Shown: piece after piece, positions 1 through 64,000 of the stretch
Numbering within the stretch: position 1 is the stretch's first letter
How the letters are laid out: every line of letters starts with the position of its first letter
Assembly: GCF_019704315.1 (NCBI RefSeq)
Contig: NZ_AP024597.1
Coordinates: forward strand, 2,578,501 to 2,642,500
From: Stygiolobus caldivivus
Lineage (GTDB): Archaea > Thermoproteota > Thermoprotei_A > Sulfolobales > Sulfolobaceae
DNA length: 64,000 nt
Direction of reading: 5' to 3'
The notes under the pieces: generated by a model
The model's input: only the letters and a program-made list of their open reading frames with translations
Told to the model about the DNA's origin: nothing
The model's database searches: none
Translations under genes and position numbers: made by a program

Positions 1-56
1 TTTTCATCTCTAACTTCATAGTAGATTCTTACCCCATTATCTAACGTTATGATCAA
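1..56 (-). CDS. N-terminal fragment of an unknown protein (possible alpha/beta-hydrolase)
   Basis: Only the first 18 codons lie in the window. Reading leftward from a TTG at 56, the frame gives MIITLDNGVRIYYEVRDE and runs off the edge. The TTG shares two bases with the pheT stop (TTGA overlap), the same coupling seen at many junctions here, so it is probably the next gene of the pheS-pheT transcript. The N-terminal pattern TLDNGVRIYYEV resembles the first strands of many alpha/beta-hydrolases, but 18 residues cannot settle the family. Confidence 0.35.
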   Translation of the reverse strand, partial: MIITLDNGVRIYYEVRDE

Positions 57-1684
57 AGGTTTTCACCTATGAGCCTATCGACGTATATTTCACTTATCAC
101 TATTGGGTACTCTATTCCAAGTTTTTCAAGCACTTGAGGGTGAACTTCACCTATAATTCCTACTACTTGTTCCTTATCTTTTATGATTTCAGCTGTTCTA
201 CCTTTGATGAGTAAAGGGTGTTCAGCTCTTCTGTACTCAAAAGATATATTAAGATTGTATAAGATTTGATGTATTCTAGATTGGAGGTCTTCAAAGCTTA
301 CTTTACTGTCCATAATAGAGTAGACGGCCCTTGTAGAGTTTAAATAACCAGTATCAGTATTACCCCTTATCACCGCATCTCCGATTTCAAACACCAGTAT
401 AGGCATTTTTGAATGTTGGTTCTGCTTTAAGAAATACAGTGTAGTAGGTATAAGAGAATTCCTGATTACTGTATAGTCAACAGTCACTGGGTTTACTATT
501 TTAACGTAATCACCTTCAATATCCCTATCGTTAGTGAGGACAAAAGTAAAGATCTCCGTGAACCCTGCTCCGATACTTAAATCCCTTATTTTTCTGGTTA
601 CAGTAGTTAATTTAGTAGCTGCGCCTAAACGTGTAAGTTTAAAACTTGAAGGTTCAAGGTTTTGATATCCTATCATCATCGCTACATCTTCTACTAGATC
701 GATTTGCGAAATTATATCTACTCTATAGGGAGGGATAATAACTTCTACCTCGTTACCTTGTACTTTACTTACATCGAATCTAGCCATCCTTAAGTATTCT
801 ATTACACTTTCAGTGGTTAGGTTTAACCCAATTTTTTTGCTAACATAATCTGAACTGATTTTCATTTTAGAGTGCTTCAGCTGCGGGTACCAAGTCTCAT
901 AGCTTTCAGAAAGGACCTTAACCAGTTCTATTTTTCCGCCCATCTCAGCTAAGTTTGTTGTAAGGATGTCTAACGTTGCACTTACAGCATCTAAAGAAGT
1001 ACCCGTAACATCAATGAATAAGTTTCTTGTAGATATCTCTAGCCGCGTTTTTTCAGAGTTTATTACGGGCGGTATGCTAAGGATACTACCATTATCTTCC
1101 ATAATTGCCGGTGTCCTCCCGTCCTTAACAGAAATAGTTCCGTATTGTTTTCCTTGTTCTGTACTCTCTAAAACTTCCTTCACAGTTAACTCTCTTTTTT
1201 CATTTAGCGGTGTAAATTTGTAATCCAACTGTACTTCTCTGTATACTATGTTTTTAGAGGTAATCTTATCTAGGTCATGGATCCCTATAGCTACCTTTTT
1301 CCTCTTTCTCCCTATAGTTATGTGAAGTTTTTCTTGGAATTGAATAAGTTCTTTTAAGGAATCTTCATCAAGATTTATTCCCCTTACTATCCCTGCTACT
1401 GCATAAGGCCTTGTCTCAACTTTTTCTACCTTAAGGCTATACTCTCCTTGTTTTACTTCATACTTTGCTTCTCCCAGTTCGATCTTCTTTAGTCCTTTAA
1501 TTGCCCTTATTATACCTGGTGTAGATAGGAGGTCGGGCCTATCGTTATTTATTTCGATTTCTAAATGGTCTTGGTCAACAGGTTTAACTTCAGATTTTAG
1601 GTTAAATAGTAAATCTTCCAGTTCATTCTCACTAATTTTCAGCTTATTTAGCAAGTCCCACTTGTAGACTATAATGTTAACCAC
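53..1684 (-). CDS. pheT: Phenylalanyl-tRNA synthetase beta subunit
   Basis: This 543-residue protein is the structural and editing subunit of the heterotetrameric PheRS, which charges tRNA-Phe in the cytoplasm. The length fits the compact archaeal/eukaryal-type beta chain, without the long bacterial extensions. Visible landmarks are the N-terminal ELEDLLFNLKSEVKP stretch, the B3/B4 editing-type region in the first half, the B5-like segment with IIPPYRVDIISQIDLVEDVAMMIGYQ, and the C-terminal class-II-like core. The start is GTG at 1684, six bases after the pheS stop, so the two subunits are co-transcribed and probably translationally coupled. The stop overlaps the start of the next partial gene. 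Identification is secure from sequence and from its pairing with pheS. Confidence 0.95.
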   Translation of the reverse strand: MVNIIVYKWDLLNKLKISENELEDLLFNLKSEVKPVDQDHLEIEINNDRPDLLSTPGIIRAIKGLKKIELGEAKYEVKQGEYSLKVEKVETRPYAVAGIVRGINLDEDSLKELIQFQEKLHITIGRKRKKVAIGIHDLDKITSKNIVYREVQLDYKFTPLNEKRELTVKEVLESTEQGKQYGTISVKDGRTPAIMEDNGSILSIPPVINSEKTRLEISTRNLFIDVTGTSLDAVSATLDILTTNLAEMGGKIELVKVLSESYETWYPQLKHSKMKISSDYVSKKIGLNLTTESVIEYLRMARFDVSKVQGNEVEVIIPPYRVDIISQIDLVEDVAMMIGYQNLEPSSFKLTRLGAATKLTTVTRKIRDLSIGAGFTEIFTFVLTNDRDIEGDYVKIVNPVTVDYTVIRNSLIPTTLYFLKQNQHSKMPILVFEIGDAVIRGNTDTGYLNSTRAVYSIMDSKVSFEDLQSRIHQILYNLNISFEYRRAEHPLLIKGRTAEIIKDKEQVVGIIGEVHPQVLEKLGIEYPIVISEIYVDRLIGENL

Positions 1685-1690
1685 AGCCTA

Positions 1691-3085
1691 TCAGCCCCTG
1701 AAATTTCTCAGAAAATCTACGTTATTTGCATATAATAATCTAATATCCTTGAGGCCGAATAAGAGCATAGCGAGGCGATCTATTCCTATACCCCAAGCCC
1801 CAGCATCACTATCTATACCTACGGCTTCAAGTATCTCGGGCCTCAGTAAACCTGCACCTGACATCTCTACCCAGCCCAAGCCTTCGATCTTTCCATATAC
1901 TTCCACGCTAGGTTCTGTGAACGGGAAGTAAGCTGGCTTAAATTTTATTTCCTTTATACCTATCTGATAAAAGATCTCCTTTAAGACTCCTAATAGATCC
2001 CTGAAGGCAAACCCGTTTTCTACTACAAGACCGTCTAGTTGGTGGAACTCAATTAAATGTGTAGCATCTATTGAATCAGGTCTGAACACTTTACCGATAG
2101 TGAAAGTCCTGATTGGTGGTCTAGGTCTACTACTTAAAACTCTGGAAGTTACTGCTGTAGTCTGGCTCCTTAAGACTAGCCTCAATGCAATGTTAGGTTC
2201 CCATTCATATTTCCAGCCCTTCTTATGCATTTCCTTTACCCTATTCATCAGCTCTAAGTCCTTTACCTCACCTTTACCCTCAATCATAAAACTGTCATGA
2301 ATTTCCCTAGCTGGGTGATCTTGTGCTTGGAAAAGCAAATCGAAATTATAAAACTCTAATTCCACATAATTTCCTTTAACTTCTGTAAATCCTAAGTTTA
2401 TCATTACATCCCTCAATTTTTCTAAAAATTCTTTAAAAAAGTGTTTTTTAGCAAGTGGGTAAAAGGGTGGTTCAGCCTCAACGTTATACTCTTTAATCGG
2501 TGCTTTTTCCCACTCATGGTTCTTTATGATATCAGTAGTGATATATGTAATAGGCTTTACGACCGTTATGTCCTCCCGTGCTAAACTAAGAATTAATGCA
2601 GTTTCTTGTTTTACGCTTATCAGTTTCCTTGCAAGTAACTGTTTATAGTTATTGTCGTTGATCTTTGAGGGGTCTCTAAGTAAGTCTACTTCAGGTGATT
2701 GGTAATCTTTAACCAGTGGTATTACTGAATCTTTTTCTATTTTTATAAGGTTTTTTCTCCTTGCCCAACCTAACGCTATTTCTAGTTCGTTCCCCATTAG
2801 CTCTTTTAGCTCACTAATTTTTCTGCTTTGGCCGTTTAGGGTTTTAATCAGAACATCTTCTGGCATTCCTCTCTGTAGCCTTAATTTTCCCTCGTCGGTC
2901 AGTTCGTACTTCGTTAATTTTTTTTCTTCTAGCCTTACGTACCCTTTCTCTTTCAGTAACTGTGAAAGACTATATATTGACGATAGAGGTATCCCTAGTG
3001 AATCGCTTATTTCTTCTGCTGTAGCCGACTTATTAGGTCTAGATTTTAAATATTCTACTATCTTAATCTCATTTTCGCTTAACAT
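1691..3085 (-). CDS. pheS: Phenylalanyl-tRNA synthetase alpha subunit
   Basis: The catalytic subunit of PheRS (464 aa) activates phenylalanine and transfers it to tRNA-Phe. Residues 1-80 form a winged-helix tRNA-binding extension (SATAEEISDSLGIPLSSIYSL), as in archaeal and eukaryotic alpha chains. The class II core follows: motif 2 around RTFTIGKVFRPDSIDATH with the FHQLDG strand, and motif 3 as GIGIDRLAMLLFGL near residue 440. The ATG at 3085 directly follows the TAA of the upstream hydrolase gene (TAAATG), so hydrolase, pheS and pheT probably form one minus-strand unit. No unusual residues seen. Confidence 0.96.
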   Translation of the reverse strand: MLSENEIKIVEYLKSRPNKSATAEEISDSLGIPLSSIYSLSQLLKEKGYVRLEEKKLTKYELTDEGKLRLQRGMPEDVLIKTLNGQSRKISELKELMGNELEIALGWARRKNLIKIEKDSVIPLVKDYQSPEVDLLRDPSKINDNNYKQLLARKLISVKQETALILSLAREDITVVKPITYITTDIIKNHEWEKAPIKEYNVEAEPPFYPLAKKHFFKEFLEKLRDVMINLGFTEVKGNYVELEFYNFDLLFQAQDHPAREIHDSFMIEGKGEVKDLELMNRVKEMHKKGWKYEWEPNIALRLVLRSQTTAVTSRVLSSRPRPPIRTFTIGKVFRPDSIDATHLIEFHQLDGLVVENGFAFRDLLGVLKEIFYQIGIKEIKFKPAYFPFTEPSVEVYGKIEGLGWVEMSGAGLLRPEILEAVGIDSDAGAWGIGIDRLAMLLFGLKDIRLLYANNVDFLRNFRG

Positions 3086-3769
3086 TTATAGTTCCACGCT
3101 CTGTCCAGGCTGAAGTACTAATGCTTTGTACCCTCTTTTGCTTACTTCTTGGACAAATTCGTCAGGATTTACTTTAATTAGGTCCCAAGTATTGTAGTGG
3201 ATAGGTATAGCGTATCTTTTAGGTCTCAGCATTTCAACTGCAATACCAGCTTGTTGAGGATCCATGGTAAACCTACCTCCTATGGGTAGTAACACATAAT
3301 CCGGTTTAAACAGTTCTCCGATTAACTTCATATCCTCAAAGAGCCCAGTATCTCCTGCATGATACAATGTTACTCCATCTCCATTTATAACGACTCCAGT
3401 TGGATCGCTATGTTCACTTGAATGGACGGCTTTAGTTAGAGCTAATTTTATCCCATCGAAAGATATATACCCTCCTACGTTAGCCGGGATGAATTTTTCC
3501 CAATCAATCTTAAACTCGTTCGCCAAATATGCCTCAAGGTCGTATGTAGCAAAAATTTTTGCCTTAGGGTTCATTTTCATGAGTTCAACGGTATCTCCCA
3601 AGTGGTCGTAGTGGTCATGTGTAACTACTATTAAATCTAAGTTATTATCGAAGTAATTCAATCTCACAGGGGATAGGGGGTTATCTTTTATCATTGGGTC
3701 TACAATAATATGTTTACCACTAATATTCAATTCAACCGCTGCGTGCCCTAACCATCGTAGTTGTGGCAT
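3086..3769 (-). CDS. UPF0173-type metal-dependent hydrolase (metallo-beta-lactamase fold)
   Basis: A 227-residue cytoplasmic MBL-fold protein of the UPF0173 (YtkL/RNase Z-like) group. The zinc signature is [10 protein letters not shown] with H51, H53, D55 and H56; further ligands are probably the His in [11 protein letters not shown], the Asp in HAGDTG and the His in [10 protein letters not shown]. The substrate of this family is unknown. It is the first gene of the minus-strand unit leading into pheS, with no spacer, but nothing in the sequence ties it to tRNA charging. Its ATG is 52 nt from the divergent map gene, so both promoters share this short gap. Confidence 0.85.
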
Positions 3770-3821
3770 AATAGAATATTTCTAAGCTAAAAATTAAAAC
3801 TTCCTTTCTTTATATAACCTC

Positions 3822-4715
3822 ATGAATGAGGAGGTTATAGAAATAATTAGAAAAGCTGGGAAAATAGCTGCTAAGGCAAGAGAAGAAGGAGCTAAACTAA
3901 TTAAACCGGGAGTAAAGGTAATAGACGTATGTGAGACAGTAGAAAAAATAATAATCGAGAACGGCGCATTTCCAGCATTTCCTTGTAATCTCTCTATAAA
4001 TAATGAAGCTGCCCATTATAGTCCGGTCATAGGGGATCTAAAAGTAATCCCAGAAAACGCAGTAGTGAAACTAGACCTGGGTGCCCATATAGATGGGTAT
4101 ATTACGGATACTGCCCTTACTGTGGCTTTGGATCCTAAGTATGAAAAGCTTGCTGAGGCTTCAAAGGTAGCACTAGATAAGGCAATAGAAACTATAAGGT
4201 CAGGAGTAGATATAGGTGAAATAGGGAAGGTTATAGAACGGACTATAAAAAGTTATGGATATAAACCTGTAGCGAATTTAGGTGGGCACTTAATTAGGCG
4301 TTATGAATTACACGCTGGAATTTTTATTCCAAATGTTTATGAAAGGGGAATGGGAAGAATAATTGAAGATAATACATACGCCATTGAACCATTCGCTACT
4401 GATGGAGGGGGTAAAGTAATTGAAGGAAAAGAGATTACAATTTATGCAGTAAGGACTACGGATATTAAGGGTCTTTCTGATGAAGAGAAAGATTTTCTTA
4501 TGAAAATTTATGAAAAAGTAAATAAGAATCCTTTTAGCGAACGTTGGTTTGCAAATCTAGGAGAAGCTGAATACGTAAAACAGATGATAAAAACTTTAAT
4601 GAGGAAAGGAGCTATTAGGGGATACCCCATACTTCTTGAGGTGAAAAAGGGGTTTGTGTCCCAGTTTGAACACACAGTCTTAGTTACTAGGGATGGCGTG
4701 GAAGTAATAACTTAA
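3822..4715 (+). CDS. map: Methionine aminopeptidase, type II
   Basis: Removes the initiator methionine from nascent proteins. The 297-aa length and the helical insertion in the C-terminal half are typical of archaeal type II enzymes. The five metal ligands can be placed by comparison with the Pyrococcus enzyme: D85 and D96 ([13 protein letters not shown]), H156 (NLGGHLI), E189 (YAIEPFA) and the Glu of QFEHTVLV near the C-terminus; the substrate-binding His is in the AAHYS segment. The ATG at 3822 is preceded by TATATAA only 6-11 nt upstream, too close for a box A at -26, so the real box A is more likely the A/T-rich stretch around 3788-3800. The gene is divergent from the UPF0173 hydrolase. 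Confidence 0.95.
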
Positions 4716-4762
4716 TAAAAAATTATTAGCCCTCATGTTTATAAAAATAAAGTGATGGGATA

Positions 4763-5908
4763 ATGTTAGACGTAGTTGAGATAATAGCATTAGCTCAGTC
4801 AGCTCCATCTGGACAGATAAATAGTGCTTACTATTTTCTAGCGTATATCATATTCTTTGGACTCATAGCTCTTATGTCTCTGCCTGGGTTCCAACAAAGA
4901 ATGTATATATACTTTGCATCTAGAGAAATAGAGAATGGACTGGCTAAAATAGAGAAATCTCTAAATGCAGCAAAAAGTAAGACTAAACAGCTCTTAGAGA
5001 AACAAGGAGCACCAAACCCTGACGAGCTAACAAAGAGGTTTGCTGATATGTTTACAATAGACCCAGTTAATGTAGAGCCGACGGATATAATAAGTAGGAT
5101 GAGGTTGCTAATACGTACAAGTGAGGATAGAATTAAGGGTATTATAATGACTACTTTACCAAATGTTGATCCAGTAACTAGGAGTAAGATAGAAGTATCT
5201 GCTGAAATAATAAACGCTCTAAATACGATACATAAAGTTATAAGGCACTATTTGCTGATGGGTAAGAAACTAAATAGCTACTTTATTCTAATCCAGTTAC
5301 AAAGTATAGTCCCTATGCTAGTAAAGATGGCTGAAGCTTATGAGAAAGCACAAGATACTTTCATTCAAGGTGTCCCCGTAGGGGATTCCCTAGGTCCTTT
5401 AGTTGCATCGAGGTTTCTAATGTCGATCCCAGAGAAATGGTCACCCAGTAGAGAAGTAGTTGCTGGAGAGACTGTATTTGAAGGAAGAAAACTTATTGTG
5501 GTGAAAGCTGAAGGGCCCATGGCAACTGTGGGTACACCCGGAGAAGCTGTTGAAAATATAGTGGAGAGGGAACACGGAAAGGTATCGAGAATAATTACAG
5601 TAGATGCAGCTGCGAAATTAGAAGGTGAGAATACAGGCGAGATAGCTGAAGGTACCGGAGTAGCCATGGGCGATCCGGGTCCAGAAAAGATAGCAATAGA
5701 AAGGGCTGCTGTAAAGTACAATATTCCTATTGATGCCGTGATTGTTAAAATGAGCTTAGAAGAGGCTATAACGTCTATGCCTCAGGAAGTTTATGAAGCA
5801 GCTGATAAAGTTGTCGAAATGGTTAAGAAACTGATACTAGAAAGGACTAAGCCTGGAGATACTGTAGTATTAATAGGCGTAGGGAACACTGTAGGTGTAG
5901 CTCAATGA
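4763..5908 (+). CDS. DUF1512 family archaeal membrane-anchored protein
   Basis: A 381-residue protein restricted, as far as I know, to archaea (DUF1512). A short N-terminal segment is followed by one transmembrane helix at about residues 24-45 ([17 protein letters not shown]); a long helical, charged region follows, then a globular C-terminal domain rich in Gly/Val with a [11 protein letters not shown] end. No catalytic motif is recognised and its function is unknown. It is followed with a 4-nt ATGA overlap by a zinc-ribbon protein, so the two are probably co-translated. The family name is from memory of the sequence pattern; the membrane topology is read directly. Confidence 0.7.
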
Positions 5909-6105
5909 GCCAAAACCAACAGCAACAACAAAAACCTATAATTACTGTTTTAAAATGTTTGAAGTGCGGTTACACTACAGAAAGGCCATTTAGAGAAGGG
6001 GATTTCATTCCGAAGATAGAAGGTACATGCCCTAAGGACGGGGCTCCTCTTTTTATTTGGGGGATATACGCAAAGTCTAATCAGCAACAACAAAAGAACA
6101 AATAG
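5905..6105 (+). CDS. Small zinc-ribbon protein
   Basis: A 66-residue protein with glutamine-rich ends (QQQQQ near residue 5, QQQQ near residue 60) around a compact zinc ribbon: CLKCG at about residue 18 and a second half with a single Cys in GTCPKDG followed by GAPLFIWG. The second knuckle has one Cys and an Asp where CPxC would be expected, so metal binding may use three Cys plus another ligand, or be weak. The start overlaps the DUF1512 stop (ATGA). Function unknown; the coupling suggests a partner of the membrane protein. Confidence 0.75.
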
Positions 6106-6124
6106 CGCGTATTAAATCAGATAC

Positions 6125-6134
6125 TTTTTTAAGC
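6125..6134 (+). promoter_or_regulatory. Box A (TATA) of the 5S rRNA promoter
   Basis: CTTTTTTAAGC centred near 6129 lies 26 nt before the predicted 5S 5' end at 6155, the standard archaeal box A spacing. The TTTTTAAGC form is typical of stable-RNA promoters in Sulfolobales. Inferred from spacing only. Confidence 0.7.
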
Positions 6135-6154
6135 TATGAAAGATTAATAGTGAT

Positions 6155-6281
6155 TGCCCACCCGGCCATAGTGGGCGGGCAACACCCGGACTCGTCTCGA
6201 ACCCGGAAGTTAAGCCGCCCACGTCAGAAGGGCCGTGGGATCCGCGAGGACCCGCAGCCCTTCTGAGCTGGGATGGGCATT
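6155..6281 (+). rRNA. rrf: 5S ribosomal RNA
   Basis: A 127-nt GC-rich island in an AT-rich setting with the conserved archaeal 5S blocks: GAACCCGGAAGTTAAGCC near 6199 and GAGCTGGGATGGGC at the 3' end. Helix I closes between TGCCCA (6155-6160) and TGGGCA (6274-6279), all six pairs Watson-Crick. It is not next to 16S/23S genes, which is the usual unlinked arrangement in Sulfolobales. A T-run at 6283-6288 probably ends the transcript. The exact ends are uncertain by one or two bases. Confidence 0.97.
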
Positions 6282-6315
6282 CATTTTTAATACTTTTAAA
6301 TTACGTTTTATACTA

Positions 6316-7503
6316 ATGAAAAAAGTGTTTGATGAAGTTCACGGCTATATAACCTTGAATGACCTTGAAACCAAGATAGTGGACTCACCTATTTTTCAAA
6401 GGTTACGAAGGATAAAACAAACTAGTCTTGCCTACCTTGTTTACCCTGGTGCTATGCATACACGCTTTAGCCATTCTCTAGGGAGTTTCCACTTATCACA
6501 AAAAATTGGTGAAAAGTTAAGGCAGAACGGTATTCTGACGGATGAGGAACTCAGTGTCTTACGTATATCATCATTACTACATGATATAGGCCAATTTCCC
6601 TTTAGTCATGCAATAGAACCCCTTTATCTACAATATAATATAAGTAATAAAGTGCTCAGGAGTGAAATAATACGTAATGACGCTGAGTTAGAAGAAATTT
6701 TTGAAGAGTATTCAGTTAATACTGACAAGATCCTAGAGATATACAATGGCGAAAATACTTTTTCTAGCATTATAGATAGCGATGTAGATGTAGATCGTAT
6801 GGACTATTTAATAAGGGATTCAAGACACACCGGTGTCCAATTAGGAAATTTAGACTTAGATAGACTAATAGATACCATTAGTTATGGAGAAGATAATAAC
6901 ATATTAGTACTAGAGAAAGGTCTCTATAGCCTAGAAAATTTTTACATCTCTCGACTTCATATGTATCAAGCTGTTTATTATCATAAGACTATTTTGGGTT
7001 ATGAGTTGTATTTAAGAAATATATATAAGCAGATAGTCGATATTTGCTGCTCGGAATTATTTGATGAAAAATATATAAAGAAGAGTGTGAATGATGGTTC
7101 TATAGCTTATTGGGACGATGAATGGATTTTCTCAAAACTATATGAGGTTTTATCTGACTATAACATTTCAGACAATCTAAAAATGCAAGTGAAAAACTTT
7201 CTCAATAGAAATGGACCTAAAGTAGTATTTGAAGAGGTTTCGTTTGATAAGTTAACTACACCGCTTGAAGAGTTGGTTGGTAAGCTTGAAAGGTATGGAA
7301 TTCCTAGAGAAGCCATATTTCCATTTGAAGAGAAAATAAAGATCATTGATAAAAATAAGATAAAAGTCTTCTCTAAGGGGAAATATAAAATGCTCAAAGA
7401 CTTTTCAAATACATTACTTAACGTAGTACCTGAGTATATAAATATTAGCAGGATCTACGTTGACTATAAATTTGTTAATAGGGCAAGGGATCTATTGAGT
7501 TGA
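6316..7503 (+). CDS. HD-domain phosphohydrolase (SAMHD1/dGTPase-like)
   Basis: A 395-residue metal-dependent phosphohydrolase of the HD superfamily. The ligand set is readable: H53 in [10 protein letters not shown]89-D90 in LLHDIGQ, a conserved SHAIE block (H98), and the Asp in [13 protein letters not shown] near 156-163. This order matches dNTP triphosphohydrolases related to SAMHD1, so hydrolysis of (d)NTPs is the best guess, not shown. The frame stays open upstream into the 5S gene, but the ATG at 6316 is the sensible start because anything earlier would translate 5S rRNA. Its stop overlaps the TTG of the phosphoglycolate phosphatase (TTGA). Confidence 0.85.
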
Positions 7504-8198
7504 GACTCATACTGGTAGACGTAGATGGAACTTTAACATTAGATAGGGATACGTATCTCCTAGAGTTAGATGCTATAAAAGCTTTAAGGGAGATCCAGAA
7601 AAGTGGGTTTAAAGTGGGTATTGTTAGCGGTAATTCTTATCCGGTACTAAGAGCGCTCTATACCTATCTAGGTTTTAATGGGGGGATAGTGGCTGAAAAC
7701 GGATGCGTAGTGTATTATGAAAAACTATATGAAGTGTGCGAGAAAATAAATAAAGATTTAATAGCTGAATTTGAAAGATTATTTAACGTAAAAGGAAGCT
7801 GGCAAAACGTGTACAAATGTTGCGATTTGACGTTTACTCCTCCTTATCTGACTAATGAAATGGTAAAGTGGGCGAAAGGTAGAGGTCTGTATATTAGAAC
7901 TAGTGGTTATGCGATACATGTTTCTAAGTCTAAAAAGGGAAAGGGAGATGGAGTGAGGTTCTTAATCTCCCTTTTAGGTGTGAGTAAAGGTGATGTAATA
8001 GGCATAGGGGATTCTAGCACAGATATAGAGTTTTTGGAAGAGGTAGGTTTTAAGGTAGTGGTAGGAAATGGAGAAGAGGAAGTAAAAAAATTAGGAAACT
8101 ATATAACTAGGGAGAAAAGTGGAAAAGGAGTAGTGGAGTTTGTGAATAAATTAATTAAAGGTGATATAGATGGAGGAATTAGAGGAGCTGGTATATAA
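7500..8198 (+). CDS. Phosphoglycolate phosphatase, archaeal type
   Basis: A 232-residue HAD-superfamily phosphatase of the archaeal phosphoglycolate phosphatase/TA0175 group (Cof-type, subclass IIB). Motif I is VDVDGTLT (nucleophile Asp near residue 7), motif II is VSGNS, motif III the Lys in [10 protein letters not shown], and motif [13 protein letters not shown]. It would dephosphorylate 2-phosphoglycolate or a related small phosphoester. It starts with TTG overlapping the HD gene stop and overlaps gltX by 29 nt, so the three genes appear to form one coupled operon. Confidence 0.88.
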
Positions 8199-9879
8199 AT
8201 ATGCATTACAAAACGCAGTAAAACATGATGGTAAAGCTAATGTAAACGCCGTAGTTAGTAAAATCTTTTCGGAAAGAGGAGATTTGAGGTCTAGAGCCAA
8301 GGAGATCGTCGAACTAACTAAGAAAATAGTGGATAAGGTAAATTCGATGAGTATTAACGACCAGATAAACGAGCTTAAGGAAAAATACCCAGAGATGCTT
8401 GAGGAAAAAAAGAAAGAGGAAACAGTAAAGAAAACGCTCCCGCCAATTTCAGTTAAAGGGTCACTAGTTACGCGATTTGCTCCTAACCCGGACGGTCCGT
8501 TACATTTAGGAAACGCTAGGGCTGCAATAATTTCCTATCAGTACGCCTCGATGTATAATGGGAAATTTATCCTCAGGTTTGATGATACTGACCCTAAGGT
8601 AAAGAAACCTATTAGAGAGGCTTATGATTGGATAAGGGAAGACTTAAAATGGCTAGGCATAAAGTGGGACTTAGAAGTTAGAGCCTCAGCTCGTTTAGAG
8701 ATTTATTATAAATATGCTAGGGAACTTATTCAGAAAGGACATGCTTATGTAGACACGTGTAAAGAAGAGGAGTTTAAGGAGAAGAGGGATAAGGGCGAAC
8801 CTTGCCCTAACAGGCTGAGAGATGCTTCCTATAATCTTGATTTATTCGAGAAAATGTTACAAGGTGAATTTAAAGAGGGAGAGGCTGTAGTTAGGTTAAA
8901 GACAGATCTAACCCTACCAGATCCGTCCCAAAGGGACTGGGTATTGCTTAGGATTATAGATGTAAAAGCTAATCCTCATCCTATTGAAGGTGATAAATAC
9001 TGGTTATGGCCTACCTATAATTTTGCCAGTGCGATAGATGACCACGAGCTTGGTATAACACATATTTTTAGGGGGAAAGAACATGCAGTTAACGCAGAAA
9101 AACAGAAATGGGTATATAACTACCTGAGATGGACCTACCCTGAAGTCCATGAATTCGGTAGGCTCAAACTAGAAGGATTTATGATGAGTAAATCTAAGAT
9201 TAGAACAGCATTAGATAGAGGATCTGGTATAGATGACCCGCGGCTACCTACACTAGCAGGGCTAAGGAGGAGAGGTATTTTACCTGATACTGTGAAAGAA
9301 ATAATCATTACGGTAGGTCTTAAAGTTACTGATGCCACTATAAGTTTTGATAATATAGCTTCTATAAATAGGAAAAAGCTGGATCTAACAGCTAAGAGGC
9401 TGATGTTTGTCCCCAGCCCTAGGGAGTTTGAAATCGAATTACCAGATAAAATGACCGCTAAGATCCCATATCACCCTTCAGACCCGTCAAATTATCGTGA
9501 AATTACTGTAAGTCCCCACGATAAGGTAGTGATCGATTCTGAAGACGCCAAAGAAAAAGTCCTCAGGTTAATGGAGCTCTGTAACGTGGTAGTTGAAGGT
9601 GATAGACTAATCTATCACAGTAGGAGTGTTGAGGATGCTAGGAAAATAAATGCTAAAATTGTACAATGGACTAAGAAGAGCGAAGCTGTGGATATAGTAG
9701 TTTATATTGCGGATCCTAATTCAGGGATAAGAGAAATTCATGGGTTAGGAGAAAAATCAATAGCCCAGCTTAGAGAGAATGATATAGTCCAGTTTATTAG
9801 GTTTGGTTTCGTTAGAGTAGATAAGAAGGAGGAAGAAGGTAATAGAGTAAAAATTCATGCTATATTTTCACATGAGTAA
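8170..9879 (+). CDS. gltX: Glutamyl-tRNA synthetase
   Basis: A class I synthetase (569 aa) of the archaeal/eukaryotic GluRS type. The HIGH-like motif is [10 protein letters not shown], preceded by [10 protein letters not shown]; the KMSKS-like motif is [10 protein letters not shown]. Residues 1-95 form the helical N-terminal extension and the C-terminal part is the all-beta, GlnRS-like anticodon-binding domain, as expected outside bacteria. In organisms without GlnRS it may also mischarge tRNA-Gln for later amidation; I cannot see the amidotransferase here. The ATG at 8170 lies inside the preceding gene. Identification is secure. Confidence 0.96.
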
Positions 9880-9880
9880 G

Positions 9881-9890
9881 TTTTTTAACC
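9881..9890 (+). promoter_or_regulatory. Box A of the eL8/L7Ae gene
   Basis: TTTTTTAACC centred near 9885, just after the gltX stop. Adding 26 nt places the transcript start at about 9911, i.e. a leader of roughly 31 nt before the ATG at 9942. The predicted start falls exactly at the base of the kink-turn-like element. Confidence 0.6.
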
Positions 9891-9911
9891 TATTAGAAGT
9901 CATAACTTATT

Positions 9912-9941
9912 GCGTGACGAGCTTAGGAGGAGGATGAACGC
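9912..9941 (+). promoter_or_regulatory. Kink-turn-like leader with embedded ribosome-binding site (putative L7Ae autoregulatory site)
   Basis: The leader can fold as a kink-turn: stem GCGT (9912-9915) with ACGC (9938-9941), a 3-nt bulge GAC (9916-9918), then GA (9919-9920) opposite GA (9936-9937) for the tandem sheared pairs. The far stem is weak. The purine run AGGAGGAGG (9925-9933), a strong Shine-Dalgarno sequence, sits in the apical part and would be affected by folding. L7Ae binds kink-turns, and control of its own mRNA through such a leader has been reported in archaea. The fold here is read by eye. Confidence 0.6.
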
Positions 9942-10322
9942 ATGTCAAAACCAACTTATGTAAAATTCGAAGTTCCGCAAGATTTGGCAGAGAAGGTATT
10001 GGAAGCTGTTAAAAAAGCTAGGGAAACCGGAAAAGTTAAGAAAGGTACTAATGAGACTACTAAAGCAATAGAAAGGGGCCAAGCAAAACTAGTTGTTATA
10101 GCTGAAGATGTTCAACCAGAAGAAATAGTAGCTCACTTGCCTCTACTTTGTGAGGAAAAAAAGATTCCGTATGTATATGTTCCCTCTAAGAAATCGCTAG
10201 GAGAAGCTTGTAACCTTCAAGTTGCAGCAGCTGCGGCGGCTATCATAGACCCTGGAGAAGCTAAAGAGATGGTAGATGAAATAATAAAGAGGGTAGAAGG
10301 ATTAAAAGGCCAATCAAGTTAA
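9942..10322 (+). CDS. rpl7ae: 50S ribosomal protein L7Ae (eL8)
   Basis: A 126-residue kink-turn-binding protein: a ribosomal protein that is also a core component of archaeal C/D and H/ACA guide RNPs and RNase P. The family signature is clear: [26 protein letters not shown], the [13 protein letters not shown] strand and the basic/acidic C-terminal helix. The start ATG at 9942 has a strong GGAGG 9-13 nt upstream and has its own leader and promoter, unlike the coupled genes before it. It is not grouped with rps28e/rpl24e as in many euryarchaea. Likely autoregulated by its leader. Confidence 0.96.
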
Positions 10323-10334
10323 AAATTTTTTAGT

Positions 10335-11564
10335 ATGAATATTTTTGTTATTGCAAACATTTTTAACACGTCTGGAGTTTATACTCACATAAAAAATGTA
10401 ACTGAGCATCTGGTTAAACTAGGCCACTCAGTTACCCTTTATACTCCATATTTTTTAATTGACCCTTCAAGAAGAAAAGTCTTAGAGGAATTAAAAGGTG
10501 TCCAAATACACCCTTTAGTCTACTCTAACCTAGAGAAAGTGAGTAAAACTCAAATCAGGACTTTTAGTTATTTTATCTCTTCTCATTTAGTTTATTTAAA
10601 TTGGAATAATCTTGGATTGGATAGAAAAATATTAGACGAATTGCCTAAATTCGACATAGTATATGATATGCATGAAGATTCTGTAACATTACGGTTGTCC
10701 TATCACGTAGCTAAGAAAGCTGGTAAACCTCTGGTAAAGCTACTTCATGATGAACCTTTCAGGAACTCGTTTGGAAGAGGATATAGACACTTTTATGGGA
10801 TTAAAGGTTGGGTTTATGACAGTATGATGTATTTCTTTTATAAGTTTGATAAGGAGGCGTTCTTAAGATCTATTAAGGACGGGGTCTTAAGAGGTATCGC
10901 AGGTGTATCTCCTTCCTCTTTTTTCTATTCTGGTCTGGATAAGATTTCGAGGAAATATAATATTATAACCAAGGTCTATAAGCCCGGTAATGCTTTTGAT
11001 AAAGAAAAAGTAGCTAAGTATAGAAAAACAAGGAACAAGGAAAATTATGCGGTGTATTTTGCGAGATTAGTCCCTCAAAAAGGTCTATATGAACTCCCTA
11101 AAATAGCTGATAAGCTTGAGACTAAAATAGTAGTTTGTGGGAGACTTTATAATGAAAGAGATAGAAAGTTTCTTGACAACAAAAAAATAGAATATAAAGG
11201 ATACGTCTTGATTGAAGACCTGTATAAAATTGTTGCTAATGCAAAAGTCCTAATTTATCCTTCTCATCAAGACGGATTTTCATTGGTCGTCTTAGATGCT
11301 TTAGCATTAGGTACTACGGTAGCGGCATACGATATACCAGCAGTTAGGTTTGTTTACGGAGGTCTAAAGCCGGTTAAAGTCGTAAAGGAGTACGATACAT
11401 ATAGCCTATCTAAAACTGCTAACGAGGTTATAAGGATGAATGATGATGAGTATGAAAGTGAGCATGAAGATGAAAAAGTGCGTCAATTTTTAGATATGCA
11501 TTCCAGTTGGGAAAACGTTGCTAAAGAGACTGAAGCGTTTTTGTTAAACTTCGTGAAACCTTGA
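10335..11564 (+). CDS. Glycosyltransferase family 4-like (GT-B fold)
   Basis: A 409-residue cytoplasmic GT-B glycosyltransferase. The N-terminal Rossmann half starts IFVIANIFNTSGVYTHIKN (acceptor side, GT4 pattern) and the C-terminal half has the VYFARLVPQKGLYELPKIAD strand and the SHQDGFSLVVLDALALGTTV donor loop. In that loop the usual E-x7-E pair appears as Asp-x7-Asp (D-GFSLVVL-D), a conservative but unusual change. It follows the eL8 stop by 12 nt and may share its transcript. Donor and acceptor are unknown; S-layer/pilin N-glycosylation or glycolipid synthesis are possible. Confidence 0.8.
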   Translation: MNIFVIANIFNTSGVYTHIKNVTEHLVKLGHSVTLYTPYFLIDPSRRKVLEELKGVQIHPLVYSNLEKVSKTQIRTFSYFISSHLVYLNWNNLGLDRKILDELPKFDIVYDMHEDSVTLRLSYHVAKKAGKPLVKLLHDEPFRNSFGRGYRHFYGIKGWVYDSMMYFFYKFDKEAFLRSIKDGVLRGIAGVSPSSFFYSGLDKISRKYNIITKVYKPGNAFDKEKVAKYRKTRNKENYAVYFARLVPQKGLYELPKIADKLETKIVVCGRLYNERDRKFLDNKKIEYKGYVLIEDLYKIVANAKVLIYPSHQDGFSLVVLDALALGTTVAAYDIPAVRFVYGGLKPVKVVKEYDTYSLSKTANEVIRMNDDEYESEHEDEKVRQFLDMHSSWENVAKETEAFLLNFVKP

Positions 11565-11574
11565 AAAGGTGTAG

Positions 11575-11661
<87 letters not shown>

Positions 11662-11666
11662 TCCAA

Positions 11667-11698
11667 ACTTATAACGTATTTCACATAATTATAAATTT
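11667..11698. promoter_or_regulatory. Divergent promoters of tRNA-Arg and polB1
   Basis: The 41-nt gap between the tRNA and polB1 holds two TATA-like boxes. ACTTATAAC at 11667-11675 (plus) gives a start near 11697, a few nt before the polB1 ATG at 11703, so the mRNA would be essentially leaderless. ATTTATAATT at 11698-11689 (minus) gives a start near 11667 for the tRNA. Inferred from spacing. Confidence 0.5.
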
Positions 11699-11702
11699 GT
11701 AT

Positions 11703-14357
11703 ATGGCTAAACAAGTTACACTTTTTGATTTTGCAACTACTAGCAAGAGAAAAGAAGAAGAGAAGAATACTAGACAAGAACAAAAGCAAGATAACCAGCA
11801 AGTAGATACTCCTTCGAAAAAGGAGATAGTAAAGAAAAGGGCTACGTGGATAAATGAGGTGGAAGAGGGAAAAACGTATTTTTTACTGCAAGTTGACTAC
11901 GATGGTAAAAAAGGAAAGGCTGTTTGTAAGCTTTACGATAAGAGCACCGGTAAGATTTATGTATTATACGATAATACGAATCACAAGCCATATTTCTTAA
12001 CCGATATTGAGCCAGATAAAGTGAGCAGAATAACTAAGATCGTTAGGGATCCCTCCTTTGATCACCTAGAGTTAGTTCAAAAAATAGACCCGTATACGGG
12101 GAAATACATTAAGCTCACTAAAGTTGTGACTAAAGATCCGCTTGCAGTAAGGAGAATGAGGAGTTCGGTACCTAAAGCATTTGAAGCTCATATTAAGTAT
12201 TTCAATAATTATGTATATGATTTAGGTCTGATTCCAGGTCTACCTTATGCCGTTAAGAAAGGAAAACTGGAGCCAGTAAAGCCTGATCTCAAGGGCGAGG
12301 AAGTCGAGGAAATAAAGAAGGCATTTGCAGATTCAGATGAAATGACAAAGAGAACTGTAGAGGAATGGATACCGATCTTTGAGAGTGAAGTACCGGATGT
12401 AAAGAGAGTGGGCATAGACATAGAAGTTTATACACCATCTAAAGGGAGGGTACCTTCTCCAGAGAGAGCTGAGTACCCTATTATTAGCATAGGTCTTGCT
12501 GGTAGTGATGGGCTCAAGAAAGTCCTTGTTTTAATGAGGCATGATGTAAGTACTGAGATACCGTCTAAAGATATTAGTGTAGAGACTTTTCAAACGGAAC
12601 GTGAACTCTTGGCGCGGTTCTTTGACATAGTTTCAGACTACCCGCTTATTCTTACGTTTAACGGAGATGATTTCGATATACCGTATATTTACTTTAGGGC
12701 ATTAAGGCTGAACTTTAAGGAAGAAGAAATACCTTTTGACATCGTTAATGACGAGGGAAAGTTCCTACCTGGAATTCATATTGATTTGTATAAGTTCTTC
12801 TTTAATAAAGCTGTGCGGAATTATGCTTTTGAAGGAAAATATAGTGAGTATAATCTTGATGCTGTGGCCAATGCTCTATTGGGCATGTCAAAGGTTAAGC
12901 TTGATACGTTTATAAGTTTCCTAGACTTAAGTAAATTGGTAGAGTATAATTTTAGAGACGCCGAAATTACTCTAAAACTTACAACTTATAGTAATAACCT
13001 AGTATGGAAATTAATTATTTTATTGGCAAGAATTTCTAAGCTAGGACTAGAGGAATTAACAAGGACAGAAGTATCTACATGGGTTAAGAATTTATACTAT
13101 TGGGAACATAGGCAGCTAAATTGGCTAATACCGCTAAAGGAAGATATACTTGCAAGGTCTAATGAGATTAAAACAGCTGCTGTAATAAAGGGAAAGAGGT
13201 ATAAAGGTGCTGTAGTAATTGATCCTCCCGCAGGGGTATACTTTAACGTAGTAGTATTAGATTTTGCGTCACTGTATCCATCTATAATCAGGAATTGGAA
13301 TATCAGTTACGAGACTGTTGACAACATGGAATGTAAGAAGAAAGAATGGATAGTCGACGAGCAAGGACAAAAGCTCCATTTTGTCTGTACGGATAGACCT
13401 GGTATAACTGCTGTGATTACGGGATTACTTAGAGATTTTAGAGTCAAAATATATAAGAAAAAAGCTAAGCAAAAAGGTATTTCGGAGGAACAAAGGTCAC
13501 TTTATGATGTGGTTCAAAGGGCTATGAAAGTGTTTATAAATGCCACCTACGGGGTGTTTGGTGCCGAGACTTTCCCGCTTTATGCGCCGGCGGTAGCAGA
13601 GAGTGTAACGGCAATAGGAAGGTATGTTATAACCACTACTTCGCAGACTACAAGGTCTCTGGGGTTACAAGTATTATATGGAGATACAGACTCGTTATTC
13701 ATTCATAATCCTTCTAAAGAAAAACTAGAGGAAATAATAAAATTTGTAAAGGAAAAATTCGGTCTAGATTTAGAGGTAGATAAAGTTTATAAATTTGTAG
13801 CTTTCTCTGGGCTAAAGAAGAACTATCTAGGGGTTTATCCCGATGGAAAAACCGATATTAAAGGAATGTTAGCTAAGAAGCGCAATACACCAGAATTCAT
13901 TAAGAAGGAGTTTAATGAGGTTAAGGCATTAATTGCTTCAATGAATTCGCCTGACGATATCTCTAAGATAAAGGTTGAATTAGAGAATAAAATAAAGGAC
14001 ATTTATAACAAACTAAAGAATAGAGGGTATAACTTAGATGAGTTAGCCTTTAGAATCATGCTGTCTAAACCTCTCGATGCTTACAAGAAAAATACTCCAC
14101 AACACGTTAAAGCCGCTTTACAATTAAGAGCTTATGGCGTTACAGTCCTTCCCAGAGATGTTATTCTCTTTGTGAAGGTAAAAAATAAGGATGGGGTAAA
14201 GCCAGTTCAGTTATCTAAATTAAGTGAGATAGATACTGATAAGTATGTAGAAGCCCTAAGGAGTACGTTTGAACAGATCTTAAGGGCGTTCAATATAAGT
14301 TGGGATGAAATAGTCTCAACTATAACTATTGACTCATTTTTCTCTAAGCAAAAATAA
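11703..14357 (+). CDS. polB1: DNA polymerase B1 (replicative family-B polymerase, Dpo1)
   Basis: The main replicative DNA polymerase with proofreading (884 aa). The N-terminus carries a PCNA-binding-like motif, QVTLFDF, followed by a low-complexity charged linker. Exonuclease motifs: Exo I DIE (about D239/E241), Exo [12 protein letters not shown], Exo III around YSEYNLDA. Polymerase motifs: [33 protein letters not shown]. All catalytic residues are present. The frame also opens at a TTG at 11697, but the ATG at 11703 gives [10 protein letters not shown], matching the Sulfolobus PolB1 N-terminus. The gene is monocistronic, with convergent neighbours downstream. Confidence 0.97.
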
Positions 14358-14379
14358 TTTTTTATATAGTTAAAAATTT
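14358..14379. terminator. A/T-rich convergent terminator region
   Basis: The 22-nt gap between polB1 and the convergent small gene contains TTTTTT and, on the other strand, AAAAATTTTTA-type runs. T-rich tracts are the usual crenarchaeal termination signal, and this one could serve both directions. No hairpin is obvious. Confidence 0.4.
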
Positions 14380-14808
14380 TTATTCTTCTTCCTCTTCTTC
14401 TTCTAAATCTAGAGGTTTCTGAGAGGTGGCTTGGACAGCGTAATCTGTAAGCTCTTTCTCAATGTTCTCATCTATGTAAGGAGATACAACATATACTTTC
14501 ATATCTCTATAATCAGAATCCATCCATCTATTATCGAAACTTATTATATAAACTGGTATTTCTGCTACGGCTTCGGTTTTAGTCCTAGATTTAAGATAAT
14601 TCTTTATAATTTCATATACATTAGGCTTTAGAGGAAGCGGTATTTTAACTTCGTACATATCCCTCATTATAGTAAAGTCTGAAGAGTTTTCATTCCATTC
14701 CTTTAAGGCATTTGACGCTATATCACGCAACACCTTATCGAATTCTCCTTCGACAAGTTCTTTTTTCGTTATATTTCCGTCCTCGCTCCTTAACACAAGC
14801 ACTTTCAT
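14380..14808 (-). CDS. Conserved crenarchaeal protein of unknown function (possibly DUF2286)
   Basis: A 142-residue soluble protein ending in an uninterrupted acidic tail (LDLEEEEEEE). The body looks alpha/beta: KVLVLRSEDGNITKKEL, a helical middle and an EIPVYIISFDNRWMD strand. I believe it belongs to DUF2286, an archaeal family without known function, but cannot verify this. I use the ATG at 14808, which shares one base with the TGA of the lysine methyltransferase gene (TGATG); a TTG three bases earlier is possible. Tight coupling with that gene suggests co-expression. Confidence 0.7.
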   Translation of the reverse strand: MKVLVLRSEDGNITKKELVEGEFDKVLRDIASNALKEWNENSSDFTIMRDMYEVKIPLPLKPNVYEIIKNYLKSRTKTEAVAEIPVYIISFDNRWMDSDYRDMKVYVVSPYIDENIEKELTDYAVQATSQKPLDLEEEEEEE

Positions 14809-15299
14809 CAAGTTTCACCAATAACATATAAGTACACAAGGTGTGTCATATTTCCGTCCTCTACTTTTACAACCTCTTTAGGTTTCCATCCCCTCATTTC
14901 GAATTCATGGGATACTATTCTAGTACCAGGCTTAAGTTCTTTCTGAAGCTTTGGCATTAGCATTTCATTAACATTTGTCAGTAAAAACATAGTAACTACC
15001 GTGGCTTCTGATATGTCTACTTCAAAGAAATTCCCCTTAACAACATGGGCTATTCCTTCTACCCCATTTCTCTTTATATTTTCTATGGCTTCTTTTATTC
15101 TCTCATCATTTATCTCTACTCCTACGGCTTTTTTCACGTGAAAGTCCTTAGCTGCGGTAACAATTATCCTCCCATCTCCACATCCTAGGTCGTATACTAT
15201 ATCTTCAGGTCCTGCTCCAGCTATTTCTAGCATTCTTTTTACTACTTTCTCTGGCGTTGGTACGTATGGTACATGTGGAACGTAACTCACGACTCTCAC
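14808..15299 (-). CDS. Archaeal protein lysine methyltransferase (aKMT-like)
   Basis: A compact class I SAM-dependent methyltransferase (163 aa). SAM-binding motif I is VYDLGCGDGR, the acidic ribose-binding residue is in GVEINDER, and TMFLLTNVNEML forms the motif IV region. The full pattern, including the N-terminal SYVPHVPYVPTPEKVVKRML and C-terminal SHEFEMRGWKPKEV, matches crenarchaeal aKMT, a broad-specificity lysine methyltransferase that modifies chromatin proteins such as Cren7. The frame opens at GTG 15299, but a GTG at 15290 would begin MSYVPHVPY, which fits the family better. It overlaps the next gene by one base. Confidence 0.88.
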   Translation of the reverse strand: MRVVSYVPHVPYVPTPEKVVKRMLEIAGAGPEDIVYDLGCGDGRIIVTAAKDFHVKKAVGVEINDERIKEAIENIKRNGVEGIAHVVKGNFFEVDISEATVVTMFLLTNVNEMLMPKLQKELKPGTRIVSHEFEMRGWKPKEVVKVEDGNMTHLVYLYVIGET

Positions 15300-15314
15300 T
15301 TATACTTAAACTAT

Positions 15315-15626
15315 TCAGGTAATATTTTTAATTTTGTTAATTGCTTCCTCCTTTCCTTTTTCAGGATCTGGCTGGAACTTCTGGTTAAATGGCATTTGTG
15401 TCAGTACCGGTACGATTTTTCCGTCGTCAGTCTGAACAAATAATTGAGGTAGGAATGGCATACCGAATTCGTCTTTCTCTCCATAATCCGTAAGGAAAGT
15501 ATAGTCCTCTATTTTTATCTCTTTTTCAAGATTTAACTGTGTGCTCAAATCCTCAGTAACTTTTACAAACGCCTTGTGGGATGGGTGAGATTCAGATGTT
15601 ACCAAGATCAGTTTTTTAGCCTTCAT
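15315..15626 (-). CDS. Small conserved protein, possibly a cysteine-less thioredoxin-like fold
   Basis: A 103-residue soluble protein of unknown function. It starts with a hydrophobic strand KKLILVTSESHPSHKAFVKV and later has GMPFLPQLFVQTDDGKIVPVL. The order strand, S-x-S-H-x-x-H turn, helix, then FLPQLFV resembles a thioredoxin fold in which the CxxC position is SHPSH and the cis-proline strand is kept; there is no cysteine at all. This is a hypothesis from pattern only. It lies 15 nt upstream of the lysine methyltransferase gene, probably in the same unit. Confidence 0.6.
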   Translation of the reverse strand: MKAKKLILVTSESHPSHKAFVKVTEDLSTQLNLEKEIKIEDYTFLTDYGEKDEFGMPFLPQLFVQTDDGKIVPVLTQMPFNQKFQPDPEKGKEEAINKIKNIT

Positions 15627-15671
15627 AGTCCCATTAAAAGTACGGCAAGTAGTTAATAACGGTGTTGGTTC

Positions 15672-16250
15672 GTGATAACGAGGATAAGAAGACAGTCAAA
15701 GAAGTTACTTCAGCCAATAGCAAAGCTTTTTGTAAAGTCCGGAGTGACCGCCAATACTATAACTATTGCGGGACTCTTCTTGTCGTTTTTATACTTATTA
15801 GTTATTTTTATTTATAAAAATCCTCTGCTCGGAATCCTGTTAATTTCGTTTTCGGCCTTTATGGACGCATTAGACGGGGAAGTAGCAAGGTTAACTAGAA
15901 CTGCTGGAGTTAAAGGCAGTTTTATAGATAGTAGTTTAGATAGAATTGAGGACATAAATTACCTTTTAGGTCTTTTAGTCCTCGGTTTTTCACCCTTGAT
16001 AGTAAGTCTGCTAATAGGTTTGTCATTAGTAATACCCTATCTAAGGGCTAAAGGTGAATCGTTAGGTCTAACTAAAATTGAAGGTAGGGGAATAATAGAA
16101 AGGGGAGAGAGAATAATATTCATTATAGTTACGCTTTTCTTAGGTTTCTTTTCCTTTAAAATCGCCTTTATATTCCTCATAATATTCTGCTTATTATCAG
16201 CAATAACGGTAATCCAGAGGTTTTATTATATTTATAGAAGTTTACCGTAA
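15672..16250 (+). CDS. CDP-alcohol phosphatidyltransferase (probable archaetidylinositol-phosphate synthase)
   Basis: An integral membrane enzyme of polar lipid synthesis (192 aa, about five to six transmembrane helices). The family motif D-x2-D-G-x2-A-R-x8-G-x3-D-x3-D is complete: D65, D68, G69, A72-R73, G82, D86 and D90. The C-terminal part with RAKGESLGLTKIEGRGIIERGERII resembles archaetidylinositol-phosphate synthases, which join CDP-archaeol and inositol-1-phosphate; related synthases using serine or glycerol-phosphate cannot be excluded. The start is GTG at 15672. It overlaps the convergent priL gene by 19 nt. Confidence 0.85.
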   Translation: MITRIRRQSKKLLQPIAKLFVKSGVTANTITIAGLFLSFLYLLVIFIYKNPLLGILLISFSAFMDALDGEVARLTRTAGVKGSFIDSSLDRIEDINYLLGLLVLGFSPLIVSLLIGLSLVIPYLRAKGESLGLTKIEGRGIIERGERIIFIIVTLFLGFFSFKIAFIFLIIFCLLSAITVIQRFYYIYRSLP

Positions 16251-17188
16251 TATAGCTGTAAAGGATTAATTACTCCACACTCATTTACACATAGCCCTTT
16301 CTCTTTTAATTTCTGACACGAATACACTATGTACTTGTTATTTCTAAGCTTTTTATACTCGTCAGTAAATCCCTCTACCTCTGACCCTATGTCAATAAGG
16401 TAAGTTATGATTATCTTTTTCTCTTCATCAGAGAGATTATCTTTTTTCTTCATAAGTTCTAACATGCACGGGGGTGTCTTTCTACCTCTTATATTATCTG
16501 CCATTTTCTTGATCTCATCTGGTAAGTCAGTTAGTTGGGTTTGCTTTACTATACTACTCATTCTATCTTTTATCCTTTCAACAACTAAGTCTATTAGCTC
16601 TTCCTTATCTATGTAAACATTTCCTTTAGAAAGTATATGTTTACGCAGACTATATCTATCGTCTTTTTTCCTTAATTCTATCGTATATTTTAAATAGTCT
16701 AAAAAAGGGATAGAATAAGGAAGCCTGATTATCTTTATTTTTTTGCCGTTTTGTATCTCACGTAATTCTAATCCTTCCTCATTATTAATATTAATCCCTA
16801 ATATCTTACCTATTTCTATTACCACAGAGGGCTGTTCAAATTTTAACTCCTGCTTAAATAGATTTACCTCACTTTCGATAAACTTTTCCGTAATAATCTT
16901 ACTCCCTAGGGCAGACAAGATCAGGATAGATAGATAGAATACTAAAACAGTATCACCATGAAGTTTAGAGTAAGGGAGATTTTGTTTGTCTCGGATTACA
17001 TTCTCTATCCTTGTTCTTGCTTCCATAAGCTTTTCCTTGCTTGTAGATAATAGGTCCTTAATAGTAACTGAGCTACCATATTTACTTAGCTCGTCTTCTA
17101 AGCTCTTTAAGAAAGGATATTTTGAGTAATCAATAAGAGCCAATTCGATCCTAATGTAATAAAGAAATTTTATAAGCTTATATTCCAC
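16232..17188 (-). CDS. priL: DNA primase large subunit (iron-sulfur)
   Basis: The regulatory subunit of the archaeal primase (318 aa), needed for primer initiation with the catalytic subunit PriS, which is not in this window. The N-terminal half is mainly helical; the C-terminal domain has the four [4Fe-4S] cysteines of the PriL/p58 family at C241 (TPPCMLEL), C291 (YSCQKL), C300 and C304 (GLCVNEC). Length fits Sulfolobus PriL. The start is GTG at 17188, 21 nt from the divergent metG, so both promoters overlap. The 3' end overlaps the convergent lipid synthase gene. Confidence 0.9.
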   Translation of the reverse strand: MEYKLIKFLYYIRIELALIDYSKYPFLKSLEDELSKYGSSVTIKDLLSTSKEKLMEARTRIENVIRDKQNLPYSKLHGDTVLVFYLSILILSALGSKIITEKFIESEVNLFKQELKFEQPSVVIEIGKILGININNEEGLELREIQNGKKIKIIRLPYSIPFLDYLKYTIELRKKDDRYSLRKHILSKGNVYIDKEELIDLVVERIKDRMSSIVKQTQLTDLPDEIKKMADNIRGRKTPPCMLELMKKKDNLSDEEKKIIITYLIDIGSEVEGFTDEYKKLRNNKYIVYSCQKLKEKGLCVNECGVINPLQLYYGKLL

Positions 17189-17209
17189 GCGTGAACTAGA
17201 TGTGAGAAT

Positions 17210-18946
17210 ATGAAAATATTTGTAGCCTCAGCGTGGCCTTATGTAAACTCAGTCCCTCACCTTGGAAACCTCATAGGTTCAATCTTGTCAGCTGATGTGT
17301 TCGCTAGATACGCGAGACTAAAGTACGGAAAGGAGAACGTAATTTTTGTTAGCGGAAGCGATGAACATGGGACTCCAATAGAAATAGAAGCCAAAAAAAG
17401 GGGAGTCAACCCAAAAACTCTAACAGACCAAGCACATGAATATGATAAGAAGCTTTTCCTTGAAACGTGGGAAATTACTTTTGATAATTACACTAGGACA
17501 GAGTCTCAAGTGCATAAAGATTTCGTGAGGAATTTCCTATTACGCTTAGATAAATATATCAAAGTAGAGGAGGACGAAATACCTTACTGCGAACATGACA
17601 AGTTATTTTTACCTGACAGGTTTATAAAGGGTACTTGTCCCTACTGTGGTTTTGAGGACGCTAGAGGAGATCAATGTGATAATTGCGGTAGATTGCTTAC
17701 TCCTAAAATGCTCATAAACCCCAAGTGTGCTTTATGCGGTAGTACTCCAGTTATTAAGAAAACTAAACACTGGTTTTTTGATTTAACTGAGTTTAACGAT
17801 AAGATCGAGAACTGGATTTCCTCTTCACGTTATATGCCTGAAAACGTTAAATCCGTTGCCTTAAGTTGGGTTAAGGAAGGTCTAAAACCTAGGAGTATAA
17901 CAAGGGATAACTCATGGGGTATACCGGCACCTTTCGAAGGTGCGGAAAACAAGACTATTTACGTATGGTTTGAAGCACTATTGGGGTATATTTCTGCAAC
18001 AATAGAATACTTCGCAAACGGCGAAGAAAAAGACAAATGGAAGGAGTTCTGGTTTGGGAATAACGTAAAAAGTTATTACTTTATAGGAAAGGACAATATA
18101 CCTTTCCACGCCGTTATTCTGCCCGCTATGCTCATGGCATCTGGGGAAGGCTACGTGTTACCTACTGTTATAGCGTCTACCGAGTACTTACTTTACGAAG
18201 GCCAAAAATTTAGTAAGAGCAGGAAAATCGGCATATGGATAGATGAAGCTAAAGAGCTTATGGACATAGAATATTGGAGATTTGTCCTGATTAGATTGAG
18301 ACCTGAGGAAAGAGATACTAATTTTACATGGAGAGAAGCAATTAGGATAGTAAATACAGAAATAAATGACGACATAGGGAATTATGCTAACAGAGTCCTT
18401 TCCATGGTGAATAGGTACTTTGAGGGTACCATACCTACGCCTAATGAGGGGTCGTATACTAAGGATGATAATAATTATATCCAAGAAATCAATACTGCTC
18501 CAAAAAGGATGGGAGACCTAATTGAGCTAGGTAAATTAAAAGCTGGAACAGAGGAACTACTTAAACTTGCAAGGGATGGCAATTCATACCTTAACACAAG
18601 GGCGCCATGGAATTTAATTAAGGCTGATAAAGAACAAGCTGCCAACGTACTATTTATAGCTTCAAATTCACTGAGGACTATCGCGGTAATGTTATACCCT
18701 CTAATGCCCTATCATGCGTCAAGGCTTTACTCCCAGCTCGGGTTGAGTGAAATAGAATCAGAGAAATGGGATGAAGCAGGAGAGTTAAAGCTTAAGCCAG
18801 GGCATAAAATAGGAAAAGTAGAACCTCTATTTAAGAAACTAGACCTTCCGATAGAAGATGAAGTCAAACTTCACCAAGAAATCCAGAAAAAATTGGAAGA
18901 GATAAGGAAAAAAGTAGAAAAAAATAGACCTGAATTATTAAGATAA
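17210..18946 (+). CDS. metG: Methionyl-tRNA synthetase
   Basis: A class I synthetase (578 aa) that charges initiator and elongator tRNA-Met. The HIGH motif is VPHLGNLIG, the KMSKS motif is GQKFSKSRK (KFSKS). The connective-peptide insertion has two zinc knuckles: CPYCG with CDNCG, and a further CALCG (about residues 140-180). The C-terminal helical anticodon-binding domain follows; there is no fused dimerisation (Trbp111-like) domain, so that may be a separate protein elsewhere. It is divergent from priL and its 3' end overlaps the convergent atpI by 9 nt. Confidence 0.96.
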
Positions 18947-21049
18947 GATTTCTATATAAGCTACTTGGGGTTCAAACTTTCTTCCTCTTCCTTCATAGAA
19001 TTTACTGAACATTTCGTAGAAGTGAAGCCTCATATCTTGTATGAATACTATTAGACCTTCTAGTGCTATAGCCAGCAAATTCCCTATTATAATAATTATG
19101 ATGGCAATGGGGTTTGTTAAAAGTCCTATCACTGTAGACGGATATCCAGCTGCTAGATATCCCATATAAGAAAAGGCATAAAGGATATAATAGTGGGCTA
19201 CTGCGAACACTAATACTCGTATAAACGATATCGTATTTGATAATAGTAAAATTCCGGCTTCGAATCCGCCTTCTATGAATCCGAACACTATGGCACCTAC
19301 AGCACTCATTTTTTCATGCCTGCGTAATATGACTACTTTTCCTGCCCAATTGTATATTAAGGCTAGCTCTACCCAAATCACTAATATGTCTGCAAGTGTT
19401 TGTGTACTACCCGGAGCTGGAGTACCGGTATGGAATAAGAAATACCCAAAACCGCCTAGTAAAGACTCTACTTGCCCTATATAATTAGGAAGATCAGTAA
19501 GACCATATGTAAATACTATAAAGGGTACAGTATATATAAGTAGTATAGGCAGTCTATCTAGTATTAGATATTCACTGTCTTTCTTTTTAATAGCGTTAAC
19601 TACACCTAACACGGAACTCACGAAAAGCAGTACTGAACCTAGAAGTAAAGATAATATGATCGAGTTTACTATGCCTTGTTCAGCACCACCAGTAGGTAAT
19701 ATATACTTTATTTGTTGGTATACGGATTCTGGAACAGGCCATATACTGTATAAAGGCCCTGGAGGATAAGAAGGATTATCTAATAGTTCCCTGAGTCCAC
19801 CAACAGCTAGTGGTCCGAAAAATTCTCTTGCTAAGAGCCCGGTAATCATGGCTATAATGCTTCCGTATATTAATACCAGTGATAATTGCCTAATGTTATT
19901 ACTACCCTTTTTTTTGCCGTAGTTATAGAACCATATAGAAAATAGAAATATAACTAGAGCGTTTCCAAAATCTGGAAACATTAGCCCGAACAGTAAGGGA
20001 AACGTTATGATTAAAAAGATAGTGGGTGAAATTTCCCAGTAAGATGGTACACCGTAAAGTTCTACGACCGATTCTAATGGTCTAATGGATTTAGGTAAAT
20101 TAACGTATGTAGGAGGTTCCTCTTGTTCAGCGTACCTTTTAGGATACTCATAGACGACAAACGCGACCTTATCTAGTTCTTCAAGCAACCTTTTTAGTTT
20201 CTTTTCACGCAAGTAACCTTCTATTTGGATATAAAATTCCGAAACTCTTGATTTAGATAAGATAGTAATAGCGTCTCTAACTGTTAACAGTCTACCGTAT
20301 GTCTCTGCTATCCATCCTCTATCTTGTTCTATTTTGCTGATTAATTCTTTCCTCCTTTCTCCCAATAAAGATTGTAGATAATTTATTTTTTCTTGAATGT
20401 TAGCATACGCCTCTTGGGGAGATATTAGGTCAGGGGTTTCAAGTTTTCTTATTCCAAGTTCTTTTAGCTTAATATCAAGCCCCGTCCCTTTAGGGCTTGC
20501 TATAATACATGCGTTCTTATTTTCATCTAATTGGTTACATGCAATTGCAACATTTGGATTTTTTTCAATTTCGTTCTTTTGTGCATTGTTTATCATGGCT
20601 AATGCTACTTCAAAATGCTCTGTATAATATAGAAGCTCTAAGCTTACTCCAATATCTTTAAATGGCTCTAGTTCTAAGACCTGGAGGTTTAGTGATTCTA
20701 ATTCCGCTTTCAACTTTCCTATTTCTTCTAATAAATCCTTGTATTTTTCTTCTATCTTGGAGAAGTCCTTGTTAACTTCATCCGAAACCGTTAACCAGTC
20801 CGAGACTTTTAGTTTCCCTCTTGGCTCTATCTCAATACCCCCAAGTTCCATTATTATCTTGATTTTGTTGATGTTCTCGTTGACTTCACCTAATTTTCTC
20901 CTTGCTTCTTCTATTTTTTCCTGTGAAATTGGTGTCCTCGGTTCTTCAGCCTCAAAAGCACCTATCTTTAATAGTTTCGTTACTATATCATTAGCATTGT
21001 CCTTCCTTGCCAGGATTTCAACTCTGACCATCGTCTCGGGCAGAATCAC
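18938..21049 (-). CDS. atpI: A-type ATP synthase subunit I (a subunit)
   Basis: The membrane stator/proton-channel subunit of the archaeal rotary ATPase (703 aa). Residues 1-330 are the cytoplasmic arm with long coiled-coil segments; the rest holds about seven to eight transmembrane helices, including [21 protein letters not shown] and [23 protein letters not shown], where the conserved Arg of the proton half-channel lies. The frame opens at GTG 21049; an ATG at 21031 ([12 protein letters not shown]) is an alternative start. It is transcribed divergently from the atpF-E-A-B-D-K operon rather than heading it, a known Sulfolobus-type arrangement. Confidence 0.93.
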
Positions 21050-21118
21050 AGTGATTCAATATGATAAATCAGGTATGTCTTAAAAATATTTAATCTCGTT
21101 TTAAAATGATAGTTCAGG
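21050..21118. promoter_or_regulatory. Divergent ATPase promoter region
   Basis: A/T-rich 69-nt gap between atpI and atpF. On the plus strand ATATTTAAT (21086-21094) lies 26-30 nt before the atpF ATG, giving a leaderless mRNA. On the minus strand TTTTTAAG (about 21086-21079) is about 30 nt before the atpI GTG. The two boxes overlap, so transcription of the two units may compete. Confidence 0.5.
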
Positions 21119-21421
21119 ATGGGTAAAGTAGTAGTTGTAGGCGATAGGTATACAGTCAGCCTTTTTAAGTTAATCGGGACCGAAGGTCTTGTATTAGATG
21201 ACCCACTTAACCTAGAAACTACTTTGATTAAATTAAAGAAAAGAGAGGACATAGATCTGATTTTAGTCGCTAACGACTTATACAACCCTGTAAAAGAGAA
21301 AGTAGAGTCCTTGGTCATTGAACAGAAAAAACCTCTAGTTACAGTAATTCCAACACCTTTTAGTCAAGGTCAACCTCTTGATGTAAAAGGCTTAATACTT
21401 AGAGCTCTAGGATTTGGGTGA
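21119..21421 (+). CDS. atpF: A-type ATP synthase subunit F
   Basis: A 100-residue subunit of the central stalk. The Rossmann-like pattern is typical: KVVVVGDRYTVSLFKLIG, then a DLILVANDLYNPVKEKVE segment and the VTVIPTPFSQG turn before the C-terminal helix. It is first in the plus-strand ATPase operon, six nt before atpE. In bacterial V/A-ATPases subunit F is involved in regulation of the rotor; that is family knowledge. No unusual feature. Confidence 0.92.
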   Translation: MGKVVVVGDRYTVSLFKLIGTEGLVLDDPLNLETTLIKLKKREDIDLILVANDLYNPVKEKVESLVIEQKKPLVTVIPTPFSQGQPLDVKGLILRALGFG

Positions 21422-21427
21422 GAACAG

Positions 21428-22000
21428 ATGAAATTTGAAGAGTTGTTAAATTCATCCTTAGAAGAAGTGAAAAAGAAAAATGAGGAAGAGTTAAAGAAAG
21501 CACTCGTTGAAGCCACATCAATTGTAGACGAGAAATATAGCTCAGTCTTTTTAGAATATTCTCAGAAAATAACAGAGTATATAAGAAAAAATGAGGAAAG
21601 ACTTAGAGGTGAACGGGCTAAGCTTGATGTTGATAACAAGAGGATTATAAGTAAGGAAAAAGATTACTGGATTTCAGAAGTATATAGAAAGGTTTCAGAG
21701 CAAATACCTTCTATAATTTCAAACCCTGAGTACAAAAAGGGGCTTGAATTGATAATATCACGAGAAGCGAGAAACGGTTGCGTAATATATTGTTCAAGAG
21801 GGGATATGCCCACTGTAAAGAGCATAATTTCTTCTAAGAAAATTAACGCAAAGATAGAAGAGGATAATAGTATAAAGGCTGGGCTTAAAATTTTCTATCC
21901 TGATCAAAGTTTAATGAGAGATTTTACACTTGAAACAATTTTAAATCAGATCTTCGATGATCTAAGGGATGATATAGCACAAATTCTCTTTGGTGAGTAA
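21428..22000 (+). CDS. atpE: A-type ATP synthase subunit E
   Basis: The peripheral-stalk subunit (190 aa). The first ~100 residues are a long charged helix ([18 protein letters not shown]), the expected coiled coil that in other A-ATPases pairs with subunit G/H; the C-terminal half is the globular head that contacts subunit B. The stop lies just before the atpA ATG. In older Sulfolobus literature this subunit is called delta. Subunit identity rests on length, coiled coil and operon position. Confidence 0.88.
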
Positions 22001-22001
22001 G

Positions 22002-23783
22002 ATGGCAGGAGAAGGTCGTGTTGTCCGAGTTAACGGTCCTTTAGTAGTAGCCGATGGTATGAGAACAGCCCAAATGTACGAGGTCGTAGAAGTCGGAGAA
22101 CCTAGGCTTGTAGGTGAAATTACTAGAATAGAGGGTGATAGGGCATTCATACAAGTCTATGAAACCACTGACGGGATCAAACCCGGCGACAAAGTATATA
22201 GGACAGGTGCTCCGTTATCAGTTGAACTTGGCCCTGGTTTAATCGGAAGGATATTCGACGGTCTCCAAAGGCCATTGGATTACATAGCTAGCGTGACCAA
22301 ATCGCCTTTTGTAAAAAGAGGTGTAAAAATATCAGCCATTGACAAGGCTAAAAAGTGGCACTTTGTTCCGACCATCAAGAAAGGCGATAAGGTTTCAGGC
22401 GGAGACATAATAGGAGTTGTCAAAGAGACTGATCTAATTGAGCATAGGGTATTGGTTCCGCCTAATGTACATGGTGCAGTAAAAGAGGTAGTACCTGAAG
22501 GAGACTATACGGTTGAAGATGCGGTAGTGACTCTTGATGTTAGTGGTGACACTAAAGAGTTAAAGATGTACCATAGATGGCCTGTAAGGATCCCGAGGCC
22601 ATTTAAGGAAAAATTAGAACCTAACGAGCCTTTACTAACCGGAATTAGGGTAATCGACACTATATTCCCTATGGCTAAGGGTGGGACTGCTGCTATACCG
22701 GGGCCATTTGGTAGCGGTAAAACAGTAACACTCCAAAGCTTAGCTAAATGGGCCGCCGCAAGAATTGTGATATACGTTGGATGCGGTGAAAGAGGGAACG
22801 AAATGACGGATGAATTAAGACAGTTCCCTAAGTTAAAAGACCCATGGACCGGTAAGCCTTTACTCCAAAGGACTATATTGGTAGCGAATACGAGCAATAT
22901 GCCAGTAGCTGCTAGGGAATCGAGTATTTATGTAGGCGTAACTATGGCTGAATACTTTAGAGACCAAGGTTATGACGTGTTATTAGTAGCTGATTCTACT
23001 ACAAGGTGGGCTGAAGCGCTAAGGGACTTAGGAGGAAGAATGGAAGAGATGCCCGCTGAAGAGGGCTTCCCAAGCTATTTACCATCCAGACTTGCAGAGT
23101 ACTATGAGAGGGCAGGGAGGGTAAGGACTATAGGTAACCCTGAAAGGGTAGGTTCAGTAACTGCTGCTTCAGCTGTATCCCCGCCTGGAGGAGATTTTAC
23201 AGAACCAGTTACAAGCAATACATTAAGGTTTGTAAGAGTGTTTTGGCCCTTGGATGTATCGTTGGCTCAAGCTAGGCACTTCCCTGCAATAAATTGGATA
23301 CAAGGTTTCTCCGCTTATGTAGATCTGGTAGCATCTTGGTGGCACAAGAATGTAGATCCGAATTGGTTTGAGATGAGGAATACTCTAGTCAAGGTTCTCC
23401 TTAGGGAGGATGAACTAAAACAGATCGTAAGGTTAGTAGGACCCGAATCCCTTTCAGAGAAAGATAAGCTGGTCATGGAAGCAGCTAAGTTAATTAGGGT
23501 AGGGTTCTTACAGCAAAACGCATTCGATGAAATAGATGCTTTCGCATCTCCTCAAAAGCAAGATAAGATGATGCGTGTCTTATACACATTTTACACACAA
23601 GCTAATGACTTGGTTAGTAGGGGTATCCCGCTTAAGAAGATCCTTGAGAAAGTTTCATCTCTGGAGGCCGAGATAATAAGGATTAAGTACACTATTAGAA
23701 ATGATGAGCTAGCGAAGATAGACGAGATAGAGAATAAATTAAAGGGTGCATTTGACTCATTAGTAAAGGAGGTGTCTGGATAA
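22002..23783 (+). CDS. atpA: A-type ATP synthase catalytic subunit A
   Basis: The catalytic nucleotide-binding subunit (593 aa). The P-loop GPFGSGKTV (around residues 233-241) and the Walker B strand [17 protein letters not shown] with the catalytic Glu in the preceding GCGERGNEM strand are present, as is the A-type-specific insertion near residues 115-190 (non-homologous region). The frame also opens at TTG 21990 inside atpE, but the ATG at 22002 gives [13 protein letters not shown], matching Sulfolobus AtpA. The stop shares one base with the atpB ATG. Intein-free. Confidence 0.97.
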
Positions 23784-25180
23784 TGGAAAGCCTGAATGTG
23801 AGAGAATATTCAAACATATCCATGATAAAAGGTCCTCTAGTGGCTGTTCAAGGAGTTAATGACGCGTCATATAACGAGCTCGTAGAGATTGAGCTATCAG
23901 ACGGAACGAAAAGGAGAGGATTAGTAGTTGATTCACAGCTCGGAGTTACGTTCGTTCAAGTGTTTGAAGGCACAACAGGTATATCCCCTACTGGATCTAA
24001 AGTTAAGTTCCTAGGAAGAGGGTTAGAGATCAAGATTTCTGAAGAAATGTTAGGGCGTATATTTAACCCGTTAGGTGAACCTCTAGATAACGGTCCCCCG
24101 GTTATCTCTGGTGAAAAAAGAGATATCAACGGTGACCCAATTAACCCAGCTGTAAGGGATTATCCAGAGGAATTTATACAGACCGGTATTTCAGCAATTG
24201 ACGGTTTGATATCATTATTGAGGGGACAAAAACTCCCGATTTTCAGCGGAAGCGGTTTGCCCGCAAATATGATTGCAGCCCAAATAGCTAAACAGGCAAC
24301 AGTGAGAGGTGAAGAAAGCAATTTCGCAGTAGTATTCGGTGCAATAGGAATTAGGTATGATGAAGCCTTGTTCTTCAGGAAGTTCTTCGAAGAGACTGGT
24401 GCAATAAATAGGGTTGCAATGTTCTTTAGCCTCGCTAATGAGCCACCGTCTTTAAAGATACTTACTCCCAGAGCTGCCTTAACTTTAGCTGAGTATTTAG
24501 CATTCGAAAAAGATATGCACGTCTTAGCCATCCTCATAGATATGACGAACTATTGTGAAGCTTTGAGGGAACTGAGTGCGTCCAGAGAAGAAGTACCCGG
24601 AAGAGGCGGCTACCCAGGCTATATGTACACTGATTTAGCTACCATATATGAGAGAGCGGGTAAAGTAGTAGGCAAGAAAGGGTCAATAACTCAGATGCCT
24701 ATTCTTACCATGCCCAATGATGATATGACCCACCCGATACCAGACTTAACAGGTTATATAACAGAAGGGCAGATAACGTTAGACCGTTCTTTACATAATA
24801 AGGGGATATATCCGCCTATAAACGTTTTGATGAGCCTATCAAGGCTAATGAGAGACGGGATCGGTGAAGGTAAAACGAGAGATGATCATAAAGATTTGTC
24901 TAATCAGCTTTTCGCTGCCTATGCTAGAGCCCAAGAGGTAAGGGGGTTAGCAGCAATTATCGGTGAGGATAGCCTCTCGGAGGTAGACAGGAAGTATCTA
25001 CTGTTTGGTGAGCAATTCGAAAGGAAATTCATAAATCAAGGCTTCAACGAGAACAGAAGCGTAGAACAAACCCTAGATATAGGTTGGGAAGTACTATCTG
25101 TCCTACCAGAGTCAGAACTAAGCTTAGTTAAACAAGAATACATTAAGAAATACCACCCTAACTATAGGGGTAAGAAATGA
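23783..25180 (+). CDS. atpB: A-type ATP synthase subunit B
   Basis: The non-catalytic nucleotide-binding partner of subunit A (465 aa). It starts [20 protein letters not shown] and has [16 protein letters not shown] where catalytic subunits carry a P-loop, as expected for subunit B; the conserved [23 protein letters not shown] segment and [15 protein letters not shown] follow. The ATG overlaps the atpA stop by one base (TAATG) and the stop overlaps atpD by four (ATGA), so the three are translationally coupled. Confidence 0.97.
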
Positions 25181-25818
25181 GTTCAAGGAAGATTTTACCA
25201 ACTAAAATTAACTTAATAAATCTCAAGAGGCAAATTAAGCTAACTAGGACTATAAAGAGGCTTTTAGAGAATAAACGTGAAGTCTTATTACTTTATCTAA
25301 GGCAGTATGCGGACGAGTATGAAAAAACGTACGGTGAAGTGAATAAAGTATTATCTGATGTGTATTCGACGTATTTAAAAGGTGTATCTGCGGAGGGTAT
25401 TGGTACTGTAGAACAATTTGCCAATTCAATACCCCCTAATTTAGAGGTAAAGAGTAGCACTAAGTTACTTTTCGGAGTTAGGATCCCGATAGTAGAATTG
25501 AATGATGAATCTATCCAGAAGCAACCTTTCGGAAACATAGAGATCTCTCCGTTGATAACTAAATCCAGAGAAGAAATAGCTGAAGCTTTTAAGAAGATAT
25601 TGCTGTTAGTAGAGATGGAGTCTGCGATAAGGTCTCTTACACTAGAACTAAGAAAGACTCAGAGACTTATTAATGCAATTGATACTTCTATTCTCCCATA
25701 CTATAATTCCTCAGCTAAATATATTAAAAGTGTATTAGATGATAGGACAAGGGAGGAGTTTATCAGATTAAAAATAATCAGGAAAGTTCTTCAAAAAAGG
25801 AGGGTTGAAAATGGCTGA
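25177..25818 (+). CDS. atpD: A-type ATP synthase subunit D
   Basis: The central rotor shaft (213 aa), called gamma in older Sulfolobus work. The N-terminus [20 protein letters not shown] and the C-terminal RRVxxL-like segment ([20 protein letters not shown] pattern) are the family's paired helices that form the coiled-coil axle; the middle is more variable. It overlaps atpB by 4 nt and the small 52-residue gene by 8 nt. Confidence 0.93.
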
Positions 25819-25969
25819 ACAATATATTAACATGTTAAAGATTAAGCTTGATGAAAAGAAAAAAGAAATATTAGCACAACTTAACGCAGAGTTTGAAAAA
25901 ATTGTTAAACAGAGGACAGAAGACTTTGAAAACATTAAAAGAAACATTTTAAAGGAAGTGGAAAAATAG
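25811..25969 (+). CDS. Very small ATPase operon protein (epsilon-like / candidate peripheral-stalk helix)
   Basis: A 52-residue ORF from ATG 25811 to TAG 25967-25969, overlapping the atpD stop by 8 nt. It is almost entirely charged helix ([18 protein letters not shown], later [19 protein letters not shown]) with 30 % or more Lys/Glu and no Cys or Trp. Position and size match the ~7 kDa epsilon subunit described in the Sulfolobus acidocaldarius ATPase. A coiled-coil partner of subunit E (G/H-like) is an attractive structural guess. It is short enough to be missed by length-based gene calling. Confidence 0.75.
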
Positions 25970-25988
25970 TTTAACGGAGTGTTCTACT

Positions 25989-26285
25989 ATGAGGAAAATT
26001 TTGCTCGCATCTCTACTAATACCGATCTTAGTAGCTACTTTATCGTCTGCTCAGACTGGTTTAGGGACTGAACTAGCAGGAATTAATATAGGTGCAGGTC
26101 TTGCTATAGGCTTAGCTGCTGTGGGTGCAGGAGTAGCTGTAGGGATGGCTGCAGCTGCAGGTATTGGTGTGCTGACAGAAAGAAGGGATATGTTCGGAAC
26201 AATTCTGATTTTCGTGGCTATAGGTGAAGGAATAGCCGTATACGGTATATTGTTTGCAATATTAATGTTATTCGCAAAGGTGTAA
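25989..26285 (+). CDS. atpK: A-type ATP synthase proteolipid subunit K (c ring)
   Basis: A 98-residue proteolipid forming the proton-carrying rotor ring. Residues 1-21 look like a cleavable signal sequence ([20 protein letters not shown]), followed by two transmembrane helices: a Gly/Ala-rich one ([20 protein letters not shown]) and one with the proton-binding E80 in [12 protein letters not shown]. The polar loop LTERRD joins them. A single hairpin with one carboxylate per subunit suggests a high proton-to-ATP ratio, as for archaeal synthases. Last gene of the operon. Confidence 0.95.
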
Positions 26286-26341
26286 AGAGGTTTAAAAAGA
26301 TAAAAATGCTTTTTTAGCTCTTCGTTTTCTTTCCTCTTGCA
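26286..26341 (+). terminator. Probable ATPase operon terminator and proS promoter
   Basis: After atpK the gap contains GGTTTAAAAAG (26290-26300), a possible box A, and then a pyrimidine-rich tract starting TTTTTT at 26311 and continuing to 26338. The T-rich tract is a plausible transcript end; the same stretch leads directly into the proS ATG, so part of it may be transcribed as leader. Functions are inferred from composition. Confidence 0.4.
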
Positions 26342-27793
26342 ATGAAAATAACAAGAGAAAAATGGGAAAAGAACTTTTCCGAATGGTTCGATTGGGTTCT
26401 AAGGGAAGGTGAGTTTTATGACTATGGTAGATATCCAGTAAAAGGGGTAGGTATATGGTTACCTTACGGTTTTAAAATAAGAAGAGCAGTTACTGAAATA
26501 ATCAGAAATTTACTAGACTCTACAGGTCATGAAGAGGTCCTTTTCCCTCTATTGATCCCTGAAGATTTGTTACGAAAGGAGTCAGAACATATCAGGGGAT
26601 TTGAAGGAGAGGTCTATTGGGTAACAAGAGGTGGTTCAGAGAATTTAGATGTTATGCTAGCTTTAAGGCCAACTAGTGAGACTTCCATAACTTTTATGGA
26701 ATCCTTATGGATAAGTAGTTACAAGCAATTACCTAAAAAATATTATCAAATTGTAAGTGTATTTAGATACGAGACTAAGGCTACAAGACCAATGATAAGG
26801 CTTAGAGAACTAACTACGTTTAAAGAAGCACATACTGTCCACGAGAGTTATGATGATGCGGAGAGGCAAGTTAAAGAAGCAATTGATATTTATAAGAAGT
26901 TCTTTGATGAACTCGGTATACCTTATATAATCTCAAAAAGGCCAGATTGGGATAAGTTCGCCGGTGCTATCTATACTATAGCTTTTGATACTATAATGCC
27001 TGATTCAAGAGTCCTGCAGATAGGGACAGTACACCATTTAGGCCAGCATTTTAGCAAAGTATTTGATTTCAAAATCCAAAAGAAAGACGGGTCGTTAGAT
27101 TATCCACATCAAACTAGTTATGGGATATCTGACAGAGTAATAGCTGCATTAATTGCCTTAAACGGTGATGATCACGGCCCCGTCTTAAACCCTAAAATAG
27201 CACCAATTAAAGTTGTTATAATACCTATACCTGCAAAGGACGAAGAAACTAATAAAAAGATCATGGACTATTGTGATAATATTTCTGCTGAGTTGAACAA
27301 GAACTCTATATCAAACATAGTAGATAAAGATCCCGATAGAACCCCTGGTGAAAAATACTATATATGGGAGTTAAAAGGAGTACCTTTGAGGATAGAAATA
27401 GGCCAGAGAGAGGTTAATAATAATACAGTATTTGTAAAAAGACGAGACACCTTTCAAGGAGCAGCAATTCAGAGGACTGAGCTAGTTCCTAAAATTCTAG
27501 ACTTATTATCACAAGTAGCTGAGGATCTAAGAGATAACGCGCGTGAATTTATGCAGGCTAAGATTAAACTTGTAGAAGACGTTGAACAAGCTAAAGCCAT
27601 GCTTGAAAATAGGTCGGGAGTAGTAGAGGTACCATGGTGTGGAGATAATAATTGTGGACTAAAACTTGAGGAATTGACTAATAGTAGAGTTTTGGGTTCT
27701 CCTTATGACTCTCCTAAGGATGTTTCTAATAAAGTATGTGTAGTTTGTAAAAAACCAGCAAAAGATACTCTAAGGTTAGCAAAAACTTATTAA
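26342..27793 (+). CDS. proS: Prolyl-tRNA synthetase, archaeal/eukaryotic type
   Basis: A class II synthetase (483 aa) charging tRNA-Pro. Motif 2 is [25 protein letters not shown]-like (read in pieces: VFRYET, then [13 protein letters not shown]) and motif 3 is [20 protein letters not shown]. The C-terminal zinc-binding extension typical of this branch has WCGDNNCG and CVVCKKP with four Cys, ending in the characteristic aromatic KTY. There is no bacterial-style editing insertion. Start ATG at 26342; the gene appears to have its own promoter. Confidence 0.96.
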
Positions 27794-27828
27794 AAGGGAA
27801 GAGATGGTTAAAATAAGGGTGTTAATTT

Positions 27829-28116
27829 TTGCCTAAGAAAAGAGAGAACAGAGGAAGAAGAAAAGGCGATAAAGGACATGTAGGGTACATATCTTGTGAT
27901 CAATGCGGTGCAAGAGTCCCTGAGGATAAAGCTATTTGTGTGACTAAACCTTATAGTCCGGTAGACCCTGCGTTAGCAGCCGAACTGGAGAAAAAAGGGG
28001 CTATTATCAGTAGATACCCAGTAACAAAGTGCTACTGTGTCAACTGTGCAGTATATCTGGGTATTATCAAAATCAGACCCGAAAATGAAAGAAAACAGAA
28101 AGCTAAACTTTATTGA
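27829..28116 (+). CDS. rps26e: 30S ribosomal protein S26e
   Basis: A 95-residue eukaryotic-type ribosomal protein (eS26) found in crenarchaea but absent from most euryarchaea. It has a basic N-terminus (PKKRENRGRRKGDKGH), a zinc ribbon with CDQCG and CYCVNC, and a basic tail. The start is TTG at 27829; a box A-like TTAAAATA about 20 nt upstream would give a nearly leaderless mRNA. The gene sits alone between proS and pdxS. Confidence 0.93.
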   Translation: MPKKRENRGRRKGDKGHVGYISCDQCGARVPEDKAICVTKPYSPVDPALAAELEKKGAIISRYPVTKCYCVNCAVYLGIIKIRPENERKQKAKLY

Positions 28117-28141
28117 TCTCCCAAATTTGCTTATAACAAAG

Positions 28142-28151
28142 TTTTTTAAAT
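28142..28151 (+). promoter_or_regulatory. Box A of the pdxS-pdxT promoter
   Basis: TTTTTTAAAT at 28142-28151 is centred 26 nt before the pdxS ATG at 28173, predicting a leaderless transcript. One of the clearest box A elements in the window. Confidence 0.65.
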
Positions 28152-28172
28152 TAATCCTCTGCATGTCTTTTT

Positions 28173-29183
28173 ATGAGACTTTATGAACTTAGCTTTTATG
28201 AAATTGAAAGTTTTTTCTACAAACTAGCTGAAATTAAAGATATACTAAAAGATGATAATTTGCTACAAGTATCACCTACACTTGAAAAGGGGGACATATT
28301 ACAAGGTACTTCAATGGTAAAACATGCCTTTCCTATATTCCAGAAAGGCGGAGTTGTGATGGATGTCACTAACGTTACTCAGGCACAGATCGCTGAGGAC
28401 GCAGGTGCCACCGCAGTTATGGTCTTAGACAAATTACCTTATGATGTCAGGAAAAGTGGCGGTGTAGCTAGGATGGCTGACCCTAAAATAATTGAGGAAG
28501 TTATGACTTCGATTACTATACCCGTGATGGCTAAGGTTAGGATAGGTCATTATTATGAGGCTCGAGTGCTAGAAGCATTAGGCGTAGATATGATTGATGA
28601 AAGTGAGGTATTAACTCCAGCTGATGAAGAGCACCATATAAACAAGTGGCAATTTAAGGTACCATTTGTAAACGGTGCTAGGAGCTTAGGAGAAGCATTA
28701 AGGAGGATAAACGAAGGAGCTTCTATGATTAGGACTAAGGGAGAAGCTGGTACCGGAAATGTTAGCGAAGCAGTTAAGCATATAAAGTTAATTAATAGTG
28801 AAATCGCTCAATTACTTTCAATGAGTGAGGAAGATAGATTAAAGAAATCTAGAGAATTACAAGTTCCGTATCAATTGGTTGAACTTACCGTGAAGCTAAA
28901 GAGACTACCGGTAGTAAACTTTGCTGCTGGCGGAATAGCGACACCTGCTGACGCCGCATTGATGATGTGGTTAGGTGCAGATGGTGTATTCGTAGGGTCA
29001 GGAATTTTCAAAAGTTCAGATCCAGATCAAAGAGCTAAGGCAGTAGTCCTAGCTACTGCAAATTGGGAAGACCCAGAAATAGTCCTTGAAGCTCAGAAAA
29101 TGATTAGCGAGAGTAAAAGTATGATGGGTATTGACATTAAAACGCTTAAACCAGAAGAACTGCTACAAGTAAGAGGTAGTTGA
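28173..29183 (+). CDS. pdxS: Pyridoxal 5'-phosphate synthase, lyase subunit PdxS
   Basis: The synthase half of the DXP-independent vitamin B6 pathway (336 aa). It builds PLP from ribose 5-phosphate, glyceraldehyde 3-phosphate and ammonia supplied by PdxT. The (beta/alpha)8 barrel signatures are clear: [32 protein letters not shown], the catalytic-lysine strands (VMAKVRIGH) and the phosphate site [20 protein letters not shown] with VFVGSGIF. It overlaps pdxT's upstream region, forming a two-gene operon. Confidence 0.97.
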
Positions 29184-29185
29184 AC

Positions 29186-29788
29186 ATGAAAATCGGTGTG
29201 CTTGCGTATCAAGGTAGTTTTGAGGAACACGCGCTACAGCTAAAGAGGGCAATGAGTAGACTTAATTTCCAAGGAGAGATTAAACCAGTTAAAAAAAGCA
29301 GTGACCTAAAAGAGCTGGACGGGATAATTATACCAGGAGGGGAGAGCACCACAATAGGTATTGTAGCCCAAAAGCTGGGTGTATTAAGCGATTTAAAAGC
29401 TAAGATTAGCGAAGGACTCCCCGTCCTCGGGACTTGTGCAGGAGCAATTATGTTAGCTAAGGATGTAGCAGATGCAAAGGTCTTAAAGAAGTCTCAACCA
29501 CTGATAGGAGAAATGGATATTCAAGTTATCAGGAACTATTATGGCAGACAAAGGGAAAGCTTCGAAGCTACTCTTGATTTCTCTGCAATAGGCGGAGAAA
29601 AAGGGAAGGCTGTGTTCATCAGGGCGCCTGCTATAGTTAAGGCTTGGGGAGATTCTAGGCCACTGATTACTCTTCAGGGTATTATAGTTATGGCTGAGGA
29701 GAAAAACATGTTAGCTACTACTTTCCATCCTGAGTTATCAGATACGTCGATTGTGCATGAGTATTTCCTTAAGCACGTCAAGAGATAA
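29186..29788 (+). CDS. pdxT: Pyridoxal 5'-phosphate synthase, glutaminase subunit PdxT
   Basis: The class I-type glutaminase partner of PdxS (200 aa), which feeds ammonia to the lyase barrel. The nucleophilic Cys is in VLGTCAGAIMLA, the catalytic His and Glu in FHPELSDTSIVHEYF, and the oxyanion/PGGES element in IIPGGESTTIG. The frame opens at TTG 29180, overlapping the pdxS stop, but ATG 29186 gives MKIGVLAYQGSFEEH, matching the family. Activity of this family requires complex formation with PdxS. Confidence 0.96.
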   Translation: MKIGVLAYQGSFEEHALQLKRAMSRLNFQGEIKPVKKSSDLKELDGIIIPGGESTTIGIVAQKLGVLSDLKAKISEGLPVLGTCAGAIMLAKDVADAKVLKKSQPLIGEMDIQVIRNYYGRQRESFEATLDFSAIGGEKGKAVFIRAPAIVKAWGDSRPLITLQGIIVMAEEKNMLATTFHPELSDTSIVHEYFLKHVKR

Positions 29789-29833
29789 TTTATTATTTTT
29801 CCACTGACTAATTTCAAATAGGGTATTTTTACA

Positions 29834-31363
29834 TTGCCACCGAAAGACCTATTACCTGATAAGTCAGCTTTAGTCCACGGTCTATCAAAATATATCTTGG
29901 AGCACAAGCTTTACGGTAATATTTTAGTACACAAAACACTGTTAAATGAGTTAGAAAAAGAAGCCCGGGAGGGTCTTGTAACTGCTGAAATAGCCCTAGA
30001 AGAGGTCTCAAGGTTAAGGGATTTAAGTGAAGAGCTACTCGTGAGTTTTGAAATTGTAGGAGATGAACCTAGGTATTTTTCTGTAAATGAAGCATTACGT
30101 GACTATTGTATAAGAAGGGGATGCACACTAGTTACCGCTGACTCTATTCAACAGAGGTTAGCCGAAAGTTTAGGAGTTGACGTTATCTTATTAACTCCTG
30201 AAATAACTGCGTTGACTATAGATACATTGTTTGATGAAAGTACAATGAGTGTTCACTTGAAAGAAGGCACTACTCCAAAAGCAAAAAAAGGTAAACCTGG
30301 AAATTGGCAGTTCGTAGAATTAGCTCAGACCCCCCTAAGCGGGCATGATATCAAGAAGATTGTAAATGAGATTTTATCCGCAGTTGACTACGTTAAGGAC
30401 TCTTTCATAGAGATAGAGAGAAAGGGTTCTACCATCATTCAGTTGGGCAACTACAGAATAGTAATAATAAGGCCTCCACTCAGCGACGGTTGGGAAGTCA
30501 CTATAACAAGGCCAGTAGCAAGAAAAAGATTAGAAGACTATAACTTAAACGATAAGCTGTTATCCAGATTGAGAGATAGAGCAGAGGGGATAATTATAGC
30601 AGGCTCACCTGGTATGGGGAAGACTACATTTGCACAAGCTCTAGCTGAATTTTACATGAGGATGAATAAGGTGGTTAAGACTATTGAGTCTCCAAGAGAT
30701 ATGCATTTACCTCCTGAAATTACCCAGTACTCTAAGAATTATGCTGAAGTAGGAGAATTGCACGATATCCTTCTACTAAGCAGGCCTGACTATACTGTAT
30801 ATGACGAGATGAGAAATGATGAGGACTTCAAGTTGTACATCGATTTAAGACTAGCTGGAATAGGAATGATAGGCGTTGTCCATGCTACTTCTCCTATAGA
30901 TGCTATTCATCGTTTTATTAATAGGGTGGACATAGGGACTATCCCTAATATATTAGATACAATAGTTTTCATACATTCAGGAAATGTAGCTAAGGTTTAC
31001 AGCCTCGACATGACAGTTAAAGTACCTACCGGTCTGAAAGAGGCCGATTTAGCCAGACCAGTGGTAGAGGTTAAAGACCTTATTTCTGATAAGGTTGAGT
31101 ACGAAATTTATGTCTTTGGTGAACAAACAATGATAGTACCAGTAGCCAGCATATCTGCTAGAGCCGGTAACAGTATTCAGAGGAGGCTAGAGAACTTAAT
31201 CAGTAATATTATCCCCTCAGCGTCAGTAACTTATGAAAACGGAGAATACGTTATAACTATCCCTAAAGAGGGGATAGGTCTATTTAATAAACGCGTCGTT
31301 ACTAAATTAAAAAAATATGAAAAGAAATATGGTATAAGGACAAGGATTAGGTTCCCAGAATAG
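29834..31363 (+). CDS. pina: PIN-domain ATPase PINA (Holliday-junction associated)
   Basis: A 509-residue protein with an N-terminal PIN-like nuclease-fold domain (about 1-150, acidic residues in LPDKSALVHG and LVTADSIQQRLAE), a VirB11/PilT-like hexameric ATPase core with P-loop AGSPGMGKTTFAQAL near residue 258 and a DYTVYDEMRNDEDFK Walker B-like strand, and a C-terminal KH-like nucleic acid binding segment. This arrangement matches Sulfolobus PINA, reported to promote Holliday junction migration and to interact with Hjc and the helicase Hjm. The start is TTG at 29834. It converges on hjc with two bases between the stops. Confidence 0.88.
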   Translation: MPPKDLLPDKSALVHGLSKYILEHKLYGNILVHKTLLNELEKEAREGLVTAEIALEEVSRLRDLSEELLVSFEIVGDEPRYFSVNEALRDYCIRRGCTLVTADSIQQRLAESLGVDVILLTPEITALTIDTLFDESTMSVHLKEGTTPKAKKGKPGNWQFVELAQTPLSGHDIKKIVNEILSAVDYVKDSFIEIERKGSTIIQLGNYRIVIIRPPLSDGWEVTITRPVARKRLEDYNLNDKLLSRLRDRAEGIIIAGSPGMGKTTFAQALAEFYMRMNKVVKTIESPRDMHLPPEITQYSKNYAEVGELHDILLLSRPDYTVYDEMRNDEDFKLYIDLRLAGIGMIGVVHATSPIDAIHRFINRVDIGTIPNILDTIVFIHSGNVAKVYSLDMTVKVPTGLKEADLARPVVEVKDLISDKVEYEIYVFGEQTMIVPVASISARAGNSIQRRLENLISNIIPSASVTYENGEYVITIPKEGIGLFNKRVVTKLKKYEKKYGIRTRIRFPE

Positions 31364-31365
31364 TT

Positions 31366-31800
31366 TCACATAAAGAAATCTAATGTTTTGCTTAATTTTG
31401 CATCTACGTATCGTACTAGGTCGTCAAATACCATTCCTGAAGCTAGTATATCTAGGTCTACTACATAATTTCCAGCGTCTGTTTTTCTTAAATTATCGAA
31501 TTTAACAAAGCGTAATTCTTTTTCTATTTTAGCACCTAAAAATAGTTCCCCACCACTCCTTCGGGCAAATTCTTTAATACCTTCAGCTTGCTCTTTTTCA
31601 ATGTATATTTTACTCCCGTTTTTTCTACTCTTCATTTCAATAAGTATTATAATCCCTGATTTCATTGCTATAATATCCGGGACATGGTCTTTTCTTTTAG
31701 CACCACTTGCAGGTGCTCGAATTACAGCAAAACCTTTATCCCTAAGCCTTGAAACAATATAACGTTCTAAAGAAGTACCTCTACTTTTATTTGACGCCAC
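31366..31800 (-). CDS. hjc: Holliday junction resolvase Hjc
   Basis: The archaeal resolvase (144 aa) of the PD-(D/E)XK nuclease superfamily, which cuts four-way junctions symmetrically. Active-site residues line up as E12 (TSLERYIV), D42 (VPDIIAM), E55 and K57 (LIEMKSR). The N-terminal SNKSRGTSLERYI is the family signature. The C-terminus ends SKTLDFFM, a PCNA-binding-like motif, consistent with Hjc being stimulated by PCNA in Sulfolobus. The start is GTG at 31800. It is tail-to-tail with PINA, its functional partner. Confidence 0.95.
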   Translation of the reverse strand: MASNKSRGTSLERYIVSRLRDKGFAVIRAPASGAKRKDHVPDIIAMKSGIIILIEMKSRKNGSKIYIEKEQAEGIKEFARRSGGELFLGAKIEKELRFVKFDNLRKTDAGNYVVDLDILASGMVFDDLVRYVDAKLSKTLDFFM

Positions 31801-31819
31801 AAGGTATATAATAAAAATT

Positions 31820-33171
<1,352 letters not shown>

Positions 33172-33194
<23 letters not shown>

Positions 33195-34890
33195 GTAATA
33201 TCACCTGTTTAAGCCTACCTCCAGGAGGTAAGGTTGGTAAAGCTAATTCCTCTTTATCTATCGGGACTCTTATAACTGCAGGAATGTCCTCCTTAATAGC
33301 CGACTTTATAGATTTTTCTATCTCTTCATAGCTAGTTGCATTAAAGGCTAAGGCTCCGAATGCCTCCGCAAGCTTTATAAAGTCTGGAGATGGCCCGTAA
33401 TCGACACCTACTACTCTACGGTTAAAGAATAGGTCTTGGACTTGCCTTACTAGCCCTAATGTCCTATTGTCGAATACCACTGAGATTACGGGTATATGTT
33501 CGTCAACTGCTGTAGCTAGGTTAGTCCCAGTCATAAGGAATGATCCATCTCCATCTAGGTCTACTACGACTTTATCGGGTTTGGCTAACTTTGCGCCCAT
33601 TGCTGCCGGTAACCCAAAGCCCATGGTTCCCATACCGGTTGACGATAAGAACGTCCTAGGTTCTAGCACTTCCCAGAAAACTTCAGCCCACATTTGGTGC
33701 TGTCCTACACCGGTAGTCACTATAGCATCTCTCGGTATCGTGTTCCTTATCGTCTTTAGAACTTTCCACGGTTTTAACTTATTTGGCTCGTCGTGGTAAT
33801 AGAACTGTGCATAATATTCTTTATACTCTTTGAGCCTTTTTAACCATGGGCTATAGTCGTTCTTTTTGCCTAATTCGATTATAGCCTTAGTCAATTCTCT
33901 CAATAGGATTTTTGCGTTACCTACTAAATTCACATCTACCCTTATCGCTCTCTCTCCGTCGGAAGGATCAATATTTATCATAATGAACTTCTTTCTCGTC
34001 TCTATCATTTCGTCGTAAGACGTTATTGTCCTATCGCTGAACCTTGCCCCTACTACTAGCATTGCGTCTGATTCTAGTGCCGCCATTGATGCTTCTGCTC
34101 TACCATAATACCCCATAGGCCCGAAGTAGAGAGGATGGTCATGAGGTATTGCAGACTTACCTGGGAATGTAGATATTATGGGTATGTGTAGTAACTCAGC
34201 CAGCTCTAAAACTTCTTGTGTGGCGTTAGACCATACTACACCAGTTCCTACCAGAATTATAGGTCTTTCAGCGTTGATTAAAATCTCAGCAGCTCTCTTT
34301 AGTTTTTGCCTATCTATTATTGTTGGTAGTTCTTTATATCCTCTTACCATAGGCTTCTCTGGCCATTTAACTTCATCCATTTTCTCATAGAATATATCTC
34401 TTGGGATATCTACTACAACAGGCCCTGGTCTTCCAGTAGTTGCTATATAAAATGCGTTTTTAACCCATAACGGTATTTCTTCTAATTTCTTGACCTCAAC
34501 TACGTATTTCGTTATATGTTCAAATACTCCCATTGCGTCAGCTTCTTGGAATGCCATTTTACCTATCGAAGCCCTGGGTACTTGTCCTGTTATTGCTACT
34601 ACTGGAGATGAGTCCCAATACGCTGTTATTAGTCCAGTTACTAAATTTGTAGCTCCGGGCCCTGAGGTCGCTGTACAAACACCAGGTATTCCTGAGGCTC
34701 TTGCATACCCATCGGCTGCATGAGCTGCCGCTTGTTCATGTCTCATTAGTACGTGTCTTAATTCGCCGTTTTGGAGGTCCTCGACAAACGCGTCATATAT
34801 CTGCATGTTTGATAAGCCTGGTATTCCGAAGATTACCTTTACTCCTTCTCTTTTGAGAGAATCTATTAATATTCTAGCTCCTGTTGGCAT
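33172..34890 (-). CDS. ilvB: Acetolactate synthase large (catalytic) subunit
   Basis: The ThDP-dependent enzyme (572 aa) that condenses pyruvate with itself or with 2-ketobutyrate, the first committed step of branched-chain amino acid synthesis. The activating Glu is in MRHEQAAAHAADGYARASG; the ThDP/Mg motif is GDGSFLMTGTNLATAV; the central FAD-binding domain spans about 190-340. First gene of the ilvB-N-C operon, with an ATG at 34890 and a clear upstream promoter region holding a palindrome. Confidence 0.95.
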
Positions 34891-35055
34891 GTTTATACAC
34901 CCCTAACAAAATTAGATCTAATAGAATTTCCAAACATATATTTTCTTTTATCTCCCCTTTTTTGAACTGAAAATTTAGGAGAAAACTTAGTCGACTTGGA
35001 GGGTACAGTCACCTATCATCTTTTTCACAAACAAAAGTGAGTGTGTTTTAAATTT
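34891..35055 (-). promoter_or_regulatory. ilvB upstream region with two possible promoters
   Basis: This 165-nt gap is one of the longest in the window and holds no ORF I would call. Besides the proximal TATA at 34936-34944, a strong A/T element AAAAATTTAAAAC (35050-35038 on the minus strand) could start a second transcript near 35015 with a ~125-nt leader. The region between has no obvious stem-loop or leader peptide. Confidence 0.4.
34911..34922. promoter_or_regulatory. 12-bp palindrome at the predicted ilvB transcription start (candidate operator)
   Basis: ATTAGATCTAAT is a perfect palindrome. On the minus strand the TATA-like AAATATATG (34944-34936) lies about 26 nt upstream of it, so the site would cover the transcription start, 20-30 nt before the ilvB ATG. 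This is a typical repressor position. The binding protein is unknown; an Lrp-type regulator is a natural candidate for branched-chain amino acid genes. Confidence 0.5.
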
Positions 35056-35589
35056 TTAAGCATTACTGTAGTTCTTTTCACTTAGCTTCTTTGAATTATA
35101 AATAGTTTTTATTTTTTCTATGATTTGTTTATGATTATTGACATCACTCCACATCTCTAAACAATTGACATCACCCACATAGAGCCATGTATTTCCAAAA
35201 TGCACTCTGCGGTCGTCAATAAATAAAATTTCATTCGGTTTTATTTCTACTTTTTTCAGCAACCTAAACATAGAGATAATATGGCTAATATAAATAAATT
35301 TAAAAGGATATTCCCTAGAAATAATAAGGTCAAAATACTCTTTTAATTTTAGGGCAGACAAAACGGCCTCGGTTTTTTCCGGTATATTCCATGTCGCTAA
35401 TGCTAAGTAAAAACCCATATCTTTCAATTCATATAGAGTTTCTCTTACGTCGGGGAAAAGGGTTACTCTATGACCGTTTGAGTCCTCTATACTATCTTCG
35501 TTTAATATTTTTAGCGGGGGCTTTAGGGCAGATATATTTGAGTGATCCCATAACGTCTTATCCGCGTCAAATACTACTACTTTTATCAT
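35056..35589 (-). CDS. HAD-superfamily phosphatase, magnesium-dependent phosphatase-1 type
   Basis: A 177-residue cytoplasmic HAD phosphatase. Motif I is [13 protein letters not shown] (nucleophile D8, acid/base D10), motif II the Thr in LALATWN, motif III the Lys in SREYPFKF, and motif [11 protein letters not shown]. The WDH after motif I and LATWN are features of the MDP-1 family, whose members dephosphorylate sugar or protein tyrosine phosphates; the substrate here is unknown. Its ATG lies 23 nt inside the preceding GTPase gene. Confidence 0.82.
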
Positions 35590-36370
35590 CTGTCATTACA
35601 TCTGGTGGATAGGAGTAATAAATTATTTTGCCGTCATGGTAATCTCTAATTAGCGTCTTGGCTGCCTCGTCGATATTGGGTTCTTTACTTGTTTTATATA
35701 TCCACCCACGTTTTAAGGCTAGTTTATTTAGGAAGTCGTAAAAATCAGAGAAGTCTAATCCATATATCTCCTTTATTGTATTTGTATTAAATTCTTGTAT
35801 TCTATCGAATAATAACTTAGCTGCTTTTACTGGATCTTCTAATTTATCTACGTTTATTCCTCTTATCACTCTCTCTAGTTCATTTCCGTCGGGGGGTATT
35901 ATACCGGGTGTATCCCACACGTATAGTCTTGAATCAATTCGAAAAAGTTGCACTGCCTTAGTATATCCAGAACTCATTGGGAACTTTGATGTGGTAGCTG
36001 AGTGTCTCCCCTTTAGCGCATTTATTATAGACGACTTACCGGTCTTGGGATATCCCACTAATAACGCTTTTCCCTCTCTCTTGGCTAATAATTCCTTAAT
36101 CTTGTCCCTGAGGATCTTAGTGCCCAGGTGGTTTGTAGCGGAAATATAAACTGTAGGGATTCCATCATTTTTCTCTATGTACTCTTTCCATTTCTGTAGC
36201 ACTTCTAAAGGGATTAGGTCCCCCTTGTTTAAGACAATTAAGAGTCTTTTCTTTTTTCTCATTACAAAATTCTCGATTTTTCTAGATCTAGTTAAGTCAG
36301 GTTCACGTGAATCTAATACCTCTATTATGACGTCTGACTTGTTAATTAGGGCAAGTATACTCCTTATCAT
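35567..36370 (-). CDS. Circularly permuted GTPase (YlqF/RbgA-NOG2 family)
   Basis: A 267-residue P-loop GTPase with the motifs in permuted order: G4 NKGD (near residue 49), G5 SATN, then G1 GYPKTGKSS (near 105) and G3 DTPG (near 155). The C-terminal region is helical. Bacterial and eukaryotic relatives act in large-ribosomal-subunit assembly, so a role in 50S maturation is likely. It is followed with overlap by the HAD phosphatase and diverges from the gene at 36405, leaving 34 nt for both promoters. Confidence 0.88.
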
Positions 36371-36404
36371 TCACTTTATTTTTGGTGATGAGGTTATTAA
36401 TAAT

Positions 36405-37355
36405 ATGCCAACGGGAAACATGGTGACATTCGACAGAGGCTCATTTACTGGTACCATTGATTATGATTTCTTTATAAATCCAATTAAACTTGGAGCGTCA
36501 GAGAAAGAATTTAATTATGTTATAGACTTAGATAATAAACCTGAGAAAGTCTATGTAATATTAAACATAGAGAGGAACAAAAACGTAGACCCGAAATGGA
36601 GGTTATGGCTAAATGACTTCTCGCTAACTAAAGAGTTCAGACCTAATATCGAAGTTGAAGACGGGGTTCATAAGATCTCGTCAATTATCTATGATATTTC
36701 ACCTCTAGTTAAACAGGGGAGGAATGAATTTCTTATAGCGTATAGGGGAATACATGAAATAACGTTAGAAAGTATTGGGCATGTAGTATTTTATAAAGCG
36801 GAGAAGTTTGAAACCAGATATGACCTGATGGCAGGGGTGCTAATCCTTAAACCGGGTGATGAATTAAAATTTGACTGTTTTGGGGAGTGTCACCTTGTGG
36901 CTAAAAATAATGGAAAAGACGCCAGATTACTAATAGACGATTATCAGGTTTCCGGAGAGAATGATATTGAGGAAGTAAGGTTAAACAAACACGGAAATAT
37001 ATATGTAAAATTTATCTCATCAGAGAAGTCTAAATCATTAGCTTATATATACAACTTTTATAGTATTAACTACAAAATTCCAACGATTGACCTAGAGGTT
37101 AATACTCAGTTAGACGATCAGGGAGTTAATATTTCAATTAAAAATCTAAGCGAGGTTGAACTAGATAAAATAATAGTTAACGTCCTCCTAAATGGGCTCT
37201 CGATCAACTATAAGATGTTCAATAATATTGAGTCCCTACGCTCTCTGGATTTCAAAGTAGCACTACCGCCAAATAGAAAAGGGAACTTATTGATCAGAGT
37301 CGTGGGGGTGAAAAGCGGGTTTAGGAAAACTTTTGATAAGTCTGTTATAATATGA
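36405..37355 (+). CDS. Conserved hypothetical beta-rich protein
   Basis: A 316-residue soluble protein I do not recognise. It is rich in beta-strand patterns: an N-terminal FDRGSFTGTIDYDFF region, a central LKPGDELKFDCFGECHLVAKN strand pair with two Cys, and a C-terminal Ig/CARDB-like repeat (IDLEVNTQLDDQGVNISIKN and LNGLSINYKMFNNIESL). No signal peptide or membrane helix. The frame is open further upstream but the ATG at 36405 is the first start downstream of the opposite GTPase gene; box A-like ACTTTATTTTT lies about 26 nt before it. It overlaps the convergent ubiA gene by 11 nt. Confidence 0.7.
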   Translation: MPTGNMVTFDRGSFTGTIDYDFFINPIKLGASEKEFNYVIDLDNKPEKVYVILNIERNKNVDPKWRLWLNDFSLTKEFRPNIEVEDGVHKISSIIYDISPLVKQGRNEFLIAYRGIHEITLESIGHVVFYKAEKFETRYDLMAGVLILKPGDELKFDCFGECHLVAKNNGKDARLLIDDYQVSGENDIEEVRLNKHGNIYVKFISSEKSKSLAYIYNFYSINYKIPTIDLEVNTQLDDQGVNISIKNLSEVELDKIIVNVLLNGLSINYKMFNNIESLRSLDFKVALPPNRKGNLLIRVVGVKSGFRKTFDKSVII

Positions 37356-38187
37356 GAGAGAAGCTACCTATAATAAACGCTAGCATAGTCCCGATCGCAT
37401 ATACTTTCATTAGACTTCTAGCTTTGGCGGAACTCTGTATGTCTTCTTTAAGTAGCAGGATATAAACTAGGAGGATATCGAGTAATAAAATCGAAATTAA
37501 ATACAAGATATTGAAACCTAGCAGATAAGGTAACGGAGATGTAATTACTAGGATTAATAGGATCGTCTTAGAGATTTTCCATGTCTTACTAATTCCTATC
37601 CTTACGGCAAGGGTCTTAACGTAATTTTCCTTATCTCCTTCATAATCTTCTATCCCCTTTATAAATTCTCTTACTAGAGTAAAGAAAAAAATATACAAGG
37701 TAGGTATTGAGACCCAATAAAGCCAATCACCGGAAAAGTAAGCTAACCCACCGTAAAATGCGGAAAGCGCTGAGGTTAAGGCTACTATTAAGTTCCCTAC
37801 TAGACCGCTCCTCTTGAGAGATGAGGCATATAAAAATAGTAATATTACCGTAACTAGTGCTACTAAAAATTGGGCTAGCCCTAAAAGTGCCGACAAAGCT
37901 ATCCCTACTAATGAAGTAATATAGGACAAGTTTCTAGCCCTATTAAGGCTTATTGCACCAGACGGAATAGGTCTATAAGGCTTGTTTATCCGGTCGATTT
38001 CTACGTCGTAGACGTCGTTTATAACGTAACCGCCAGTTGCAACAAACGCAACAACTAGCATCGCTATTATCACTTTTAACGGTATTATATGCCAATGTGA
38101 TGACACGAGGTAACCCATTAAAGCGGAAATTGCTGATCCTATAACGTTATGGATCCTCACTAGCTGTAGATAAGGTTTTACCGCCAT
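37345..38187 (-). CDS. ubiA: Digeranylgeranylglyceryl phosphate synthase (UbiA prenyltransferase)
   Basis: A membrane prenyltransferase (280 aa, eight to nine helices) that attaches the second geranylgeranyl chain in archaeal ether-lipid synthesis. The first Asp-rich motif is NDVYDVEIDRINKP followed by YRPIPSGAIS; the second is in FIKGIEDYEGDKENY. These match the crenarchaeal DGGGP synthase. The neighbouring reductase-like flavoprotein would act later, on the chain double bonds. Its ATG is about 48 nt from the divergent small gene at 38236. Confidence 0.9.
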   Translation of the reverse strand: MAVKPYLQLVRIHNVIGSAISALMGYLVSSHWHIIPLKVIIAMLVVAFVATGGYVINDVYDVEIDRINKPYRPIPSGAISLNRARNLSYITSLVGIALSALLGLAQFLVALVTVILLFLYASSLKRSGLVGNLIVALTSALSAFYGGLAYFSGDWLYWVSIPTLYIFFFTLVREFIKGIEDYEGDKENYVKTLAVRIGISKTWKISKTILLILVITSPLPYLLGFNILYLISILLLDILLVYILLLKEDIQSSAKARSLMKVYAIGTMLAFIIGSFSLIL

Positions 38188-38235
38188 AATTAAATTAAAT
38201 AATTAGTAGGAATCTTAAAAGGTGAGCGAATATTG

Positions 38236-38451
38236 GTGCAAGAAGATGATGATATTAATATCGCTATAAAATATTTTAAAAACGTTATTTCAGTAGGGGA
38301 GATAATAGCAGTTAGGGAGTTAAAGGCATTGGGAGTTAAGGAACCCGAAAAAGCTGTATCAAAACTAATCGAGATGGGTGTGATAGAGAAGGGTGAAGGC
38401 TGTTATAATCTAGTGAGAAATAGACCTGAGGCTCCTTCTGATAAAAAGTGA
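38236..38451 (+). CDS. Small winged-helix-like protein of unknown function
   Basis: A 71-residue protein. [40 protein letters not shown] reads as helix, helix, recognition-like helix and a wing, so a small DNA- or RNA-binding winged helix is plausible, as in S25e-like folds. The tail is short and charged. Starts: TTG at 38233 or GTG at 38236; I prefer GTG. The last 42 nt overlap the convergent reductase-like gene, an unusually long tail overlap. Function unknown. Confidence 0.65.
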
Positions 38452-39339
38452 GTGCAGGTCAAATTCCTCGCCCGCATTAAGTGTCTTGCCGTTAAGTACA
38501 GTGAAGCCAATTTTAAGGGCTAGTCCCCAAAACTTTTCTGTAATTTCCAGAATTTTCTGTTGCCTAGAGATTTCCTTAGAAAGTTGTCTAAACTTAGACA
38601 AGTGTTCCCTTTCATCTTCCTCATAAACTATTTTCTTAATAGTAGGTAACATTTCAGATATAGAAAATATTCCACCACCGGTGAAAATCTTAATTAAACC
38701 TAGTACATCTCCTATTCCTCTCCTTACGTAAGTAGGTCTTGGCCTCGGTATTCCTCCCCCGTGTACCTCTAATATACGTTTATTTATTTTAGGGATGAAT
38801 TTGTCAGGCATCTTATACCCTAATGCACCTACTAAAGTGCCGTAAGGTAGAGGGACAATCCACGAGAATCCCCCTTTATTCCTCTCATCAAAAAATACGT
38901 CTATAGTTTCGGAGTCTATCGGCTCTGTTAAGTACTCAATTGCTTTTACCCACTTGCTCTTCCCTTTCCATCCAGAGGCGTTAATTACTAGCCCCTCTAT
39001 CTTTTCTTCTTCATTTAAGAGAATTGAATTATTAATTATTTTCACATCGCTTCGTAGTCTTATTTCTACGTTTTGAGATATATACTTCTCAAGCTTAACC
39101 CTATTTAATCTAAGCACATCGGTTTTTATTTCTATTATTTTATCTTTATAGTGGAAAAAAATAGTTTTAAAACCTCTATCTATAAATTCTCTCGGAATGT
39201 TTAGTTTCTCAAAGGTAGTCCTGCTAATTATACCAGTGCATTTCTTGCCTACAGTATATTTCCTATCAAACACTACGGGATTTACATCTCTTACCTGATA
39301 TGCGGTTAGTAACCCTGCTATACCTCCTCCTACTATCAG
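38410..39339 (-). CDS. FAD-dependent geranylgeranyl-reductase-like oxidoreductase with non-canonical start
   Basis: A flavoprotein of the geranylgeranyl reductase/PHBH-like family (about 309 aa). The dinucleotide-binding motif [13 protein letters not shown] is encoded at 39336-39298, but the first ATG/GTG/TTG in frame is GTG 39273, which would delete it, and a stop (TAG) lies in frame at 39354-39352. The CTG at 39339 overlaps the AdoMet decarboxylase stop as CTGA, parallel to the ATGA/TTGA junctions elsewhere, and is my preferred start; ATC at 39348 or 39351 are alternatives. Further motifs: [19 protein letters not shown] and [17 protein letters not shown] (second FAD contact). It probably hydrogenates prenyl chains of lipids; it is shorter than typical ~450-aa reductases. 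Confidence 0.78.
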
Positions 39340-39704
39340 AACTCTGATGATCTATCAGCCTCATTCATAGTATATCTTTTTGCCCTTAATTGCTCAACTA
39401 TATATTGGAAGGCCCTTCTTGGATCTGTGTGAGGACCGCATGAGTAAACGTCAACTGTTGCAAAATCGTATTCAGGCCATGTATGTATAGTTACATGGCT
39501 TTCTAGGACAATAGCTACGACACTTACTCCGTCTCCTATCTTCCATGATTTTATATCTAGTAGCGTCATATTCCCTACTGCGACAGCGTTCTTTACAATG
39601 TTTTCTAATGCTTCTTTATCTCTCAGTATATTGGTATCGCACTCATATAATGAACCGTAAACTTGTTTTCCGACTACTTTTGGTGCACTTATTACCCCCA
39701 TCAT
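39336..39704 (-). CDS. speD: S-adenosylmethionine decarboxylase proenzyme
   Basis: A pyruvoyl-dependent decarboxylase (122 aa) that is self-cleaved before S69 in [17 protein letters not shown]74 and C89 (VYSCG) are the other catalytic residues. Decarboxylated AdoMet feeds polyamine synthesis. Sulfolobales carry two paralogues, one of which is an arginine decarboxylase; this copy lies near the ubiA gene, as the true AdoMet decarboxylase does in S. solfataricus, so I favour that activity. The start is the first of two adjacent ATGs. Its end overlaps the reductase-like gene. Confidence 0.87.
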
Positions 39705-39824
39705 ACCCTAACCCCCCATAGTTAAGAGGGTATTCACTTATTTTTAAATTTTTAACCCTATTTTTACCTTATAAGTAGGTCAAGTTTTTAATGAGAATTT
39801 TACATAAGATCAACTGATCGAGAA
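39705..39824. promoter_or_regulatory. Divergent promoter region between speD and the DUF211 gene
   Basis: 120 nt, strongly A/T-rich in the middle (TTTTTAAATTTTTAA at about 39742-39756). Box A candidates: minus strand AAAAATAAG near 39745 for speD and plus strand GTTTTTAATG (39784-39793) for the TTG at 39825. No operator-like repeat is convincing. Confidence 0.4.
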
Positions 39825-40109
39825 TTGGCAATTAGGAGACTTGTCCTTGACGTCCTAAAACCTATTAGGGGGACATCACTAGTCGAATTAGCTGAGAAAG
39901 TCTCATCTTTAGACGGAATTGAAGGCGTTAATATAAGCGTTACAGATATGGACGTAGAGACTATGGGGTTAATGATCGTGATTGAAGGTACTAATATAAA
40001 CTTCGAAGAGGTGAAACAGACACTTGAAAATCAGGGATGTGCTATTCATAGTATAGATGAGGTCGTAAGCGGTAATAAGATGGTCGAAGGTAGAGTGAAG
40101 GAAAAATGA
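39825..40109 (+). CDS. DUF211 family protein
   Basis: A 94-residue archaeal protein. The pattern [43 protein letters not shown] is characteristic of DUF211, a small ferredoxin-like fold family of unknown role. The start is TTG at 39825. The stop overlaps the following thiolation gene by 4 nt (ATGA), so the two are co-translated; this could hint at a role linked to sulfur or tRNA modification, but there is no direct evidence. Confidence 0.82.
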
Positions 40110-41071
40110 TTTGTGATAATTGTAAAGTTAGAGAAGCTGAAGTTTATCAAGCTCACAGCGGGAAAAGGCTGTGTAGGAAATGTTTTATGAAAGATATAAG
40201 GGAAAGAGTTAAGAAAGAGAGTCTAAAAATAGGTCTAGATAAAGCAAGCAAGATCTTACTTGCGGTGTCTGGCGGTAAGGATAGCTATGTTTTAGCAGAC
40301 ACTCTATCTTCGTTTATAGACTCAAATAAGCTGATAGCATATAATATTACCGAAGGTATACAAGGATATAACAGATATGAACAGATAGTCCAACTGAAGC
40401 GGTATTTATCATCGTTAGGGATTGAACTCATCGAAGACAGTTTCAAGCAAGGCGTGGGTCATACATTAGACGAGATGATGAAGTATTCAAGGAATAAGGG
40501 ACTTAACGTTTCGGCTTGTACCTTCTGCGGCGGGTTCAGAAGGAAACTTATAAACAACGCTGGTAGAACAGTATCTGCCGACTACGTTGCTACGGGCCAT
40601 AATTTAGATGACGAAGTTCAGGCTATAATAGTTAATTTAATACGCGGGGATATAATTAGGCTAATAAGATTTGCGGATAAACCCATAAAACTCAGCTCTA
40701 AATTTGTACTTAGAGTAAAGCCTTTAAGGAGGGTATATGAGTGGGAGACTACTCTTTACGCTTACTATGGCGGTTACCAGTTCCAAGAAGTAGAGTGTCC
40801 ATATATATCAACAAAGCCCACGCTAAGGTCTAAGGTGAGGGAACTTCTTTACACCCTAGAAGATAAAAAACCTGGTGCGTTATTATCAATCTTAGACGAA
40901 TTCGATAAAATTGCTGAAAAAGTCAGAAAACAATCCGAGTTAAAAGAAGAATTACCTACTTGTAAAATATGCGGTGAACCTACAAGTTACGGCAGGGAAA
41001 TATGTAAAAATTGTGAATTATTAATCTCCTCAGGGCTATTAGACCCTCACCAGAACTTGCCAATATCGTAA
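40106..41071 (+). CDS. tRNA 2-thiolation enzyme, TtuA/Ncs6 family
   Basis: An ATP-PPase (321 aa) that activates a tRNA uridine for sulfur insertion. N-terminal zinc finger: C3, C6, C23, C26. PP-loop SGGKDS at 55-60. Cluster cysteines C138 and C141 (CTFCGG) and C231 (VECPYI) match the [4Fe-4S] set of TtuA. A C-terminal zinc finger has CKICG and CKNC. Whether it makes s2U at position 54 (TtuA) or 34 (NcsA/Ncs6) cannot be told by eye. It is coupled to the DUF211 gene and overlaps the convergent adenosyltransferase by 25 nt. Confidence 0.87.
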
Positions 41072-41580
41072 ATATTCTCTTCAATACCCCTCCTTTTATT
41101 AGCAGCTAGTGCCATAGCAAACAGTAATGATGACAGTCTATTAAGATAAGTAATTATCATTTTGTTCATTTCTGGTAAATCTTTAGAATACTTAACTGCA
41201 TTTCTTTCTATTCTCCTGCACACACTCCTTGTTATATGTATTAATGAAGCTTCTTCGCTCCCACCTGGTATTACGAAAAGTTTCACAGCACCGGTCTCTT
41301 TTCTATACGAAGTAGTCCTTTCCTCTAACCATTTTACATGGTCCATGGTTATTTTCTTTTTTGTGCCGTTTGTAGATAGGTCTTCTCCAATCTCAAAAAG
41401 GGTGTATTGGACTTTCTTTATATCATTTTTCATATCGCCCCACGGTAGCTTTGAGTTTAAGTAACCTAAATAAGAGTTTAGTTCGTCTATATCCCCCAGG
41501 AAATTAACTAACGGAGAATCTTTTCCCACTCTCTTACTAATTACATTTGTTGAACCATCATCGCCTTCTCTTGTAAACAC
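41047..41580 (-). CDS. Cob(I)alamin adenosyltransferase, PduO type
   Basis: Transfers the adenosyl group of ATP to corrinoid, making adenosylcobalamin (about 177 aa). Signatures: [12 protein letters not shown] (ATP-binding TxTGDxGTT-like), [13 protein letters not shown], and the C-terminal [14 protein letters not shown] and [12 protein letters not shown] helices. The frame is open to 41661, but the first residues upstream are not family-like and would run across the leuS promoter; GTG at 41580 gives MFTREGDDG, matching the family. Supports corrinoid use by this organism. Confidence 0.87.
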
Positions 41581-41617
41581 AGTATACTTTAAATATTTAC
41601 AATATATAGCTCTTTTG
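41581..41617. promoter_or_regulatory. Overlapping divergent promoters of leuS and the adenosyltransferase
   Basis: CTTTAAATATT (41587-41596, plus) is centred 26 nt before the leuS GTG at 41618. On the minus strand CTATATATT (41610-41602) is about 25 nt before the adenosyltransferase GTG at 41580. Both mRNAs would be leaderless, which supports the two starts chosen. Confidence 0.55.
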
Positions 41618-44491
41618 GTGACCTTTATTTCAACATCTAAACGGTTTTCCGATTTTCTCAATGATATATCACAAAAATGGCAGAAGGCATGGGAGGAAGA
41701 AAAAATATTCGAGGCAAGTCCTGATTATTCACGTAAAAAATTTTACACTACTGTAGCCTTTCCATACCCTAATTCTCCCTTCCATTTAGGTCACGGGAGA
41801 ACTTACGTTACTTGTGACATTTATGCGAGATTTATGAGGATGAGAGGATATAATGTCCTCTTCCCTATGGGGTTTCACTACACTGGGACCCCTATCATAG
41901 CCATGGCGGACGACGTAGCTAAAGGCGATAAGGAATTAATTGATATTTTCAAAAACATCTATGAAATACCAGATGATGTAATATCGAAATTAGTAGACCC
42001 ACTATTTATGGCGAATTACTTTAAAGAGGAAATAAAAAAGGCCATGAAGGAGATAGGCCTTAGTATAGACTGGAGGAGGGAATTCACTACTATTGATCCT
42101 GAATTCTCATCTTTCATAGTCTGGCAATTTGGCAAATTACAAGAGAAAGGGTTTATTGTAAGGGATACGCACCCCGTAGGTTGGTGCCCAGTCCACCATA
42201 TACCAGTAGGGATGCATGACACTAAGGGAGATATGGAACCCGAAATCGGAGAATTTACGTTAATTTATTTTGAATCCGACTTGGGCATCTTACCCGCAGC
42301 TACATTAAGACCAGAAACAGTATTCGGTGCGATTGCAATCTGGGTTAATCCAGATGCTAATTACGTTATAACTGAAATGGACGGCAAAAAATTTGTAATG
42401 AGCGAAAAGGCCGCTTTTAAGCTCTCCTTCCAGATCGATAATTTAAAGACCTTAAATACGTTAAAGGGTTCAGAACTTGCTAAGCATTATGCAATAAACC
42501 CCATAACCGGGAACAAGATCCCGATATTGGGTGCGGGCTTCGTAGATCCTATGACCGGTACCGGTGTAGTAATGAGTGTTCCAGCACATGCTCCTTTTGA
42601 CTACTACTACTTAAAAAAGGTCAAGCAAGACTTACCGGTAATTTCGGTAATATCAGTAGAAGGTCAAGGCGAAGCGTTGGCTAAGGAAATGGTAGATAAA
42701 ACTAACCCTAAGGGCGATGAAGACTTAGAAAAGTTAACCGAGCAAGTCTATAGGATGGAGTATAATAAAGGGAAGATGAAGAGTAACATAATTGAATTAA
42801 CTAAACCAGCGTATAGAGACGAATTTAAAACTTTAGTAGGGTTATCGGTTCCAGAAGCCAGGCAGAAAATAACAGAATTTTTAATAGACAAAAAACTTGG
42901 GAGAAAGATTTTCGAAATAATGAATAGACCAGTCTACTGCAGATGTGGGAATGAAGTCGTAGTTAAAATACTTAAAGACCAGTGGTTCCTTGACTACGGT
43001 AATCCAGAGTGGAAAAGCTTAGCTAAAAAGCTAATTTCTAAAATGAACTTTATCCCGCCCGAAGCCCGTAAAGACTTTGAGTTTGTAGCAGATTGGTTAC
43101 AGAAAAGAGCGTGCGCGAGGACAAGAGGGTTGGGTACTCCACTACCTTGGGATAAAAAGTGGGTAATTGAGAGCCTAAGCGATTCTACTATCTACATGGC
43201 TTACTATACAATAGCCCACCTTATAAAGAAGTATGGCCTTAAACCTTCCCAGTTGTCCTCAGAATTATGGGACTACGTAATGTTAGGTAAAGGGGATCCT
43301 TCTGCTGTTTCTAAGTCTTCTGGAATTCCTCAAGAAGTAATAGAGGAAATGAGGAAGGAGTTTATTTACTGGTACCCGTTAGATATCAGGCATAGCGGTA
43401 AAGACCTAATTCCCAACCACCTATCGTTCTTTATCTTTAACCACGCTGCTATATTCCCAGAGGAATTATGGCCTAAAGCCATAGCTGTAAACGGTTTCGT
43501 TTTATTAGAAGGAAAGAAGATGAGTAAGTCCTTGAGGAATATTATTCCGCTAAGGAAAGCCATCAGAATGTATGGAGCTGACGTGGTAAGGATAACTTTA
43601 ACATCCACTGCAGATATGGGCTCTGACGTAAACTTCAGTGATAGCTATGCCAAATCAGTGACGGACGCACTTAGGAACTTTTACGAATTAAGTGAAAAAA
43701 TCACAGAGTATAAGGGTGATCAAGAAGGGTTTCCTGAGATATGGATTAAAAATAAGCTTAATCAAATGGTTATAGAAGTTACTAGGTATATGGAGAACCT
43801 TGACCTTAGAAATAGCCTAAACGAGTTACTATATAACCTTTCTTCATATATAAACGAGTACGTAGAAATGGTAAAAGCTGAAGGTAGAGAACCTAATGGG
43901 AGAATCTTGAAAGAGTTACTGGAAGTATGGACTAAAATTATTTCTCCCTTTGCTCCACACTTTGCTGAAGAGATGTGGCATAAATTAGGCCATACAACTT
44001 TTGTGAGCCTTGAAAAATGGCCTGAGGTACCTGAGTCTTCTGTTAACCTATACGAGGATCTGGTACATGAATACCATAAGAAAGTCCTAGAGGACATACA
44101 GTCTATACTTAACGTTTACAAGGGTACTCCGAAAGTAATACGCATATTTGTTTCAACGCCTGAAGAGTTAACGTTGTTGAAGAATGCCCTAGAAATTACC
44201 AGCAGAGGAGGGAGTATGAAGGAGTTTATTGAAAAGAACAGACCTAGAGAGAAAGTAGATGTTAAGCTTTATCAGAAAATTTTCGAAGAGGCTAGAGGAC
44301 TAGATGATAATATGCGTAAACTTATAATAACTTACGATTTTAATGAAGAGGAAGCATTAAAGCAAGGTCTGAACTACTTGAGATATAAATTAGGTGGAAA
44401 AGAGATCGAGGTAAAAAGCGCGAAGGAAATGGACAAAACCAAGTATAAGAAGGACGCGTTACCTCTTAAGCCTGCTATATTTATCGAATAA
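41618..44491 (+). CDS. leuS: Leucyl-tRNA synthetase
   Basis: A large class I synthetase (957 aa) of the archaeal/eukaryotic type. HIGH motif: [17 protein letters not shown] motif: [10 protein letters not shown]. The CP1 editing domain is intact with [10 protein letters not shown] (Thr-rich peptide) and [15 protein letters not shown] (Asp that blocks leucine hydrolysis). The zinc ribbon region has YCRCG, and the tRNA-binding [20 protein letters not shown] is present. Several Sulfolobales have two LeuRS genes, one divergent; with all motifs complete this looks like the canonical aminoacylating copy. TTG 41615 and GTG 41618 are both possible starts. Confidence 0.96.
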
Positions 44492-45068
44492 GCAATACAG
44501 TACCTTTATCTATTTCTATTTTCCCTAGAGACCTTAAGAAAGCTAATTCATTTCTAACACTTTCTTTACTAATCCCTAATTTATATGATGTAATGTCAAC
44601 AACTTCTTTCATGCTCATTCGTCCATTATTTTCATTTAGTAGCCTTAAGATTTCTTCTTCGAGAGGGTTTAAGACCCTTTCTATGAGCTTACCGTCCTTA
44701 ACGTGGAAAATAATCGTATCATCTGTTAGTCTTAATTTATATAAATTATTCCCTATTTTTTCTATCGTATTAACCTCACAACCTAAATTAAAGTTCTTTA
44801 CGGAAGTGATAAGCCTAAACCTAATGGGTATTTCACTTACTTTTTCGGCCTCGAACACGAGGTTTTCAGATTCTTCCTCGCAAATCTGTTTAAAATTTAT
44901 GTCGTAAGGATAAAATTCCCATTTAATTTTGTCAAAGTTGATTATACAAGGTTTTTTGCCTTGAGAGTATATTCTTTGTGCAGCATTTATAATAATGACT
45001 AGGTTAACGCTATAGTAATAACTTCTAATAAGCCTCGGTTTTTCCAGGATTTTTCCTATAACATCCAT
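44481..45068 (-). CDS. Winged-helix protein of unknown function
   Basis: A 195-residue protein. The C-terminal ~65 residues form a clear winged helix: [42 protein letters not shown], then [19 protein letters not shown] as the wing. The N-terminal 130 residues are a beta-rich domain I do not recognise, with three Cys and no enzyme motif, which could be a sensor or ligand-binding part. It overlaps the leuS end by 11 nt and is divergent from the his operon, so regulation of his genes is possible but unproven. Confidence 0.65.
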
Positions 45069-45171
45069 ATAAATTAAATGAAGACCCTAAGCGAGATTTA
45101 AGGGTTATTATATTTAGTCATGCTAGAGTAAAGCTTATTTTTACGTTTGCGTCTTTTATGTAGGGTTTCCT
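45069..45171. promoter_or_regulatory. his operon upstream region
   Basis: A gap of about 100 nt. CTTATTTTTAC (45134-45144) would place a plus-strand start near 45165, just before the hisC ATT. An imperfect inverted repeat ACCCT (45084-45088) / AGGGT (45101-45105) lies upstream, nearer to the divergent winged-helix gene. No leader peptide with His codons is visible. Confidence 0.4.
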
Positions 45172-46233
45172 ATTGCACCAACCGTAAAAGATTTAATATA
45201 CCCTTGGCTTCTGGACGCAGAGGAGTATAACTTTGACGATATAAAAGAAGGAGTCAGAATGCATTTAAATGAATCGCCTTATTCTCCTCCACCACATATT
45301 TTAGACGCAATTCAAAAATACCTACAATACGCTAACAGATACCAGCACCCAGAACTAACACAGCGATTCTCTGAACTGGCTGCTGAGTATAACAAGGTAG
45401 AACCAGAGAACATATTCCCAACTCCAGGTGGAGACGGAGCTCTCAGGTCAGTATTTTATAACCTTGCACAGCCTGGTGATAAGGTAATCACTAATTTTCC
45501 AGCGTATAGCATGTATAAGGTTTATTCGTCAGTTAGAGGGCTTAAACATGTTAAGGTGAAACTTATAGAAGGTGAAGAGTGGTGGTATGAAGATAGAGAT
45601 ACTTTAGTGAAAGAGAGTAAAGATGCTAGGTTAGTAGTGATAGATAATCCTAATAACCCCACAGGTTCGCCTATGCTTGATGAGGAATTAGTTAAAGAAC
45701 TCGCAAGTAATGTTAAAGGTTTTATAGTAATAGATGAAGCATATTATGAATTCTACGGAAAGACTTTTGCTCGTATAGTCTATGAGTATCCTAACGTCTT
45801 GATAGTTAGGACCTTAAGCAAAGCGTTTTCTATGGCATCTCTTAGAGTAGGATACATAATAGGTAATGAGGATTTAATAAAGGTGCTCAAAAAAACATCA
45901 ACGCCATTTGATGTGTCTTTACCTGGGTTAATAGGAGGAATTAAGGCGTTAGAAGACCCTTCTTATGTTAGGGATGTAGTAAATAAAATAAATGTAAATA
46001 AAGAATATTTATTAAAAGAGCTTAGAAAGTTTGGGCTTAAAGTGTTCAACTCTTATACTAACTTCCTTTTTGTTAAAGATAATAGAGACCTTCTAACTCC
46101 GCTTATGGCTAGGTCTATAGCAATTAGGAACTTAATATCCGGTTATTATAGAATATCAATAGGTACTAAAGAGCAGTGTGAGTTATTAATTAAGGTGTTA
46201 GGTGAGATCCTTGAAGATAGCAATACCAAATAA
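45172..46233 (+). CDS. hisC: Histidinol-phosphate aminotransferase, probably with ATT start
   Basis: PLP enzyme of histidine synthesis (about 353 aa from 45172). The PLP lysine is in [16 protein letters not shown]; substrate and cofactor motifs [23 protein letters not shown] and DEAYYEFYG are present. The first ATG (45259, [12 protein letters not shown]) would remove about 29 residues that are open in frame and look like a HisC N-terminus ([17 protein letters not shown]). There is no ATG/GTG/TTG between the upstream in-frame stop (45124) and 45259; ATT at 45172 gives the expected length. First gene of the nine-gene his operon; its end overlaps hisG. Confidence 0.88.
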
Positions 46234-47068
46234 AGGTAGATTACAACAGCCCGTAATCCAGTTTTTAAATAGTGTTGGCATTAAACCTTTGGCGAGCGAT
46301 GAAAGGGCTCTAATAGTCCCTACGAATTGGGAGGGAGTACAATTGGTTATGGTGAGGACTGAAGATATACCGAATATTGTTGAAGCAGGAGCGGCTGAAC
46401 TAGGAATTACGGGTTATGATTATGTTATGGAGTCAGGAGTAGACGTAGAGGAGTTAGTAGATCTAGATTTTGGAAAAGCTAAAATAGTCCTAGCCGTACC
46501 CAATTCATGGAATATATCTTCCCCTCAGGATATTAAAGGGGAGATACGTATTGCTACGAAATACTTTAACATAGCAAAGAACTATCTTATACAAAAGGGG
46601 ATTAAAGCTAAGTTAGTTAAGATAAGCGGTGCTGCAGAAGTTATGCCCTCCTTAGGTGCTGCAGACGCAATAATAGATGTCATGAGTACCGGGACTACTC
46701 TTAAGCTGCACGGCTTGAAAGCTATAGACACTGTCATGGAGAGTAAGGCTGTGGTTATAGGTAATAAAGACTGGATGAAGGGTGAAGAGGCCGAAAGGAT
46801 AAGCCTCCTCCTCACTTTAATGAAAGGCGCCCTATTTGCTAGGCATAAGAAAATGGTGTTCATGAACGTGCCTGAAGAAAAACTTGATAAAGTTTTATCA
46901 GTGTTACCTGCCATGCTATCCCCGACCTTATCTAAGCTAGCAAAGAGTGAAGCATGGGAAGTGATAACGGTAATAAATGAGGACGATTTACCGGATATTA
47001 TAGGTAAAGTAATTGCTAATGGGGCTAGAGATATTGTGGTAATAGACATAGAGAAGGTGATAAAATGA
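46202..47068 (+). CDS. hisG: ATP phosphoribosyltransferase, long form
   Basis: First enzyme of the pathway (288 aa): joins ATP and [18 protein letters not shown] is the conserved N-terminus; [12 protein letters not shown] and the PRPP loop [18 protein letters not shown] follow. The extra C-terminal domain (about 210-288) is the ACT-like regulatory domain of long-form HisG, the site of feedback inhibition by histidine, and means no HisZ partner is needed. It opens at GTG 46202, or TTG 46211 ([10 protein letters not shown]), inside the hisC end; coupled to hisA by an ATGA overlap. Confidence 0.95.
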
Positions 47069-47757
47069 CGATAGAAATTATCCCAAGTATTGATATTAGT
47101 GAAGGTAAGGCTGTGAAGAGGATAAGGGGCCAGAGAGGCTCCGGTCTAGTCTTAGGCGATCCGTTACAAATAGCTAAGAGTATATACAACGAGGGATATG
47201 ATAAAGTCCATATAGTCGACCTAGACGCCGCTGAGGGAGTGGGGGATAATGAGGGGATTATTAGAAGGATTTGTAAAGACGTGAGTTTTGCACACACTCA
47301 AGTAGGGGGAGGTATCAGGGGTCTTGATAAAGCCAGTAGGATAATAAATGAGTGTAAATATGTTGTAGTTTCGACTTTACCAGTTACTGATCCAAGAAAA
47401 TTTGAAGAGATAAAAGAAAAAATAGGGAAAGAGAAAATTATTCTCTCCATAGATTATGATGAACAAGGAAACGTCCTTATCAAGGGGTGGAAGGAAAAAA
47501 GAGACGTTAAAGTATATGATATGCTCTCGTTTGACGTATACGGTTTTATATTCACATATGTACCTAAAGAGGGTACAAAAGGAGGGATAGACGAGAAAAT
47601 AGGGAGTTACACTAAACAAATTAATAAAGTGAAAGAGTATGCTGGTGGTGTTAATACAATTGACGATCTGTTAAAGCTTAAGACACTTGGCTTTGATTAT
47701 GCAATTGTCGGAATGAGTTTTTATAATGGTAGGCTCAGAGGTGTAAAAGTTGTATAA
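47065..47757 (+). CDS. hisA: ProFAR isomerase
   Basis: The 5'-ProFAR isomerase (230 aa), a (beta/alpha)8 barrel. Catalytic Asp residues lie in IPSIDISEGKAV (strand 1) and LSIDYDEQGNV (strand 5); phosphate-binding loops are QVGGGIRGLDKA and the C-terminal AIVGMSFYNGRL. The usual Gly-Gly in loop 6-7 is YAGGVNTIDD. Slightly shorter than bacterial HisA. ATG overlaps hisG; hisB begins 8 nt before its stop. Confidence 0.93.
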   Translation: MTIEIIPSIDISEGKAVKRIRGQRGSGLVLGDPLQIAKSIYNEGYDKVHIVDLDAAEGVGDNEGIIRRICKDVSFAHTQVGGGIRGLDKASRIINECKYVVVSTLPVTDPRKFEEIKEKIGKEKIILSIDYDEQGNVLIKGWKEKRDVKVYDMLSFDVYGFIFTYVPKEGTKGGIDEKIGSYTKQINKVKEYAGGVNTIDDLLKLKTLGFDYAIVGMSFYNGRLRGVKVV

Positions 47758-48337
47758 TAATAGAAGTGTAAAAAAAGTAAGGGAGACAAAAGAAACTAAA
47801 GTAGAGGTGGAATTAAATATAGACCAAAAGGGAGAAGTTAAAGTGGTAACTCCGGTCAAGTTCTTTAACCACATGCTTACTACTTTGCTTTATTATATGA
47901 ATACCACCTCAATGGTAATAGCTGAGGATAAGCAGTGTTATGATGACCATCACGTGGTAGAGGATGTAGCCATAACTTTGGGAGAAGCGTTTAAAGAAGC
48001 TTTAGGGGATAAAAAAGGGATAAGGAGGTTTGCTAATTTCGTTATACCTATGGACGACGCTTTAGTCCTCGTAGCAGTAGATATATCTGGGAGGGGCATA
48101 AGTAACGTAGAACTAAATCTTTCAAGAAGTGAAATCGGGGGGTTAGCGACTGAAAACGTATTTCATTTCTTCCAGTCATTTTCATATCACTCTGGGGTTA
48201 ATATGCACATTATACAATTAAGGGGTACTAACACTCATCATGTTATTGAGGCTTCATTTAAAGCACTAGGTCTGAGTTTGTATGAAGCCAGTAGAATAAT
48301 ATCACAAGATATAATAAGTTTGAAGGGAAGCTTATGA
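47750..48337 (+). CDS. hisB: Imidazoleglycerol-phosphate dehydratase
   Basis: A monofunctional IGPD (195 aa), without the phosphatase domain found fused in some bacteria. The duplicated manganese-binding motifs are DHHVVED (near 65) and the second set [13 protein letters not shown] (near 160), with [10 protein letters not shown] for the FDHML motif. Two copies of the half-fold are visible. Start is TTG at 47750, overlapping hisA by 8 nt; the stop overlaps hisF by 4 nt. Confidence 0.95.
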
Positions 48338-49083
48338 CTGCTAAACGTATTATTGCATGCCTAGACGTTAAGAACGGAAGAGTTGTGAAAGGAGTGAATT
48401 TTCTAGACCTTAGGGACAAAGGGGATCCGACTGAGTTAGCGGCTAGATACGAAGACGAAGGGGCAGATGAAATAGTATTCCTTGATGTTACAGCTACAAT
48501 AGAAGGTAGAAAAGCCCTTCTTGAGGTAATTAAAAATACCGCTAGCGTCCTCTCAATTCCCTTGACTGTAGGAGGGGGTATAAGGAATATTGAAGATGTG
48601 TCGACAATTTTAGGTAACGGAGCTGATAAAGTAAGTATAAATACAGCTGCCGTTGAAAATAAAAAACTTATAACTGAGGCTGCACTCCAGTTCGGTTCTC
48701 AGGCGGTAGTCGTTGCAATAGATGCTAAAAAAGTAGGTAAAGAATATGTAGTTTTTACGAAATCGGGTACATACAATACGGGGCTTAATGCAGTTAAATG
48801 GGCTAAAGAAGTAGAAGCATTAGGTGCAGGAGAGATCTTGCTTACAAGTATAGATAGAGATGGAACTAGAGAAGGCTATGATATAGTTTTAACTAAGGCG
48901 ATTTCCGATTCAGTTAACATTCCAGTAATTGCAAGCGGTGGAGCAGGTAAAGAAGTACATTTTCTTGAAGCTCTAAAGGTTGCGGATGCTGCGTTAGCAG
49001 CAGGAGTTTTCCACGACGGAATAATTAAAATACACGAACTTAAGATGTATTTGAAATCACAAGGTATGGAGATGAGATTATGA
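48334..49083 (+). CDS. hisF: Imidazole glycerol phosphate synthase, cyclase subunit
   Basis: The barrel subunit (249 aa) that uses ammonia from HisH to make IGP and AICAR. Catalytic Asp residues: D11 in [15 protein letters not shown] and the Asp in [15 protein letters not shown]; phosphate sites [12 protein letters not shown] and [14 protein letters not shown] high-identity sister of hisA in fold, as always in this pathway. Coupled at both ends (ATGA). Confidence 0.97.
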
Positions 49084-50267
49084 TTTCGTTTGAGTTACCT
49101 AAATCAAGACCAAATGATTTTACAAGAGTACTACCTGTTGTTGAAGAAGTTATAAAAGGAGTAAGAGAAAAAGGTGATATTGCTCTATTAGAACTAGAAG
49201 AAAAATTCGATCATGTAAAATTAGATTCGGTAGTAGAAGACAAAGTAGATGAGTTAGCGGAAAAAATTCCCCCAGACCTTAGGGAGGCCATAGACTACAT
49301 TTATGACCAGTTGACTGAATTCCATGAGTCCATAAAGCCATATAATGCTGGAGGGAACTCGAAAGGGGTAGAGTTTGGGGTATTATGGAAACCTGTAGAA
49401 AAAGTCGGTATATACGTCCCGGGTGGAAATAAGGCATATCCGTCAACACTACTAATGGCTGGTATCCCTGCTAAAGTTGCCGGTGTCAGTGAGATTTACG
49501 CAGCGACTCCTCCTAGTAAAATTGACCCAGCAATATGTTATATTTCAAAAAAACTAAGAATTAAAAAATTGTATAGATTGGGTGGAGCTCAAGCTATAGC
49601 TGCTTTTGCATATGGTACAGAATCAGTTATACGTGTTGATAAAATAGTAGGCCCTGGTAACATTTATGTTCAAGCTGCTAAATTTCTAGTAAGTAAGGAA
49701 ATAGGGATAGATGGAATAGAAGGCCCCACGGAACTGGTTATTATAGCAGATGAGAACGCAGACGCTAAAGAAATCGTTTTAGACATGAAAGCTCAGGCTG
49801 AACACGGTACCTCCACTTTTATAGTATTGTTATCTACTTCACAAAGCCTTATTGACCAAGTCGTCCCTCAACTTAAAGACGATAATATAATATATTATAT
49901 CATAAAAGTGAGCACCATTGAGGAAGCTATTAAAGTCCTAAATGAAATCTCGCCTGAGCACCTCTCTCTCTATGTGGCTAACCCTAAGAAATACCTTGAT
50001 AAAATTGCTAACTCAGGTGCCATAAGTCTAGGAGCTACACCACCTGCGATTATCGATTACGCTGCAGGCCCTAACCATATCCTACCTACTAACCGCTGGG
50101 CTAGGTTCAAGGGTGGCGTAACCGTTTACGACTTCCTTAAGCCCGTTATGTACGCCTATACAGAAAAACCTGATGAGAAACTTATCAGATCAGCTATGGT
50201 ATTAGCTAGGCACGAGGGTTTTGAGTTTCATGCTAAGAGTATAGGTGTTAGATATGGCAGAGAGTAG
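49080..50267 (+). CDS. hisD: Histidinol dehydrogenase
   Basis: The last enzyme of the pathway (395 aa): two NAD-dependent oxidations of histidinol to histidine, with zinc. Conserved segments: [39 protein letters not shown], the zinc ligands in KAQAEHGT and the catalytic EH pair in [10 protein letters not shown], then GPNHILPTN. Slightly shorter than bacterial enzymes, mainly at the N-terminus. Its 3' end overlaps hisE by 14 nt. Confidence 0.96.
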
Positions 50268-50547
50268 TGAAGTATTAAATGAGTTGTATAAGATTATCCT
50301 TGACAGGCTTTCATCCCAAAGAGAAGGAAGTTATACTGTTAAACTCTATCAAAGGGGTAAACCTTACATTGCACAAAAAGTGGGGGAGGAAGCTAGTGAG
50401 GTAATCGTGGCATCATTAGCTGAGGGTAAAGAAAGGCTTATTAGTGAAATAGCTGATCTTCTTTACCATTTATTAGTCTTGATGGCTGTAAATAATGTTA
50501 AACCTGAGGAAGTTTATGAAGAGTTAAAGAGGAGGATGAAAGGCTAA
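50254..50547 (+). CDS. hisE: Phosphoribosyl-ATP pyrophosphatase
   Basis: A 97-residue all-helical MazG-type pyrophosphatase, second step of the pathway. QKVGEEASEVIVAS and SEIADLLYHLLVLM carry the paired acidic metal ligands (EExxE and ExxD). It is separate from HisI here, not fused as in many bacteria. An earlier GTG (50245) is in frame; the ATG at 50254 gives [12 protein letters not shown] and is preferred. Stop and hisH start share one base. Confidence 0.93.
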   Translation: MAESSEVLNELYKIILDRLSSQREGSYTVKLYQRGKPYIAQKVGEEASEVIVASLAEGKERLISEIADLLYHLLVLMAVNNVKPEEVYEELKRRMKG

Positions 50548-51158
50548 TGAGAGCTACTGTTATCAATTATGGAGTAGGAAATTTATTCAGTATTTCTTCA
50601 GGTCTGAAGAGGGTCGGCTTTGAAGTTTCAGTAAATTCAGAACCTTTTGGCAATGAGGATCTTGTTGTCCTACCAGGTGTAGGTTCTTTTAGTGCTGTTT
50701 CGGGTTATCTCGGTTCTCGTAGAGAGGTGTTTGAAGATATGAGAAAAAGCGGTGTATATTTTTTAGGTGTATGCCTCGGTATGCAAGTAATGTTTGAAGA
50801 AGGGACTGAAGGAGGTATCAGTAAGGGATTAGGCTGGTTCAAAGGTAAAGTGGATAAATTAATTCAAAATAATAAGGAAAGGTTAAAACTCCCTCATATA
50901 GGCTGGGAAAAACTGGTTGTGACTGACCTCACATGTCCGCTCACCGAGGGCTTGAATAACCAATATGTATATTATGTGCACAGTTATGTGGCATATCCTG
51001 ATGACGAGAGTATTGTAAGGGCCGTAAGTGTGTATGGTATTTCCTACCCTGCGATAGTCTGTTCTGGTAACCTAATCGGGACCCAGTTTCATCCTGAAAA
51101 AAGTAGTAAGGTCGGAAAGGTTTTCTTAGGCAACCTTTACAGGTGGGTCAAAAAATGA
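50547..51158 (+). CDS. hisH: Imidazole glycerol phosphate synthase, glutaminase subunit
   Basis: The class I glutamine amidotransferase partner of HisF (203 aa). Oxyanion strand LPGVGSF, nucleophile Cys in FLGVCLGMQVMFE, and catalytic His/Glu in GTQFHPEKS. Starts at ATG 50547 sharing a base with the hisE stop; its own stop overlaps hisI by 4 nt. hisF and hisH are separated by hisD and hisE in this operon, though their products form one complex. Confidence 0.95.
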   Translation: MRATVINYGVGNLFSISSGLKRVGFEVSVNSEPFGNEDLVVLPGVGSFSAVSGYLGSRREVFEDMRKSGVYFLGVCLGMQVMFEEGTEGGISKGLGWFKGKVDKLIQNNKERLKLPHIGWEKLVVTDLTCPLTEGLNNQYVYYVHSYVAYPDDESIVRAVSVYGISYPAIVCSGNLIGTQFHPEKSSKVGKVFLGNLYRWVKK

Positions 51159-51553
51159 TTAAGCTTAGCTATGAGGAAGCTATGAAAATAGCTGATAATC
51201 TCTGGTTCAGGCATACTGATTCTACTATTATAGCGGTTTTACAAGACGTAGAATCCAAAGAAGTCTTAATGGTAGGGCATATGAATAGGGAAGCGTTTAT
51301 AAAAACTCTTACGCAGGGTTATGCCCATTTCTGGTCTATAAGCAGGAAAAAACTATGGTTGAAAGGGGAAACAAGCGGGCATTACCAGATTGTAGAAGGG
51401 TTTAAAATAGACTGTGATGGGGACGCTATAGTGCTTTTTGTTAAGTCAGTAGGACCTGTTTGTCATACGGGTAATAAGACCTGTTTTTATAGATCTTATA
51501 GCGATTTAGTTAGTGATTTAAATAAAGAAAAAGAATTAGGCGTAAAGAGTTAA
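51155..51553 (+). CDS. hisI: Phosphoribosyl-AMP cyclohydrolase
   Basis: Third step of the pathway (132 aa). The zinc/magnesium site residues are in IDCDGDAIV and VCHTGNKTCFYRS, with WSISRKKLWLKGETSGH upstream, all family hallmarks. The frame opens at GTG 51143 but ATG 51155 (ATGA overlap with hisH) is preferred. Last gene of the his operon, which therefore contains all nine activities except histidinol-phosphate phosphatase. Confidence 0.95.
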   Translation: MIKLSYEEAMKIADNLWFRHTDSTIIAVLQDVESKEVLMVGHMNREAFIKTLTQGYAHFWSISRKKLWLKGETSGHYQIVEGFKIDCDGDAIVLFVKSVGPVCHTGNKTCFYRSYSDLVSDLNKEKELGVKS

Positions 51554-51586
51554 TACTTGTTTTAACATATTTTAACTGGGTTAAAG

Positions 51587-51988
51587 ATGGTAGAGGTCAA
51601 TAAAGAGGAGTGGAAAAAGAAAATTATGGAAGCGCTAACTCAAGTTTACGATCCTGAAATACCCGTCGATATAGTGAACTTAGGGTTGATCTATGAGTTG
51701 AAAATCTCAGATGAAGGGGACGTATACATAAAACTCGGTCTAACTGCACCAGGTTGCCCGGTAGTGGACGACTTAATATATACAGTAGAGCAGGTCATAA
51801 AAGAGACCGTCCCAGCTAAATCAGTAGAAGTAGATATAGATTTAGAGACTGTTTGGTCTCCTTTAAAAATGACACCAGAAGGGAGAGAGAAATTTAAGAA
51901 ATTGTATGGCTATGATATAGTAGAGATGTGGGTTCAAACCTACGGACTACCAACTGAAGATACACAACAACAGGAACAGAAGGCATAA
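51587..51988 (+). CDS. MIP18/DUF59 family protein (iron-sulfur assembly-related)
   Basis: A 133-residue protein with one DUF59 domain: ALTQVYDPEIPVDIVNLGLIYEL is diagnostic, and LTAPGCPVVDDLI carries the conserved Cys. Relatives (SufT, MIP18, PaaD) help insert Fe-S clusters into target proteins. The tail is Gln-rich (TQQQEQKA), similar to the zinc ribbon protein at 5905. It starts 33 nt after hisI and may be transcribed from read-through, but has no metabolic link to histidine. Confidence 0.87.
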   Translation: MVEVNKEEWKKKIMEALTQVYDPEIPVDIVNLGLIYELKISDEGDVYIKLGLTAPGCPVVDDLIYTVEQVIKETVPAKSVEVDIDLETVWSPLKMTPEGREKFKKLYGYDIVEMWVQTYGLPTEDTQQQEQKA

Positions 51989-52012
51989 AATCTTTTCACC
52001 TATTTCTTACTT

Positions 52013-53377
52013 GTGTCTTGGAGTATATTGGAACTACTAAGAACCAACCCTGAAAAACTGAAGGAAAGTATAAAAAGGCGGTTTATAGACGTTTCTCTTG
52101 TTGACAAAGCATTAGAACTAGATAAGGAATGGAGGGCTACACTACAAGAGGTAGAGAGGTTAAGGCACGAACATAATGTAATTAGTTCCCAAATTCCCAA
52201 AGCTCCTAAGGAACAAAAGCAAGAACTCATTAAGAAAGCAAAAGAATTATTGAAAATTCTAGAAGATAAAGAGAAACAGTTGCAGAAGATAGAAGAGGAA
52301 AGAGATCAGATTTTATCCGAGTTACCAAATATTGTAGACGACTCCGTACCTTTAGGCCCAGACGAGAACTACAGCGTCCCGGTTAAAGTATGGGGAAAGT
52401 TTAAAGTATATGAGAAAGATGTAGAAGAATTTTTGAAACAAGTAAAGGGCCTAAATCCAAATTACGAAGTAATAAAGTGGAAACCTATAGGACATGCTGA
52501 TATGCTTGAAAATGTTTTAAAACTCGGGGATACCAAGAAAGCGGGAGAGATAGCCGGGTCAAGGTTCTATTATTTATTTAACGATATAGTTTGGCTTGAT
52601 ATTGCATTATTAAACTATGCCATAGATACTATGACTTCTAAAGGCTATACGCTAGTTTTGCCCCCTTATATGTTAAGGGGAGAAGTTATAAAGAGCGTGA
52701 TTGACCTAGATACTTTTAAAGATGCTATATATAAGATCGAAAATGAAGATTTATATCTAATAGCTACTGCAGAACATCCTATTGCAGCTTTGTTCTATAA
52801 AGAAGACATTCCGAGAGAGAAATTACCTTTGAAATTTGTAGGAGTAAGCCCAGCATTCAGAAAAGAAGCTGGTGCTGCCAACAAGGATTTAAAGGGGATC
52901 TTTAGAGTACACCAGTTCCACAAAGTAGAACAGTTTATCTTTTCACCGCCTGAGGACAGCTGGAAATACCATGAAGAGTTACTTTCTAATGCAGAGCAAA
53001 TATTTCAGGGACTGGAATTGCCATATAGGGTTATAAACATAGCCTCAGGAGACTTAGGTTCATGTGCAGCTAAAAAGTATGACTTAGAAGTATGGATGCC
53101 GGCACAAGCTAAATTTAGGGAAATGGTAAGTTGTAGTAATTGTCTAGACTGGCAGGCATTTAGAATGAAGATAAGATACATAGACTATAAAAACAATAGA
53201 AAGGGTTATGTGCACACTTTAAATAGTACGGCTATAGCAAGCACTAGGACTATTACTGCCATCCTTGAAAACAACCAAAGAGAGGACGGAGTAGTAGAAA
53301 TTCCTAAGGTCTTAAGGAAATACCTAGAAGCATTCAGCGCAGCACCTAAAGACTATATATATCCTAAAAAAGATTGA
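52013..53377 (+). CDS. serS: Seryl-tRNA synthetase
   Basis: A class II synthetase (454 aa) of the common (bacterial/eukaryal-like) type, not the rare methanogen form. The N-terminal ~120 residues form the long antiparallel coiled coil that grips the tRNA-Ser variable arm ([19 protein letters not shown]). Motif 2: [24 protein letters not shown] in part; motif 3: [20 protein letters not shown]. Start is GTG at 52013 ([16 protein letters not shown], as in Sulfolobus). It is tail-to-tail with the radical SAM gene, with no intergenic base. Confidence 0.96.
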
Positions 53378-54901
53378 TCACTTTCTGAGATAGCCCTCTA
53401 ACTGTGCTTCTACTTTTTTCATCTGGCTCTTCGCAACTCTCAGGAAAAGCTTAAGCGTTAACCTAACAGGCATATATATCGGTGATTTGAGGTAAAACCT
53501 GTTGAGTATGTCCTCAGCCCAATACACGTCGTGCCAGAACACTTTCTTGTAAAGCTCTATATGAGCATCGTTTAGCTTAACTTGGGTGAACCAGTCCTTG
53601 TTCTTAAAATACCCCATAGGTACAAAGAACATAGGTACTAAAATACTCCTGTAAGGCCTTAGGTTATCGACCAATTCAATAGTCTTATAAACGTCGTCTT
53701 CAGTCTCTTCTGGGAGACCTACTATCATAGTTCCAGCTGGGACTATATTATGCTCATGCATTATTTTGAAGGCTTCTTCAACTGTCTCAGGGTACTCGTC
53801 CACCTTATATGGTGCTGACTTTGCGGGCATTATCTCCTTAGCCAATCTAGAGGAACCGGTTTCAATACCTACTTCAACACCCAAGTAATTCTGGTTTCCG
53901 TCTTCGTATATGATTTCTGTGAGTTTTGATATTAGGCCATATTTTTCTTCAGAATAGCGTATAGCTGCTAGGCTAGCGTGGCTCCACGCTATACTTTTAT
54001 AGTATTTCTTTACAAGCTTATGGAGTTTTATAAGGGGTTCTGGCCTTGGGTATATTCCTACTGCACCGTAAAATAGTACGTCATCACTATGTACAACTCC
54101 GTGTTTTACTCCGTTCTTGACATTAACTTGCAGCTCTCTCTCTATTTTTTCTAAAGGATAATACCTAGTCGGTCTTAGTGTAACGGAGCAAAACCTGCAA
54201 GACCTAGCGCAACCCCTCATTATCTCGATGAGGCCGTTTACGCTGGCCCCTTTGATTTCCGGTATTTGGTCAACTGACGGTGCCTCGTCAGCACCTATAT
54301 ATACGTATTTAGGTAGTGGTTCATTGTTCATTATTTTTTCTGCTAGTTTTACTATATACGTATCTGCTTCGCCATCAACTAAGGTATCTACCCCGATTTC
54401 TTCTATCATGTCTGTTTTCCACAACCACTGCCATACTGACGGTCCTCCGGCTATAATTTTCATTCCTTTTTGTTTAGCTTCTTTTATCTCAGGTTTATGT
54501 ATGAGTTCTTGGAAACTCTTGTAATTTACTGGTTCTTTTTTAGTTATACCCCACCACGTAGAAGAAGGCGGGCCAAATGCGAAATAGTCATGGTGAGAAA
54601 GCATTAGAGCTTTTGCATCGGGTAAATATTTGTGTAAATGATCGGGGTCAATTATAGCTGCTTTAAATCCAGCATCTATTAAGGCTGCTTCTATTTTTCT
54701 CATCCCATAAGGTGCTTCTCGTGGCCTGCCTAGTTCATCTGTTTTCATCTTAGGGCACGCTAACCATTTCCATGCTTTCTCAGGGATCCCTATGGCAGGC
54801 CCTGTACCTAAGAACCCTAAGAACTCTTTACCATGATGGTTGGTCATTAGGCATCTGTCGGTAGTTATAATAAAGTCAAATTTCTCTTCCAAAAAACTCA
54901 C
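53378..54901 (-). CDS. Radical SAM protein with B12-binding-like N-terminal domain
   Basis: A 507-residue radical SAM enzyme. The CxxxCxxC cluster motif is in [16 protein letters not shown] near residue 235. The N-terminal ~200 residues look like a cobalamin-binding-type Rossmann domain ([31 protein letters not shown]) but lack the DxHxxG cobalamin ligand motif. The barrel continues with [15 protein letters not shown] and [16 protein letters not shown]. Sulfolobales use such enzymes for tetraether lipid ring formation, but also others; the substrate here is unknown. Start GTG at 54901. No extra cysteine clusters. Confidence 0.82.
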
Positions 54902-54947
54902 CTTCTATGACTTTAGGAACTTATATTTATAAAGACTCCTTTAAATA

Positions 54948-55184
54948 TCATTTAAGCACATTTCTAAGGACTCTTTTAACGTCATCTGGTAGTTTATCTC
55001 TTGAATCTACTGTCTGAACGTTAGATAAATCCTCATTCCATTCCTCTCCTTCTTCTAATTTTATATTTTTTAACGTCTGGAAAATATATATCTTTTCTCC
55101 TCTTTCATTTCTAGCTTGTTGAACTAGTATTTCCTCTCTTCCTATTTTTACAATGTATTTACTTTCGACGTTAGATATCTTCAT
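54948..55184 (-). CDS. Small conserved protein of unknown function
   Basis: A 78-residue protein with two beta-hairpin-like stretches (KYIVKIGREEILVQQARN and KIYIFQTLKNIKLEEG) and a helical end (DDVKRVLRNVLK). No cysteine, no membrane segment. Its ATG is 58 nt from the divergent HIT gene. Not recognised; the regular strand pattern and good gene context make it a real gene. Confidence 0.6.
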   Translation of the reverse strand: MKISNVESKYIVKIGREEILVQQARNERGEKIYIFQTLKNIKLEEGEEWNEDLSNVQTVDSRDKLPDDVKRVLRNVLK

Positions 55185-55242
55185 GGTACTTCCTTTAACA
55201 CTTATAGGGATTAAAGCTTTAACTTTAATGTCGGGGAAAACA

Positions 55243-55662
55243 ATGGACTCTTGTGTATTCTGTAAAATAGTAAAAGGCGAATTGAAATCGCAGAAAGTTT
55301 ATGAAGATGAAAATGTGATTGCATTTCTAGATATAAACCCGATTCATAAAGGTCATACACTAGTTATAAGTAAGAAACATTATGATAATATCTATGAAAT
55401 CCCTGAGGAAGAGTTAGAAAAACTAATAGTGGTGGTGAAAAAAGTTGCAATTGCAATAAAAAAATTAGGGGCAGACGGAGTTAATATAGTCCAAAATAAC
55501 GATGAAGCCGCAGGTCAACGTGTTTTTCATATACATTTTCATGTAGTCCCGCGGTATCACGGTGATAAGATTAAGATCGACACAATAGAAGATAGGACCA
55601 GATATAAGGACGAAGCTGAGATGAGAGACTATGCGGAGAAGATTAGGAGATTCCTAGTTTAA
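55243..55662 (+). CDS. HIT family nucleotide hydrolase/transferase
   Basis: A 139-residue histidine-triad protein of the Hint/Fhit type, cleaving nucleoside phosphoramidates or dinucleotides. The triad is HIHFHVVPR (HxHxHxx). N-terminal CVFCKIVKGEL has the CxxC found in zinc-binding HINT members; FLDINPIHKGHTLVISKKH is diagnostic. The frame is open further upstream, but ATG 55243 gives MDSCVFCKIV, and a TTTAACTT box about 25 nt before it supports a leaderless start there. Confidence 0.9.
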   Translation: MDSCVFCKIVKGELKSQKVYEDENVIAFLDINPIHKGHTLVISKKHYDNIYEIPEEELEKLIVVVKKVAIAIKKLGADGVNIVQNNDEAAGQRVFHIHFHVVPRYHGDKIKIDTIEDRTRYKDEAEMRDYAEKIRRFLV

Positions 55663-55968
55663 CTACTCCTCTTCTGATTCTTCACTCTCTTCAAATTCCT
55701 CCCTAAGCAGTTCTAGCCCTATTTCCTTATAATATTCTTCTCTTTCTTGCTCTAGTTGATCCTCTTCAAGTTTCCTTTCCCCTTTATCGCTTACAAGTGA
55801 TGTTGTAAGTACTTTATTGTTTTTATCTATCTTCTCTTTTACACTATATTCCTTCTTAGCTTTCTCGCTTAGCTCCTTTTCGTATCCGCATTTGTTGCAT
55901 TTTAATACCTCCTTACCATCCTTCTTGGTCGGTACTAGTACTCCACCACATTTAGGACAGAACTGCAT
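55663..55968 (-). CDS. TFS/RPB9-like zinc-ribbon protein with acidic tail
   Basis: A 101-residue protein whose first 33 residues are a zinc ribbon, MQFCPKCGG...LKCNKCGYE, like the N-terminal domain of archaeal transcript cleavage factor TFS and RNA polymerase RPB9. The C-terminal TFIIS-type ribbon with the catalytic DE pair is missing; instead there is a charged linker and an acidic tail (EESEESEEE). It could bind RNA polymerase without cleavage activity. Ends exactly abut the HIT gene stop. An inverted repeat flanks its TATA box. Confidence 0.72.
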
Positions 55969-55992
55969 TAATTGGTCACCATATATTCTAGT

Positions 55993-56020
55993 AAAGCCTA
56001 GAAAGTGTATAAAAGGCTTT
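55993..56020. promoter_or_regulatory. Inverted repeat around the TATA box of the TFS-like gene
   Basis: AAAGCCT (55993-55999) and AGGCTTT (56014-56020) are perfect 7-bp inverted arms separated by 14 bp. The minus-strand TATA-like TTTTATAC (56014-56007) lies between the arms, about 26 nt before a start near 55984 and 40 nt before the ATG at 55968. Such a site could hold a dimeric repressor blocking TBP. The partner protein is unknown. Confidence 0.45.
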
Positions 56021-56117
56021 TGCTCATGTTGGCTGATCCTAGGTTAACTCCTTTATAAAACAGGATTATAATGAAGTATAATCTACGGGAATTTCACAGT
56101 AAGAAAGATATAAAAAA

Positions 56118-56585
56118 CTAGACGATTTTAATTCTAGGATCTTCTTTAACCACGTTTAATACTATACTGGTGTGCGTTCTTTCTACCTTGGGGTTCTTTA
56201 ACAAGCTTTTCAAGAAATTATCTAGGTCTTCTACATTTCTAAATTTAGCCACAATAGCGACATCATACTCTCCTACTATATCATAGACCAGGATTACATT
56301 ATCTAAATTAGCTATTTCCCTTTCAAATTCCACTAAGTGTTTCCCGTCTACTTTAGCCATTATTATGCTTGTAAGGGAGTAACCTAGCTTAGAATAGTCA
56401 ATTAACGCGGTAAAACCTTTGATTACTCCTTCTTGAACGAGCCTGAAAAGCCTATTATGAAGTGTTGCAGGTGATACATTCATCTCTTCAGCTAGTTTTC
56501 TTAGGCTTACTCTTGAGTCTTTTAATAATTCAATTAACAATTTCCTATCTACTGTGTCAATTTCAACACGTTTTCTATCAGACAT
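56118..56585 (-). CDS. Lrp/AsnC family transcriptional regulator
   Basis: A 155-residue regulator with an N-terminal helix-turn-helix ([23 protein letters not shown], recognition helix [13 protein letters not shown]) and a C-terminal RAM/ACT-like ligand domain ([18 protein letters not shown] and [18 protein letters not shown]). Lrp proteins bind amino acids and often control their own gene and biosynthetic genes. ATG 56585 preferred to TTG 56594; a minus-strand TTTTTTAAC box near 56617 gives a start at about 56591. Located near pyr, his and ilv genes, but targets cannot be read from sequence. Confidence 0.88.
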
Positions 56586-56643
56586 GAAGTTCAAGATTAT
56601 AATAATTTGCCCGTTAAAAAATTTTCATTTTAATAAGGGTTTG

Positions 56644-57246
56644 TCATACAAACTTAAGCTGAGATATACCGGCAAGTATTAACTGTATTCCAAACGCCGC
56701 TATAATGATAGCTGTAAACCTACCCGCGGCAACTGTCCCAGTTTCTCCTAAAGCTTTCACTATTAATGGCCCAACTAGCAAAGATAGGTATACTAAAATT
56801 GTGACCACTACACTACTAATAATTAACGTAAAAGGACTGTACGAAACTGAAAGAGTTACTAATGCCGTCATAGTACCCGGACCAACGAGTAATGGCGTGG
56901 CTATGGGAGTTATTAGTGCCTCTTCAAGCTTTCTGATAAACCTTAACTGTTGAAACCCACCCATAGTGTCTATTCCTAAGTAAACAAGTAAAATACCCCC
57001 AGCTATTTCTAAGGCTTGAGGAGAAATACCTAAAAAATCTAGTAAAGGTCTACCAATTATTGAAAATAATACTAAGAGGACCCCTATTGCTAGCGTTATT
57101 TTATTGACTACGAATTTCCAAGTTATCTTTTCCTCTTTAGAGGCTTCCTCATATACTGCTAGTAAGTAAGGGAGGACTGAAAAAGGATCTATAATTGCAA
57201 AAAGCTTTACCGTAATTATGGGAATTGGTGAAAATACGTCGGTCAT
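56644..57246 (-). CDS. MarC family integral membrane protein
   Basis: A 200-residue protein with six transmembrane helices, typical of MarC/YchE (SNARE-like duplicated three-helix unit). Conserved elements: [17 protein letters not shown] at the N-terminus, [13 protein letters not shown], and [19 protein letters not shown]. The function of the family is unknown despite its historical link to antibiotic resistance. ATG overlaps the previous gene's stop by 4 nt, so it is part of a unit with the two small genes downstream of pyrD. Confidence 0.88.
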
Positions 57247-57545
57247 TCTAAGAGGCTTAAGACTTCTTTGAGAATTTTAATTCTTTCCTCTTTGTTTTCA
57301 GTAAAAGAAGCTAAAACTAATTTGCTCAACAGTTTGTATATTGTAGAGATCTCTTTCTTACACTGTTCATTACTTAATTGAAGTCCGTTTATCCTGCTTT
57401 CTAAGTTTTGTAGGGAATAAAGTAACTGGGCTACTATATCTTCTTCGTCATGTTCATGCTGATGATGATGCTCACCTTCAACCTCTCTCTGGATCTCAGC
57501 TATATCGTCTTCACTCTTTGGAATCTTGTCTATCCTGAACTTCAT
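57243..57545 (-). CDS. Small protein with histidine-rich segment, unknown function
   Basis: A 100-residue protein: residues 1-22 acidic/basic, then [14 protein letters not shown] (about 23-36), then a helical C-terminus with a coiled-coil-like pattern ([16 protein letters not shown]) and one Cys. The His cluster could bind metal such as nickel or zinc. It overlaps the preceding small gene by 35 nt and MarC by 4 nt. No family recognised. Confidence 0.65.
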
Positions 57546-57831
57546 CCTCTTCTCCTCCTTCCGTGTCTACGTTTCTTATTTCTTTCATATCAATATCTTG
57601 AATTATTAATTTATCTACGCCCATCTTAAGGTAATGCTTAATTACAATACTTATCTTACCTGCAGCCCTAACCGGTATACATTCGGTCTCAACTTCTTCA
57701 CCAGTTATAAGTTTGGCTACGACTTTAGCTTCCTTTTTTGATTCACCGCAATATTCCACGTTTACTGAAGCAATCTTACCCATGTAGAGTAATGACTCTA
57801 TATCTCTCCCTTTCATAGGGATTCTATTCAA
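57511..57831 (-). CDS. Small conserved protein downstream of pyrD
   Basis: A 106-residue protein with an alpha/beta start ([32 protein letters not shown]) and a strongly acidic C-terminus ([17 protein letters not shown]). No catalytic motif. It begins with TTG 57831 overlapping the pyrD stop (TTGA), or with ATG 57816, and overlaps the next gene by 35 nt, so it is probably translated as part of the pyr transcript. Function unknown. Confidence 0.65.
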
Positions 57832-58736
57832 TTTCTCACTCCTATACCAATAACCTCTTCAATCTTTAATCCTTTCTCCTTAAGGTAGTTCCGAAAACCT
57901 AAACGTATATCATTAATTACTTGATAACCTCTATCGATTATTACAGTCCCCAACCCTACTAACTTGGCTCCGACAGCCATTAATTCTATAGCATCCTCCC
58001 ACGTGAATACTCCTCCCATACCTATTATTTCAGGTTTGTATTCTTTATATACATCATGGATTATTCTAACCGCTAACGGATGAATACATTTGCCAGAAAT
58101 ACCGCCTGTCCCATAACTTAATATAGGTTTAAACTCTTCTTTACTAATAGCCAGCCCTTTTATAGTATTTATAAGTGTCAGACCATTAGCGCCTCCTTCT
58201 AGAGCTTTCCCAGCTAATTCTATCGTATTATCCCAAGGACCTAACTTAACGAAGACCGGAAGAGAGGTAACCCCAGACACGTTTTTAACTATCTCTAGGG
58301 TAAACTTTGAGGTTGACTCACCATACCCCTTTCTATTAGGGCTACTCAAGTTTAGTTCTAGTATTTTGACTTTCTCTCCTAAGTTAATATTCTGTCTCCT
58401 TATATCCTCAATTTTTTCAGCAGATTTCATAATATCCTCCACACCGCTTCCACCAATACTTATTATTAGATTACAATCTCCCTTGACCTGAAATTCCCTT
58501 AACGTTTCTATCCCGGGGTTGCCGAGGCCTATCGCATTCATATAACACCCTTCTTCAAGCTTAATAACGGTTGGCGGTCTATGAGGCTCTAATGGAGATA
58601 GTGTCAAGGTCTTAGTAGTTATCCCTGAAATATCGTATTTAACGCAGACGTTACTTATGAACTTAGATACCAGAGGGATAATTCCTGAACTTATTATGAA
58701 CGGGTCTTTAAACTCTACATTAGCTACCTTTACCAA
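57828..58736 (-). CDS. pyrD: Dihydroorotate dehydrogenase, catalytic subunit (class 1B-like)
   Basis: FMN barrel enzyme (302 aa) oxidising dihydroorotate to orotate; class 1B enzymes use the PyrK subunit to pass electrons to NAD. Signatures: [28 protein letters not shown] (with Ser/Cys base region), [27 protein letters not shown] and the phosphate site [19 protein letters not shown]. Start is TTG at 58736, overlapping pyrC by 17 nt. Followed by two small unknowns and MarC. Confidence 0.93.
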
Positions 58737-59880
58737 TTATGTTCACTCCCTTAATAGGATAAACGTCTTTACCGTCATAAGCTAATTTACCTTCAACTAT
58801 AACATGAGTAATTTTAGCCTCTAACGGGTAAAGGTCTAATGGTGTCTCGGTCACTTTACTAAACTTGGTTGAATATCTCCATGGTTCTCTCTTTATCACA
58901 GTAAAGTTTGCTGGAAAACCTTCTTTAATAAAACCAGATTTAATACCTACGATTTTAGCCGGGTTTTCAGCCAAGAGCTTTACAGCCTTGTTTATATCTA
59001 AGAGTCCCTTAAATACCAAGCTGTAAAGGAAAGGTGTTGTGAAGGAAACAGCAGCTATCCCAGGGGGGCATAATTCATAGTGCATTGACTTTTCTTTCTT
59101 AGTATGTGGGGCGTGGTCGCTAGCTAATGCATCAGTTTCGTGTAAGCCGATAAGAAGTAGTTCTAAGCGGGTTTTATAGTCCCTTATTGGTGGGTTAACC
59201 TTACTCAGGCAGTCCCTTTCCCCCTCGACCAACATATGGTGAGGTGTTATATCCGTGGAGAAGCCGAGGCTCTTAGCTAATCTTAAATTATCCAAGCTAG
59301 TTATGTGTGTTATATGCACCCTTCCTTTTACTAGATACAGCGAAGCCATTTCCATCCATTTAGTCCTTAACCTCCTATCAACAGTTAAGGCTAAAGGTAT
59401 TTCAGGATGTAGTATTTTCAACTTTTTACTATTTTCGAGGATCGCCTTAGTCTCTTCTTTCTCTAAATCTTCTGGAAAAATTTTATAACCTGCTATGGGC
59501 AATTGATCTATTTCAGTGAACTCGTTAGTAACTCCGCTATATATTCCGAAATCCGTTCTAGAGTATAAATCGAATTCTCTTAACCTTTCTATCACCCTTT
59601 GTTTAGTGTTAACGGGTGGTAAAGTATTAGGCATGTCAAATATTGTGCCGACACCTCCATATACAGCCTCGCTTGTAGCAGTGGCTACGGTTTCTTTATA
59701 AGATAGTTGTGCTCCCCTTACATGGACGTGTATATCTATCGAAGCGGGGACTATAAGTTCGTCTTGTTTAAACTCTATGTCAGGCTTGCACGACTTTCTA
59801 ATATCTTTGATGTCTCTATCGAAATTTATGCAGAGGTTAGAAACCTCACCCAGATAGTAGGCATTTCCCTTAATCCACAA
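58720..59880 (-). CDS. pyrC: Dihydroorotase
   Basis: Zinc amidohydrolase (386 aa) closing carbamoyl-aspartate to dihydroorotate, class I (PyrC type of archaea and Gram-positives). Metal motifs: DIHVHVRG (HxH), later His residues in [10 protein letters not shown] and ITPHHMLVE, and the catalytic Asp in [12 protein letters not shown]. The bridging carboxylated Lys of some dihydroorotases is replaced in class I by Asp; I see YKIFPED near 135. Starts with TTG 59880 overlapping pyrK by 11 nt. Confidence 0.93.
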
Positions 59881-60499
59881 GTTCCTTCACTTCCACGAAA
59901 GGCCCTTCTATGCAAGGTAGAAGACCTTTATAGTTGCATTCACCGCATACTCCTAAATTACAGTTCATTTTAACCCACCTTACATATACCAAGGCTTTTT
60001 TAGGCAGAGAGGTTATTTCACTCTCAGGTACAGAAGCTATTATCAAGTCATAATTATCGTCAAGTTTTCTAACGTTTTCAAAACCTTCTATATTACATCC
60101 GTCAAGGCAAGCTACTCTTACGGTTATACCTCTTTTGCGAAGTTCCTTTAAAATGTACCTTAAGTCAAGGAAGTTAAACTTATTTTTTATTACTCCCAAT
60201 ACAGTCTTAATATTTGTTATTGTAATAGGTCTACCTAGCGGTCCTTTTACTAATACGTACTTCTTGCCCGTTAACTTTGAAATGATCCTCTCGCTCTCGA
60301 TATATAATGATAGATTCCTCGTATCTTCTTCATAATCCCCTACAGTTAGAGGTATTTCAGTCTCGCTAGGGAAAACTAGACTTATGTACTGTCCTAATCC
60401 AGGTTTATAAGGGTATTTCAAAATGACGTTATTCACTCCGTATGCGTGGTCAAAATGTACAGAGACTAATTGAGAATAAGTTAGTTCGCCAAAAGGCAT
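59870..60499 (-). CDS. pyrK: Dihydroorotate dehydrogenase, electron-transfer subunit
   Basis: FAD/[2Fe-2S] subunit (209 aa) that accepts electrons from PyrD. The C-terminal cluster cysteines CNLGVCGECNYKGLLPC (C-x4-C-x2-C-x7-C) are intact; the N-terminal half is a short ferredoxin-reductase-like FAD domain (KYPYKPGLGQYISLVF). It is ~40 residues shorter than bacterial PyrK, mostly in the NAD domain, so the acceptor may not be NAD. ATG 60499 chosen over TTG 60502. Overlaps pyrC. Confidence 0.85.
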   Translation of the reverse strand: MPFGELTYSQLVSVHFDHAYGVNNVILKYPYKPGLGQYISLVFPSETEIPLTVGDYEEDTRNLSLYIESERIISKLTGKKYVLVKGPLGRPITITNIKTVLGVIKNKFNFLDLRYILKELRKRGITVRVACLDGCNIEGFENVRKLDDNYDLIIASVPESEITSLPKKALVYVRWVKMNCNLGVCGECNYKGLLPCIEGPFVEVKELVD

Positions 60500-60503
60500 C
60501 AAC

Positions 60504-61004
60504 CTACACCGGTTTAGCTTGTGGGCTACCGAGGATCTGTTTTAATACGTCGTTCTCATTTATCTCTATTTCGCAATATTCACACCTCATTACAAGGGGT
60601 TTTGCCTTAATCGTCTTAAATATAGGTATTGCTTCAATATCGTTGTTAGTAATACAGTGGGGATTAGGGCATTTGAGGACTCCCTTTACAAGCGTAGGCA
60701 CTTTTAGCTGTTTTTTCTCCACTACTTCATAATCCCTTATTATGTTAATAGTTGCGGTTGGTGCAATTAGTGTAATTATGTTAGCTTCGTTTTCGTTTAC
60801 CTCCTTATCCTCAATTTTTACTATGTCCTTTTTACCTATTCTTTTGCTCTCTACGTTCAAGACTATTGCGACTCTAAGCCCTTCTGCACCAGTGATGTTA
60901 AGGACTTTTAATACTGCTAACGCCCTCCCTGCTGGTATGTGGTCTATTACTGTCCCATTTCTTATTTTGCTAACTAAGAGTTCTTTTTTTGTATTCACTT
61001 CCAT
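60504..61004 (-). CDS. pyrI: Aspartate carbamoyltransferase regulatory chain
   Basis: The allosteric chain (166 aa) that binds nucleotides and tunes PyrB. The N-terminal nucleotide-binding domain begins [20 protein letters not shown]; the C-terminal zinc domain has four Cys in CPNPHC and CEYCE-type pairs ([10 protein letters not shown] and MRCEYCEIE). It lies 3 nt after pyrB, so the two form the classic PyrBI holoenzyme. Confidence 0.95.
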
Positions 61005-61007
61005 CGC

Positions 61008-61901
61008 TTACTCACCCATTATTTTTGAGAGTAGCCCCATCCTTACTGGGACACCATAAGATGCTTGTTCAAAATATTTTGCTTGTTTTGTTTTGTCTAC
61101 TTTCCTTTCAATCTCGTTTACTCTAGGTAAAGGATGTAGTATTATACTATTTTCTTTCATTTTTTTAACTAGGTCTAGGTTTACAATATAGCTCTCCTTA
61201 ATCTTCTCGTATTCTAGCTCGTCTAAGAACCTCTCTTTCTGTATCCTTGTGACGTAAAGTACATCTATGTCTTCGATTACATCTATTATATCGGAAGTGA
61301 CTCTATAAGGATAGTTTAATTCTTCTAGTATTTCATTTCTAGCCCTTAATTGGGGTGGAGAAATTAAGTACACGCCTTTAGGCTTAAACCTTGTAAGCAT
61401 TCTCAGTAAACTATTTACTGTCCTAGCGTATTTTAGGTCTCCTAAAATTCCGAACGTTAATCCGTCTATTGTCCCAAAGTTTTTATATACCGTAAAAAGG
61501 TCTATTAACGCTTGCGTAGGGTGTTCATGCTTACCATCTCCAGCATTTATTACCGGTTTATCTGTAACTTCTGAAGCAAACTTAGCAGCACCATCAAACT
61601 TATGCCTGATTACAATTGCTTCTGAGTAATTATCCAGCATCCTAACAGTATCAGCCAAGTTTTCTCCTTTGGCTACAGAAGTGCCTTCACTCCCAGAAAA
61701 TCCTACTACGTTGCCCCCTAGGTTTATTATAGCTTTATTAAAACTCAGATAAGTCCTTGTACTTGGCTCAAAAAAGGCTAGGGCGATTGTCTTACCTTTT
61801 AACGTCTCATTTCGAGGCTCTCTGATAAACTTTGTGGCGAGTTCAAAAATTTGGATTATTTCATCCCTCGTGAAGTCGTATGAAGAGATTATATTTTTCA
61901 C
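61008..61901 (-). CDS. pyrB: Aspartate carbamoyltransferase catalytic chain
   Basis: Second step of pyrimidine synthesis (297 aa): carbamoyl phosphate plus aspartate. Carbamoyl-phosphate loop: [13 protein letters not shown] (S-T-R-T conserved; the usual following Arg is Tyr); AEGSEG-like [17 protein letters not shown] follows; [10 protein letters not shown], and HPLPRVNEI binds aspartate. Start is GTG at 61901 on the minus strand. First gene of the pyrB-I-K-C-D unit, divergent from pyrE. Confidence 0.95.
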
Positions 61902-61930
61902 AAAAGCCCTTGAAAATGGTTGTTTGGAAG

Positions 61931-61940
61931 ATTATTTAAA
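61931..61940. promoter_or_regulatory. Shared bidirectional box A of pyrB-I-K-C-D and pyrE-F
   Basis: ATTATTTAAA, whose TTTAAA core is self-complementary, is centred at about 61936. Counting 26 nt each way gives starts at 61910 (pyrB GTG at 61901, 9-nt leader) and 61962 (pyrE ATG at 61973, 11-nt leader). A second A/T element, GTTAAATAATT (61950-61960), is too close to pyrE to act at -26. One TATA element could therefore serve both operons. Confidence 0.5.
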
Positions 61941-61972
61941 GTCTTTTACGTTAAATAATTAGCCGATCAGGG

Positions 61973-62560
61973 ATGGACTTTGCGAAAAATCTTTTAGAAA
62001 AAAGACTGCTTCTAATAGGTAATTTCATACTTACATCTGGAAAAGTAAGCCCTTATTACCTAGACTTAAGGAGGTTACCAAACTATCCGGAAATATTTAG
62101 TGATGTAACGAATAAAGCTATACAGCTTCTCAAAGGGATAGAGTTTGATATGATTTTAGGTATAGCTACTGGAGGAGTGCCTTTTGCGTCTTTTTTAGCA
62201 TGTAAACTCATGAAACCGTTAGGATACATAAGGAGTGAAAAAAAGGGGTATGGTACTGACCGCCTGATTGAAGCTGATGTACAGAATAAAGAAGTAATAA
62301 TTGTCGATGACGTAGTGACGACTGGAGGTTCTATATTAAAGGCGATTGAGGAAGTGAGGAAAGCTGGCGGTATAGTGAATTATGCCTTAGCAATAGTGGA
62401 TAGACAAGAAGGCGCTTCAAAGAGGTTAAAGAACGTTGATGTGGAGCTTATTTCTGTATACAAGATCAGTGAGATACTCAATTATCTCCTCTCTTCAGAA
62501 CTTGTTAGCGAAAGCGATAAGAAGGTAATTAAGGACTATTTGGTGAGTAATATTGAGTAG
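61973..62560 (+). CDS. pyrE: Orotate phosphoribosyltransferase
   Basis: Joins orotate and PRPP to make OMP (195 aa). The PRPP motif is [14 protein letters not shown]; substrate strands include [18 protein letters not shown] and [13 protein letters not shown]; the flexible loop has [14 protein letters not shown]. Length normal. Coupled to pyrF, whose TTG lies 8 nt before the pyrE stop. Confidence 0.95.
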
Positions 62561-63215
62561 AATTATTTTAGCGTTAGATAGTGTAATAGGTCTTTCCACC
62601 CTTACAAAAATAAGGGAGTATATCTCTAGGGTAAAATTCAGTTATGTTACTCTATTACAAGGCGGGTTAGGTTATCTGAGAGAAGTATACAAATTAAAAT
62701 GGGATGAGGTAATATTCGACTTGAAACTAGCGGATATAGATTCTACTATGATTAGTATAGTAAGCGCATTGAGGGACCTTTCTGATTCTTTCATATCTCA
62801 TTCTTTTATAGGCTATGAAGGCGCTCTTGATTCCTTAATGACATATCTATCTCGAGAAAATAAAGGGCTTTATCTCGTATTATCTATGTCACACAAAGGG
62901 TGGAATGATTCCTTTTACCCCTATCTGAAAAATATCGCGGAAAGGGTAAATCCTAAGGGTTTTGTGGTTGGTGCTACTAGACCGGAGATGATTAAGAATG
63001 TCAGGGCAGACTTCCCGCAGAAGATAATTATTTCACCTGGTGTAGGTTTTCAAGGTGCTGAAATCGGTGACGCTATATGTAACGGGGCTGACTTCGAGAT
63101 AATAGGTAGAAGTATATATTCGTCAAATGAGCCAGAAAGGATAAGTCTAGAGATAAAGGAGAAGCAGGAGGCAAAAATAAATGAGTGCAAAAAAGTTCCA
63201 AAAGATAGAAAGTAA
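62553..63215 (+). CDS. pyrF: Orotidine 5'-phosphate decarboxylase
   Basis: Final step to UMP (220 aa), small barrel of the archaeal type. Catalytic tetrad: Asp in ILALDS, then DLKLADID (D-x-K-x-x-D), plus Lys nearby; phosphate site [29 protein letters not shown]. The C-terminal ~15 residues are charged and overlap the next gene by 35 nt. TTG start. With pyrB-I-K-C-D all steps from carbamoyl phosphate to UMP are present here. Confidence 0.94.
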
Positions 63216-63834
63216 CGCACAAAGTATATTGCTTGCAAAGCTAGCCGGCCTTATCTATAAGGCAGAAGAAATCCATGAGGAAATTGGTGAAGAGCCCACA
63301 ACAGATTTAGAAAAACTTTATACGGAGTCCGGAGCGGAAGGTAGTCAGAAAGGGAAGGGGAAGCTAAGCTACTTAGTTCTCTATGACGAATTTACAAAGA
63401 ATTACATCAGCTTCATTAGCTCTGTTATGAGGAGTTATGCTTCTAGGACTAAAGAGACCGAGATAGAGTTTATCAATATTTTGCTGAACGACGGGAACTA
63501 TATAGTCCTTGAAGGAGAAGAGGATAAAGTGGTAATTCCTCATCCATCAGCAATTTCATCTACGCATACTCATCCTAATATCTGTATTTTTTCGCATAAG
63601 GATCTCGAAACAGCGTCTTACTTGTTTGTGAAGAATTACCTATTAGTTGGGGTAACTACTGATGAATGTGCCTTGTTGATTTATAGGAGAGGGGTGTTCA
63701 CGATAGAAGACCAAAAAGAATTAGAGAAGCTAGCCAAGGTCACAAAGAAGAGCAAGACGTTAGAAGAGGTACTAGGAGGATATAAGAATTCTAGGTTCAA
63801 TCAGTTAGCTCTGCGGTTGGTTCGTTTTGTTTAG
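63181..63834 (+). CDS. Conserved hypothetical protein with JAMM-like motif
   Basis: A 217-residue soluble protein. The centre reads STHTHPNICIFSHKDLE (about 128-143): H129-x-H131-P, S138 and D141, close to the JAMM/MPN metal motif HxH-x7-S-x2-D but with one residue fewer between the second His and Ser. The N-terminal part is helical and the C-terminal ~50 residues are charged. It overlaps pyrF by 35 nt, so it may be co-transcribed, and the convergent PhoU-like gene by 38 nt. Function unknown. Confidence 0.65.
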   Translation: MSAKKFQKIESNAQSILLAKLAGLIYKAEEIHEEIGEEPTTDLEKLYTESGAEGSQKGKGKLSYLVLYDEFTKNYISFISSVMRSYASRTKETEIEFINILLNDGNYIVLEGEEDKVVIPHPSAISSTHTHPNICIFSHKDLETASYLFVKNYLLVGVTTDECALLIYRRGVFTIEDQKELEKLAKVTKKSKTLEEVLGGYKNSRFNQLALRLVRFV

Positions 63835-64000
63835 CTAGTAGGTCTATCGTAGCCTCAGCTATATCGATAGAGTACCTAATCGCCCTTCTAAGTGAATCCA
63901 TTATTATCAGAAGGGAACCAGTTTTCTTAGGGTCGACTTGTGATGATAAAATTGACTGAGATATGGACGAGTTAGAGCCTAATAAATCATATTCTTTTTT
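63797..64000 (-). CDS. C-terminal part of a PhoU-like protein
   Basis: Minus-strand frame open from the right edge to TGA at 63799-63797 (67 codons visible). The helical sequence LLIIMDSLRRAIRYSIDIAEATIDLL follows the repeating helix pattern of PhoU-domain phosphate regulators (R..RI..Y..DIAE). The start lies outside the window. The 3' end overlaps the opposite gene by 38 nt. The family call is from one helix pair only. Confidence 0.6.
   Translation of the reverse strand, partial: KKEYDLLGSNSSISQSILSSQVDPKKTGSLLIIMDSLRRAIRYSIDIAEATIDLLAKQNEPTAELTD

Follow-up and report, generated by a model that had tools for sequence, protein, structure and literature searches.

The closest described counterpart of the element reported here lies in the 5' leader of l7ae in S. 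acidocaldarius, where a kink-turn (k-turn) binds L7Ae and represses translation (Daume et al. 2017; PMC5539422). In the published model a 3-nt bulge, GAU, is flanked on its 3' side by two G.A pairs and a stem of 4 bp and on its 5' side by a single G-C pair, and the Shine-Dalgarno sequence is 5' of the bulge. Binding of L7Ae was detected by EMSA and was lost in a G.A mutant, mutants of the Kt-n strand gave higher beta-galactosidase, and repression of GFP in E. coli was relieved by Kt-n and Kt-b mutants; the in vivo effect in S. acidocaldarius was modest, at 1.6-2.1-fold. The legend to figure 1 of that paper gives 1297690 as the l7ae transcription start. For Archaeoglobus fulgidus, a crystal structure of the l7ae leader with L7Ae has been determined and in-line probing performed, and this RNA was shown to fold only on binding; the polarity of the k-turn within its hairpin varies between archaeal species (Huang et al. 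2019; PMC6298567). A eukaryotic parallel is the leader of yeast L30e: this member of the L7Ae family reportedly represses its own expression by binding a k-turn in its transcript, and it controls splicing in addition.

Experimental Procedures

The window is the whole stretch of DNA that was analyzed, 64,000 nt (NZ_AP024597.1, positions 2,578,501-2,642,500) of the 2.96-Mb genome of Stygiolobus caldivivus, a member of the Sulfolobaceae; coordinates below count from its first base. The l7ae leaders of the class were sampled at 138 loci, and families, genera and leaders are referred to by f, g and L numbers. Covariation was tested with one leader per genus in 37 non-Sulfolobaceae genera, and additionally with shuffles within families and within genera; these tests do not fully correct for relatedness. 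K-turn-like hairpins were scanned with the pattern NNNN-GA-C...G-NNN-GA-N'N'N'N', requiring a perfect 4-bp stem, with 20 first-order Markov sequences as controls.

The l7ae Locus of Stygiolobus caldivivus

The sequence TGCGTGACGAGCTTAGGAGGAGGATGAACGCATG occupies 9911-9944, immediately 5' of an ORF at 9942-10322. The product of this ORF is L7Ae, as judged by NCBIfam TIGR03677 (186 bits against a cut-off of 135), and its closest solved structures are L7Ae from ribosomes and box C/D complexes. On the 5' side lies an archaeal glutamate--tRNA ligase gene (gltX, 8170-9879), and the 62 bases between the two genes hold a TATA-like element and the leader element, as follows.

9881-9890, + strand: TATA-like promoter element TTTTTTAACC, at the start of the intergenic region after gltX, placed by the spacing of its TTAA to G9912
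9912-9941, + strand: predicted 30-nt 5' leader, entirely k-turn hairpin, with its start put at about 9911-9912 by the published S. acidocaldarius start
9942-10322, + strand: l7ae (eL8) gene, 126 aa, with the GTNETTK recognition helix present; matches TIGR03677 and was aligned to solved Sulfolobales L7Ae chains

The distance from TTAA to G9912 is 27 nt, compared with 26 nt to the published start in S. acidocaldarius. We located that start in our own sample: genome G042 (leader L088) has the l7ae GTG start codon at 1297720, and the first G of GCGTGACGAAAAAGAAGGAGGATGAACGCT falls on 1297690. From the coordinate match, the GTG codon 30 nt after 1297690 and the match in sequence, G042 is very probably the strain used in PMC5539422. 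Because the published start falls on the first G of the k-turn in G042, a leader consisting almost wholly of k-turn (30 nt, starting at the first k-turn base) is already published for S. acidocaldarius, and the minimal form of about 31 nt that a preliminary description of this DNA had singled out as notable is not new.

Two RNA genes were noted nearby. A 5S rRNA gene lies at 6158-6276 on the + strand (Rfam RF00001, 65.9 bits), and a tRNA-Arg gene at 11575-11661 on the - strand, between a glycosyltransferase ORF and a DNA polymerase ORF. ARAGORN assigns the latter the anticodon CCG; the sequence reads CU-UCG in the anticodon loop followed by about 12 extra bases, and on that basis the gene probably encodes tRNA-Arg(UCG) with a short intron.

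Anatomy of the Leader Element

As RNA, positions 9912-9941 read GCGU-GA-C-GA-GCUUAG-GAG-GA-G-GAU-GA-ACGC, followed by AUG, and divide into the following parts.

9912-9915, + strand: 5' strand of the NC stem, GCGU, partner of 9938-9941; compensatory GCGC/GCGC in genus g6
9916-9917, + strand: Kt-n GA (G2n A1n), matching the published Kt-n strand, mutation of which abolished L7Ae binding in S. acidocaldarius
9918, + strand: C of the single C-helix pair, partner of G9932; C-G in 37/37 genera and a single G-C in the published model
9919-9920, + strand: second conserved GA, opposite GA 9930-9931; n-strand of a putative second k-turn core, lost in genus g6
9921-9926, + strand: apical loop GCUUAG, where most other families have an inner helix (CC/GG) that is absent in Sulfolobaceae
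9926-9933, + strand: Shine-Dalgarno run GGAGGAGG, within the hairpin
9927-9931, + strand: GAG-GA, the 3-nt bulge and GA of the putative second core, exactly left over by the inner-helix register of 37 genera
9932, + strand: G partner of C9918; C-G in 37/37 genera
9933-9935, + strand: 3-nt bulge GAU (L1-L3), identical to the published bulge
9936-9937, + strand: Kt-b GA (G1b A2b); in the published work mutation of the Kt-b GA relieved reporter repression
9938-9941, + strand: 3' strand of the NC stem, ACGC, directly abutting AUG

The k-turn is formed by the NC stem GCGU/ACGC, the tandem sheared GA/GA pairs (9916-9917 with 9936-9937), the bulge GAU and a sole C-helix pair, C9918-G9932. It has the 3-nt bulge followed by tandem G.A/A.G pairs of a standard k-turn, its C-helix comprises only one C-G pair, as in the published element, and it encloses the Shine-Dalgarno sequence. 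The preliminary description had proposed a k-turn at this place, and the element is real; its parts, though, had been assigned with the geometry inverted. A GAC bulge had been drawn in the 5' strand where the bulge is GAU in the 3' strand, GA 9919-9920 had been set opposite GA 9936-9937, whose true partner is 9916-9917, and GCGU/ACGC, the NC stem, had been taken for the canonical one. What had been listed as a weak point, an outer stem that pairs badly, is a product of this drawing, and the window element corrects the polarity of the fold.

The likeness to the 5' UTR k-turn of S. acidocaldarius l7ae (saci_1520) extends to the orthologous gene, the GAU bulge, the G.A pairs, the GCGU/ACGC stem, the single C-G pair, the enclosed Shine-Dalgarno sequence and the 30-nt leader. 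The two differ in the apical loop (AAAAGAA in S. acidocaldarius, GCUUAGGA in the window) and in the start codon (GUG versus AUG). The A. fulgidus 5' UTR k-turn (PMC6298567) is comparable to the window element, being a weak k-turn in the leader that is folded by the cognate L7Ae, which conceals the ribosome-binding site; its sequence is unlike that of the window element. ViennaRNA, one of the programs that do not model k-turns, predicted an open leader at 75-80 °C and -4.7 kcal/mol at 37 °C; an open leader at high temperature would agree with the published finding that folding of the k-turn requires protein. As an element, the window k-turn is ordinary and of a kind already known.

Within its own genome the element at 9912-9941 occurs once, a search of genome contigs for the exact 30-mer found no match outside that genome, and we found no Rfam family covering the element. 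Perfect 4-bp k-turn hairpins are found in the window at the rate of chance (2 observed, 1.5 expected from first-order Markov sequences); a k-turn hairpin enclosing GGAGG occurred in 0/20 random sequences, and the one at 9912-9941 encloses GGAGG and ends at the start codon. The window's only other perfect 4-bp k-turn-like hairpin is at 36932-36968 on the + strand, in keeping with the chance rate.

Conservation of the K-turn in Sulfolobaceae

GCG[T/C/G]GAC and a following GATGA were found at the same place in 28 of 31 Sulfolobaceae leaders. Assuming a start at the first G of the k-turn, the predicted leaders are 29-33 nt long, and the spacing to the TATA element is kept. The all-k-turn leader is the standard arrangement in this family and not an oddity of one species. 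Loss of the stem and GA elements in close relatives had been named beforehand as an observation that would count against the k-turn; both are kept. Genus g6 (L097, L098, L117) has GCGC-GA...GA-GCGC, a compensatory change of the stem from U-A to C-G. Stems of GCGG/ACGC (L102, L118) and GCGU/UCGC (L113) reflect the variable 3n:3b position, as in other k-turns, and L179 has the GA and GAU-GA with a weak stem. In genus g8 (L105, L119) the k-turn is lost, with the Shine-Dalgarno sequence present and both GAU-GA and GCGUGAC gone; the leader k-turn is therefore dispensable in some relatives.

The same leaders bear on the polarity of the fold. The inverted drawing makes GCGU/ACGC the C stem and treats GAC 9916-9918 as the bulge; it pairs GA 9919-9920 with 9936-9937 and assigns the NC stem to the inner stretch. 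This can be drawn because GACGA, which supplies the second GA, is present in 26 of the 31 Sulfolobaceae leaders, and the polarity is one used by other archaea (PMC6298567). As the outer stem is common to both drawings, only the inner part discriminates between them. There, the inner stem of the inverted drawing is paired in 5.6% of cells, as against 97.2% for the register with the bulges in the 3' strand (37 genera). Genus g6, moreover, has GACC instead of GACGA and is without the second GA, yet retains the stem, the Kt-n GA, the GAU and the Kt-b GA, so that it can form the published fold but not the inverted one, and the published mutants (PMC5539422) fit the opposite polarity. On the register counts and genus g6 we reject the inverted polarity, which we regard as very improbable, and keep the register with GAU as bulge.

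A Probable Translational OFF Switch

Outside the Sulfolobaceae, the outer stem covaries across the 37 genera with z = 4.8 (relatedness not fully corrected), a value reached in 0/2000 shuffles, and shifted registers score lower. An alternative account takes the conserved leader as no more than a strong Shine-Dalgarno sequence near the start site and denies the fold any part in regulation. GGAGG is indeed conserved, and the Shine-Dalgarno sequence with the AUG accounts for part of the 3' strand; left unexplained are the conserved GCGUGA of the 5' strand, the compensatory changes in the stem, the register-specific covariation and the published mutants (PMC5539422). We give this account hardly any credence, less even than the inverted fold.

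Identity, register, conservation and covariation of the element are established here, and we are confident in reading 9912-9941 as the kink-turn of the Sulfolobales l7ae 5' leader, acting as a translational OFF switch. This reading draws on a sequence plan shared with the S. acidocaldarius element, for which EMSA, beta-galactosidase and GFP assays are published, on the 28/31 conservation, the compensatory change in g6 and the covariation of the outer stem, and on the fact that the encoded protein is L7Ae. The preliminary suggestion that L7Ae binds the k-turn of its own leader and hides the ribosome-binding site agrees with what EMSA, point mutants and reporters have demonstrated in S. acidocaldarius (PMC5539422). 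We infer that the switch is functional in Stygiolobus caldivivus and that transcription starts at or next to G9912. The mRNA would then begin with the hairpin alone as its leader. At growth temperature the free RNA would be open, with the Shine-Dalgarno sequence at 9926-9933 accessible to the ribosome, until free L7Ae in excess of its rRNA and sRNA targets bound GCGU-GA-C...G-GAU-GA-ACGC. Bound L7Ae would close the hairpin, the C-helix and loop taking up the Shine-Dalgarno sequence and the stem lying directly against AUG, and L7Ae synthesis would stop.

Two Possible K-turn Cores in the Leaders of the Class

Nearly all families have GACGA followed downstream by GATGA (for example 24/24 f10 leaders and 15/15 f8 leaders), a combination that is rare or absent in f3, f9 and f16; the second GA is present in all sampled leaders of f2, f4, f5, f7, f8 and f10-f14. 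Outside the Sulfolobaceae, CC or CCC directly after GACGA pairs with a GG or GGG that is separated from GA-G-GAU-GA by 3 nt. When each of the 37 genera contributed one leader, pairing in this inner register was well above that of shuffled partners, with z = 4.2 in one draw and a mean of 4.6 with a minimum of 3.9 over 30 draws, relatedness again not being fully corrected. A second batch of leaders alone, only partly independent as some of its sequences had been examined earlier, gave z = 3.2 (p = 0.0025). Inner registers with a bulge of 0, 1, 2 or 4 nt instead of 3 had lower covariation, and the register one step outward (n+0, b-1) scored highly only through containing the same helix.

In a MAFFT alignment the whole structure was paired in 72.8% of cells (59.4% when shuffled), both sides had changed in 48 cells (25.8 when shuffled), and the covariation score was 0.340 (0.139 when shuffled), above all slid versions and matched in 0/500 shuffles. 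Shuffles restricted within families gave p = 0.04 and within genera p = 0.02. Inner pair 4 occurs as A-U, G-C and U-A within genus g38 and as U-A and G-C within g55. The central C and G are invariant in 37/37 genera, an invariance partly built in by the choice of leaders for their cores. Between the two supported helices there remain 5 nt on one side (GA-C-GA) and 11 nt on the other (GAG-GA-G-GAU-GA), and the difference of 6 equals two 3-nt bulges. Most other families of the class appear to have two such asymmetric loops between supported helices, each with a 3-nt bulge and GA opposite GA; the window has no inner helix.

From this loop anatomy and the covariation we derive a tentative picture, to which we would give somewhat less than an even chance: l7ae leaders throughout the class could carry two stacked k-turn cores of like orientation separated by one C-G pair, with covarying helices on both flanks and the whole Shine-Dalgarno sequence inside, the family of the window having kept both GA sets with the inner core reduced to a loop, and f2 having apparently shifted the pattern. 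Applied to the window, two adjoining cores would be KT1 (GA 9916-17 with GAU-GA) and KT2 (GA 9919-20 with GAG-GA), the latter reduced in Sulfolobaceae to a k-loop that lacks the inner helix. Such a leader might take up a single copy of L7Ae or two, or its two sites might serve as alternatives to each other. The covarying outer and inner helices with exactly 5 and 11 nt between them, the strength of the inner register and the compensatory changes within g38 and g55, with the within-genus shuffle, argue for two cores. Against them stand the missing inner helix in Sulfolobaceae, the window included, the leaders of g6 and g30 with KT1 only, the GA-rich 3' strand, which doubles as the Shine-Dalgarno sequence and is conserved on that ground alone, and a possible clash of two L7Ae copies so close together. 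For the window element itself we consider two cores unlikely; should its second GA set have a role, it would be as a k-loop or by lengthening the C-helix.

The outer kink-turn is known; the putative tandem architecture is the new element of this analysis and an open lead. If it is true, many archaea of the class repress l7ae via a double k-turn in the mRNA, repression could respond to one or two copies of L7Ae, and an L7Ae sensor that works cooperatively or in two steps could be put to the test. A "double kink-turn module" with two neighboring k-turns for L7Ae has reportedly been described in euryarchaeal RNase P RNA by Lai and colleagues in 2017, to our knowledge the only precedent. Its two neighboring k-turns would resemble the tandem arrangement but belong to a non-coding RNA.

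Leaders L148 (CCUU/AAGG) and L170 (CCCU/AGGG) of genus g30 in f6 lack the second GA but retain the outer k-turn, and since the single-core leaders of g6 and g30 both keep it, the outer k-turn is the constant part. A frequent 3' strand in f2, f5 and f7 is GAU-GA-G-[GA]AU-GA, in which a second GAUGA overlaps AUG, and in five f2 leaders (L150, L154, L163, L164 and L173) a UGC or UAC that precedes GACGA could pair with GCA or GUA in codons 2-3 (AUGAGCAAG, AUGAGUAAA). We suggest that the f2 pattern appears shifted, with the start codon in the outer bulge and the outer stem drawn from codons 2-3; covariation of such a start-codon-overlapping outer stem in f2, f5 and f7 was not significant (z = 0.6). 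In leader L196 (genus g22), CUACGACCCGG...CGGGGAGGAGGAUGAGC, the outer GA has become UA and the inner core and helix remain, possibly making it an inner-only variant.
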